This document shows, piece by piece, positions 1-64,000 of a stretch of DNA of 64,000 nucleotides. The translations under genes were made by a program, and so were the position numbers. Within the stretch, counting starts at the first letter, position 1. Every line of letters starts with the position of its first letter. Origin of the DNA: Tubulanus polymorphus (lineage: Eukaryota; Nemertea; Palaeonemertea; Tubulaniformes; Tubulanidae); NCBI RefSeq assembly GCF_964204645.1, contig NC_134027.1:27330485-27394484 (forward strand), written 5' to 3'. Below the pieces are notes generated by a model, which saw nothing but the letters and a program-made list of their open reading frames with translations, made no database searches and was not told the DNA's origin.

Positions 1-6
1 ACTTAC

Positions 7-3000
7 CTGAACGCTACTGTTAAATACGGCCCACTAGAAAATACTGTCAATGTTTGTGGTAATTTTGTTCCACATAATCCTCTATTTCCACCAGCTTCTT
101 TCTGTTAAAACAACAACAAAAAAACAGTTCATTTTATACTCGTTCGGGTGTGACCAGTATCAGTAAAACCAGCATCAATGAGGCCAGTCTCCGGCCCTAA
201 CCTAGATGATACCAGTCTCAGGTAGACTAGCCTAGTCTCTGTGAGGCTGGCCTCAATGAAACCAGCCTCTGTTAGATACACTGATACTTTACGATACATT
301 ACTGGTAGTATGAGATACATGACTGATACAGTAACAGTGTAAGAACAATAATCAATGGTTTAGTGCATCTCATCAGTGAAGCAATAAATTGACCCTCCGT
401 ACATCATAAACTATACAGGTATATACAAGGGCACCAGCCTGGAGCGGCGGGCAAATCAATCAGCTACATCTAGTAGTGTACCTGTTACATCAATCTATAC
501 TGGTCGCATCAGGTGCAAGACACAGTCAGTACCAGTACCAGTCAGGTACAAGACACAGTCAGTACCAGTACCAGTCAGGTGCGAGACAGTCAGTACCAGT
601 ACCAGTCAGGTACAAGACACAGTCAGTACCAGTACCAGTCAGGTACAAGACACAGTCAGTACCAGTACCAGTCAGGTGCGAGACACCAATTAATCTCAGG
701 TACGACTGTGACTAATAACCACCTGTCTGCAACAATTCTTTACGCATCAGTGAACACTAAGCAACCTTTGAATTATGTATGATACCGATACCGGTATCGG
801 GGTATATCAGGGGTGTATCGGGGGTGTATCAGGGGTGTGTATCAGGGGTGTGTATCAGGGGTGTGTGAGGGTGTGTATCAGGGGGTCACTCGTAGTGTGA
901 GGTTTACTGCTACTGAGTGAATATACAATAGATGATGACATCGTCGTTCCTCTACACACAGATCTGAATCACCATTTTAACTACATGACTAAGGCACAAC
1001 AAATGGAAAAAGGCCCGTGAGGCATTGCAGAAGTCTGATCAGTACTAGGCTGACAATAATGATTATAGCGGCAATAATCGCATGAATGCTCACTGACTGT
1101 GACAGACGCACATTCCTCAGCATACGGACAGCACACAGCAGCAGCAGCAGACAGCAAACGGACAGCAGTCAGACAGTATGTCTAATGTCATGTCCTGTAA
1201 TGTCATGCATGTTTTACTAATAGCTGTGTTAACACTGACTACTGAACCAGAGAGGTGGTACAGACCTCCCTTGAGACCTACCTCCCTCCCTCAACCACTG
1301 AACTGGAGAGGTGGTACAGACCTCTCTTGAGACCTACCTCCCTTCCTCCACTGAACTGGAGAGGTAGCACAGACCTCTCTTGAGACCTACCTCCCTTCCT
1401 CTACTATTGAACTGGAGAGGTTGTACAGACCTCTCTTGAGACCTACCTCCCTTCCTCCACTACTGAACTGGAGAGGTAGCACAGACCTCCCTCCCTCAAC
1501 TACTGAAACCAGAGAGGTGGCACAGACCTCCCTCCCTCCCTCAACTGAACCAGAGAGGTAGCACAGACCTCCCTCCCCTCCTCTACTGAACCAGAGAGGT
1601 AGCACAGACCTCCCTTGAGACAAACTATAAGCAATCAGCTTTTAACATTCCTACATAAATAATCTCTAATAAAATTGAATAATGTTGATAAAATACTCAC
1701 CATTGCTGTCCCAACTTTATCAGAATCATACACATATAAGGCATCATTACACAGATTATGATAAGGCATTATATCAGGAATATCTATTTCTAGCACCTGC
1801 AACATTATTTTCCAGTTTTTATTTTCCGCTTTAAAAGTCATCGTACATTCGTTATTGTTTGTATAATATTGCGTATCCGGGCGATGCGATAATACAGTGG
1901 CGCCACCTAGGTATTTAATATCGCTGCAGTCAACCCCATCCATATAATCTGAAAATACAAAATATTTCAAAATAATCAAAATAGAATCTGATTTATAATA
2001 GACATTTACACTATTGAAATGAGAGTGCGTGAGGAGATGGAGAGAGCAGGGATGGAGGGGATGCTGGATACAGCATGGATGGAGGAGATGCTGGATGCAG
2101 CAGGGATGGAGATGCTGGATACAGCAGGGATGGATGAGATGCTGGATGCAGCAGGGATGGAGGGGATGCTGGATGCAGCATGGATGGAGGCGATGCTGGA
2201 TACAGCAGTAGATGATAAGTTAATTTCTAGCTCTGAAACTGAGTGTGTTAAACTGTTATCAATTTGTCAAAATGAATATTTCAGATTGGAGTGAAACCTC
2301 AATCAGGTCTAACACCAGCCACAATCGGTCGAGTCTGTCTGGTCTGTGTTATAACACCATTAAATACACTGTTTATTTGTACTAAACACGTTTTATAACA
2401 ACATCACAACATTGTACAATCAGTGCTATCTATCATATCAGTAGAACATCATCATTAATCATTCCCTCCCTCCACCTCTCCACGAGATCTGGATACAGTA
2501 GCAGGCAATAAGCAAATATCCATAAAAACTTGTCATTATGAGTTTTTGGACATACAGAAAAGAATTATCAGAAATTTTTTTTTGGTTAAACAACAATAAA
2601 AGAACCAGTCAGAAATCAATTACGCCTCTAAGCCCTGTGTACCATATACCCAAATTTAATAAACATCCCTCCTGCAATAGGCTAACTAATTTCTGGACTC
2701 AGTGACCTACCCTCCCCCTGGCAGTAGCTAGCCCTAAACACGCAGTCATATGGCTCCTGGTTATGACACCTACAGGTTCTAATTTTCTGCGTCACTCATA
2801 TGGCCACAGCAAATTATTAGACAATATTTACAGTTGCAACTGCTGCATCCAGTGTAGGCCTAGACTAGAGCAGCCCTAGGGCCCAGGATAAAACTGCTGT
2901 GAGGAGGGTCAGTAGGTAGACTACATGACGACAAGAGGATACGGAAGTCTATCAGCGGAGATGCTGACACTTTTAGTGATGATACGGAGCGGAGATGCTG

Positions 3001-3230
3001 CTGCTGGAGTGGTGGTCGTGTGATGATGCGTTCCGAGCTCATCTCTTATCTATTCTATCCTAATTTTAAAATCATCAGTAGCACTCAGAAATTTCATAAT
3101 TATCACATATTAATAAATATAATTATTACTTACATATCTGAGTTTTTTTACAAATACATTCCGATAAAAACAGCGTCAAAATCCAAATAATCCTCAGCGA
3201 TTGTAAGATGAAATCATGGCCAAGCGCCAT
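7..3230 (-). CDS. Secreted CUB-domain protein, 5' part (runs off left edge)
   Basis: Three coding exons can be spliced: 3134..3230, 1701..1948 and 7..101. The first encodes a start methionine and a hydrophobic leader (MALGHDFILQSLRIIWILTL...), so the product is probably secreted or type I membrane bound. The junction is phase 1 (T|AT), the next is phase 0, and the last exon ends in phase 2 at a CAG|GTAAGT donor at the window edge. The 146 residues seen form one CUB domain: C1 in DCSDIKYLGG, C2 in NNNECTMTF, C3 in NLCNDALYVYD and C4 in NRGLCGTKLP, ending with the typical PYLTVAF strand. CUB domains are extracellular binding or partner-recognition modules; what follows this one is outside the window, so the protein cannot be named (NETO-like, LDLR-CUB-like and other architectures all fit). 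The domain call is firm, the family is open. Intron 2 (102..1700) is packed with tandem repeats. Confidence 0.82.
509..690. repeat. Minisatellite, ~33-bp unit
   Basis: About five copies of a unit built on CAGTCAGTACCAGTACCAGT with AGGTACAAGACA between, in intron 2 of the CUB gene. Open frames across it are repeat artefacts. Confidence 0.9.
783..895. repeat. GTATCAGGGGTGT tandem repeat
   Basis: Degenerate 13-16 bp repeat of GTATCAGGGGTGT, preceded by a short GATACCGATACCGGTATCGG palindrome-like stretch. It lies in the same CUB-gene intron. Confidence 0.8.
1236..1625. repeat. Minisatellite, ~40-70 bp unit, CUB intron 2
   Basis: Six to seven copies of a CT-rich unit containing ACTGAACTGGAGAGGT, CACAGACCTC and CTTGAGACCTACCTCC. 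Unit length varies because CCTCC runs and the GAGACCTA block are sometimes lost. It ends about 75 bp downstream (minus sense) of the donor of the 1701..1948 exon. Confidence 0.9.
2030..2205. repeat. Minisatellite, ~24-30 bp unit, CUB intron 1
   Basis: About seven copies of GGATGCTGGATGCAGCAGGG-like units with GATGGAGGAG spacers. Two overlapping frames stay open through it, which is a property of the repeat; no protein is supported. Confidence 0.9.
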
Positions 3231-3648
3231 GTTTCTCCCACATACCTCCATAACGCCATCTAGTAATCATTCTAGTAACTAATTTTACTATAATTAAAGC
3301 TGAACAGACACTCATTCATAAATACTCGCGTGCCAGTGATCGCGCTTAGATGGCGCTATTAGACGGTTCTATATTTCAACGTTGAATCTGGCGGTCTGCG
3401 AACGCCGGAGAATTAAGAGCTATTGATTGATTTATACGCGTTCACCCGACTGAATAACATTTCGAATTTTTCAATAGTGAATGTCAAGTATTTAAGGAAA
3501 TTCAGTCCATTAACAGCGGGTAGATTTATAATTAATTTATCGAAGTGATGAGAGAGGGAAAGAGGTGGTCGGAAGTGCTGTTCGGCGGTGTCACTAGAAC
3601 TGTGAGAATCCAGTCAACATTTCATCAGTCGTCACCGATACGTCAAAC
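3231..3648. promoter_or_regulatory. Shared divergent promoter region, CUB gene / IgGFc gene
   Basis: The 418 bp between the two start codons, which face away from each other, must hold the 5' UTRs and promoters of both genes. No clear TATA box or other consensus element was recognised. The assignment rests on the head-to-head layout only. Confidence 0.5.
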
Positions 3649-5542
3649 ATGTATCTTATGCTCATTTTCTACGGTCTCTTCCCGTGGCTGCGAGCAACTA
3701 ACTTTAGTAAGTATATTCTATTTCTCAATAAAAAAAAGTATTTGCTTTCTTCCTTGTATTAGAATTTAGGGAGATATATGATATTCGTAAAATGTAAACC
3801 ATCGTATTGATACTAGCAAGAGCTGAACATTTCAATTTAGATCCTTAAAATTATGGAATTCATTTTCAATGAAAATTGAAATGAAATATTATCGATTTGA
3901 TTGTTTAACGATGATCTCTAGGGTGAGATCGAAACGTCGAGTATTTTACACTTTAGATATTTTGAATAAGTAAATTCTCGATTTTGAAATTCTTTTAATT
4001 TGTACATTGTGGGTTTTTATCTAATTATCCGTTATTATCGTACTACAATTGTATCGATTATTTTCAGATACATCCGCCGGTCAAGAATTTCTGGTTTTAT
4101 TTCTGCCAAATAAAGACGCTATCGTGGAATCATCGAAACTGACTTTATTCGTCACAGTTCATCGTCGATGTACCGCGCCCGTGTTAGTTAACATTACTAC
4201 TCCATCTTACACCGGCTTTTCGGCAATAACGGAAACAGTTTCAAACAACGAGGGAAAATGTGTAAATCTGCCGGGAAATCTGAGAATAAATTCCGACGAA
4301 GAATTCGTGAAAAAGGTCATAAGAGTTCGATCTAACTGCACTATCCGATTGTGGGGATTAAATCAACAAATTCAGTCGACGGATGGGTTTGTATTGTTGC
4401 CGATTTCTGAAATGTCGATCGAACGCAATGAACAGCAGATTGTCTGGTATAAAGCGGTTTGTTGGCACGACTTTAAACAATACTGTCAGATCGCTATAGC
4501 AGTGAGATATAACAATACTAAACTACGAATCGAATTCCCAAAACAAATAACAACAACAAACGTCACAAATTATCGCAATTCTATTCTATCAGAATTCGAA
4601 GCTTTGTATATAAAAACCGTGCGGCCTTTTGATTTAACAGGAACCGTAATTTCATCCGACAAGCCGATTTCCGTGTTCAGCGGAAATGACGTCACAAGGG
4701 TCCACGATCCTAGTACGAGGGTGAGAGGTCACGATCATCTCTGCGTTCAGTTGACACCCGTTAACACGTGGGGTATGTCAGTATACTCTGACCCCACACC
4801 GGAATTGAATCCCAATTATTACAAGTTGATTCCTGCCCGATTGGGTACGACTGTTCTCTATCGCGCCTACCAGACTACCGGAAGTATGTCAAACTGTACG
4901 ATTAGATATTTGAATAATTCGTCTGCAAAAGATTTCAGTAGAGAGAATTTGAATCAACTTAAAATAATTGTTAACAGCGGTTGGATATTATTACGAGTAA
5001 AAGCCGGGTGTTATTTAGTTATAACAGCAGAAGGTCCAGTTTCATTAACTAGATTCATACATTCGCATTCAAGATTAGTTCCTAATTCCGACCCTTCGAT
5101 GGTGACATTACCCCCAGTTCAACAATTCGATAATTCATATTCGTTCTTAGTACCGGAGAACGCAAGTCGATCCGGTGAGAAATATACGAATTGGGTTCAT
5201 ATCGCGTACTCTCAACCGCCGGATAAGTCTGATAAGATTCAGTTTCACGTAGATGATATACTGATAAACCAGGATCGAATCGTCGAATTAGAATCGATGA
5301 GATTTATCAAGGTTAAAATTTCCAGTGGATTTCATTCAATCGGAAACAATGCCTCGCATCCGTTCAGTGTCGTGGTTTACGGCTCGTTTCGCTATGAAAG
5401 TTATTTGTTTAGTTTGGGACAAAAACTCAACATTATCAACGTAAGCGATTCGTCAATATACGTTTGATTAAAATCAACGAATCGCATGTTAAAATCTGGT
5501 TTTTGTTTCAGGAATTAAAACCTGTTTGGAGAAGAGAAAACG
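3649..5542 (+). CDS. Secreted IgGFc-binding N-terminal domain protein
   Basis: Exon 1 (3649..3706) encodes a signal peptide (MYLMLIFYGLFPWLRA). Exon 2 (4068..5440, phase 1 entry completing an Asn codon) holds nearly the whole protein, and a 31-bp exon 3 (5512..5542) follows. The roughly 470 residues form an IgGFc-binding N-terminal domain (the Pfam family found at the start of FCGBP): it opens with SAGQEFLVLFLPN, has the family's ISSDKPISVFSGN block, then LTPVNTWGMSVYSDP and a C-terminal VVVYGSFRYESYLFSLGQ. Members are extracellular, mucus- or coelom-associated proteins, often expanded in spiralian and other invertebrates and suspected of recognition or mucin-type roles; no ligand can be read from the sequence. 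The 3' end is unresolved: exon 3 ends in phase 1 with a good donor. The start is the ATG giving a leader; an upstream ATG at 3545 is in another frame. Confidence 0.85.
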
Positions 5543-5712
5543 GTGAGTTATTTGTGTCTTCAAATATATTTACTTTAAGTTGAAAATCATTAAGAATATT
5601 TGAAATGATTTTTATGATAATTTTAAGTCGAAGTTTAGTTTTTTTGAAATCAATATTAATTTGAAGTGCATTGGTAGAGATTCTATCTACGTATCATCTT
5701 GCGAATTATAAG

Positions 5713-6008
5713 CTATAAATGTTTACAAAACACTAACTCTCAAACCGAACATGTTTGATGTATTCAAATTGATATGGTCGATACAACGTGAGGAATTTGA
5801 AAGGTCCAAATGCGGATTGAATTTTTCTTTTATTCCATCAACATATCCCGCCGGTACAATGACTAAAAGTTTCATCCCAGTTCAATGTGGCTTCTCTAAG
5901 GTAAGTCTTTCTGTAATTCGTATGCAAAATATATCATCCTTTCTACTTTCCAAGAAGCGACGGATGACACCTCCCCCCCCCCGAAACCACGCATTATTTT
6001 GTTTATAA
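5713..6008 (+). CDS. Possible terminal exon of the IgGFc-domain gene
   Basis: A frame open from 5713 to a stop at 6006..6008 matches the phase left by the 5512..5542 exon, and an AATAAA follows at 6083. Against it, the AG at 5711 lacks a pyrimidine tract and the translation (FDVFKLIWSIQREEFERSKC and onward) shows no recognisable domain. A strong donor at 5900 (AAG|GTAAGTC) could instead make this an internal exon. Treat as tentative. Confidence 0.3.
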
Positions 6009-6082
6009 GTATATACGCTGCGGATTGATGCAGAGTTCAAATTGATGGTCATTTATTGTTCAAAACCACAAACAAGGAAATG

Positions 6083-6088
6083 AATAAA
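6083..6088 (+). terminator. Poly(A) signal AATAAA
   Basis: AATAAA inside TGAATAAATAAAAGG, between the IgGFc-domain gene and the start of the EF-hand gene 370 bp on. Likely the 3' end of the former. Confidence 0.5.
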
Positions 6089-6457
6089 TAAAAGGTGAAG
6101 TTTTCAATCGGCTCCAAACTGATCTTGTTTTTATGGATGTTATTTCTAAGAAGCCGAGGGGTCAGTTGTACTTAAAACATAAACCTCCCAAAAATATAAT
6201 TAACCGATGACTTAAATTTGTGTCTTCAATCGATGAGTAGAAGTACATCTCGTGTATATCACAAGTGTAAATAGAGAGAGAGAGTACGTTTAATGATGAA
6301 ATGAGAACTTTTTCGGTTTTGACGGCGATCGCGAAAATAAATGACGAAAAAAATTAAATCCAACGAAAAAAAAGGACTTGATAAATAACGGGTAAAAGTT
6401 CAGGTGATGATTATTGAAAGTTAGGAAGTTGAAGAAGAGAGATCGGGAAGCGAAAAG

Positions 6458-8252
6458 ATGGAAAAACTCCAGACTCTCGTGTTTATATTAATCTCTATTT
6501 TTAGGTAAGGATTCCAGTTTGTAGAAAGAGCTTTCAAAATTTATTAATGAAATATCTTTTCGATGTGCGATTAATTCTCAGAGGGTGTTTCATGCATTTA
6601 TAATGTAACATGCAGTAATAATATATCAAAGTATGTATAACACCTCACTCTCAAACGCCGCAGCACTGCCTGAAAACAATTATTCGAATTCAAAACATTT
6701 TGCACTAAATTTGACGATGCGTTGCACAAGTAAATCTTTGAAGAGCATAATTCAAAGTTTTGTTTTGGGTGCAGTATTTCTAGGGGTGTCCCGGTGAGTG
6801 ATAAACAATCCCCCAGAAATCTCAACCAACAGAATGCGAGGAAATTACGAGTTATGTGGAGAACAACTGATCGTGATCGAGATGGATCGATGTCAGAAAC
6901 TGAGCTCAATTCCGTTTATTCAATGTTTGATAGAAATGGTAAGAAATAAACGACGAAATATCTTTTGATTGATATTAAATCAATGAATTGGTTTCATATG
7001 CCGAATAGGTAATATTTGAAATTATATCTTCGTAACATTTGATGACAACAAATTCATTCACTTGCGCAAAATCTACCAATGATTTAGTTCTAATGTAGTT
7101 TCTTAATCATGTTTTGATCTAGAAATGAGGAATACCTCTTATTATTCATTTGGTTGACCAGTTACCTTGTGCTCACCTTTACTGAGAACGTTTCTGGGTG
7201 ATTTCTAAATCGGAAATCGAAGTACAGATTTAATTGGAAATATCGATATGTTTTGCAGAAGATGGTCAGGTAACAGTAAGAGAACTGATTCATGGATGGA
7301 CAAACAGAAATCCCGAAACTGATCGCAGAAAATCCAGCGCTTTAGCGAGGGGTTTATTTCATATTGGTGACACAAATAATGACGGTTTTATCACAGCGGA
7401 AGATATCAAACCACTGTACAAACAATTCGATATGAATAGTAAGTACTTTTTAGATATTGAAGAGCTATGTAGTTTATCTGTCCCTAAATCAGAAAGAATG
7501 GCAAATACTATAGCTGGCGTGCTTCCACATCCCGACACAAAGCAGTTTGAATCTTCTCGCATTTAGTATTTGAATACCAGCAGCAGAGACTAACGAACGG
7601 TGGTCATTTAGATCGTCTTGTCCTCAGTTTATCTTGTAGACCTGAATGCGATATTGGTTGTTCGATTATTGACCTTTAATTTATTGTGTTTTACAGAGGA
7701 TGAAACAGTTTCAAAAGATGAATTCTTACAGTTCTGGATAAACGTGAGTAATAGATGTCGTAATAATAGATTAAGTGAAGTATCCTCCTAAATGATCCTC
7801 GCTTAAACAAAAGGATAAAATATAACCAGAGACTTGCCATGCTATGCCAGCAGCCAAAAGTACTTTCTTCTCGAACACTTGATTATCTTTCAAATTGACA
7901 GCAACCCTAAAAGATAGCCCTAACCCTTGATTCGAACCCGAAACCGATGCGAGCCAGCTCAGCAAGCAAACCACTCGACCAACGCGCTGTAGTGATTATT
8001 GTGAGGGTTGTTAATCTCATCACGGTGTCATATCTGCTGACCAGTCACGTGTGTGACCGGTGACCAGTCAGGTGTTGTGACTGGTCACCAGTCAGGTATG
8101 ACGCTGATGACCAGTCACGTGTGGTGTGGTAACTGGTGACCAGTCAGGTGTGGTGACTAACAATACCCGCTATCATTCTCTGATAATGCTTGAACAGTAT
8201 TTCGATTTTTCAGATATTTTCAGCACTCGCAGCAAGAAGACAAAATAATTAA
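6458..8252 (+). CDS. Small secreted four-EF-hand calcium-binding protein
   Basis: Five exons (6458..6504, 6775..6938, 7259..7438, 7697..7743, 8214..8252) join in frame to 158 residues. Residues 1-16 are a hydrophobic leader (MEKLQTLVFILISIF), so unlike calmodulin it should enter the secretory pathway. Four loops are visible: EF1 48-59 (DRDRDGSMSETE), EF2 68-79 (DRNEDGQVTVRE), EF3 108-119 (DTNNDGFITAED) and EF4 128-139 (DMNKDETVSKDE). EF1 and EF2 are canonical; EF3 ends in Asp instead of Glu, and EF4 has Glu in place of the position-6 Gly, so calcium affinity may differ between halves. Introns cut EF2 and EF4 at the same loop position and phase, indicating duplication of a two-hand unit. Secreted EF-hand proteins occur in invertebrate biomineral and secretory matrices, but that role is inference. 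Intron 4 carries a SINE and a minisatellite. Confidence 0.85.
7870..7995 (-). mobile_element. tRNA-derived SINE fragment
   Basis: On the minus strand an A-box-like block (GCGTTGGTCGAGTGGTTTGC, complement of 7967..7986) is followed about 30 bp later by a canonical B box GGTTCGAATC (complement of 7929..7938). This spacing matches internal RNA polymerase III promoters. There is no full cloverleaf or acceptor stem, so it is read as a tRNA-derived SINE head rather than a tRNA gene. The 3' boundary toward 7790 is not defined. Confidence 0.6.
8035..8160. repeat. Minisatellite GGTGACCAGTCAGGTGT
   Basis: Three to four degenerate copies of a GTGACTGGTGACCAGTCAGG-like unit, with internal dyad symmetry (ACTGGTGACCAGT), in the last intron of the EF-hand gene. 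Confidence 0.8.
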
Positions 8253-8603
8253 AACCCTTTCAATATCAAACATACTTCTGATTAGCACGAAATATATTGA
8301 ATATGAAACTGTTAATTGTTGCGTCGTGTTTTTGTTTACGAGGGATTAATGTTCTATTTTCACTCCCCGCTGTCATCGGAAGTTTGGACGCGTTCCCTAT
8401 TGACAAAGTCCAGTGCGGCTAACGTAGCATTTGACGCGACGACTGTGTGACTTCAAGCCACTGTCTATAGACGAATATGTAGTTCCTTGTTTGGATCCAT
8501 CATAGATAATAGAATTGAGACTGGGACACGATTGAATCATACAACAACAACATGTATCCAATCAACTTGATTTTCTTATAATATACCGGTACAACCAGCC
8601 TGT

Positions 8604-8616
8604 TTTATTTAATAAA
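8604..8616. terminator. Bidirectional palindromic poly(A) signal
   Basis: TTTATTTAATAAA reads AATAAA on both strands (plus 8611..8616, minus 8604..8609). It lies 350 bp past the EF-hand stop on the plus strand and 390 bp past the borealin stop on the minus strand, so one site may serve both converging genes. Confidence 0.6.
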
Positions 8617-8659
8617 ACTTATATACAAAAAACAGCAAAACATCATAAATGCATGCATT

Positions 8660-8970
8660 GGTAAGAGAGAGAGGAGGAGAGTTGAGAGAGGAGAGTTGAG
8701 AGAGGAGAGAGAGAGAGGAGAGTTGAGGGAGGAGAGGAGGACAGAGAGAGGAGAACTAAGAGAATTCAGAGGAAAGTTGAGAGGAAAGAGAGGACGACAG
8801 AGAGAGGAGAGTTGAGAGATTACAGAGAGAGAGAGGAGGAGAGTAATAATCTATTGAAACCAAAAGCAGTTTGAACTGAAGAGTACTAGCATTTTCAATA
8901 ACAAGCATGATTTAATGACCGAAGAGAAAGAAGAGAGTGAGAAAAAGAGAGAAGGGAGAGTGAAGTGTGT
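8660..8970. repeat. GA/GGA-rich polypurine tract
   Basis: Long stretch of GAGAGAGGAGAGTTGAGAG-like repeats on the plus strand, hence polypyrimidine in the minus-sense borealin 3' UTR that covers it. With the borealin stop at 9000 and the poly(A) signal near 8604, this is probably transcribed. Confidence 0.8.
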
Positions 8971-8999
8971 TATCAATATTTCAGTATTTTTGAAGGTAA

Positions 9000-11234
9000 T
9001 TATTTTCTCACAAGGTTTGTAATATAACGCTGCATTTCTAACAGTTTTTCGTGCGTGTCTCGATCTTGAGCTTCTATTCGTTTTGGCTGAAAAACAGAAA
9101 ACACAAACAAACCGCTGAAACAACGTCTTATAAAACTGTGAAATCAATTAATGAACCGATGAAATAAATATTATCATCACTACAGCAGACAGTGCGCTTG
9201 CCAGGGATTATTGGACGCTCAGGTTGACTAAATAACTTCCAATTCAAGTGATAACGACCCATCGTCACTCAAACAGCTGGCAGTTAACTCTAACTCACAA
9301 CTGCGGAACCGGGTCCTGTATTTTTTATTTTTTACCTGTCCGAATTCATCGACGTAGGAACAAACACCATTTTTATCGAATACAATACAAACATCGTCAG
9401 TTTTAACGGGAGAACCGGTTACCGAGATACACGGTCGCAATGTCTTCTCTTTCTTCCTCTGAAGTCGAGTTATACCAGGAGTTTGAAATAATCTGAAATA
9501 CAATTAACAGTGAGAGTCAGCAGTGAGTTAATACAGTAGATTTGATAATATAGAGGGTGACACTAGTTTCTGTGTGTCAGTAACTGTACATGTACAGAGC
9601 GTAAAGTGAACATACCTAGGATCAAATTTCGGAGTAATCATTGGTGTGTCCATTAGTTTAGAATACGGAGTTTCTTGATAATAACGATTAGTGTTTGACT
9701 GTCTATTACTGTTAAATAAAATATAATACAGTTTATAAATGTAGAACACGGTTAATAAAAAGATGACTCGCCCCTGATGCAGGAGGGAGGGGATGATATA
9801 GGTGGGTACCTTCTGGTTGAACGTCTCGAAGCTTGGGCTGGCGGTTGATTACTTAATCTTCGACCCTAAACATCAATAAAAATACATGTTTATATCATAC
9901 AGACGAACAGAAAATATAGCGAAATTCAATGATGTCATCGAATTTGATAATTATGTTACATTAATGACTCCAAATTATTAATTATGATTAACACTTAGGT
10001 CATTGAATAAGAAATAATGAGAACTAAAAAATAGAAATGACTTCAGTAATGCAAATCTGACTGTAGCAGATAGTATGTTTAAAATAAGAGAGAGGGAGGA
10101 GAAGGGGAGGAGAGGGAATAGAAAGAAGAGAGAGGTAGGAGAGGAGAGAGGAGGTGTTAGTTTTACCCGTGTAGTGCGTCTGTTAGAAGCTACAGGTTTG
10201 TTCGTTGTCGTCGTTTCCTCTTCCGCTACGGAATCTAAAACTCCAATCACTTTCTTCGAACGTTTACTGGAAAGAAAAATCATTTTACTCTAAAAATTTC
10301 ATCAAAAATTCGAAACATAAAACGAGTGAAACTGATTCAGTGTGATTTACCTTTTAACAGTTGTAACGGTTAAACAAGGCATTTTAAATTCCGAATTATC
10401 GGATTCATTTTTATCAGTTTTATTTGTATTCAACCATAGGATCGCTTTAGAAGCACTGCCAGCTCCTGAAATATAATATAAAACTATATTTATAGAGCGA
10501 TTAGTGAGTAATAATCAGATCAATATTGAATTTCACTTACTCAGATAATCATCAATGTTCATTTCACGAACTGCCTGAAAATCAATAAAACAGTTTTTAT
10601 TTCACTTACATTTTTAATCTGTTGATTGTGTATTAATCATAATAATTATAATCTAAATATGATTACATTACACCCTGATTGAGTTGCGATGAATCCTTGC
10701 TTATTTTGTATATCTATGTTTGGAAGATAATATCATTATGTGATTTTTCGGTGAAACGTCTAAATGGATTCCAATTCCAAACAGATCAAGTCAGTTTCTA
10801 CAAGGGTTGGTGAGATGGTGTAGGGGTCTTACGTGGTTACTTACAGAGGGCGGGAGTACTTATAGGAGGAGGGTACTTACAGGGGGCGCTGGTACTTACA
10901 GGAGGGAGTTTAGCTAATTCAAAATCAGCTATTTTCTTCATTAATTCACATAATACTTGAGCTTCTTTCTGCGTTTTTTGTATTCGAGAATCAACTGAAA
11001 TAAAAGGTTCCGACATCAACGCAACAGCACAGAGTGAAATAATACGACAACACAACACCTGCCGGGTAGAGATACTGATCGCACTCACTGACCTTCTTGA
11101 TCAAAATCTTGCAAGAAAAGTTTCAGTTTTTCTTCTTTTTGACGTCGTGTTAAGTTCTTGCCTTCGTCTCCATCAGGTACGGTCGGTTTAGCTCTTTTAC
11201 TAACGGCTTTACGACCACCAACCTTTCTCGGCAT
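9000..11234 (-). CDS. CDCA8: Borealin (chromosomal passenger complex subunit)
   Basis: Nine coding exons join in frame to 292 residues (human about 280): 11093..11234, 10900..10994, 10541..10574, 10351..10465, 10167..10266, 9810..9865, 9616..9708, 9336..9492, 9000..9086. The N-terminal RRQKEEKLKLFLQDFDQE then VDSRIQKTQKEA matches borealin's three-helix-bundle segment that binds survivin and INCENP; LPPAVREMNIDDYL matches the human LPKALREMNWLDYF. A basic, Ser/Thr-rich linker follows, then TPMITPKFDPRLFQTPGITR (human TPRFDSRVFKTPG) and the C-terminal dimerisation region ending EMQRYITNLVRK. The protein targets Aurora B to centromeres and the spindle midzone. The start is the first ATG after an acceptor at 11248; a non-coding 5' exon probably ends at the CAG|GTGAGA donor near 11430. 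Exon 2's donor lies in a small tandem repeat (separate entry). Confidence 0.93.
10838..10905 (-). repeat. Tandem copies of the borealin exon-2 splice donor
   Basis: On the minus strand the unit CCTGTAAGTACC plus about 7 bp occurs four times at 17-19 bp spacing. GT dinucleotides sit at 10899 (the donor that keeps frame), 10880 and 10844; the third copy is mutated to ATAAGT. Confidence 0.75.
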
Positions 11235-12161
11235 TTTGTATTTTCTATCTGTAAAATAAAAATCAGCCCCTGTGTCGTGAATCACCAATCAACAAACAAT
11301 TGACAAGCTGAGGAACTGGAACTGTCATATATGATTAAAAACGAGCCCTTTGGGCTTTAAGCATCAATCCATCTCCTCCATCATCATTGCGTATCTGAAG
11401 AAGAAATAGAATTAAATTTGCTCTCTCACCTGCTGGTGCTGTGTATTCGGGGATTTAGATATCAGTTTCAATATCAAAACACCATTGAAGTTTTGAAATT
11501 AGCGCTGGACTTCCGCATTTACTAATTACCGACAAAACGAGAACGGGTGGCTCCAAAAATGTGAGGGATATTATACAGCGGTTACAATTACTGGTATAAT
11601 TAAAAAACTGACTACTGATGGATAAGGTAATGTAATGAGCAAATGAGGTATCGTATTTTCTTTAAACTTTTGTTCATTTTTACACAATATAGTAAATTGA
11701 ATTGATTCTGTAGTGAGATGTAATAGAACTGCATCGCAACAATTTTGTTAAATTTCTATCTTGCGTTGTATAACACTGAACAAACAAACGGTACTGCTGC
11801 GCTGTCACTGTTCAATGTGTTACTGCTGCTGTCACTGTTCATGTGTCACTTTGCTCTTTAGTTCACAGTATAGATTCTGAATACAGGTAGGCATAATCTA
11901 CAGCAGTAGGAGGGGTTGACCAGGACTCTAAACTGGAGAGGGCGGGGACCTGGGGGTGGGCTGGGCCGACAGAGGAGTCAGATGAGTAGGCCTACTCTTG
12001 ACTTCATTCCTTTATTTGGCCTGACGTGGGTTGATGTAAGTCAATTTAATGGAATTGAAGCAGCCAATCCTTGGCACTGGCGGCTGCAAATTGGTAACTG
12101 AAGATTATCTTACGTTTTTTTTCAGATTTGGCTGCTGGCGCCACCTGTATCAGGTTCAAAG
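11235..12161. promoter_or_regulatory. Divergent promoter region, borealin / ADCK5
   Basis: 927 bp between two outward-facing start codons. It should contain the 5' UTR introns of both genes: a minus donor near 11430 and a plus acceptor at 12125 (TTTTTTTTCAG) placed 36 bp before the ADCK5 ATG. No repeat array or further coding sequence was seen. Promoter elements were not recognised. Confidence 0.5.
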
Positions 12162-15100
12162 ATGCTTTCATCAAATATGAGGCATTTTCATAGACACGTC
12201 AAAAATCTACAGCAGTTATCTACAAGGAGATTGTGTCAACAGCAAACTGCATCACAGAGCAGCAGTAGCAGCAGGACGAGATATATATTACCAGTTGTAT
12301 TAGTAGCGCCACCTACTGCTTTAACTGCGTACTATTTATCTCTAGATAAACAGCAAAAGCGTAAACTTAACGTGACACTGGCGGGATTCAGCAGATTCGC
12401 TAGGTAATTACCATTCCCACTCCGTCCTTCTACTCAGTAATTACTATTCCCACTCTGTCCATCCATCCTGTTATCTTTCTTGTTATTCTTTGATTAGTTC
12501 AGTTGGTGCTGGGCATAAAAATACTAAACTGATGAGAACTGAATGAGCGGAAAGTGTGTTATTATCTGTTTATTTGGTCGCTGTGTCACTTAATCACCAG
12601 ATTACAACTGATTGTATTTGTGTATTTCAGGTCGTTATGGGTCGGTTTATCTCTTTCTATTGATTATAAATGGAATCTGTATGGAATTGATGAGGTATGT
12701 ATCCATATGAGAGCTTCACTTCTCCTTACATAGGTAATGCTTAGAGTAGTGTAATTTAGTTAGTGTTTAGTCCTTTGATCGGCTTGTGATGTTTATATTT
12801 AAAGGATAGTTGTGATGTTAATATTTAAAGAATAGTTGTGATGTTTATATTTAAAGAATAGTTGTGATGTTTATATTTAAAGGATAGTTGTGATGTTTAT
12901 ATTTGAAGGATAGTTGTGATGTTTATATTTAAAGGATAGTTGTGATGTTTATATTTGAAGGATAGTTGTGATGTTTATATTTAAAGGATAGTTGTGATGA
13001 TTACGACACAATACTGCGAGGGTGTCATCTCAGAGCGGCACAGCGGATACTCGATGGTTGTTTGAAGAACGGTGGTTTGTACATCAAACTCGGACAAGGT
13101 CTCGTTTCTATGAACCATATTTTACCCGAGGAATATTTGAAGACTTTAGAAGTTTTACAAGATAAAAGTTTATCACGGAAAATTGATGAGGTAAATTTGT
13201 GAATTTTTGTTATAATCTGGAATGGAAAATGAAACTGATGTTTGTCTAGGTACTGGTGTAATCTCTGTATTGAGTGACAGTTTTTAAATTGTTTTCATGT
13301 CATTTATTGATTTCTAGGTTGAACAGTTATTTGAGGAAGATTTCGGAGTAAAACCGACTGAAATGTTTAAAGAGTTCAATGATGAGCCGTTAGCAGCTGC
13401 GAGTCTCGCGCAGGTGCATAAAGCAGTTACTCACAGCGGTGAAACGGTAGCTGTAAAGGTGCGTAGATATATCTCAGTAAATCCCGCCTGAAACTGCTCG
13501 AGTAAATTCATAAAACTAAAAAAAAACTCTAAATAAAAAAGTTAACTGCTTGAGGCATGTTACTCAAAAATTGGTTAGAGATAACCAGCAGATAAAAACG
13601 ATGTTTTTTAACAATGAACTTTTACTTGTCAATATCTAATAACTTACCAACTTTGAGCAACTGCGGCCTCTGAATATTACACTTCTAAGCAGACTTTGAT
13701 ATTGAACAAACATTCTTTAATTAGTTGTGTGTATGATTTGTTTAGGTACAATATATTGATCTGAGGGACAGGTTTAAAGGTGATATAATTACGTGTGAAA
13801 TTCTACTGAGAATTATCGAATGGATGCATCCAAAATTCAGCTTCTCGTGGGTCATGAAGGTACGATTCATTCAAATAGAGTCATGAGAATAATAATTGAA
13901 ATTTTGATTCAATCATTGATTGATTGATTTATTTGGATTCAGGAATTAAAAGGTACTCTCGCCGACGAGTTGGATTTTGAAAAAGAAGGACAAAATGCCG
14001 AGCGTTGTCAAAGAGAATTAAAACATTTGAAATACGCTTACGTCCCGAAAATAGATTGGGATAAAACTAGTAAGGTAAAGAATAGAACGTTGTTGTTTGA
14101 ATTGTGATCTGTTTTACAATCTGTATTTAATTGGATAATGTGTTGTTTTTATTTGTAGCGGGTTTTAACTGCTGAATTTATAGATGGTTGTAAAATAAGT
14201 AACATACAAGCGATTAAAGATATGGGTCTAACTCTGAAAGATGTAAGTTTATTTAGGTTCTACTTAACCAGAAGAACCCAGTTCTTCATCCATTCTGAAT
14301 CCGATCTGAAGTTTTTGGTTATGTTGACTTGGGCTTAAACAACAAGCTTTGAAACTGTGGCACTGGGTGCAGCTGTTTAGTTGAACTGACAGGGTTCATA
14401 ACAGTCCTTGAGAATGAGTTTGGGCCACTATAAACCCTGAACTCAGTGCTGTTTAGTTGAACTGATGATTATATTTCTGTTTTATAGGTCGATCATAAAC
14501 TAGTCACGTGTTTCGCTACTCAGATATTTCACACGGGTTTCGTTCATGCTGATCCACATCCTGGCAATAGTAAGTCTAATAAATAACATCCATCAATTTC
14601 AGACTTAAACGAGCTGAGAAATATTTCTTGAAATGAAAACCCACGATTGATGAAATATTTTACTCATATTCGAACTGTTTTTCAGGATTTTGACTCTAAT
14701 CTGAAATTGCTGAGACAATGACATGGCAACTTAAGAGAAAATCTCAAAACTGTTAGAAAATAGATATTTCACAATTGTGGGATTTTTACTCGCTAAAAAC
14801 AGTCAGTCAGTCAGTCAGTCAGTCAGTCAGTCAGTCAGTCAGTCAGTCAGTCAGTCAGTCAGACAGTCAGTCAGTCAATTAATCAGTCAATCATGCTGAA
14901 ATATTTGTGTTGTTATATTATTTTCAGTATTTGTACGTAAAGGTCGAGATGGAAAAGCTGAATTAGTTTTATTAGATCATGGTTTATACGAATATTTACC
15001 GACTGAAAACCGTCTGTCGTTGTGTAAACTGTATAAATGTATAATAATGTCTGATGAAACTGGAATGAAGAAGTTCAGTAAACAACTCGGTGTCGACGGT

Positions 15101-17894
15101 AAGAATCACAGAAAATCAACATCGGTAGAATCTCCTCATAAAACGAGTCAATCGGGTGCAGTGGTTTCTGAGTTAGTTCGCAATTCGAATTCAGGCAAAC
15201 AAATTTGATTCATATTCTGTTGTCTGAATGATTAGTGTGTTCAACTTGGAAACATTCAAATCAAGACGAGTCCACTGTAAATCTATATGAAACTCACTAT
15301 ACAACCTCAAATTTGATTTGAGTTCTATGGGTAGATGAACCTATTCGAAATAACTGTCTTTGAATCATAAGTTTGATTTGTTGTTTCTTCTGGATAGAAT
15401 CAGTTATAAGATACTTATAGACTATAGAAAAGTTCATTCCTTTTCACAAGTCTATAATTATAACTAATGATCCAAGGAGGTTCTACTGTAAATACAAAAT
15501 TCAAAGTTTAAAATTATGACATGAGTGTTAAATAAATACATATGAAATTAGAGGGACATAATTATCAGTATTGGATCTTAATATCTAGAAAGTATTTACA
15601 TCTTCAGCTGCATGAAATTTCAATTTGTTTAGACAAAATTATATATCATTTATAAACAAATTTTTCATAGATCAAGAATTTAAAAATGATCACTTCAGCA
15701 ATAGCTGATGTTCGCCAGCAGTGTGTGACTATTCGACTATTGAAATATGTTTATTATTGATTATTTCCGATAGATTATTATCTGTTTTCGTTGCTGATTT
15801 ATATGAGACCGATAAAACTTCCGAATCGTGACCCTTCGCATTCGTTACACCTCGATTTCAAGGACTTCAAAAAACTTTCACCGGAAAAAAAAGCGTTAAT
15901 TCGCAAACAAGTCGAGGATATCCACTTCGGAGGCGTGAACATCTTACGACAAATGCCTCATCAACTTCTTCTCATTTTTAGGTAAGAATCATCGGGGAAA
16001 AATACGCGATAAAATTACGGTTTGATTTTATAATTTACAGATTATCACATTTTCGCTGAAGTAATTGTACAACGTCCAATAAAACGTGATACTCTACGCT
16101 TACCGAGTCAAATGACCGACGAGGATTTAAAATATATGAGAACAGCAGTTCAACATCATTTCGATGAAATCGTCGTAGTACTTAGAGATATGCCTAAACC
16201 AATGTTATTATTTATCAGGTCGGTTTTATTAGTATTTCATGTTGCTATGCTTGCTTATTACGCTTGCTTACTCTTATAAGGGCGGCTTGCTTTGCCTTAC
16301 TCAAGGAGTGGGGCTTGCTTTTCCTACTCTAGGAGTGGGGCTTTCTTTGTTTACTCTACAAGAGCAGGTTTTGCCCTTAACAAGGCTTTAACGCAACAGT
16401 AGCTTATATTTTCTTGAAGATTTGTTCGCCTGTTTCACTTAAAATATTGATTTATTTGCAGGAATTTAAATACAATCAGAGCTATAAATAGAACTCATGG
16501 TCATCCTGTAGATAGATACAGTATCATGGCTAAAACGTAAGTTCAAATTATATTATTTACATCTAATCATAGCTATTAGCATATGAAAGAACAGTGACAG
16601 GTCAGCTGACCAGTGACATCACAGCCTCTCATAACTGACATGTGACCCTATCCTTAGGTCAGGTGACCAGTGACATCACAGTCACTCAGCACTAGCAGCT
16701 AACCCTAACCCTAGGTCAGCTGACCAGTGACATCACAAACACTCACTCCTAACAGCTAACCCTAACCCTAGGTCAGGTGACCAGTGACATCACAGTCACT
16801 CAGCTAACCCTAACCCTAGGTCAGCTGACCAGTGACATCACAGCCACTCAGTACTATCAGCTAACCCTAACCCTAGGTCAGGTGACCAGTGACATCACAG
16901 TCACTCAGTACTAGCAGCTAACCCTAACCCTAGGTCAGGTGACCAGTGACATCACAGGCAGTCATGTCTAGCATCTAACTGACAGCAGAAGCCTGGAAGG
17001 CTCCAACTAGCAAGTAGTTGGAGCCTTCCTTCATTCATATATTACAGAGCTATAAGTGGAATGTTCCGAGAGAAAGTGTCTCCATCACTTGTGGATTATA
17101 TGAAATGTTGTTACGAGTCACAGATTTATGATCTGAAAGTGAAGTAGGTTTCATTCTAATTCATCATCGCAATCAATCAATATAGAACACAGTTTATAAT
17201 GAAACCATATTTGTTTAATTTAGAATGGAGAATCTGCGAATGTGGCTCGGTTTGTTCTATATACGAATATTAGTTTGGTTCGGAAGAATTCCTGATTTAA
17301 CTCAAGTTATGCAATCTATACACAATAAAGGGGACAGGTAAGCAAACACGCCACCTGGTGACGAGAACTAGCAGTACGTAGAAGACTGGTCCGTCAATCA
17401 ATGATTCATTTCTCAGTTTCACCCAGTCCTGAAATGAACTGAGAGCTCTGGTCAAACGGGGGAGGGGGCTGCAATAACAATATACCACTGATGCACCAAG
17501 GTTCTCGATGGATTCTCTGCTTGCCTCTCATCGTTCTAGGACTGAATGTTTCTATAATAGCCCTAAAGTTGATATGACAATATAAACCTATCTGTATTCC
17601 TATTACCTCCAAATCTTTATCAAGACTCGTTAGATTAACAGGGGTTTGTTGGTCAAAAGTTGGTGAAAATCAAAGTGGATAGCTGAAAACTGTATTTACC
17701 TTTACCCACCTACCTTCCAGCTACTGATGATACCAGAAACCAGTTCCACAGTTCTCAAGTTCTTTTTAGGATTATTGAAATGTTTATTACCACAAGTCAA
17801 ATTCAAATTCATACTTGTGGAATTGGTTCATGTTTACAGGTACTCAGTTGTGTATTATAATAGTTTGTTGTTTTTTTCTAGGATGTATGGATGA
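12162..17894 (+). CDS. ADCK5: ADCK5, mitochondrial UbiB/ABC1-type atypical kinase
   Basis: Exons: 12162..12403, 12631..12694, 12987..13190, 13318..13458, 13746..13859, 13943..14074, 14159..14242, 14488..14569, 14928..15098, one of 15774..15981 or 16041..16218, 16462..16536, 17048..17143, 17224..17337, 17882..17894. Using the second alternative gives 569 residues, the first 579; both keep frame. UbiB signatures: KLGQ (136-139; family KxGQ), the Ala-rich loop [12 protein letters not shown] (195-206), VAVK (214-217), HADPHPGN (347-354) and LLDHGLY (369-375). Blocks such as [28 protein letters not shown] and [13 protein letters not shown] match ADCK5 rather than ADCK1 or COQ8. The basic, Ser-rich N-terminus plus a hydrophobic stretch ([18 protein letters not shown]) fits a mitochondrial presequence and membrane anchor. 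ADCK5's substrate is not established. The C-terminus is shorter than in human. Poly(A) signal AATAAA at 18263..18268. Confidence 0.93.
12788..12995 (+). repeat. 26-bp minisatellite duplicating the ADCK5 exon-3 acceptor
   Basis: Eight exact-period units start at 12788, 12814, 12840, 12866, 12892, 12918, 12944 and 12970. Each contains TTTATATTTAAAG (or TTTGAAG) followed by GATAGTTGT. The last copy supplies the real acceptor (AG at 12985-12986) and the first nine coding bases of exon 3. Confidence 0.9.
14801..14877. repeat. (AGTC)n microsatellite
   Basis: About 19 AGTC tetranucleotides with one AGAC interruption, 50 bp upstream of the acceptor of the 14928 exon of ADCK5. Confidence 0.95.
15774..15981 (+). 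other. ADCK5: ADCK5 alternative exon A (70 residues)
   Basis: Enters in phase 1 (G|AT) and leaves in phase 2 (AG|G). It begins [15 protein letters not shown] and ends [13 protein letters not shown]. Homologous to exon B but 10 residues longer, with an Asp/Lys-rich insertion. Confidence 0.8.
16041..16218 (+). other. ADCK5: ADCK5 alternative exon B (60 residues)
   Basis: Same phases as exon A. It begins [15 protein letters not shown] and ends [13 protein letters not shown]. Length and sequence are closest to the single human exon at this place (DYLLFAEMLMQRPVR ... LPRPMLLVLR). Confidence 0.85.
16590..16965. repeat. Minisatellite carrying telomere-like AACCCTAACCCTA
   Basis: About six to seven copies of a 50-60 bp unit: GGTCAGSTGACCAGTGACATCACA, then a CACTCAG stretch and CTAACCCTAACCCTA. 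Each unit holds one and a half to two telomeric CCCTAA hexamers and a GGTCAGCTGACC palindrome. Intronic in ADCK5 (16537..17047). Confidence 0.9.
16995..17029. repeat. Perfect 15-bp hairpin before ADCK5 acceptor
   Basis: GGAAGGCTCCAACTA and its exact reverse complement flank a 5-base GCAAG loop, ending 18 bp before the exon that starts at 17048. Confidence 0.9.
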
Positions 17895-18262
17895 CGACAG
17901 TCTCTACGTTAGATCGAGGAAATAATAATCATAGTTTCTGCATCGGGCTGTGATATTGGTTTCTGTATTAGATATATTCAAATTGTTTTGTAATCAAAGT
18001 CAATTGTTAAACAGGAATAATTTATTTAGAATCATCAGTTCAACTCATCAGGAATTACGATGGAGAAATGGCCTGTAATCACAAATCAATGCCTGTAATC
18101 TTACAACATTGTATCTCTACGAGAAATGGCCTGTAATCAGTAACCAGTAATCTTACTACATTGTATCCAATGTATTGTGGACTTTCATTGTGTAAATATA
18201 TACAATTTTAACTTAAAACTTTTTTTAAAACTGTTGAAAAGGACTTAATTTTTCTCAAATGA

Positions 18263-18416
18263 AATAAAGTATTATTTAGTTGTTTTACGCTGGGTGTTTA
18301 TTGACTGAATCTATTGTGTGCTCAGTCTATAGGGTCTGCTATAGTGTGTGACTTGGTCCGAACCTCTTAAACAAATAAACGACAATAAAACAAAAAATCC
18401 TTTTCAAAACTTTATT
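18263..18416. terminator. Converging poly(A) signals, ADCK5 / zinc-finger gene
   Basis: Plus-strand AATAAA at 18263..18268 follows the ADCK5 stop; minus-strand AATAAA (TTTATT at 18411..18416) follows the zinc-finger gene stop at 18613. The two 3' ends are tail-to-tail, about 140 bp apart without overlap of the signals. Confidence 0.65.
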
Positions 18417-18612
18417 TACCAATATGACAATTTTCGAAGAACTATAGTAATATAATTATTACACGAATTACATGTTATATATTACTGAAATTAGAGTTAA
18501 TTTCTACAAACAAAAACCAATTACATGCACATGTGACATGTAGCTATATTTAGCACATCTAGATATCGATATTGCAATACAATTTGTTAAAACTATAAAG
18601 ATACATTTAGAA

Positions 18613-21600
18613 TCAAGAAGCGGCTTGAACTAAATGTTCATTGTATTCTATTAGTTCGGTTTTAATTCGAAACGTTTCGTTCAGTTGTTCAGGACACTGT
18701 AGATCACTATTAGTTCTATTGTTTATTTCTGCTTGTTGGTCGCCATCACTCATTGATTCGTTACCTGTAAATAAAGTAATAAGTCCGAGTTACGATTCGA
18801 ATTTTGTATCAATTGTTTGGGGTGGAGAGCTCCAAAGAAACTGTCATTGTACAGGGTTCGAACTGCAAGGCAACGTTGGTCTTTCTCAAGATTCAAACTA
18901 TCAACTGTTTGGGGATGGAGGGCTCCGGGGGAAGGAGCTCGAACCAGGATAGAGAGCTCGGGGAACTGCAAGGAAACATGGTGTCTCTCGATTCAAACTA
19001 TCAATCGTTGGCGGAATTGAGCACGAGGTCTGAAAGTATCAAATAGCTGTAACTTAGATATGAGATTATCAATATATCTTCGATATATCAGATATTTACC
19101 GATTGAAGGAGAGTTATTATTTTCACCGATGATTTTATCATTGTCTTTATGAATTGTGCAGTGGTGATGATTCAATAATCGAAGTTGTGGAAATGTTTCG
19201 TCGCAAACGTCACATCGGAACTGCTGCAAATATAATCAGAAACATAAGGTACAGTTGTACAGGTGGTTCTGTCGAAAATTACAAGGCGGAAAATTAACCC
19301 CGAGAACCGAAATACTTTCAACAGTTCAATCGGCGCTCTCAAGTTGTAGTTGTGACGATCATTATGTTGATGAAAATATCCAAATATTGTCTTTGACACG
19401 TGCGTAGTAAATTGCATTGTAAAAATTGAGACATGATTGAAAAATTGAAACGACTTCAGCCATGTGATAGACGACTTATCCAAATGAGTTAGACTGTAAA
19501 TTAGTCGGGGACTATGTGAAAAGGGGAGATTCTCTGATATTATATGGACTTGTCACAGTGGTAATCGGGAGCCAAGTTATGATGATGTTCATCAAATTTT
19601 CATAGAATGTGAAATTTAGAATTTTGGATATCGAGATCTCAACATTTGCAGCTGTTAAATTGATATTCCCTGTCCGATGATGGTGTTGACGTAACATCAC
19701 CGATATCTAATCCAGATATTTCACTTTGATAATCATAAAAGCCCAGCTATACTTTATACGTGTATAGCGGAGTCTTTCCCTTTGAATAATTCGTCGTGTG
19801 GACGTCACGCATACTGTTTACACGCGTCATATTGGACGTGAAATGGCAGTGAACTGCGACCTTTTACTTCAGTAGCCACTTGTGTTTGATGTCCAATATG
19901 ACGCATCTCGACGTTTAAACGTATTTCCCCTATCCACGGATACCTTTCCATAGAAGTACATGAAATAACTCGTAGATAGAAGCCTGAATAATACGTGTCC
20001 AGGATGGAATATAGTATTAGTATAAACTATGAATGTGTTTTAATACTTATTTCCCTCAGAAACACAGAAAAACACACGGCACTAGAGATCAAAAGAGAAT
20101 AACCTCTTTAAAACAGATGTTATAGATATTTGAGTGGATATTTAATCCTATTTCAGCTACTCTGTCGTATATATTATAATATAGGTGATCTATGATATAT
20201 ATGTATGTGATATAAATACCTGATTAAAATGACTAGACATGTGCTCCTTCATTTGACTCTTCTTTACAAACGACTTCAAACACACCGAACAATTAAACTG
20301 TTTATTAATTGGAAATTTCATCGGGGAATTACGATTTTCTTTTCCTGAAATTATAATACAAATCAACATCGATGTTTTAGATTTCTGATAGCAGCTTATA
20401 TTTCGTGATTTAGTTGAAGCAGATTTCAATCTATAGCCTGGAACCTGCGACCCTTCAGACATTCAACAATGAAAACAAAAGTGTGCTGGTAAAATGTCTG
20501 ATGTCTGGCGCTTGTAGTTCATTTTCGATTAAAAATGTCTCAGATGAAGCACTGAACACACGTGAAGTGTGGACGATCAGTTTTTGAAAGTGTGCTGATA
20601 AAATGTAGCTACATGTCTGGCGTTTGTAGTTCATTTTCGATTAGAAATGTCTCGGGTGAAACACTGAACATAATATGTGAAGTGTGGACGATCAGTCTTT
20701 GAAAGTTAGTGTGCTGATAAATATCTGGCATCTGTAAAAAGTAGTTCATTTTCAATACAAAGACAGTTGCAGGGGCTGAAGGGATGCAGGCTACAGGCTA
20801 TCAGATTGAAACCGGCGTGTATCAATCAGCGTGAAGTTGAATTTACCTGTTCCATGTACTTTCATATGGCTATAAAGCGAACTAAAACTATTCGTTTCTT
20901 TATCACAAACTGGACATTGTAAATAACATTTCTCCATCACGGCGGCGTCTCCGTGATTCTTCATAAAATGTTGCTGTAAATCGAGTATACCGATGTAAGA
21001 TTGCGGACACATAGGGCACTTTATTCTCTTATCGTTGTGAGTTTTATGATGCACGTTCAGTTCGGTGACGTTCGGGAAGACTTTCTCACAATCGGGACAT
21101 TGAATTTCAGCCGCTGAACCGGCAGCCCCGCGTTCGACTTTGATTCCGTGAATGAAAAGATGATTTTGCAACTCGGCGCTAAAGAAGAATCTCTGATTAC
21201 ATTGAATACAGGAATATTTCCGAGCGCTGATTCCGTGTTCTAAAACGTGTGATTGAATCGCAGTCGGCTGCGTGAATACAGTATGACAAACATAACAACG
21301 GAATTCTTTCAATCCCTCGAACGTGTGTTCAATTAGATGACATTGAAGTTTCGCGGGCGATTCGAATATTTGGTCGCAGATGTGACATTCGTGCACATTT
21401 CCCTCCTGGATCATGTGGGTCGCTACGTGCATCTGTATCTCGTATTCAGTATTGAAAGCTTCCTGACACTTTATGCACTGATAAGTTTTCTTATGTATTT
21501 TAATGTGGTCGTTCAGTAATTGTTTACTGTTTACGGTAATACCGCACCAGTCGCATCTGAATTCAGCTACCGCGGGCACCGCCACGGACGCAGCTACCGC

Positions 21601-24015
21601 AGCAGCTGCTGCTGATGATGATGAGTCGTTCCCGTGGTAACACGGTTTACACACGTAATAAGCGCGACCGCTCGCGTTCAATTTCGGAACAAGTTGTTCC
21701 TGATCGTCAAACGTTTTCAAACACACGCAACAAGTGAAAAAACTTTTCGTCGATTTCGACGATTTGTTTTTCGTCGGGTCAGGAGAAGATTTCAACTCGA
21801 GTTTCGGCGACGAATTCGGTCTGAATACACGACTGCTATGATGTGACGTCATATGTACGTCCAGTTCCGTTTTGGTACCGAACGATTTGTTACATTGTGT
21901 GCACTGATATTCCTCGTCGTGTCCGTGGTAACACGGTTTGCACACGTAATAAGCCCGACCGCTTGAATTTAATTTCGCCACCAAATTTTCTTTCGTACTG
22001 AAAGTCTTCAAACAGACGCAACACGTGAAAAAACTATGCGAGTTTTGGAAGTGAAATTTAGCGTGCATGTTCAGCTCGACAGACGACATCAGCGTCTGTC
22101 TGCAGATAACGCATTGCATGTTAGTTCCCTGTAAACCGTGTTGTTCCGAATGGAAATAAAACTGACTTTCATTTTTTAAAGTAAATTTACAAATTACGCA
22201 AACGTTTCCTTGCACGACTTTACAGTGTATGAGTTTATGTTCGGCTAAAATGTTACTACTAGGGAAAACTTCGTCGCAAATATTACATTTTAAACTGCTC
22301 GGGGTCGCGTGTACTTTCATGTGTTTCTCTAGTTCGCCTTTCGTTTTGAAAGTTTGATTACAATAAACGCAAGCGTTACTGAATTTATCAGGAAGCGTAA
22401 GGTCTAATGATTTGGTAGTTTCGCTGTGTGTTGGAGAATGAACTGTAACTGATGAGTTGTTAATCTCGAGTACGCTGTGAGATTGACTCAGGTGCGTCAA
22501 CATCGTCGTTTCGTCGGCGAATTTAGCGTCGCAAACTGTACAATTAAACTTGTCATCTTCTCGATCTCTTGGAGGAGAAATATGAGATCTATTGTTGCCG
22601 ATATCGGATTCGAATGATGTTTGATGTTTGAAATCGTGATTTGTGTCCTGACTATGTTTACTATGCATGTGTTTATCTAATTGATATTCCACGTGGAACG
22701 CCTCTGAACACAGTGGACACTGGTATTGTTTTTTATGAGCCGTTAAATGTACTTGTAATTCCATTTCGGTGCTAAAACTATCTTTACAAAACAGACATCT
22801 GTACGGTTTAGATATGTGTAAATGTTGAACTTTCACGTGAAGTTGCCATTCCATTTCTGAACGGAATATCGTGCTGCAAAGTGTACACTTATACAGCTTA
22901 CATTCATTACTGTGTTTGATAGCGAAATGAACTTGAACGTTTACTTTAGAATCGAAAATCTCTTTGCACAACGAACACCTGTATAGATGATGGGCGTGAA
23001 TGTCCATTAGATGTTTTTGAAGTTCGTCAGGTTTTGAGAACAGTTTCAGACAACTTGTACAGCCGTATTCAGTAGTCGAGGATAGATAATGCGTTATGAG
23101 ATGAGTTTCTAGATCCTCCTGACTTGTGAAGTCGGTGCGACATTCAGGACAGGTCGGGTTGTTGGTACTGGTTACCGGTGATGTAGTTATGGTAACGGTT
23201 GCCGATGAAGAACTCTCGCAGGGAACGGCTATTACCGGACTCGTTGTGAAATGACTACGTAAATGATCTTTGAATAATTTCTGATCGTAGAATTTCATGC
23301 CGCATTGATCGCAATTGATAATTTCTAATTCGTCATTATTTTGAGTGGTTGGCTCCGGCAGCTGCGGAGATACGTGTATTTTAGGTATTTTGAGAAGTTG
23401 TTGAGGAGGGGAGTTGTTCGAGTTGAGATGTTCAGCGGAACGCTTACGTTCAGGAGATCTCTGTTGAAACGTATGATTCTGATGAACTAAAGTCACGTGA
23501 TCGGCTAACGTATTCTGATTGGTGAAAGAGATGTTACAAGCCGGACAAAAACACGTGATCGCTGAAGATGAAACTGACGATGACGTTGATGATGAAAGTT
23601 TGTGGTATTTATCTTTGTGATGTTTCATTTCTTCGGCGCTTTTAAATTCTTTATTACAGAAATCGCATTGAAACGGATGTTTAGAGCTGAACAGCGGTTC
23701 GTGTAGGATTTTCACGTGTTCGGCGAGATTATAAAATGTCGGATAGGCGGCGTTACAGAACGGACATAGATACGGTGCCTTAGATTTACCGGCGTGGACC
23801 ATCTGAATATGCATGTCTAATACATCCTTATTCGAAAACCCACTTTTAAGACAAAATTCGCAAATCAGTTCAGCGTATGCTTGAGTTTTATCGTAATTAA
23901 TCAGCGGATTGATCGAGGTATCGATTAAACTCGTCGTTTCGATTTGTGTCGTTTCGCTAATGACTAGAGAAAGAGGTTGTGATTGCGGTTCACACATTGT
24001 GATAGATGTAGCTGC

Positions 24016-24055
<40 letters not shown>

Positions 24056-27000
24056 TGTGGTTCAATATCATCAGTCATTAATTCCGTTTTGATATCTATT
24101 TTCTCTGTTGCAGTTTTTCCATTCGAAATTGTATCGTGTTTTGAATCTTCACGATGTGTTTTGCAATGTTCCTAGAAAAACAAGAAACATGTAAATTAGT
24201 TGAGAATCATTCTACTAAGGCGAAGGTCATGGGCCGAGTTTGACAGAGATATCAAATTCAAGATAAACTATATTGATGAAGGAATTGAATCGATTTAAGA
24301 GTCAACCCCTTTGTGAAAGTGGACCCTCGAGTTCAATATAGAACCACAGAAATGAAATTTATTAGTTTTCAACAAGTTGTAACTCAAAACCGTGGAACTG
24401 GATCCGGCGTCGTAACCAGTTTTAATACAAGATCAAAATTTGAATCTAATTCTAACCAACAACCGTGAAACTGTGAAACTGTGGAACTAGATCCGGCGCA
24501 AAAAAATCAGAATCCAGTTTCACATCGTGAGATGAGAATTCGAAATCAAGTAGAGTCGTGTGGAGATTACACCTGACAAACCGTTACCTGTAATTGTTTA
24601 GCTGTACTGTAATAAAGCTCACACTGAGTACATTTGAATCTTTTTGAAGGTGAAGTGGAGCTGCTCGGGTATTTTTTATGGAATAACATATGTGACGTCA
24701 GAGCTGCCGAATTTGTATAACCACGACTACATATTGTACACCGGAACGGTTTACCATTGTCGTGGGATTTCAAATGAATCTTTAAATGATCGCTTCTGAA
24801 AAAAAGAACATTTCATTACGATTAATATTTAGGTTTATAGCTTCTAAGTTTTCTATTAATTCTTATTTTTGCAGGAATCAATCTTAAGCATGGACCCTCC
24901 TGCCCTCAGCCTGCGCCCTGCACCCTCCTGACCTCAGCCTGCACCCTGCACCCTGGGACCCTGCACCCTGCTGCCCTCAGCCTGCACCCTGCACCCAGTC
25001 CTGGAATTGGGTCATTATACCTTACTACGCTTAAACCACGTGTGGTGGCAACATCAGAGACTAAGGTTTTCTTGGTGAACCTGGACCCGGTGCCCCACCC
25101 TCAGCCCGAGGCCTATCCTGCACTTCCGATGCTTTGTCACGTTTGTGTTTGATCGTCCACACCTATCACTCATAAACAACCAGACATTTCATCCACACCC
25201 TTTTAAACCCTGATCGTACACACTTCACTCGTTTTTAGAACGTCACCAGAGACATTTTTAATTGGAAATGAATTACAAACTTCAGACATTTGACATTTTA
25301 TTAGCACACTTTCAAAAACTGATCGCCCACACAAAATCAGCACGTTTGATGGGGGGTGGATCGGGGCTGCTGGTTGATACCTGGACAAATCAAACTGATC
25401 CAGGCACCAAAATCGACGCAGCGGTGCCGCAGATTCACAGGATGCAGATTTTGACATTCGCTCGCATAAGATTACAGAGCACACACACACACACATTGAG
25501 AACCAGCAGGAAAAACATGATAATAAATCCAACCAAGAGAATAGGGTACTCTATCACGAACCAGCCAAATTGTGAGATCAGTTATACTCAATGAGCCTAT
25601 CCATAACTCTACAAGTCAACGTGACTTACTAGAATATGGTGAATGTGTAAGAAATACATGCTTGACGCAACACTTGACGAGGGTGCAAATTACTCAAACA
25701 TCGCCTAGAATGATCCATTCAGAAATAACGTCGCTTTCGAGGAGCCAAACGATCTTACCAATTAGCACAGTAGTGACAAGGTGAAATCACTAACTAACAC
25801 ACTAACACTCGGCTACTGCACACTACTGCAGCATCGTTAATGCGACACTAGTCAGTCAGTCTGAGTCGTGTCCCCTAACCCCCCCCCCCCCCCACCCCTA
25901 GTGTCACCCGACCCGACCCCTAGTGTCAACTCACAGATACCCCTGAAGGCGTATTGTACTGGACAAGGCACGATGATGAGGACATATCGTTACATCCAGT
26001 GAGCACAACAGAGGAACCATTTCTGGATCCAGGCTCGCGACGGAAGCCCGACAGAATGACATGTCCCTCGATAGCTAACAGCTTCGAGACGCAGAGGGCC
26101 CTCTCCTGGCTTGATGGAGCCCTGGAGTGACATACCCCCAACGTAGTGAACGGCACCCGACTGGATGTCTATTCGATAAAGAAACATCCCGTGAAACAAC
26201 AGTAAAACTTACCCCCTAGTTATAGAGCGTCTAAATCAGCGTCTAATACTAAATTATCCTCGGGATAATATCGATGATATACGAAATATCAAAAAACACA
26301 CATTCCAAACCCAATCAACGGACGAATCACAATTTAATGAAATAGCACTTTATAATGTGGCGGTTATAAAGCGGCGACAGATGGAAATGGCAGCAGAATT
26401 CAGCTTCAGACAGCATTTAAAAACTATCAGTTAAAATTGGGGTAATGAAACACCGCGTTCGAGTGGGCTATCTAACAATTTTGACGGGAAAGTCATTGTT
26501 GAAACGATCCAAAAAGAGCTAGTTGACTCAGAATAAACAAGTAATACGGTTAACAGGATAGATTATGGTCAACGACTCTACCATAGTATGTCAGCTATTG
26601 TAGTATTGTATTCGAGGTTAAGGAGCAATTTGTTACAAACAGTATTGCATCTCAGGAACAATTACTCTCGGGTCATCGATAAAACATATCAGAAAAAAAT
26701 TCAAAATTTAACCGTGCATCCCGCATAGGGGTCATTTCATTAAACTCATCGGGAATGATTTTACATTCCGAAACGGGCCCTGATGTTGCAGCTGATGGTG
26801 TCAAATGTTTATACCGTGTTACTAAATAAATAAAATTCAAAACTCATTTCAAGTATAGTATTTCAGCCACTACAGGGTGAAGGTCACCCTCGCTTACCTG
26901 GCGAATGCCGAGTCACATTTTGTACATTTATGTTTTTTATCGCCGGTATGCAATTTCACGTGTCGATCACGACTTCGCTTGTGACGAAATAACCGATTGC

Positions 27001-30000
27001 AGTAGTTACATTTAAACGGTAACAAATCGGAATGAACCTAAAAATTAGAGAAACAAATAGTAGTTAAACTGTCTCATTAAATCATCAACATCATCATGTT
27101 TTTAGAATTGAGGTTTTTAAGATTTTTATACCTGTAAAAAGTAAAAAAAAAACCCGCTGTAATAAACGTAGATTTCAAACGTAGATTTCTCTAGTGATCG
27201 CAGTGATCACAGTGATCGTTGTGATTGTGTGATCGTAGTGATTAGTGATCGTGGTGATCATGCAATTGTAACGATTTTAGTGATTGTAATGATTGTGCAC
27301 TGCCAGCCTTTTTGATAAGGTAAGAAATATATTGAATATTTAAACAATGAAGTCACTTTGAATGGATGTGTTCCACGATTGATGAGTTTAAGTTTAAAAA
27401 TTGAAAACATCATTGACGCCACAGCGTTTCGGCAGTTTATCACGTCGAGTTAGTGTGTTTGATTATCTCGCAAATGAACATAGTTTGATATGTAAATGGT
27501 TTTATAACACTATTCAATATTCAATATCTGACCAGATTGTTTTTAAATATGTCATTCAAGTTGCCACATGTTTCTATTGTACAGCGGGATTACTTAATAG
27601 AATGTGATGCGAATAATAACAAAATATGAATGAAATTATAAATAATTTGAAGCCTAAAAAATGTAAAATGAACTATAAACTGGAATCAGTTCAACATTTC
27701 TCGCTTTAGTTTCGACCTAGTGTTAAGATTAGTTCATTTTCAATGTTTTAACTTGTGAATCTAATAAGAAATAGTTGATGATATAAAATTTAATACTTAA
27801 AATGAAACAAATAGCGTCCGAAATGAGCTGATAGTTTATTTACCGTTTTGACTATATCCCGATAGTTATCTTCAGCCGAATACTGAATTCCAATAGTATT
27901 TCTGAAGATGACTATTAGGATATAGTCAAAACATTGAATAAACTATACCATAGATCGAGGAAACATCTCTTTTTCATTCCTGGGGCGCATGGATGTTATA
28001 TCATCGATGGGTTACGAAATAGTTGATAAAGATAGAGTCAAACTTACTTGCTCGTGTTTTTTGAGATGGCTCAGTCTAGTAAAAGCTTTCTGACAGAATT
28101 GACACGAATAAGGATGAGATTCATTGGTTCCTATCGAGTAGGGAATATCAGCGTCTATTGAAGCGTAGTCGGATTGTGTGTGTATATCAGCGGATAGTGG
28201 ACTACAAGAACGAGATCCTTCATCTAAAATCTGTGAATCCTGACCATCTCCTATTCATACAGAAATGAAAATACATTTTCATTATCAGTTTCAAACATAA
28301 ATATAATTGGTTTCCATTTTCAAGTGACTGTCTGAAATTTAATTGAAGAAAAACTGAGAGAGTAGTGACGTTTAGAATCGATTCTACGAGCCATTTTCAA
28401 AACTGAAATTTTGAATATCATGTTTTAAAAATGGCTCATAGAATCGAAATGTCACTGTATGTATTCTTAGTCATTCTTCATAATTTGTCAGTTTTTCTTC
28501 AAATATATATTCTTTATTTTAGTGAATATGATTTCAGGTTTTACTGTGGATTTAGAGGATAAAACGAATAAGTTCGTTACGAGTTACGCAAGGTATCGAA
28601 GTCCTAATAGTTTAATTAATTCATTTTCAAATATTCTACGAGTCAAATGCTTATTGACAACACTGTGTAACCGGGTCCAAGAGCCCAGTACCAACTTGAC
28701 CCTGGTTTCACGCAGATCAATGAAGATTTGTTTAATATTCAACATCATAATAACGAGAGTGGTTTAAAGTTTTTGAAAAATTTCAAAAACTATTCATATA
28801 TGGAATATACTATTGACAATAGACATATCACGCGCACTGAGGGCACAGTTCTGTATATAGAACCGTCATGTGTTCATACAATATTCTAAGTACTCGTGTG
28901 AAGTCCATCCTCTTTTCTATCAACAATGTTTTCTAATATCTCTTGATAAACAGCTGAAATATATCCGTCCAGCTGTTGAATAGAACTCTTCATTTCAAAG
29001 AGAATATGCAGCGAATTTTTTTTTTGTCTAGTAAGGCCAGGGATTTGTTTTGGTTGTTTTACGCATTTTCTAAATGCAGGTGTATAATGCATTAGGTCCC
29101 AGGGATAGGTTCGATTTCACATGTTCAGCGTACTCTACGTTTATTGAAAATGCTGGAGTTTTTTCATTATTTTTTTCCTCAGATTTCAGATCTCATTGAC
29201 CGCAGGAACGATTGGAGAATATAGAAAATATGATTATTTCATTTTTCTCAATTTCTAAAAAGAATAGTGTCGGTTGATCCGTAAAACAATGAAATAAAAA
29301 AGCCTGGCCTAAACACGGGTTATTTGAGTAGGATGGTTTAACAGGTGATCAGAAGATCAACTGTCAATTTGACAACTTGACTTTACAACTTAATTTACAT
29401 CAGAATCATCAATTACCCACATATGAAACACACATATCTGGTATGATAGAAGTTTTTCCGCTGATAAATTCGACTCATTTCAAGGAGAAAATATAAATTT
29501 AGTTAAACTTATATCTAATTTATGAACATCTTCAGAACGACACATTTTAAACCAAATATTCAACCATACGTTCATACAGGACAGAGGTAGAATGTTCAAA
29601 TAATGGAGATAATAATCTCGATAAAACACTGTTCGTGTTATAAGAATATAAAAACAAAAATCAAACAATTTGAAAATAAGCATGAGTGAGAAAGGTTGTG
29701 GATTGTATATAATTCACAATTTAGCTGTTACTTTAAACTGAAGATTATTATTAACGTCTACCAATAAACTAACAGCTGAAGTCATCAGAATGAAGATCAT
29801 ATCGAATATAAACTACAGAAAGGAGACATTTCGTACTAATCTTTTTCATATCATCGGATTTGTTTCCGTATGGAGATTTCATTTTGAACAGTCTCAGGAA
29901 TATGTATAGCTATGCAGTTTTTAGGGTGAGGGATAGCTGATAGAAGCATGCCCTTATAGTAGAGCGATCAGCATACCAGTGAAATCTGTATCGCCACCAC

Positions 30001-33000
30001 AAGTAGCACTTTCATCACTCCAGTAATGTAGTTTCGAATAGCAAAAGGCTCGCAGACATTTTTTCAATGAATCTAAATGGAATCATTTAATGACAAACGC
30101 AAAAATCTCTATCAGTCAAGAACGGTACTTCATCCGGGGTAAGTTTGACACAGCGCGTCAGAGGCAGAGTGAACGGTTCTGTATTAAGTGTTGCAGATAC
30201 TCGAGTATATAACCAGTCAGGGGTGGCCTTACTAACCAGTCTCTCCTACTTGAAACTACGTGAATAGTCTTCAAATAGATCGCGCGTATCACGATTTTGA
30301 AAAGTTTACTCTTTCAAGTTAAATAAGAGATTTTCAAGAGCATTTCGAAAGACAAACATCGCGAAACTCGTGTCTCGATTCACAATGATATCAGTGCATT
30401 TGAAAGTAGCACTTTGTAATGAAGAGCGCTACTAAAACAGTTCAACTCATCTCTTACACCACCGTCATCGTTTAACATCAATTTGTTGACGGAATTTAAA
30501 AAAAAAACGGTTTAAACTTAAAACAGGAAATATGAAATAAAACTCGGTCGAAGATGTTAAATTGAAGTTTCAAAGTTTTTAAAGTTTAAACCGCAAAATC
30601 GATGACCACAGAAAAATATATTTTATCTTAAAGTGATTTAGATTCAGCAGTTTTGTCGAAATTCTAGGAAAATCGTATATTATTCCACCGCTGTCAGAAT
30701 TGCTTGAAAGGGATTAATTAAGTCGAAACGACGAATACATATTTAGCTCAAGGAAACATTTTAGACTATTTTTCATTTATTTTACATCGTGAGATTTAAT
30801 TTTATCGTTAAAACACGGATTCAGAGTATTTCATCGAGTTTAAACAAGCCCCCTCCCCATTTTTGGTGTAACAAATGTTTGTACAAAAAATAAAGACTGT
30901 ACAACTCGATAAACAGCATAGTAAACCATGAAATACAGAAGATGGTTTTTACATTATGCGTGGATTACACAGTGGACATCGATAGCAGTATCCACTGTGG
31001 AATAGTTTGTGATTGAGGCTGGAGAGAAAACTATTTAATGGTCCGACTGTCTTCTATACCGACTGATCAGTAACTATCGTCCCATGATAACTGACAGCCA
31101 ATTTAGAGCACAAGTTTTATCCGATAACCCAACAACGGTTTGGTTGAAATGAACCCGAACACATATGGCGACCGGGGGATTTCAGTAATTATACAAACAC
31201 ATTCTGGGTGTCTTCTTTAGATAAGTGTGAAGAGTTCGATGATGATTTTCTTCAACTTGGCGCTAAATCGTTGGTCAAACTATAAAGTAATTATTACTGC
31301 CGGGAAAATCAGGGTCTGAGAAATTCGTTTCGGCTAAATTTTGACATTTAAATTATATTCGTAAAACCCCAGCAGAGCGATCCGAGTTTCTGCGGTGGCG
31401 TTTGATGATTTACATTCGGTCACTTTGGGCTTTTGAAGTTTGCTCATTAATTTCACTTGTCAAAACATTCAAAGATACATTTTTCGTTGCTAGTTTTGAA
31501 AGATGTTTCACGCACGACACAAAGTAACGAGTAGGTAAAACCTCTAGTGAGAATACAACTTGTTTGCCAGTGATGAGAAGTCACACTAATACTACAGGGA
31601 CCTCATTTTTCAAAGGCCGTGCAGGGTTACAAGAGATGTTAACGAACTGTACAAAATGAGAAACTGCCATCAGATCCCGAGAGAATGAATCTAACTTGGG
31701 AGTGTCGTCTCATACAAAGGGTTAGATCTAGAAAACCGATTCTCTCCGGGGACGCTTACAGCCACAGACCAGTGCCAAAGAATAAACGGTCTTATATTAT
31801 TTGAATGCCTTTCGTAGTTCAATAACTAAAACTGATCGAGTGCAGCAGCAGCATCAGCAGCAGACGACAAGCTAGTGGTGAGTGCGAGATGAACATCAGT
31901 CTCGCCTCAACATTCTATATTCAATTCCTCATCATAATTCATCATCACCCGCTATTGTAACACAGTTTACCACTATTCTAACAGTTATTTATCTGATTTA
32001 CACCTCGGCTTGACATCGAACTCACAGGAAAAAAAAACGAATTACATGAATCAGTATAAGAATTAGAAATCGTGATGATATTGATTTGTTTTTATTTAAG
32101 TGAATCAGGAACATTCTCCAAACAATCGGGCAAGGTAGCTCGACCCTCCCCCACCCGTGTCTCGGACACAGCTTGCACGTCTTATCCTGTTTCGTGTATC
32201 ATTCTTATCTATTCGAAAAACTTTATTCGTCTTAACGTTTATAGGTTTATGAGCTTCGACAGATCCGATTGTCATAATAGTTATGTGAGAATAGTATCAA
32301 TGTTTTTGTGACATTGTGGTAGTTTTTCACCAATGTGTTTGAGGTAAGGGGTTTATTTACTATAACAGCGATATCTCTCGTCGTGTAGTTGGCATTTTTT
32401 CTGATATTATAAGATTCAGTTCCCCGGTGAGCAGTTCCTTATGTTACATTACAATTGCAGATTTCAGTCCTGGGTCGGGGATGAACATCCAGTATTCATA
32501 GAATGAATTTATTCCCTCTAGAGCAATCACCTGAGACACAAAATTTTCTCCATAAAATAAGAAGAAAAACTAGATATCCCGCTACAGCGCGTACTAGAAA
32601 AAAATTCATAACGCATTATAAAAAATATCGGTTGTCATTTTCCAGGAACGACTGCAAAATGCACTACAGCGCCCGGTCGTATACAATCGTGACTCAAGTA
32701 CAAAAGTGGTCTTAAATCTTAAAACTATATTCTTCTCAAGTTATTAGATTGTATATATATAAAACTGAAACAGCTTACCTCACTGGAGGGTCCCGGGTTC
32801 GAGGTGAGGCTAAGGTTATCGGTGATAATAAAGTAAAACCCACAATATAATGAAAAAACTCGATGATAATTTGACGTATCAGCCCAATTCTATATGAGCC
32901 GTTTACAAAAACTGTTTTCGAAAATTGCCCATATTGAATTGGGCCGAAACGTCAAATTCTCACAGAGTTTTTTTCATTTAATTGTGGATTTTTACTTGAT

Positions 33001-36000
33001 TTATATCAGACAGTCACTTGCTGTCCATAGAAACCATTATGAATGAAAGTTTCAGGTAAATTCATGGAATTTTTTTCGACAGTTTTGTCGAGATGATAAT
33101 CGTTTAAGTCAAGAAAACAAAACTTTCCTCGGGGTGAAATCAATTAGATAAAATACTATCGCATATATTCAGTGGTGAGTAGAAAGATGATGGATTCAGA
33201 TAGTGAAGGTATGACAGCGCGAGTCTGGTGTCGGTGACCTACTTCACATGGGACTCGAGGAGCTTGGCAAAACTTCTTGACCAAGAAAACTACGAACTGA
33301 AGTATTCAATCATAGAGGGAGACGATGATCTCCTTCACGAGATACGAGATACTGTATCACAGTTAGCTTTAATTAATTATTGAGATAACTCGTTTATTTT
33401 ACATCGATTCTATGAATGAAATTTTTGAGATCGAAAAAATAGTAACTCAACATAAAACTCCCTTAATTCTGATAACATTTAGTAGCATTTACTTATGATT
33501 ATTCTGAATAAACTTTTGAATTTCTTATTCTATGTCTCTAAATATCATGAATTCTAAAAAGCAGGATTCAGTTTCACGAAAAAGTGTAAGCCAAAATCGG
33601 TTAAGTTTAAACTGTTGTCCTCATTGAAAACATGAAGTGACCAAAATAGCAATTAAACCAAAATTTGAGTTAGATCTCTTTGATGAAACTCGGCCCAGCA
33701 CCAGTTATCATTTTCAAGATGTTCAATGACTATTTTGCGCAACTTTGAAAACGTTCCTATAACAGTGCTATATCTCATCTTTAACTATGATTTATTCCCG
33801 AACTTTTAGGATATGATAAAAACATCGAACGAATCTGAGCACGAGGAAAGATTTCTCTTTTATAATTTCGTACGTCACGAACTCACTCGTCAGAGTGTTT
33901 CATCATTAATGGTTTATATAGAGATAGGAACCTGGTGGCTGTAGCTCTCAGTCAGTGCGTCGTGCTACAGTCAGGAGGAAGTCAGGCCGTTGCAGTTCTA
34001 TTATGATTCAAACAGCGGTTGGTCGCCAGAAAGGAAGTGGAAAATATCTCCAGCAGAGAAGGCCCCCGACCGCTGCATTATTCCCGAACCGCATACATCA
34101 TACACATGAATATTTTTGCTGACGTGTTAGGGGGTGGATAGATTGGAACCCCTGTGAATATAGATTATTGTGAAATACTTCCAACAGATACAACTCGGCG
34201 GTATAGGATTCCACGTGATTAGATATTTTCATATCGATATATTATCAAATATAGAGAAATCATTTTTGTAAAATTTCGTGAAAATCCTAGAATTCATAAG
34301 CTGTATTCACAGTTAGCCTAAAGGTTAATTCTATAACAAAAACTGAGTTTAGATTCAATAGAACAGAAAGAAATAAAGAATTTCATTTATTTGAAAATGT
34401 ATTATTCGAATCTGTATAATTGAGAATTAACTATTGGAGGGATTTCATTATCTTCGAACGATTCAATTTCATTCTTAAACCTACAGTTTAATTATATCAG
34501 AAAAATAACTACACGAGGCTTTTCAATGTAGCTCTGTTTTAGATATAGAATTTAGCATTGAGTATTAATGATTTTTATAAGTTTGACGACAGACTCTAAC
34601 GCGAAAAATGACGTGTCTCTCAAATTCTTTTAATTTCAATCCTTTAATAGATTACGCTTTTTAAAATCCGTAAAATAAGTTGCGAGTTTTCATAGAGTTA
34701 ATAGTTTTGAGATTGAAAGTAATATACACGCAATGTATCAGATTTGCATACGTACAACACTAGGCCAACTCGGTATATACCGTCGTGGTGATGGTGGTGA
34801 TGGTGGCCCACATCAGTCGTATTCTCATCACACATTCACTTGCTGTTGGATGGAAATCCCATGGATCTTCCACTGCGGATAATTTTAGTCCCAAAGACTA
34901 AAGAGCAAGGCTATACATAAAAACTTCTATTGGCCAAATGATGTTTGGAAATAAAGTCGATCCACATCAACGTGAATCTCACGGGAAGAATAATACTTTT
35001 TCTAATCAATATTAATGGTGCAGGACCGAGTTAGTATTCCGTGGTGGGCCTCCTATATCTCACTGGGGCATTGTATATGTTGGTGATTCATATATAGCCG
35101 GTTACTCCTGAGAGCGGCGCAACTGATTTAAAGGTAGAAATATGGAGAGAAGTTAATTACGTCCCCTTTCCTTGGGGGATCCGGAAAGAAGAAATGATTA
35201 CCCGAATGGCTTATTGCATTGGCCGCCATGCGTAACTTTGGTGTTTTCAGCTATGACGGCGGGGTTCCTACGCTACCATGGATTCCGTTAAGCCTCAGCC
35301 AATCAAAAACAACATCCAGATTGTAACGCGAAGAAATCAAATATCCTGCAGAATCCGCGGGGATTCGGTGCGCCGCTCAGCACATGCTGAAATTATAAAA
35401 CCTCGCCGGGTATCACGGGGATCGCATTATGTAAAGTATCGGCCCGACTTTTGCAAGACACCTCATTTCGACTTATTCTTTCGCATGCACCGCGTGAGTC
35501 TCAGTTCGTTTCTTGATCGACAATTAGTCCCTAGGAGCATATTAGGCCTGGCATTGGTTCATTACAGGCAGGATGCGGTGGTGAACCAACCTCTACGGAA
35601 TTGGACACACGGGGTTCTACATAATTACTAGATCCAACCCGAGCACCTGGTACATAACACTATTTTACTGTTGTGACGCCAGACTAACAATGAACTGCTT
35701 TCTACACGGTTTTTATTGAGACCCTATGGGAACGTGGAGAGACGAGTCCATGCGCTCGCTGGGTTTCACATGGGCATCAAAATTGTCTTGCTTTCGGCCA
35801 TATTGTATCGATTCAGTTCATTGAATCGATATCCAACTGTTTAAATGTCTGGCAAAACCAGACTTTCTCACCACCTCGAGATAAACTAGTAAAATCTTGC
35901 ACTAAGCAAAGTCTGGTGGCGGAGAGAAAAAACAAACAAACTAAGTTTCCTAAAGTTGAGAAAAGTTAGAGAATTCAAACTGATCGCGTGAGATGTGTCC

Positions 36001-39000
36001 GCGTGGACGGACAGGGTGACGTGGTCCCGCGTAGACGGACAGGGCGGTGTGGTCCCGTGTAGACGGACAGAGCGGCGTGGTCCCGTGTAGACGGACAGGG
36101 CGGTGTGGTCCCGTGTAGACGGACAGAGCGGCGTGGTCCCGTGTAGACGATCAGGGCAGCGTGGTCCCGCGTAGACGGACAGGGCGGCGTGGTCCCGTGT
36201 AGACGATCAGGGCAGCGTGGTCCCGTGTAGACGGACAGGGCGGTGTGGTCCGGCGTTCCACCAATCAGCGATTATGTTTAGAATTCTTTCAAGGAGTTTT
36301 TCTTTAAGAAGTTACTCGTTTCTGCGACGGCGGTGGTGTATTCGCGACCACTTCCCCTCTCTCCCGGCGTCTCCCCATCTCCCTCTCTCCCTCCTCTCCT
36401 CTCACTCGACGGGTCTGTGTATACAGAGATACTTAAATGATGAATTAGGAGTGCATCGAACGCTGTGAAGAGAAGGACCAGGGAATCTGACACTGCGCAT
36501 TGGGCTGAGAGGTGTCTTCATCTATATTTGAAGTAGTCCGTGTTGTCTGTTCGGAATACGCAGTTGTCTTACTCGGAATAACAGAGCACCTCTTAACAGT
36601 GACAATTTTCTACTACTTGAAAAGCCTGATTTTCCCCCTGGTTTGTCAATATATTTTCACTACTCGGCGTTTACCTAAGACTTTTGACATCAAATCTTGC
36701 GCGGCGGCCGCGGCAAAAAAACGCCCGAGTTGAGATTTAGTCTAATGAATAATGCATCAGGTTTGCGTGGAGTTGGAGCACTCTTTTCAGATGTGATATC
36801 CCCCGCTACTCATAACCAAGTAATGCGCCATTCACGAAATAATCTTAATGATGGAAGAATGTCTACTCTCGTAGCATATCTGAAATAGTTTGGAATCGGT
36901 TTAGAGTATAGTGAAGGATTATCAATCTGTGATGCGCGCGCGACTCGGTAAATACTCCTTCAAACCGCGTCTCGTACGCACATCCTCGAACTGTCGCCGC
37001 TACGAACACCGAAAATACGCGAAGAATATTTTACAAATGACGCCACAATCAACGCACTTCATTTTTTTGTGTGTTGTGTCATCATTTTTCACACTTAACC
37101 GGTAACCGACACCGCGGCGGCGTCTTTTTAAATTCAAAATACGATACGTATTGCCTCGCGGTATAACTCTCAGACCAATTCGGGCAAAAACAAAACCATT
37201 TTCTAACTTCCTACCGGCTTATCTCGGACAAATTTCGCCGGTCTCAGTTTCTCAGAGTTGGGCGAGGTTTACGGTATGTAAGAATCTGAAACCGTTCTGT
37301 CAGTTTTCACGCCATTCGTGATTTTCAAATGTAAACTATCGGCCTGGCGTTGTGAAGAGATTTGAAATGACTCGTTTTCGCACAAAAATTACCTTAATTT
37401 CACCGGCAAAACTAAGAAGAAAGGTAGCGAACAAAAATGAAATTTCTTAACACCACTCGGAACGAAGGTTGAGACATTAATTCCCAGGCGAAGAGTCTGT
37501 TTAAGAGCTGCCGAGGGTGCTTGACTTGAATACCCCCTCAATAGACAGTCCTTTAATCAGCGGAAATAGTGACGTAAAAATTCACCAATTTATCAAACGA
37601 GAGAAAGAGAGAGAGGAAGAGAGAGAGAGAGGAGTTCCCTAATGATTTGAGTCCCCTGAGTGTGACAAGTATGCATAGCACATTATACACAATACCATGA
37701 CTCAACCGTTACATCAGCCGAGTTTCAAATCCTACCAACAATAAAATAATACCCTACACACAATTTACATTGAACGTATATTCAGTTTCTATGGCAAAAA
37801 AAAATCACCTGGTTTTAGTTGAGAAAAACAACAATTGCCAATCAGTTGATTTCACGCTCTCCTCTCGCAGTGGTTGCACTTTGAAATCGAATCATTCAAA
37901 TGAAAAGATGATGTTGTTTTACTAGCCGCGTGCACCGATCGACGTGAACTATTTTGAGTCTGGTCAACGAACTACTCTAGTCCTCAAGAACCAAAACATT
38001 TCATACAGCGGTTTAGTGGCCAACACTTTCCCCTCAAAGAGTTTTTTACGATGCTTTGAAAAACAACGCACGAGAGACTGAAAACAACGGGTATAAACTT
38101 GAAAACCTCTCGTAGCATTAGTCCGAACCAATTGAGCGCTTTTTATTCCGTTATCAACGAGTAGGGCATCAAAAGACATTAGTTAGCACCTGTCGTACGG
38201 ATTATCCTACTTGTACGGTCTAGATTCCAATCACCTGCGACCGTTTGAGCCAATACACGTTATATTATATCGTCCATAATAACAGTATGTTTTAAAGAAA
38301 ATAAGTTGATCAAGCCTCCCAGCTGCGTACAATCAGCTGACCACTTCAAACCCACACTTTCTCCCTTTCTCCTCTCTCTCCTCTCTCTCTCTCCTCTCTC
38401 TCATCCTCTCTCTCTCCTCTCTCCCTCTCTCCCCTCTCTCCCGACACAGAATTGGATACAACACTATTGGGACAATTCGATGTCTTTTTGATGATTTGCT
38501 TTTATCTTGAATGATTATTAATCAATTGATTGATTGATCAATTGATTTGATTCTATATATTTTGTATTTCCCTTACAAACCGGCAAAATATAAAAGATTC
38601 CAGAAAATGATATTTTTGTTAAAAAAGAGATTGCTGATTATAGTAAATGAATTACGAGTTTACTAATAAACATTAAACGTAGAATTAGTTTCTCACGAAT
38701 AAAGAGAGAGCGTACTGCCCGACAGCGTGGCACTATCATCCATATGCAACACTGCATGAATTTTCGAAGCAAATCTTTTTTGTCGACCGAGGAACGAACA
38801 CGCCAACAGCAACCAACAACAGTAATACTCGACTGTATTAGCCTTCAACACCCAGGGGGCCTACAGACTGTGGATCCCCGTAATATCTGTGCAAACCCCA
38901 GGAGACAACCGAGTAACTCGTAACTCCCAGGCAACCCGATTTAATCAGACTGCTAGCATGGAACGCAGGAAACCCCCTGGGCTTAGGTGCCTTCAATATT

Positions 39001-42000
39001 TGCAGGCTATTATTGCCATGCCAGAAACACAGTGTGGATGTTATCGCACGGGGTGACTCTCCGAGTATGCCATCTCGTTCGATACCACTAATACAATGTG
39101 TTATTTAAGTTCAAGTATATATGAACTAAAGAAAGATTTCAATATCACAATCTCTAGAAATCCTGCCCTAAATAGACACGTTATATTTAACAAGATCTAA
39201 ATTGATTTGAATTTTATATGTAACTGTACCTTATTTTTCAATGAAGGTTTTTGCAACGTTTTTTTTTTCTTACAAAAACCAATCGTCGACCGAAACTCAA
39301 GCATTCTTCAATGAATCTAAATCAGTCTCAAAAAATGATGATATTTTCTAGAGATAGACGTATGAATTAGCGATTGATTGTGATTAGAACTTCGTTCAAT
39401 GACCCGGTGATCGATCTGACCAATCATAATTACCGTTGAGATCGAGGTCGTCTGCCCTGTGAGGTCACGTCAGGTATAACAGCTCTGAAAGCGCTCTACG
39501 TCACAGAGACAGACAGTCAGTCAGTATACATGCCCAGTACGATTGTCAATTACTATAAAACTTAATATATTTCAAGCACAAAAAACCGCCAACAATTTCT
39601 ATCCGTTAGAGCTAACATAGCTTGAGGCAACGACGGGGACTCCGGATGGATTTTATCTTTCGGGCCAAAACTCCTCAGGGAAACCTCGTCAGTGTCCCTC
39701 TGGGGTTTCCTCTGTTCGTGTATGATTCATGTATAATTACTCGAAGGGAGTTCACTCAGACTATCATCACGTGTGCGTTCACTGCGAGTCAGGAAGCTTC
39801 TATATCCGACTTCTAAACTCATTCCTCTCTCTCTCTCTCTCTCTCTGTTTCTTGAAAAAATTCTTACAAACATCTAACCGACATAAAAAAACGTCGTTAA
39901 TTGATTTTATTGCGAACATTAGCCTGAGTTAATCTTTGGAAAAGGGAGAAATTTCATCATTAAAAATATTCATTTTTCTAAATTGAATTATTTGAATATT
40001 GTTTGCGCAAAAACATTTCTTTAAAATTGCTTTAAGCGTCCAGTGAAGTAAAACATATAACTGCACACACAGAAAGGAGATAAATCCACACGAGATCCGT
40101 AGAAATTAAAATACAGAGAATTTAAGTTTGGAGTCAAAATTAGTTCATCTCTTATCTTTAAACTGTAGAGTCAAATTCAACCGAAAATATGTGGAACCGG
40201 ATGTTTTTATTTCTATTTTTCTAGCTAATTAAAAATGGCATATCGATTTTTAGCGGAACCCATCGGCCGTCGTTTCTATTTTCTAGTTATGACGAATTTA
40301 AAATGGCCGCGGTTTTAATGAGAGATGCAAGGATGCGATTGTCGAGTAGTTGAGAAAGTTGAAGGAAGTTTTACTGAAGAAGTGATAAACCTAACTTTAC
40401 GTATTAACCACTCGCGTTACCTCATAAGATGTGAGCCTCATTACACGCGCCACTAGGGACACCAGTAAATCCTCAATAAGCAGCTGACAAAAATGGCTAA
40501 GATTGTCCAGTTACCCGGTACCACTCCGAGAGGCACATTACAAATCCCTAACCGTCCGTCTGAGACAGAGAGTGGTTATATTCGAGATTTGTGGTCGTAA
40601 TAAACGACTGACTAACTGTATGACTGACTGACTGTGAATCTCCTGTTTCAAAGATTCCACAAATTATCAGATAACATATCATTAACTCGAAAACTAGCTC
40701 AGTGAAAGACCCTTACTGAACCTTTCCCATCGTTACAGATCAGACCCCCAGCCCATCTCCCTGTCTCACAGACAGCACCCCTTCCCAGTAGCCCATGTCC
40801 CAGTCTCACAGACAGCACCCCCTCCCAGTAGCCCCCCCCCCCTCCCCCAGTCTCACAGACAGCACGTGCACCCCTCCCCCAACCACGCCCTTCAAACCTT
40901 ACCTTCACCACATATGTAGTTCCTGTGGTCCATGAACTCCAGTAAACTTGTAAAACTAGAATTACACATCTCGCATCGATAATCGTCTTCTTCGTCGTCA
41001 CCAGGGGGCGCTCCGGCATCCGTTTCTGATCTATCTTCATTTTCATCGTCATTTTCATCAACATCAATATTGTGCTCCTCAGTAGCAGCGATAGTTTCGC
41101 CGCATTCATCAGCACTTTCATCATCTTCTACAAATTCAATGTTTTATAGCATTATCGTTTAGTTTTATTTAATCATTGTTAGTTCTTTGTGGAAGTTTCG
41201 AGTCGGAAAACAAATTTAGAATTGAGAATAAAATTGATCCATTAAATGATCATTTAATTTTTAGAAAAATACCCCACAATGAAAAACTAATACAGTAGTT
41301 TTAACTTTCGACTCAATTGCTATGAGTAACCTTTGAAATTGAAATATTTCCTTTATACCAGGGAGTGACTCCCTATCACCTCCCTGTTTATACCAATTGA
41401 GTCGAAATGTCAGAAGCTCTTCTCGATATTGTGGGTTTTTCCGTCAATTGAAATTATAGGCTGTTACTTGTCTAATGGAAACGAATAATTCCTCGTTACA
41501 AAAGTTACCATCAAAACTCTGAATAGTTGAATTTCTGAAACACGAGTTTGAGATTAAAGAAAATAATTTTCAACAATCCATTTAGATCACAACATTGAAT
41601 GAAAAGGTCAAAATCCGTCATTAGTTTTTTTACTTCGTTATTGTGTTATTTTTCTTTTCAACCAACAGTCAGTCACTAATCTATAACTAATGAAATATGT
41701 CTAGTTGACTACGTGGAGACCACGCTCACTGAATACACACTTAAATACGCATTAAAATTGTTTCTGCAATTTCAGAATCAGACCTAACGAAAAATGTTTA
41801 TTTGCGATAGTAGTTTATGAAGTGATAAAGAGAGATAATAAATATCAGTGACGACCGGACGATGATTCTATGTCTCCTGATTTCAATAGATGATAGCTAG
41901 TTATATATACATGTAAATAGATTAGTATTGTTGGTTTATAGTTATGGTTTATGAATAGCGATGGCGGCGGCGGCTTCCAGACGACTACTCCTTTAAATAC

Positions 42001-45000
42001 CAGCAGATAAAAACAGTATCAACTTCATCTCTGTCCGTCTTTGATTGTTCTACCAAAACTTACATACATAATAACACCATATTCTACTCATAATCTCATT
42101 CCCTCAAGTCTCATCTAGGACCAATGGCAAACTACAAAACGAGCTCAAGGGAAATACAGATGAAATGAGTGCAACTGCGCACCAGCTTCCTCCTCATACA
42201 GGTTTATACTGTTCAAACTGTGATAGAGGAACTAAACAGGGTGTAACCAAATATATTCACTCGTAAAAACATAACCCGAATTCTCATTGTGGACCCGGTT
42301 TTCGCAGTCCAACAGGGTTAAAATTTCAATAAGTAATATTTGAAAATGATCTGGTCTTAAGTTGTTAGATTGGTTATAGAACCGAATGAGCTTAGCCTGG
42401 TCTTAAGTTGTTAGATTGGTTATAGAACCGAATGAGCTTAGCCTGGTCTTAAGTTGTTAAATTGGTTATAGAACCAAAATTAGCTTAGACTGGTATAACC
42501 AAAGTTAAGTTAAATTGGCTAATTAACCAAAATAAGCTTAAACTGGTACAACCAAAATATCTTGAACTGGTCTTAGATTGAAAGGTTGGTTACAGAACCA
42601 AGCCTGTGGCGTGAAGTGCTAGGGGTCCCTGATTACAAGACGATGGAAGTGACTCAGAGATTGCGTTTTGAGTAATTTTATAGAATATTCTACAAGTCAA
42701 CAGGTGGTCTATTATGATAGAAACGACCACTGTAGTCCGGGGTAACCGGCCAGCGCAGGCGACAGGGTTCCTTCTCTACACTGAAATTATCTTCAATTTT
42801 CACCACGCATTGAAACTGTTTGACATTTGGTGAAAATTGCGAATAATAATCAACTCAAATAATTACAGCACAAGACACATCTCAAACTTAACAGTTCGAA
42901 TTCACTTACCGCAGTAAGTTTTGATGGACAGCACACGCGGGTATAATTATTAAAACCCCCCACACACATATTTCACACCAATTACAAACACGAAACCAAA
43001 CCACAATTTAAACCAAATCGTGAATTTCGTTTATTCAATTTTCAGAATCGGATAAATAATAGTCGAAACTATATTAAGAATACTAGCAAGAGTACAAAGA
43101 GGGGAATCTTTTAAAATCAGAATCCTTCGACGAAATTAATTGAGGACAAAATAAAAACGGAATTTGATTTTTTTGTATATAGTTTGATCGGGTTATTTTC
43201 CAGGTTAAGGTTTCGCGGTAAACATAACGTCGATTCAGTTGTTCAAACTATTGAAGAGCATCGTTCATGCGAACTCGATTGCTGCTTGAAATTTGTGTCT
43301 AACTCAATGATAGTAGAATATGGTACGCAGACCGGGGGATAGGGGAAAAAGTTTCGCAGAGTGAGCACTTGAATTTATGAACGTTTGATTGTTGAACTGC
43401 CGAATAATCGGAGAACAATAAACTGAATGAGGTGACATCAAGTGATTTTTGCCTAAAGCTGATGAACCTTCAAGCATCTTTAAACGCCAAGAAGACAACA
43501 TAAGCATGCTTGACCTAATATTCTATATGGAGAATGGACTCCCGCTATCTCACTCCCTCGCTCCCTCTCAGGGTGCGTTTGAATTTAAATAGATATCTTT
43601 AAAATCGTCTGCCCCATACCGTATTTTTACCGGTATGATAATGTCAAAATAAGAAAAATCGAGAGAAATATTTGCTAGAATTCAGTAAACTCTTCCTCTC
43701 AACTCTCACATTTCACTTATTTGAGAATCAGGGAATTTGAAGTTTTTCAGTAGTAAAATGCACCCGGACTCGAGGAGTAGTGAGTCGAGGAGCAGTGAGT
43801 CGAGGAGTAGTGAGTCGAGTTGAGTCGAGTTGAGTCGAGTTGAGTCGAGTTGACCGGTATCGAGTAAGGATGAGTTGACTAGATAATTAATGTATTTAAC
43901 ATCCGAACCGATGGTCAAATACGTAGTTATTCGTTGAGAAAAAAACTTTCATTTTGAAAGAGGTCCTAGTTATCATTATCGTTATTATCGTCCAACAGGT
44001 TCGAATCCCAACAAAGCAGTACTTCAATCTTCATTTCGAATGTGCATGTTGTTGTGGCGGTGCAGAAAACCCGTTATCGCTGCTTTGCGGTTATATTCAT
44101 TATCATTATTTCGGATATCGGAACGTTAAAATCGATTTTCAAAAATCGATTCGGTTTTTCACTTAAAACCATTATCTCAAGGAAGACCGAAAAATTCGGA
44201 TTCTAAAAGGAATTTCAACGTGTCGATATTCTAACTTTTCGGCTTCGTGATTGTGGGACTTATATTTAACTATTTTTTCGCGTTTCGAGTTCCACCTCTT
44301 CGTCGATTTAAACAAGAGAAGATTTGAATCCGATGAATTATTCTTACCGGTAGAAACGTGAAGTACTGATGATTTTTCCTCTCCGTCGACATCGACCAGA
44401 ATAATCGTCTCGTCTTCACAAATACTGCCTTCATCATCAGTTTCACCTGTAACACATTGAACATCATATATTTCATCAAGAGGCGTCGCTAAGAGTGTGA
44501 AAAACCACAATGAAAACATTCCTTGATTTCCTGAACTCAGAACCATAAACCATCATGGGACAATGATACTTATTAGTAACATTAAACGTGGACAGAAAAA
44601 AAAATAATACGGAGCTGAGAAAATTCTGCAAAAGAGGTTTTGCTGATAGTTGATGTGCAGAGTCTGTTAAATTTATTTCTGGGTTTAAAAACAAACTATG
44701 ATTTCAAAACCAGGACCCAGTTCCACAGTTCTGGGCCTAGTTCCACATTTCTGGGCCCAGTTCCACATAAGGTCCGCAATTCTTTGTTTAGATATGGCTC
44801 TGGAGATATTGGAAATGAATCAATACTGACGCTTACATCAAAACTTAACCGATTGTTGTGTAATTGAATCCAGAAGAATTAAAGATAGCAATGAAAGATT
44901 CCGGCAGTGACACTAATCTCATGTCAGTTGAAGGAAGCTGATCTTCTGTATTTGAGGAATCTAAATAAAGTTCAGTTTTGAATATGATTCAAAGGTAGAA

Positions 45001-48000
45001 GCAGCAAACATTTAGTTCGTTCCGATGTGCGACAATAGGGGGAGTTATAAGTTTTTAGTAACACATCACAATGCTGTGTGTCCCTATGATCAGTGGTCCA
45101 TTGCTACATCATAATGCATGCGTCCCTCGGGTATAAACAGCCATTAGGCCACAACTTCCCCTAGACAAACCTATTTGCAGTACAGATATACGAGCCCTAT
45201 GAGATTTCTGTGTAGCCACCTGGGAAATGCTATAAATTGGCCTTCTTCTCATTAGAATTTCTCTATTTCACTAGTCTATGTTCCCAGTGGGATCTATGTA
45301 ATGGCTATTGGCTCTACATCCATATATGGGCTTCGTGTTCACGGCTAAAGTGGACCCGCCGCACCGTTATGCAAATTATCATTTTTTTATTTTCATACAT
45401 GTAATATTTTTTTGATATTTTTTTGTATATAACTGTTATTGCAATAAACTATCGCAGTCTCAGTCGCAGTTATGGCCCAGTTCTCGGACTATTGTGACCG
45501 CTACTCGAATGGAAAAAGCCGAATTGGAAAACGTCGAAGCGTATGAATTTTCACTATCTCTCTATAAAACATCGAATCAAAGAAGTTTTCAATCTTACGC
45601 TCGTCGTTTCGCTAATGGGTGAATCGAATTTTCGAATACCGACGTTTGTTTGATTCGAAAAAAGCGAAATCATTTTCTGACTTCTTCACGTGTTACATTC
45701 TCCGATCACGCGATGCCGTCACTCCCAGTTTACCTGAGATTTACCCGTACTGGGGCCGATCCAGAGGCCAATTTTGAAGAACTGGGTCATATCCCAAAAG
45801 GGAACTTCGTTGTCCAAAAGGCAATATCATAGGTGCACTACTACTGCACTGAAATGTACCAATTTTGAATAGTTGACAAAAGGGCCATTCAAAAAATTGT
45901 TGATGGACTTTTTCAAGTCTCACTTGTCCCTGCTATATCGAATAATAACATCATCATTCTGAGCCCACTTTCACGACTATAGCCGAGGTAGGTAAGGGTG
46001 ATTATATATATGAGTCAAGTTTTACAAACAGATTGCAACCGAGCGCGCATTTAGTCCCCCTGATTTTCTACTATACTTTTACTCGCGAACGAAAACAACG
46101 AGACCGCCGCACAGAGTGGTCTAATCCTGCCCGAGAACTCTCTATCCATAGGGGTTTAAAACAAAGAAGAAAGCTTTTCAACGAATCCCAACAGGACACC
46201 GAGGTTTCTCATACACCTCGCCGGTATATCTATCCCTATTAACGTCACGCTGGGAGAGCCCCTGCCATTTTCTGTGTATTATTAACCCAGCTATCCACTC
46301 GATGGGAGGTGGCTTTCAATTAGAATTCAACATATGAATAGGGGATAAATCGGTGAAAACATGTCCTCAACTCTTTAGCCTCGAGCAGTGAATTTGTAGA
46401 AAGCCTGTTATTACAATACCGAGATAGATTAGTTTCCTTTTGACTCTTCAATTGCTACAAAACCGGTATCACAATCGTCTGCTACAATGACACGTTTTTT
46501 CTATCGCGCTCGATTATCTTTCATTCAGTTTCCTAGTAGTTAATTTTCGTACGACAGCCCGTACAATGTTGTGACATGTTTATTGAGACAGTTTGAAAAC
46601 CGGGACCACAAATATTACTGATCATTTTATAACGGTACTTGAGAGGTTTTTGTAAGACTGTCAACTTAAAGTTCTGATTGCCGATTAAATAACAAGACAC
46701 TTCACATGTAGTGGGACCGCCTACGGGCAGAAACACTTTACTCAATAATTCTAATCTATTCCACTCAAATACACACAAATACTCATAAATACTATTTTAC
46801 ATAATCTCAGATATTTCTTTTAGAATATTTCACGTCTTTTTTAAAACTTCTGGGGCCGGTTTTACGGTGTGAGCTGGGATCATTTGAAACCAGTATAAAA
46901 CCAGTCTTAACCATTCTAAACCATTCTTTAAGATTTAAGACATCCTTGGACTGAATTAATGACTGTTAAACTAAGCCTCGTAGTGTTTGTCTTGTTATTT
47001 GTTAATGATTTCAATTTTTTTCTTGTTACTAAAATATTCCAGTGAGAACTATATGTTTATGTTCTCTATGAGTGTCTATAGTTAGCAGCGCCTGTGAATC
47101 GCATTAGATTCAATGAAATAAATTCGTAATAATCAAACGGTGAAAAAACAGTAGGAAACACGAGTTTAACAAAAAATAACAGATGCTCAGAGTTGAGGCG
47201 GGTGTGTCAAACCCTCCAGGGAAATTAACGCTTCAATAAACTCAACTTATTAGCACTCAGGGGGCTCGAAACTCTGACCCCTGGGGTCGGCATAATGCGC
47301 CCTTACTGAGCTGAGCAAAAAGTACTATACAAATTTGAATTGGTACTTTTGCTGGTCGCCTTCAAACTGTTGGTAAATAGTACAATACTCGAGATTCGAG
47401 GCGCATTCATCTGATTCAATGCGAAATTGTTTTGAATATCGCGGAATTGCCGGGAATAAAATGCTTTTGAAAAAATATCAGCTCAGAAATTGGTATCAAT
47501 TGGCTTGCTTAAGTGTGCGGCCGCACTTCTATTAATCTCTTCATCTAAAACCGTGTTGATAAAATACGTTGTTGATTTCTATCGCACTTAACTCCGAATC
47601 AAAGTCAGGAAAAGATTATATGAAACATTGTAAGAAAAAAAACACTAATAGAATTTCACGTCAGAAGTTTATCTAGAATTGATGATTATTTGTAGTCCGG
47701 GTTTAATGAAATATGATCAGACTGTTCGGACTTAGATTTACAAATCAAACATTCAAACTTTCTGTAATAAATCGTATCTGAGACAATGTTTGCTTCACAG
47801 AGAAAATCATCAGTTTCCCCCACAGAATCAAATACAACCATTGAATAATCAGTAATTCAGTATTCCACATTTGATTTCATGATTTGATTTCCAGTTAAAA
47901 AAAACATTAAGCGAAATTCAACGAACAAATGAAAAATGTGATATACACACATATAGTGAATCTGATAAATAAAATCTCAAATAAACGAATTATTGAAATC

Positions 48001-48258
48001 ATATTTTAACTTCTTTTATATATCACTTCATTAATTCAGTCACGAGTCCGAATAAAGATCTCAATTATAAAATATCGTAAAAGATGAGGAATTTTATATC
48101 GAATTTATGAGATATGTCTGGATAAAAATCCAGCGAGAATTCGTGAGTGAAATATTGAAAGAACGATAGTTTAAGTTTATGAATATTTGATAAGGTTTTG
48201 CGTTAATAATTAACTTACGTTTTACAGCTCGTGGTTTTGCTTGTTTTCGTCGCGACAT
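18613..48258 (-). CDS. ZNF423/ZNF521 (OAZ) family multi-zinc-finger transcription factor
   Basis: Ten coding exons join in frame to 1546 residues (human ZNF423/521 about 1300): 48219..48258, 44348..44446, 40903..41127, 28048..28250, 26898..27037, 24588..24795, 20847..24171, 20220..20344, 19100..19223, 18613..18764. It begins [10 protein letters not shown], the conserved NuRD-recruiting motif of ZNF423/521, SALL, FOG and BCL11 proteins. An acidic linker and a degenerate finger follow, then [17 protein letters not shown] and TGDKK, diagnostic of this family. The 3.3-kb exon 7 holds most fingers, including [15 protein letters not shown] and [10 protein letters not shown] ... [18 protein letters not shown]. 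In all about 33 C2H2 fingers plus two CxxC...CxxC modules. In vertebrates the family acts as nuclear BMP-SMAD and EBF/COE partner in neural, adipocyte and blood development. Polyalanine tracts occur near the start of exon 7 and before CDWC. Exon 9 starts at a CAGCAG acceptor, so one Gln may be optional. Orthologous to the ancestor of both vertebrate paralogues, so no single symbol is given. Confidence 0.95.
19224..20219. other. ZNF gene intron 8, no further gene
   Basis: Unique AT-rich DNA without tandem arrays or coding frames with support. An imperfect inverted pair is seen at about 19818-19920 (GTCATATTGGACGTGAAATGGCAGTG and GTGTTTGATGTCCAATATGACGC), resembling a small fold-back element. 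Confidence 0.5.
20465..20815 (-). mobile_element. Short TIR element with ~2.5 core repeats (family A)
   Basis: Two and a half copies of the ~108-bp core (GAAGTGTGGACGATCAGTTT, GTGCTGATAAAATGTC, TTGTAGTTCATTTTC) followed by the terminal CTGAAGGGATGCAGGCTACAGG. Same family as 53160..53990 and 59877..60150. It sits in ZNF intron 7 directly beside the 20847 donor. Confidence 0.75.
24880..25345 (+). mobile_element. Family A element, plus orientation, with CCTGCACCC-rich end
   Basis: 24890..25000 is a GACCCTGCACCC / CCTCAGCCTGCACCC array. 25100..25345 carries core-like sequence (TTTGATCGTCCACAC, CAGACATTT, TTAATTGGAAATGAATTACA, TTTTATTAGCACACTTTCAAAAACTGATCG). In ZNF intron 6. Boundaries are approximate. 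Confidence 0.6.
25346..26897. other. ZNF gene intron 5, 5' flank of exon 6 to exon 5
   Basis: No supported gene. A short CA repeat near 25480, a 15-base C run at about 25879 and a GC-richer block 25920..26210 (possible old repeat) are visible. Short frames in 25926..26199 show no known domain. Confidence 0.5.
27187..27295. repeat. Degenerate GTGATCGTAGTGATT tandem repeat
   Basis: Short 8-12 bp repeats of GTGATCG and GTGATTG in ZNF intron 4. Confidence 0.7.
27831..27945. mobile_element. Fold-back (palindromic) element
   Basis: Left arm ATAGTTTATTTACCGTTTTGACTATATCCCGATAGTTATCTTCAG is matched by the inverted right arm CTGAAGATGACTATTAGGATATAGTCAAAACATTGAATAAACTAT around a ~26-bp centre (each arm shown is about 45 bp with a few mismatches; key blocks are GACTATATCC and CTGAAGATGACTAT). 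In ZNF intron 4, 100 bp from exon 4. Confidence 0.8.
28330..28510. mobile_element. Fold-back element next to ZNF exon 4
   Basis: Arms GTGACGTTTAGAATCGATTC and its near-complement GAATCGAAATGTCAC flank an AAAATGGCTC/GAGCCATTTT pair and a short centre. An outer pair (GAAGAAAAACTG / CAGTTTTTCTTC) extends the palindrome to about 180 bp. It shares the GAAACGTC-like end motif of the other fold-backs. Confidence 0.75.
32829..33003. mobile_element. Fold-back MITE with ~65-bp inverted arms
   Basis: Left arm AAGTAAAACCCACAATATAA, TGAAAAAACTCGATGA, TAATTTGACGT, CAGCCCAATTC; right arm is the inverted GAATTGGGCCGAAACGTC, AAATTCTCACAGAGT, TTTTTTCATTTAATTGTGG, ATTTTTACTT. The centre is about 40 bp. No open frame, so non-autonomous. 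Confidence 0.85.
35990..36252. repeat. 30-bp minisatellite, GC-rich
   Basis: About nine copies of GTGTAGACGGACAGGGCGGC followed by GTGGTCCC, with GATCAGGGCAGC variants alternating. Far more GC-rich than its surroundings. In ZNF intron 3. Confidence 0.9.
38345..38445. repeat. CT-rich polypyrimidine tract
   Basis: CTCTCTCCTCTCTCTCTCTC-type repeat; a GA-rich counterpart lies at 37598..37632 and a short (CT)n at 39823..39846. Confidence 0.85.
40737..40870. repeat. Tandem repeat abutting the ZNF exon-3 donor
   Basis: Three to four copies of a ~40-bp unit CAGTCTCACAGACAGCACCC plus CTTCCCAGTAGCCC, ending 30 bp from the donor of the 40903..41127 exon. Confidence 0.85.
41266..41440. mobile_element. 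Fold-back element, same type as 32829..33003
   Basis: Ends with ACCCCACAATGAAAAAC and the inverted ATTGTGGGTTTTT; inner arms CGACTCAATTG / CAATTGAGTCGAAATGTC. In ZNF intron 2, 140 bp upstream of exon 3. Confidence 0.75.
42345..42600. repeat. Tandem array derived from a GGGGCCGGTT MITE end
   Basis: Four to five ~50-bp units of TGGTCTTAAGTTGTTAGATT plus GGTTATAGAACCGAATGAGCTTAGCC. The unit is the reverse complement of the left half of the MITE at 62133..62224 (GGTTCTATAGCCAATCTAAC, AACTTAAAACCAGTCTTAAG). Confidence 0.8.
43768..43858. repeat. GAGTCGAGTT / GAGGAGTAGT tandem repeat
   Basis: Short 10- and 16-bp units: GAGGAGTAGTGAGTC three times, then GAGTTGAGTC four times. Confidence 0.85.
44447..48218. 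other. ZNF gene intron 1 (3.8 kb)
   Basis: Between the 13-codon first coding exon and exon 2. Contains three CCAGTTCCACA-type dispersed repeat copies at 44705..44770, a degenerate GGGGCCGGTT MITE at 46851..46960, and otherwise unique AT-rich DNA. A short frame starting at 45473 ([14 protein letters not shown]) has no support. Confidence 0.45.
46851..46960 (+). mobile_element. GGGGCCGGTT MITE copy, decayed right end
   Basis: Starts GGGGCCGGTTTTACGG and contains AAACCAGTCTTAACC, AAGATTTAAGA and TTGGACTGAAT, matching the intact copy at 62133..62224. The right inverted repeat is not recognisable. Confidence 0.65.
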
Positions 48259-48600
48259 TGTCACCAGAACTGCAGCAGCACCGGCAGCAGACAGCAGACC
48301 AGTCAGACAGACAGACGGACAGCACGCGTTTATCCACTCTCAAACACGCGAACGACGGTTAATTCTAAATTACATCAATATCAACTTCAAATCGAACTCA
48401 TCGGCGAATTATGTACATAATTCTACAATTTATTGAATATTTTGTAGATTTTGTTTCGATCTGTGAGATATCTGTGTTCAGATCGCGATGACACAGACTC
48501 GAGTGATCACCAGCCAATGATACTACTCACGTCATTCGCTACCATTTTGTGTAAAAACATATTATGCCGATTTCAGCCGGTAGATGGCGAATTAATCGAA
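48259..48600 (-). promoter_or_regulatory. 5' UTR and probable promoter of the ZNF423/521 gene
   Basis: Sequence immediately upstream of the [10 protein letters not shown] start. On the plus strand it shows CAGCAGCAC, CAGCAGACAGCAGACC and CAGACAGACAGACGGACAGC repeats within the presumed 5' UTR. No TATA box was found. The transcription start cannot be placed from sequence alone. Confidence 0.4.
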
Positions 48601-51600
48601 TAACCCTGACGAATTTCTACGGGGTATGTATTGTGCCCCTCGTTATAGCTACTTATGTTGCCTTTGTTGATCTAATTAAACAAATCAATTTTTGTGTAAT
48701 TTTATGTTGTCCCTTTAATACCTCTCTCAGATGATGAAATAAAAAAGCGATTTATTATAAATTCATAGAAATGTAGTCAAACTTCACAAATATATTTTCC
48801 CTTTGTTTGACAGAAATCAAGAACTTTTATAAATGATAATATTATATTATATTATATTATATATACGGCTTTGCCTCAGTGGACGTAACGTCAGACAAAG
48901 TTTCTAGTTATGAAACTCCGCCCCGAAAGGTTACTCCGTATTCGAATTACGACCTTCCAACCCATGATAAATTCATAAACAACACCGAATTGGCAGCAGG
49001 ATCATCTTGTGTGTTATGTGTCACTTGTTCGGGTTTGTTCGGGTTTTATAGAAAAAAACAGTCCCCAAAGTCGTCGGTTATTATATAAAGGTTTACAGTA
49101 AAAAGCGGGTCAAATTACGAGTTAAAGTAACACGAATAGCCGGCTACTGTTCATGGATTACAATTTACCCAAGGAAGATACCTTATTTCAGTCACACGTG
49201 GGGACTGTATGACAATATACAGCAATCATCGGGGACGTTTTATCATTATCATCATAAAAACCTACTTAGAGGCAACTTTAAGCAAATGGGTTGGTTCTGT
49301 TAGTTATTTGGGTGCGCGACTCAAACACTGATGACTTATTTTTGTAGATTCGATTCTTCAAACGTTATTTCTGCGACTAAAGAGACTTCGAACAAAATAG
49401 AGTACATTAACGATAAAACCATCAGGGATTTATGATAACTGGAGACGCGAGCGCCGGTTGCGCTACCATTATCTATCTCTATATGGGATTTTAAATAAAA
49501 ACATTGTTAACGGTTTTTTTAAGACCGCGCGCGCTGAATTCATTCGCGTATTGAAAGCGAATTAAAAACTGTTTACACAATAAAATACGATTTTTCTTTA
49601 ATATCAAACTCTTTATTTTTGTATTCAAAGGAAAGGGTTTTGAAAGTTTTTGAAAATTCGGTACAACTCAAAGTTTGAATATAGTTTAAAAATGGACCCA
49701 ACATTTTGTGCATATTTTCTGGTGTGTGGACCGCATGATAAGCGTGCTGGAGGTCTCGGGTTAGAGTAATGCGATATAGGTTTACTTTCTTGCCTACCAC
49801 TTATTGATGCACGTAGAACTGCCCTGTGCTGCGCTGCCGCTGCTGTTGCCGCTGCTGTCGCTGCTGCTGCCGCTGCTGCGTTGCTGGTGGTGCTGGTCAT
49901 TTTGTGGTGAAGTACATTCTTGCTAAGGAACTACAGTAGAATCTCTTATTTTCAGTAGCAATCCAGTACAGAGTACTACTATTATTGATATTGTTTCGTG
50001 GGAATCGTTTCTGTAAAGACGCGCCGAGTTTGAACTGTAGTTTATAGTCGTTTGAATTTCTTTCGTTTGAATAAAACAAAAAATACATAAAAAGGATCCT
50101 CTTAATGTATTTTTGATAAAACCTATATAGTGCTGATTTATTGGTCCACTGTTATTCCGGGCGCCCGGTGCGCAAAACGATTAAAGCTATTCTGCGATCA
50201 TTTCATCGCTGAATCTTAAATCTAAAATAGACTGACCCGGGTAATAAATATTTGGTGGTGTAAATTCCCATGACTCATGATCAGGTCTAGTAAATTGTTG
50301 TTTATGGAAGATACGAAGATTTTATCAAACAATAAAAGTTTGTAATACACACGATCGGAGCATCTGAACGCGACCAGATCCAGTTCTACGTGGAACACCT
50401 CATCACTGGTCTCATCTGGACGTACGCGGTTTATAACACTAGTGGAACTCTCTCCAGAGATTCGATCGACCATTTCTTCCTGAATTCTGACTATGTTTAA
50501 CTGGTCCCTCGGGAAAATACGGCAGGTGTGTAGTGTCCCCAATATGATTCGTTTCAAATTAAATGCTCTGATCATTTCTTCCCACAAAGACGGGATATTT
50601 CGAACATTTTAGAGCCGGCTGACGAGTCACGTCTCAGAGCTGCAAAATCGGCTGCTTCTTTATAGTCAGTTACTGAAATGTTTGGATTTTTTCGAAAATT
50701 ATAACAGAAAATAACGAATTTCAAAGTTGATTACCCTGAATTTTTACGCGTGCGCCACAGGTTTTTATATCACCCTCATTTCGCATTGTTACGAATTTGA
50801 GAAATGAATTTTAGATGGAAACTAGAGTTTCACAAGGTTTAAATGTTGCTAAAACTGTCAAAATCCACGACCCCGGAGCATCCGCCCCCGGCAGGAATTC
50901 GAACCTGATGGCATCGAGATTGTCACGGTAAGGTTCGTGCCGCGGCTGAGTGTAGAATTCGAATCCCTACCGGGGAGGTTGGGTCCGGGGACATTATGAC
51001 AAAAAACGCATCGCAAATAGTTTTTAAAAAGAAAAAAAAAATCACCCAACAATACAGGACAAAAGGGTCCCGAACAAAATGGCAGCTATCAACTGTAAAA
51101 TGTTTAGTGGTGTTTATAGAATAGGATGCCTTATATTTGCCCGCATTCAGGTTTGGTGTGCTTTCAAAAATAGTGTTGCTTCCTCCACTTGTGGTAAGTG
51201 AGGGTGCATCTGAGCGATGAGGAAATGTGACCGAGACGATTTGAAATGCGACAGGTGAGGGAATGTGGTCGGTAGTTGGTTAGACTGGTCGTCTGTCCAA
51301 TTCTGCGCCACCTGCAATCGCAGTGGGTCAGGCAGAGACCGGCAACCAGTCTAGTAGTTGGTTAGACTGGTTGCGGGTTCGAAGGGCAACCAGTCCAGTA
51401 GTTGGTTCAAACTGTGGCAGGTGAAGGGATGGTATGCCAGTAGGTTCGAACCCCGGTACACCCAGTTCCTCCATTATTTCCAGGATCATAATATGTATCG
51501 TACGTTCCTCATCGAGGTTCAAATCCTCGAATATCCACTAATCACGAGAAAACAACAAAGATTGATTTTTTCATTGACCACTTTTTATTGTTTGATAATG

Positions 51601-51670
51601 TTTTTCACGCGAGATACTGAATTCATCTATATTCTACACAAAACAAAACAAAAATTACAACAACAATTAT
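48601..51670. other. Intergenic, ZNF promoter to SMPD3 3' side
   Basis: No supported gene. Visible: an ATATT pentanucleotide run (48838..48863); a (GCN)-rich stretch 49825..49895 whose minus frame would be poly-Ala; two tRNA T-arm-like GGTTCGAAT segments in inverted orientation at 50885..50985; and repeated GTAGTTGGTTAGACTGGTTG blocks at 51270..51410. A short plus frame near 50356..50490 (TIGASERDQIQFYVEHLITG and on) looks protein-like but is unsupported. Confidence 0.45.
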
Positions 51671-51853
51671 AACAATAATCAGAGTTAAATACAACCCACA
51701 ATAATGAGTTAAATACAACCCACAATAGTGAGTTCAATACAACCCACAATAGTGAGTTCAATACAACCCACAATAGTGAGTTCAATACAACCCACAATAG
51801 TGAGTTCAATACAACCCACAATAGTGAGTTCAATACAACCCACAATAGTGAGT
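51670..51853. repeat. 24-bp minisatellite
   Basis: Seven near-identical units AATACAACCCACAATAGTGA plus GTTC. Confidence 0.95.
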
Positions 51854-51971
51854 TCTTAGGTTAAAGTATAATATGTGCTTAAATACATTGAGAATTTTTG
51901 TTCAAGATTATGAAAAGACTTGTAAGGAACTGGAGTGGATGATTTAATTAAGAGTTTTTGAAGTGCTTTAG

Positions 51972-52235
51972 CAGGGCGGCCACTTCTATTTGACTTGTTT
52001 CTCGTCTAGCTTTTCCCTGACTATTCCCTGACATGCACGTTGTTTTCCCTGACTCATTGATCTGCTCATAATCCAATCATAGTCAAATATCAAAGACATA
52101 GATGAAAATTGTTTGATTTTATGCACGATCCAGCAATATAAACACCTTCCCCTGACTTATCCCTGATATTTAGCTTTTTTTACAAAATTCCCTGACTTTT
52201 CCGCGATTTCCTGGTACCGGTAAGTGGCCACCCTG
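51972..52235. mobile_element. MITE with CAGGGYGGCCACTT terminal inverted repeats
   Basis: Left end CAGGGCGGCCACTT, right end AAGTGGCCACCCTG: a 14-bp inverted repeat with one mismatch, 264 bp apart, with TTTTCCCTGACT blocks inside and no coding capacity. The CAGGG terminus resembles hAT-type elements. No clear 8-bp target duplication was seen. A lone right end (TTTTCCCTGACT ... TTTTAAGTGGCCACCCT) lies at 61360..61413. Confidence 0.75.
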
Positions 52236-52432
52236 TATTTTTATTTTTAGAGGTTTGAACGGATACAAAATCAAAACAAATCTACCATCTACCTAAACAT
52301 ACAAAACAAATCTACACCTGAACATACAAACCAGCATTCAAATGATATGTGAAGCATGAAAATAAACAAACATACATTAACACGAATGAATAATTGATGA
52401 AAGAATGATTTGATTCATGATTTAGATTTACC

Positions 52433-52728
52433 TCATTTTTCTCTTACAGTCAGAGATACAGACATGTGATCAGTCCATTGACAAAGCTGAGTTACAACAT
52501 TGTACGCAGTGGCTTCCTGAAATTAGAAACCATAACATGACAACTTCAAAACTATGAAAATATTCACCATCAAACTCGCTTTAAGTCGTCATCGGATCAC
52601 TATTCTTGAGTCATAATTTGTATTTCTTATTCAAATTACAAAGTGTAAGTCATCACTTTGATAAGTCATCAACATAAAGTTCCTGTGATGAACAACTGAT
52701 GTTATATGTTAAGTTAATTATTCTGACT

Positions 52729-52807
<79 letters not shown>

Positions 52808-55770
52808 GTTTCACTCTATTCATAGATAAATAAACGTGTGAAAGCAAATATATTTTACCAGATTCAGAGAATTGTTGAATAAAACATAATCGACTCTACG
52901 TTTTCCGCCGGTTGTTTTCGGGATCACTTCACCATTCGAGTCTAAACTCGTGTTCTCAAATCCCATTTGTAAATTCTGATCAATAATATCGGCATCCAAT
53001 AAATAATACTGTCTTTTGATCGGATCATCGAGAACTTGTTTCATTTTCTCAGGAGTTTTAATTTCATCATTCCATAATAAATGTAATCTCCTCTCGGTTC
53101 CTACAAATAGATTCAGTTTGAATTGACTATACCCCTTCAGATGTTTAAAGATGGGTAAAGTGTGAGCAATCAGAAATTAGAAGAATGGTGATAGAAACAT
53201 GTCTAATGTCTCGTGTTTGTAGTTGATTTCATTCAAAAATGTCACAGGTGAAGTCCTCGATACATGTGAAGTGTGGATGATCAGTTTATGAAAGTTTGCT
53301 GATAAAATGTCTAATGTCTCGTGTTTGTAGTTCATTTTCAATTGAAAATGTCTCTGGTGAAGCAATGAATACATGTGAAGTGTGGATGATCAGTTTATGA
53401 AAGTTTGCTGATAAAATGTCTAATGTCTGGTGTTTGTAGTTGATTTCATTTAAAAATGTCACAGGTGATGTCATCAATACATGTGAAGTGTGGATGATCA
53501 GTTTATGAAAGTTTGCTGATAAAATGTCTAATGTCTCCTGTTTGTAGTTGATTTCATTTAAAAATGTCACAGGTGATGTCATCAATACATGTGAAGTGTG
53601 GATGATCAGTTTATGAAAGTGAGCTGATAAAATGTCTTATGTCTGGTGTTTGTAATTCATTTTCAATTAAAAATGTCTCAGGTGAAGTACTGAACACATG
53701 TGAAATAAGGGTGGACGATCAGTTTTTGAAAGTGAGCTGATAAAATGTCTTATGTCTGGTGTTTGTAATTCATTTTCAATTAAAAATGTCACAGGTGAAG
53801 TCCTGAACACATGTGAAGTGTGGACGATCAGTTTATGAAAGTGTGCTGATAAAACGTCTAATATCTGGTGTTTGTAGTTCATTTTCAATTGAAAATGTCT
53901 CTTGTGAAGTTCTGAACATGTGTGTCAAAAATTGGAATAATTTTGATATCGATATATCCAATGTCTGAAGAGGTGCAGGGTCTAAGAGAATGCAGTGTCT
54001 TCTCATATTTACCGACAGCCCAGTCATAATCTTGACCTGGTTTATATCGAGGCACATCCGTGAATTCATCAAATAATGAATGATTAAAATCTGCTTCATC
54101 ACCTGAAAATAATTAACAAATATCACTTTAATGATACGCTCAATCAATTATAATTAAACGATCAATTCAATATTTATCAATTTTTACCTAATGAATAATT
54201 ATCAAAGTTAAAATCTCCAGTAATGATATCAAACACTAATTTCTCATCATCACCGAGATTTCCCTGTTTAAAATCAGTAATCCATGTTTTCAAACTATTT
54301 AATTGTTTCTGATGAATCGGGTCTGTCCCTAAAAATACAACATAAATCAGCTAAATATTCAACCAAAATTAATGAAGACATCATCGCAGATATTTGAGTT
54401 TTACCTTGGTAAGATTGAAGATGAGTTGTAGCTATGAAACCTACACTATTTTGCCCCAATTCATTTTCACCAACGAGAACCTGAATAAATGAACTCAAAT
54501 TATTACCAGCTCTAGTTCTATTAGTTCTAGACCCAGCTCTACAGTTCGAGACCAGGACAGTGCAGAATCAGGAATGATATTTGTCCAAGTAAACCCACAC
54601 AATTCTAGAACTGGATCCAGTGTTGAATTAAACCCACACAGCTGTGGAACTGGGTCCAGAGTTGAATCAAACTCACACAACTGTGGAACTGGGTCCAGAG
54701 TGGAATCAAACTCACACAACTGTGGAACTGGATCCATTGTTGAATTAAACCCACACAGCTGTGGAACTGGGTCCAGAGTCAAATCAAACTCACAAAACTG
54801 TGGAACTGGGTCCAGAGTCTAATAAAACCCAGACAACTGTGGAACTGGGTCCAGAGTCAAATCAAACTCACACAACTGTGGAACTGGGTCCAGAGTGGAA
54901 TCAAACTCACACAAATGTGGAACTAACCTTGCACATTAAAACTCCTTTAGATGCGAATCTACAAGCAAATATCTTATCGGGAAAACAACGAAATTGTGCA
55001 CGAATGATTGGAAATCGACTAGCAATACACAATCCACTGTTCAACATAAACATATTGTCTTTAAAACTATCAAGACGAGCGTCATATAAAATATACGGGA
55101 ATTCACGTTTCAGATTATTTACTAAAATTCCTGTACATCTTCTATCTAACACTTCCTGTAAACATAGAACATCTAAAACTGGAAAATTAACGGCATTTCC
55201 AAAATTAGACCGCTTAACATTTGCACCATTCCCGATCCGACTACCATTCTTTGTTCCATTCTCGATGAATCGATGTTGATTTAAAGCTCTTCTCTGATTC
55301 GCTACGATACTTTCACTTATTTTCTTGGCGCGTGAAATATTATCACTGAAATTATTACAACGTGATAAACATTCAGGCATCAGACACACATTGGCCGTAG
55401 CAAAGCTCCATTGTGACTGGGACTCGCGCCTCCTCCGGGTAGACGGCCCAGTCTCCTGACGGGCACTCTCAGGCGATATATACAGAAACGGTTGACGATA
55501 AAATTGAATTCCGTTCCATAATACGAATCCGTAAACTCCAAACGGCAGAGTAGAAATAATTCCAGTCATATAAACGACTGACAGAATGAGTCCGGTGACA
55601 ATCGTCGATAACGGATTCAATTTCGTTTCTAAAGTCGTCGGAATAAAACACGATAGGAATTGATTAATGAACCAATAAGTCGGATACATACAAATATACG
55701 CAGCATCGTGAACTACCAGCAGATATAAACACGGATAAATCGCCGCAGAATGAGCCGCAGAATTTAACAT
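52433..55770 (-). CDS. SMPD3: Neutral sphingomyelinase 2-like (SMPD3 family)
   Basis: Six exons join in frame to 491 residues: 54928..55770, 54405..54480, 54188..54328, 54013..54102, 52859..53100, 52433..52516. The enzyme cleaves sphingomyelin to ceramide and phosphocholine at the cytosolic face of plasma and Golgi membranes. Two N-terminal hydrophobic hairpins (around AYICMYPTYWFINQFLSCF and STIVTGLILSVVYMTGIIS) match the membrane anchors of human SMPD3, as do WSFATANVCLMPE and SRCNNF. The DNase-I-like catalytic fold shows VLCLQEV (Mg-binding Glu), FASKGVL (the Lys of the Asp-Lys switch), ATTHLQ, ITGDFNFDN, GGKRRVDYVLF and the terminal QWTDHMSV (catalytic Asp-His). It is shorter than human SMPD3 (655) because the long Ser/Gly-rich loop after the anchors is reduced to about 60 residues. 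A minus AATAAA is at 52240..52245. Introns carry a satellite, a minisatellite and a CAG repeat. Confidence 0.93.
52729..52806. repeat. (GCA)25 trinucleotide repeat
   Basis: 25 uninterrupted GCA units and a terminal GCG in the last SMPD3 intron (52517..52858), 52 bp downstream of the exon-5 donor in gene sense (CTG/TGC in the transcript). Confidence 0.98.
53160..53990 (-). mobile_element. Family A element with ~7 core repeats
   Basis: Seven tandem ~108-bp units (GTGAAGTGTGGA at 53266, 53375, 53483 and onward), each with ATCAGTTTATGAAAGT, TGCTGATAAAATGTC, TTTGTAGTT and AAAAATGTC. Ends with CTGAAGAGGTGCAGGGTC as the flank. Occupies most of SMPD3 intron 4 (53101..54012). Confidence 0.85.
54585..54925. 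repeat. 39-bp minisatellite reaching the SMPD3 exon-1 donor
   Basis: Eight to nine copies of CACACAACTGTGGAACTGGGTCC plus AGAGTGGAATCAAACT (each block shown under 25 bp apart). The last, degenerate copy (ACAAATGTGGAACTAACC) provides the intronic side of the GTTAGT donor at 54927. Confidence 0.9.
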
Positions 55771-57376
55771 CGTTCAATTTAATTTCATTTATTTTAATTT
55801 ATCGAAAGAAATTGTTGAAAGCGGATGTAGTTTTTTTGTTAAAGTTTATAGGTTCGAACCCCACAATAATTTAATTTTGAGCACGTGGTATAGATAGAAA
55901 AGAACATAATCGGATGGAATAGGACTATGGATAACGATTTTGATACGAAAAAGGATAGAAAAACTTTAGTTTTGTCCTGGAAAGAGGGTTGGGTCAATGT
56001 ACGACTCAAGGACTGAATAGAGGTCGCCTCCGATATGATGGCTGCATGACGGTCGTTTTACCTGTGATGTCTGAATGAGGGTGGCCTCCGACTCAAGCTT
56101 TCACTAACCGGGAGTTAGTACCGGGAGTTAAAGAATTCATTGATAACGTAATTTATGATATCGTACCAAACAAATTGAATCATTATCAATTTTTCCATAT
56201 GCGCTAATTAAATCCTCGTTGTTTTGACTTGTTCGCTATCATTATTGTAATTCATTACGGCGACTGAAAATCGTGAATAAAATATAATCTCATTAGTGAA
56301 TTTGATTAGAATCGAGCAAAAATTATTGATATAATTTGTTTGTTTACGACGCCTCTGAGAGGGACGCCAGGAATAATTAATTAGCTCCACACAGTGTGAA
56401 AGTCTCTGGCTATTGACCATATTTGGATATTTCGTTCCCACGAACTATATCATTTCGTTCCTACGAAAAACTTGTTTTGAATATGATTTTTTATGAAATG
56501 TATGAATTACAAAATGCCTCCGACCACCGATGTCCGCAGCTGTCCCATTGCTCTACGATCCTAAGTTACTGGCCACATCTGTGGCTAACACTGAGGTTCT
56601 CGGTGAAACCAAAGTTTGAAACGTCATGTCCATTTAATCTTTTAATTTTTGACGTAACTCTGCGGTATTTCTGAATAGTACAATCGCGTTATATCTGCGA
56701 TTCTATGTAAAAGATTCTACCTACAATGCGACACCAGGTCAACACTAGGGTTACTACGTGTATTGACCAGGCCAACACTAGGGTAAACTACGTTTATTCA
56801 CCAGGCTAATACTAGGGTAACTACGTTTATCAAACAGGCCAGCACTAGGGTTTCTGCGTTTATTAAACAGGCCAACACTAGGGTTACTGCGTTTATTCAC
56901 CAGACCAACACTAGGGTAACTACGTTTACTAAACAGGCCAACACTAGGGTAACTACATTTATTTACTAAACAGGCCAACACTAGGGTTACTACGTTTATT
57001 CACCAGGCCAACACTAGGTTTACTACGTTTATTAAACAGGCCAACGCTAGGGTTACTGCGTTTATTGAACATTCTCTTTTTTGAACAATAATTTTGTATT
57101 TTAATTTGTGCCGGGTTATGAAGAATATTTCATTCAACTGTATTTAGATGATGCTCCTCGGTGTACGTTAGTAGTATAGTCGGTAGTCTGTGCACTTCAG
57201 CGAAATAAACTCAATTGATTGTTTTAAAGGTTTTATGAATAAATCAGACAAAATAAATGCTTTTACACTGATACGCGGCGGCGGGTTGTTATTGACTAGT
57301 GATTCGAGCGAGCTGATAGACGGGGCTGGTGCTGATCGGTCGTCACACCCCCAATTCAAACAGAACATTATCCATA
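55771..57376. promoter_or_regulatory. Divergent intergenic region, SMPD3 / lectin gene
   Basis: 1.6 kb between outward-facing starts, so it holds both promoters. No recognisable core elements; the 3' half contains a minisatellite (56735..57065). No gene seen. Confidence 0.4.
56735..57065. repeat. Minisatellite, ~33-bp unit
   Basis: Nine to ten copies of CAGGCCAACACTAGGGTTAC plus TACGTTTATTCAC/AAA, about 300 bp upstream of the lectin start codon. Confidence 0.9.
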
Positions 57377-59849
57377 ATGTCTCAGAAATTAGTTACAATT
57401 TGGATGATTTTCTTCAACGTATTTTCGATAAACGCTGAATATAATTTTGTAAGCGTTCTCGTCGCGGGGGGTCAAACAGCGTATAAGAATTTACCCGGTG
57501 TAAAATCGAGGATACATTGCGCGTTCTGGTGTTCACAGGAAGATAATTGTACAGGAATTCAATTCGAATCGAGTTATTGTAGACTTTATACGTCGTTAGA
57601 CTTGAATAAGACTCATTCACATTCAGAGGAGGCGATCTACTTGAAATCACGAGGTAAAAACATGGTTTAGGTGTTTTAAACCCAGCAACCGCTTACAGTA
57701 CAAGTGTTATGCCGCGTTAGGCGGTGGTAGTGGTTTTTCTGGGGTATATATATTTTCAATCTGACGCTAAAATATTTTTCGTTTTAGAAATAAAAGGTTG
57801 TTTACATGTTTTAAAGGCTGGTTTAAATCACGGATCTTGCTTGCTTTATTCTGCTTTATGTAAACACGTCTTCAGCAACTCTGGTGATTTTATTGATAGA
57901 CGATTGAGTAGATTTCAAAAATATCACACATTTAACATATGAGTTATGTTTCTAAGTGTTTTTTTTTATTTCAGTCACGTGTCCTGACGGTTATTTTCAA
58001 ATTGTCGACTCATGTTATAAGATGATACTAGCGAGCGAATCTACTGATGCTGCGCGTGACCGTTGTTCTGCTATGGGAGCTAAACTGGCAGAACCCGATA
58101 CTGAATTAGCGGTGAACAGTTTAAAAACATATCTGAAACAGAATCACCCAAATGGTGAGTTTTGGTGGAGTGGGTGAGGGGGGGGGGGTGGCTGGGTGAG
58201 AGGGAAACTAGTTTAGGGAAGAGGGGCGCAGTGGTTCCGTGATGACCGGAACTAATCATTCCTTTTTTGGCCGCCATTATCGAAATAAAAAAGCACTTCC
58301 GGTATGTTCATTACGAATAAGATCAACTTTTGAACAACTGACCCGAGACTGGTCCCGGACTGACCCCAAAACAGCTGCGGCCCCTCGCGTTCTGAGGATA
58401 CTCACAAAATGACAATTTCATGTAACAGTGAAACTACTTGAGTTCTAGAGATTAAATAATCGGCAATATTTGATAATTGAAATAATCCATCATTAGGAAA
58501 GTCGATGGAGAAATGTGGAAAGACATGTCGGCTCAACGGTCGGTATCTTATGGGTAAAAAACTGCTAAACTTAATACAACCTATTGACCACCGGTCACAC
58601 CAAGTGGTGTGAGTTTGTAAGAGGATGTGTTTCTAGTTGACTCTGAGGAAATTAAATTCATATTAAAGTACAAATGCTTCTACATTCAGTTATTACTGGG
58701 GGAGGAAGATACCACACATCCCTTAATGCCCATTGGGTACTTACCCCGGCCTTGTAAGACCTGGGTCCAGTTTCAAAAAAACGATGGACTGAATAGAAAT
58801 GAAACCGATATGTGAAACTCGGCAGGCTGTAAATCGATATAATGTTTCGGGTGGCCTTATTCTAGGTCCGAATGCAGTAGCCCTATTGATGGTTATATTA
58901 TTGTTTGTTATTGTGTATGTGTAAGTATTATATACATGAGCAAATACATGAGCAATCGGCTTTCAGTGCAGGAGATTTTCAATAAAATTATTTTTTACAG
59001 TAATTACATTAATGATACGTAGAATATAGGGATATGTATTGATGGCACTCAACGTACAGAATATAGCGCACTTGATGGACGACAATCTAGAGTCTGATTG
59101 TTTTTTAAAACTACACGCAAATTTGAATTATTTATGTCAGTTTTAACCACGTGTGGTTGAAATACAACTAGCCATCATAACAGCCTAGTTATAGAAGGTC
59201 ATTAATAATTATGAGGAATATTCCGAAGGATGAAATGTGAGTCGCAATTTAAAGGCTATGGTAGCTGCTGTACGCGAAGATGTATGTTGATACATGGTGG
59301 ATGTCCCTTGCTTAATTATCGGGACCCATTCCACGTGTAGTATTTGAATCTGGTCAAACACTTCGAAATGATACACATGAATAAAAGCTTGTTGAGGCTC
59401 TGTTAATTAAGTACAAAATTGTATTCCAACACAATATTGTATAGATGTGTTCACTAAAACAAAATGCGACCAGAAAACTTACAAAGGGTAAAAATTACCA
59501 TCAAACCTAACTGTTGACTCTACACTTTGAAAGTCAACATGGAATTCTAAATCAAGAATGTTTCTACTAACTCAACCACTGTTGACCCGGGTTCACAAAT
59601 TCATATTGCTTTTAAATGTTGATTTCAGAACGACCGATTTTTGGAGGTTGGGATAAACAGACGGATTCACCACGCGGACCCTGGGTTTGGATGAGTGATC
59701 ACAGACCGATGACGTATTTTACTTGGGGTGGCGATAATCCTAGTTCCACATATGAAAGATGTTTACAGTTTTTGCCCTCGAATGAGAACAGTGCAATGAA
59801 CGATATTCCGTGTTCAACGCCATTTTCTTATATTTGTGAAAAAGTTTAA
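57377..59849 (+). CDS. Secreted PAN/Apple plus C-type lectin protein
   Basis: Three exons (57377..57653, 57975..58154, 59629..59849), all junctions phase 1, encode 225 residues. Residues 1-20 are a signal peptide ending SINA. Exon 1 continues with a PAN/Apple-like domain (HCAFWCSQEDNCTGIQF ... CRLYTSL). Exons 2-3 form a C-type lectin-like domain from TCPDGYFQIVDSCYKM through ARDRCSAMGAKLAEPD to GPWVWMSD and the closing PCSTPFSYICEKV. The canonical EPN/QPD sugar motif is absent and the WND motif reads MND, so calcium-dependent sugar binding is uncertain. PAN-CTLD secreted proteins are common in invertebrate body fluids and mucus, usually discussed as recognition molecules; no ligand is implied here. 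Each domain matches exon boundaries, fitting exon shuffling with phase-1 introns. An upstream in-frame stretch before 57377 is not needed for the leader. Confidence 0.88.
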
Positions 59850-59876
59850 TTTACACTGTTATGTGAATACGTGTTG

Positions 59877-60150
59877 ATCTGCAGCCTGGGCCCTGTACCC
59901 CTTAGGCTGGACCCTGTATCTCTTCAAGCCTGGTCCCTGCATATATCATCACCGTTCTTCCAACTTGAGATCGTCCACACTTCACATGTGTTCAGTGAGA
60001 TATTTCTAGTTGAAAATGAACTACAAACACCGGACATTAGACATTTTATCAGCACACTTTCAAAAACTAATCGTCCACACTTCACAAGTGTTCAGAAATG
60101 CGCGCGGTGATCTGTCTGAAGGGATACAGGTTGCAGGCTGCAGATTGTGT
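59877..60150 (+). mobile_element. Compact family A element with terminal inverted repeats
   Basis: Left end ATCTGCAGCCTGGGCCCTGT and right end, read inverted, AATCTGCAGCCTGCAACCTG form imperfect terminal repeats. Between them are CCCTGTACCCC/CCCTGTATCTC repeats and one and a half core units (GTCCACACTTCACATGTGTTC, GAAAATGAACTACAAACACC, CATTTTATCAGCACACTTTC). The clearest single-core example in the window. No coding capacity. Confidence 0.75.
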
Positions 60151-60988
60151 TGTAACCAAGATGGAATTGTATATTCATAAATATTGTTGTGATATGAATT
60201 GTTATATATGTATATATATATAGTTGTTATCTGTTATTGGTGCACGTATTGTGTGTTCCAGAAAAATTTAGAAAAAATAAGTAAATGCCCGTAACTTAAT
60301 ATAAAAACTGACAGCACTGCGAACTGGTCGTGTTTATTATAGAATCGTTTATTTAGATGAATTTTTAATCAATTTCCAACGACTTTCAGCATCTAATTTT
60401 CTAAATGATGAGAAATGTAAAAAAACGTTATTTTATGAAAATAAAGATTTGTGTCGTTATTTGAAGATTCACAATGTTAATACGCAATCTATTGGTGGAT
60501 CTTATCTGTGAAAAGGCGCGAATTTATCTTGTCAAATCGGATTTGATTTTTCTAATCGTAATTTGCTAATCACGTGTTGCAATCTACTGGGTAATCAGAT
60601 CTGCGCAACAGCATAAATTTAACGATTTGTTCAAATTCGCTGAAAAGAAATAATGCTCCTTTTATATTTGTATACAGTGGTTTTAAACTTAAATATGTCT
60701 GAGTGCGGTTATTCTACCACCACGTGACCTCATGAATTGAGCCGAGAGTGACGTAATCCGTCACGAATCATGGTGACGTCATCGTGGCTGGAACTTTCTG
60801 GTGACGTCACGTTCAATAAAATCCATAATCTCTTCCCTAAAAGCAAACCGTCCTCATTTCCCTCAAAGCCAAAAACGCGACAAGTTTAAATTTCACATTT
60901 ATTTACAAAATTTATTCAGAATATAAACATATGACACAATATGATACAATACACGAGATTTACATGATTTAAATGCAACTGATTTGAA
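60151..60988. other. 3' intergenic between converging lectin and DHX38 genes
   Basis: Plus-strand AATAAA copies near 60440 and 60815 and a minus-strand AATAAA (TTTATT at 60897..60902, 90 bp past the DHX38 stop) mark the two 3' ends. Two perfect CRE-type palindromes TGACGTCA occur at 60074+700 (60774..60781) and 60802..60809, with further GTGACGTAA / CGTCAC sequence at 60749..60764. No gene. Confidence 0.5.
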
Positions 60989-63953
60989 TTATAAACCGAA
61001 TCTTGCCGGGGTTCGTTTAGGTGTATCCATTATTCCTGTTTGTTTTAACCCAGGTGTCAATATCTCTGACCTATAAATACAATTTACAACCAACTTCAAA
61101 TAATCTGCAAACTTTTCTCTAGTATCAATAAACAGTCATCGGTTGAATAACTTTACCTTTTACTGGGTACAGGAAGAATAGCCTCTTCTTTACGCGCTCT
61201 CAGTTGATCTTGAGCTAATTTCATTTCTTCTTCCATCACTGACATTTCTTCAATCGCTTGTTTCTTTCTTTCCTACAATTAACAACACATTAACTTCACT
61301 ATCAATACTATATCTGTAACTGTTTATCAGTTATGGCTATTTTTATGTGACTTGCTTTTTCCCTGACTGAAGAAAAGGAAATTCACAGATTTCTAGGTTT
61401 TAAGTGGCCACCCTAATTATATATTAGCTACAGGACCCTGCACCCACTCTCAACCTGGACCCTGCACCCCTTCAATCTGGATGGACCCTGCACCCCTTCA
61501 ATCTGGATGGACCCTGCACTCCTCGGGATGCACCCTGCACCCCTTCAATCTGGATGGACCCTGCACCCCTCTGGATGGACCCTGCACCCTTTAGGATGGA
61601 CCCTGCACCCCTCTGGATGGACCCTGCACCCCTTCAATCTGGATGGACCCTGCACCCCTCTGGATGGACCCTGCACCCTTTAGGATGGACCCTGCACCCC
61701 TCTGGATGGACCCTGCACCCTCTCAAGTGTTTAAATAACAATATTTTTACCGTTCTAGATTTTCCTGATTCTTTCACGCTATAAAACATAGGACCGAGTT
61801 CTGCTAACCAGGTTCCATCAACTGACGTAACACATTGCATGTATTCCTTCGACGTCATCACCAGTTCATGATACACTATATAATCTGGTGTGTATCCCAT
61901 ACCAAAGAGGGCGCTAGTAGGATGAAGATGACAAGGCATTCCTGTACGAGCGTTAACGTATTCACCGAGACCCTGAATAATAAATACCATACATCTCATT
62001 AATATGCGCATAATTAGTAATTAGGGTAATTCCATGAGGGGAGGTAAAATATGCCACTGTCTCCCTAATGAAAATCAGAAAAATTCTGCATGCATGGGGC
62101 AGTTAAAACATTACCTACCTCCATGTATACAAGGGGCCGGTTCTATAGCCAATCTAACAACTTAAAACCAGTCTTAAGATTTAAGACCATTTTTGGACTA
62201 AGTCACGACTGTGCAACTGGCCCCAGGAACCAGTTCCACAGATATGAGTTAATAGTTAAGACTCAAGAGTTACGGTAACTCATCGAAATTGAACTGATTT
62301 TTATTCAAAGTTAAATAACTAACTCAAACTGCGGATCTGGACCTAGTCTTTTATGGACATAGGGAGAAGTGATTGATTTCCCCCTCCCCTTGCTCCCTCC
62401 TCCCCACACGTATAGCCCCCCCCCCCCACTAAGAATCATACAAACCTTCAGTCTCGCTGCTTGATGGAAATATGAAGAACAAATACATTTGCGAATAATA
62501 TCCCAGTCATTTCCCGATGAAATCAAATCCATTTTCTGTTGATCCATGATTTCTTTTAATTGTTGTCGAACTTCGCGAACTTTTCTCATAGCTTTAACGT
62601 GAACGAAATGATCGCTGCACCACGACGACGAATACCTGCATAGCAACAATACATACAACAGTACAGACCAGTACATCATTCAATTATCATCAGTTCAAAA
62701 TCATTGAAATCGAGAGCTGAAAATCTGCACCCAATTCAACAGCTGTCAGTTCAGTTTGACTAGTTTTTTTCAACATAATCCTTGAGTGAAACTTTTACTG
62801 AATTCTTGATTGGAATCATGAAATGCATCTAAATTTTCTACAGTTCTCAGTTCAGATTGACTACTGGAGCTCAAATTAGAGCTTTTTATTAGAACTCTAG
62901 TAGATCTTGGTCTTGAGCATGAACTAAATCAACTTGAAGGAGTTTAGAGTCAAATACAGTAGGATCCAGTTCTACAGCAGTCCATTTTGACATCATATGT
63001 TAGAATCAGTTCAGTTCAATGTTTTAGTGCTAAAGTCAAATCCGAACCAACAATTGTGGAATTGGATCTTGATTTCTTTTTTACTTTTGTTTTTTCCACA
63101 GTTGGTAGACGTTTAGGAAAGTTAAATGATCGCTTTCTGGAACCTGGAATTTCTCACGGGCCGCGTCCGACTCTTCCTCGCGACCTTTTGGACGGAAAAA
63201 TATCGCGGGAACCGATAACATCGAAACTATCAACTGAAAAGTAGATTAATGATACTTTTGAATAAATGCAGAAAGGTCTCAAACAACTCAGGAATCGAAA
63301 GGGCTGTTCATAATGTGAAATATTCCAAAAAGTTTCCTTGAACTAATGGTTTATTCAACGTTTTGACTTTATCCAAAAATAGTCATCCTCAGGAAAACTG
63401 ATGTTATTAGAATATTATATTAAATGTATCTGAAATCAGCACAAATATTGTGTTTGTTCATAGATGATGAATGGAAGGTAAGTCACAAATAAAATCATGA
63501 TACAGTTGACTCCGCTCAAGTTCATAAAATAGTGTCACAAAAAATACTTCAACAAACAGGCGAGTTGAATGGATCTGAGTTGAAAGGAGTCTACTGTTGT
63601 AAAGGTGAAATAAAATATTACGAACCAGAACTTCAGTGCTGCAGCCCATCTCTACGGAAACTATCAACATCTTAGACAATGCTGGATCTAACGGAAATTC
63701 GACCATCTGTCGACCCAAACGAGTGAGATTACCGGTATTATCCAACGCTCCGAGAATCCATAACTGATACATAGAGTTTAATATATTATCCTCCGGAGGT
63801 GGATCCATGAAGTGAAACTGTAGTAAATCTTGTACACCGAGTGATTTCAGTAGTAATACAACGTTAGATAGATTAGTACGTTGTATTTCGGGTACAGTCG
63901 ACATTAATAAATCATTCTTGTATTGTCTCATTGTGTAGAGTCTGTAACACTGA
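60989..63953 (-). CDS. DHX38: DHX38/PRP16 splicing DEAH-box helicase, C-terminal part
   Basis: Six exons lie in the window: 63626..63953, 63085..63233, 62446..62635, 61751..61972, 61157..61272, 60989..61070. The first begins inside a codon, so upstream exons (helicase core) lie beyond the right edge. About 361 residues are visible: [15 protein letters not shown] to [11 protein letters not shown] closes the RecA2/winged-helix part, [21 protein letters not shown] and [17 protein letters not shown] are the HA2 (ratchet) region, and [20 protein letters not shown] with [17 protein letters not shown] the OB fold. It ends KRTPARFGL, the same tail as human DHX38. PRP16 remodels the spliceosome after the first step, hydrolysing ATP to allow exon ligation. 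Identity to human is very high, as usual for this gene. Intron 61273..61750 holds a minisatellite and intron 61973..62445 a MITE. Confidence 0.95.
61437..61725. repeat. ACCCTGCACCCCTCTGGATGG minisatellite
   Basis: About 14 units of 17-28 bp (GGACCCTGCACCCC plus TCTGGAT, TTTAGGAT or TTCAATCTGGAT) inside a DHX38 intron. The unit is the CCTGCACCC end motif of family A elements. It ends about 25 bp from the donor at 61750. Confidence 0.9.
62133..62224. mobile_element. 92-bp MITE with GGGGCCGGTT / AACTGGCCCC ends
   Basis: Terminal inverted repeats GGGGCCGGTT and AACTGGCCCC (one mismatch). Interior TCTAACAACTTAAAACCAGT, CTTAAGATTTAAGACC and TTTGGACTAAGTCACGACTG. Located in a DHX38 intron; related copies at 46851 and 42345..42600. 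Confidence 0.8.
63335..63425. mobile_element. Half of a fold-back element
   Basis: ATGGTTTATTCAACGTTTTGAC, TTTATCCAAAAATAGTCATC and CTCAGGAAAACTGA match one arm of the fold-back at 27831..27945. The opposite arm is not evident. In a DHX38 intron. Confidence 0.55.
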
Positions 63954-64000
63954 CTGAAATACCACAATAAAAACATCCGAATAATGGTCTCGTGAAGTTC

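Follow-up and report, generated by a model that had tools for sequence, protein, structure and literature searches.

How a gene can carry two adjacent exons for the same protein segment, and what would keep both from entering one transcript, is the question raised by a kinase gene of the nemertean Tubulanus polymorphus. We analysed a window of 64,000 nucleotides (contig NC_134027.1, positions 27,330,485 to 27,394,484), for which a preliminary description had proposed mutually exclusive duplicated exons in an ADCK5 gene. Few mitochondrial kinase-like proteins are as poorly understood as ADCK5. We put the probability at roughly 85% that the two exons, here 10A and 10B (A and B for short), arose by an old tandem duplication and persist as mutually exclusive alternatives in an ADCK5-type gene present once in the genome, separated by steric exclusion and by frame disruption with NMD.

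A complete ADCK5-type gene with an adjacent exon pair

The window contains, in full length, the only copy of a gene for an ADCK5-type ABC1/UbiB kinase, with 14 coding exons per isoform and GT-AG introns throughout. Its parts are as follows.

12162..15098, plus strand: constitutive exons 1 to 9, from the spliced translation, with PF03109 at E=2e-80
12162-12403, 12631-12694 and 12987-13190, plus strand: exons 1 to 3
13318-13458, 13746-13859 and 13943-14074, plus strand: exons 4 to 6
14159-14242, 14488-14569 and 14928-15098, plus strand: exons 7 to 9
15099..15773, plus strand: intron 9 before exon 10A, 675 nt (it would be 942 nt to exon 10B)
15774..15981, plus strand: exon 10A, 208 nt, a diverged copy with a 10-residue insertion
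15982..16040, plus strand: the interval between A and B, 59 nt, with the A of its best branch-point match at +44
16041..16218, plus strand: exon 10B, 178 nt, the canonical ADCK5-like copy
16462-16536, 17048-17143, 17224-17337 and 17882-17894, plus strand: constitutive exons 11 to 14, stop codon TGA

The earlier identification of the gene as an ADCK5-type ABC1 kinase is supported, and its membership of the ABC1 family is shown by a PF03109 (ABC1) match above the Pfam cut-off (270 bits, E=2e-80, residues 159-403), alike in isoforms A and B. The ABC1/UbiB kinase motifs are readable in the translation, including KxGQ, the A-rich loop, the invariant Lys, HxD..N and a DFG-like motif, which here is DHG instead of DFG (LLDHGLY, within exons 1-9). 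The C-terminal part gave no match in NCBIfam; beyond the ABC1 domain, it agrees with human ADCK5, which we treat as a lead to orthology. In the same assembly, COQ8 and ADCK2 each have a gene of their own, and a search for ADCK5 relatives in a viral contig collection returned none. A genome-wide search for ADCK1, using a kinase segment of human ADCK1, matched only COQ8, ADCK2 and ADCK5, and ADCK1 may have been missed or may be truly lost.

Both A and B are entered in phase 1 and left in phase 2, and the spliced translations, 579 aa for isoform A and 569 aa for isoform B, are fully open. The re-derived gene model thus reproduced the bounds, phases and lengths first given for the two exons, along with the claim that either exon alone keeps the 569/579-residue frame. 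Being adjacent, homologous, phase-matched and both open, A and B have the features of a mutually exclusive exon pair.

Three other features were observed in the window. A 26-bp tandem array lies at 12784-13003 (8.5 copies, 95% match), and exon 3 starts inside it; the units repeat an acceptor-like TTT(A/G)AAG(G/A)ATAG, so that eight nearly identical 3' splice site candidates result, and the array seems to have grown from the exon 3 edge. A 57-bp tandem array with CCCTAACCCTA units sits at 16599-16979, in the intron that follows exon 11. On the minus strand, at 9000-11240, is a divergent neighbour gene whose product has an N-terminus (PRKVGGRKAVSKRAK...KLKLFLQDFDQE) that looks borealin-like by eye.

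Homology and divergence of exons 10A and 10B

The translations of A and B align over their full length, with a local BLOSUM62 score of 64 compared to 24 +/- 4.5 for 5,000 shuffles (maximum 53; z ~8-9) and a BLASTP E = 1e-4. Amino-acid identity is 32-37%, varying with gap placement, and A is 10 residues longer. The homology of the pair and the divergence of A, with its 10-residue insertion, both proposed in the preliminary description, held. A single match to exon A is present in the 267.8-Mb assembly, which rules out that a collapsed or misjoined copy of the gene is the source of the pair. No further duplicated exon or third copy was detected in the ADCK5 introns, where the best other exon/intron comparison scored 35, equal to background. 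As a lead only, the human ADCK5 segment scores 119 against B and 66 against A, in agreement with the resemblance of B to the single human exon pointed out in the preliminary description. ADCK1 was considered as the source of exon A and rejected, with a score of 26 against the human ADCK1 segment, again a lead only. Given scores of 66 against ADCK5, 64-74 against B and 26 against ADCK1, exon A is best regarded as an ADCK5 copy, and the pair probably arose by an old tandem exon duplication within this gene.

Between the two exons, synonymous divergence has reached saturation (pS 0.78), against a pN of 0.50. Identity is concentrated at second codon positions, 37/60 (62%), with 21/60 (35%) at first and at third positions each. 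When neutral drift was simulated to the same distance, the frame stayed open in 2.5% of runs and 14% amino-acid identity was kept (99th percentile 25%), compared with the at least 32% seen. In-frame codon usage of exon A is +0.19 bits/codon, and all 313 of 313 same-length windows from ADCK5 introns scored lower (maximum -0.11). On these sequence measures, we take exon A to be a coding exon under selection and not a relic.

AF2 models of the isolated exon peptides, of low confidence (pLDDT 59 and 64), show a like order of helices for A and B, and at the same low confidence place the 10-residue insertion of A in the loop that links helix 1 to the long helix. Each exon would encode the same helical segment of the kinase C-lobe, beginning ~40 residues past the DHG, the DFG-equivalent, and swapping it may tune partner or substrate contacts. 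One could go further and picture isoform A as a second, tissue-restricted ADCK5 enzyme with other partners or substrates, covering work that falls to ADCK1 in other organisms, ADCK1 being undetected in this assembly, such that one UbiB gene fills two roles through a steric splice switch; we regard this extension as highly improbable.

Splice sites, the short interval and joint products

The acceptor of exon A is weak (TTTCCGATAG), the 5th weakest of 44 in a leave-one-out reference set, while its donor is good (TAG/GTAAGA). Exon B has a strong acceptor (ATTTACAG), ranking 33rd of 44 and above the median, and an average donor (CAG/GTCGGT). Because the acceptor of A is far weaker than that of B, B is probably the default form, and it is probably the acceptors that decide which of the two exons is used. 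Intron duplex energies were no better than those of shuffles, which does not point to the RNA docking/selector class of mutually exclusive exons. A candidate docking pair between 15486-15517 and the acceptor of B (32 nt, 72% complementary) was rejected, as shuffles did equally well.

A weak acceptor would also be expected if exon A were a decaying or unused duplicate and isoform B alone were made, and the faster divergence of A, together with its insertion, fits that account. We nevertheless consider it improbable, since A is open, in phase and flanked by both splice sites despite saturated synonymous divergence, and combines coding codon usage with protein-level conservation mostly at second codon positions. 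Use of both exons, one per transcript, is the reading that we prefer.

What might keep A from being joined to B is suggested by the length of the interval. At 59 nt it is shorter than every one of 187 introns sampled from the same genome, the shortest of which is about 71 nt, although in a sample of this size occasional introns of about 60 nt could have been missed. The sample comprises CCT and myosin introns (n=97, shortest about 71 nt), kinesin introns (n=79, shortest about 73 nt) and the 11 constitutive introns of ADCK5 itself (shortest 80 nt); lengths from the CCT, myosin and kinesin genes are estimates from HMM profile matches, with an error of several nt. The 33 exactly placed CCT introns are 77 nt or longer, and two merged profile matches that could hide shorter introns measured about 76 and 93 nt by eye. 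The steric argument, first drawn from comparison of the interval with one 71-bp intron (5441-5511), thus withstood comparison with 187 of the genome's own introns, and efficient joining of A to B is unlikely.

The best branch-point match (YTNAY) in the interval is predicted 44 nt from the donor of A. A distance below 50 nt between donor and branch point is the threshold for steric interference, found in 57/629 human clusters (PMC5740500), and the same ~50-nt limit has been applied to OGDH (PMC7969005); the predicted +44 site falls within it. Together, the short interval and the position of this match make steric exclusion the likely first barrier to joint inclusion. Under this model, exon 9 would join either B, the probable default, or A. 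In transcripts that take A, the donor of this exon would be barred from B, since 59 nt would leave no room for U1 and U2 together, and A would instead be joined to exon 11.

Frame disruption would provide a second barrier. Joining A to B gives a premature stop after ...RLSHFR, at residue 486, in agreement with the stop within seven codons reported in the preliminary description. Skipping both exons breaks the frame, with a stop at 413 aa, and if the 59-nt interval is retained after A, translation stops as soon as this exon ends (481 aa). All such products, out of frame or stopped at once, would be expected to undergo NMD. With a frame shift, a stop and an interval below the intron range of the genome, inclusion of A with B is either prevented or non-productive.

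These products also suit two other explanations. Exclusion could operate through the frame alone, with A and B joinable, the joint product destroyed by NMD and the short interval incidental. The exon lengths, 208 and 178, are not multiples of three, the joint product stops at residue 486, and exons of length indivisible by three occur in 377/629 human clusters (60%) (PMC5740500); an interval below 187/187 sampled introns nonetheless argues against efficient joining, and we hold this explanation to be possible but rather unlikely. Alternatively, exon A could be a regulatory (poison) exon, its peptide irrelevant, that reduces the amount of ADCK5 protein when it is included together with B or the retained interval. 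Early termination of both products is consistent with such a role, but a poison exon would not require the 69-codon frame, the homology or the exit phase matching exon 11 that A has kept, and we think this very unlikely. A mutually exclusive pair held apart first by steric exclusion and then by frame and NMD would account best for these features.

Comparison with known mutually exclusive exons

Mutually exclusive exons that arose by tandem duplication form a known class (PMC9741552, PMC5740500); the splicing arrangement at this locus introduces no new principle. In the literature searched, we found no report of such a pair in ADCK5 or any UbiB/ABC1 kinase. The preliminary description had considered a splice-selected variant of a UbiB C-lobe to be new, which stands for the gene family but not for the swap of a kinase C-lobe segment, known from JNK1 (MAPK8), where exons 6a and 6b are exchanged (PMC7259801). 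Relative to known ADCK5, the gene has the same whole-gene architecture and kinase motifs (ABC1/UbiB, PF03109), and differs in that the C-lobe exon following the DHG is present in two alternative versions.

Within the same genome, a muscle-type myosin heavy chain gene (C4:4125126-4126944) carries four tandem copies of an exon ending ...GNAKTTRNNNSSRF, consistent with mutually exclusive use. These copies are about 0.55 kb apart, unlike the ADCK5 pair, so no steric constraint applies there. OGDH exons 4a/4b and other steric pairs resemble ADCK5 in that a donor-to-branch point distance of less than about 50 nt blocks joining (PMC7969005, PMC5740500). In OGDH, distant branch points near the donor have this effect, whereas in ADCK5 the entire interval is merely 59 nt.

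By analogy, JNK exon 6a/6b is the closest precedent for the ADCK5 pair, with tandem alternative exons encoding a C-lobe segment of the kinase domain in both (PMC7259801). JNK1 is a canonical MAP kinase, whereas ADCK5 is an atypical kinase of the ABC1/UbiB family, and divergence is much greater between the copies in ADCK5, which also differ by 10 residues in length, than between those of JNK1. Natural isoforms distinguished by a single C-lobe segment offer a pointer to where ADCK5 specificity may lie, and the A/B pair is a ready-made swap experiment for this protein. Beside the JNK case, an atypical kinase family would thereby gain a C-lobe exon swap of its own, enforced by an unusually short interval.
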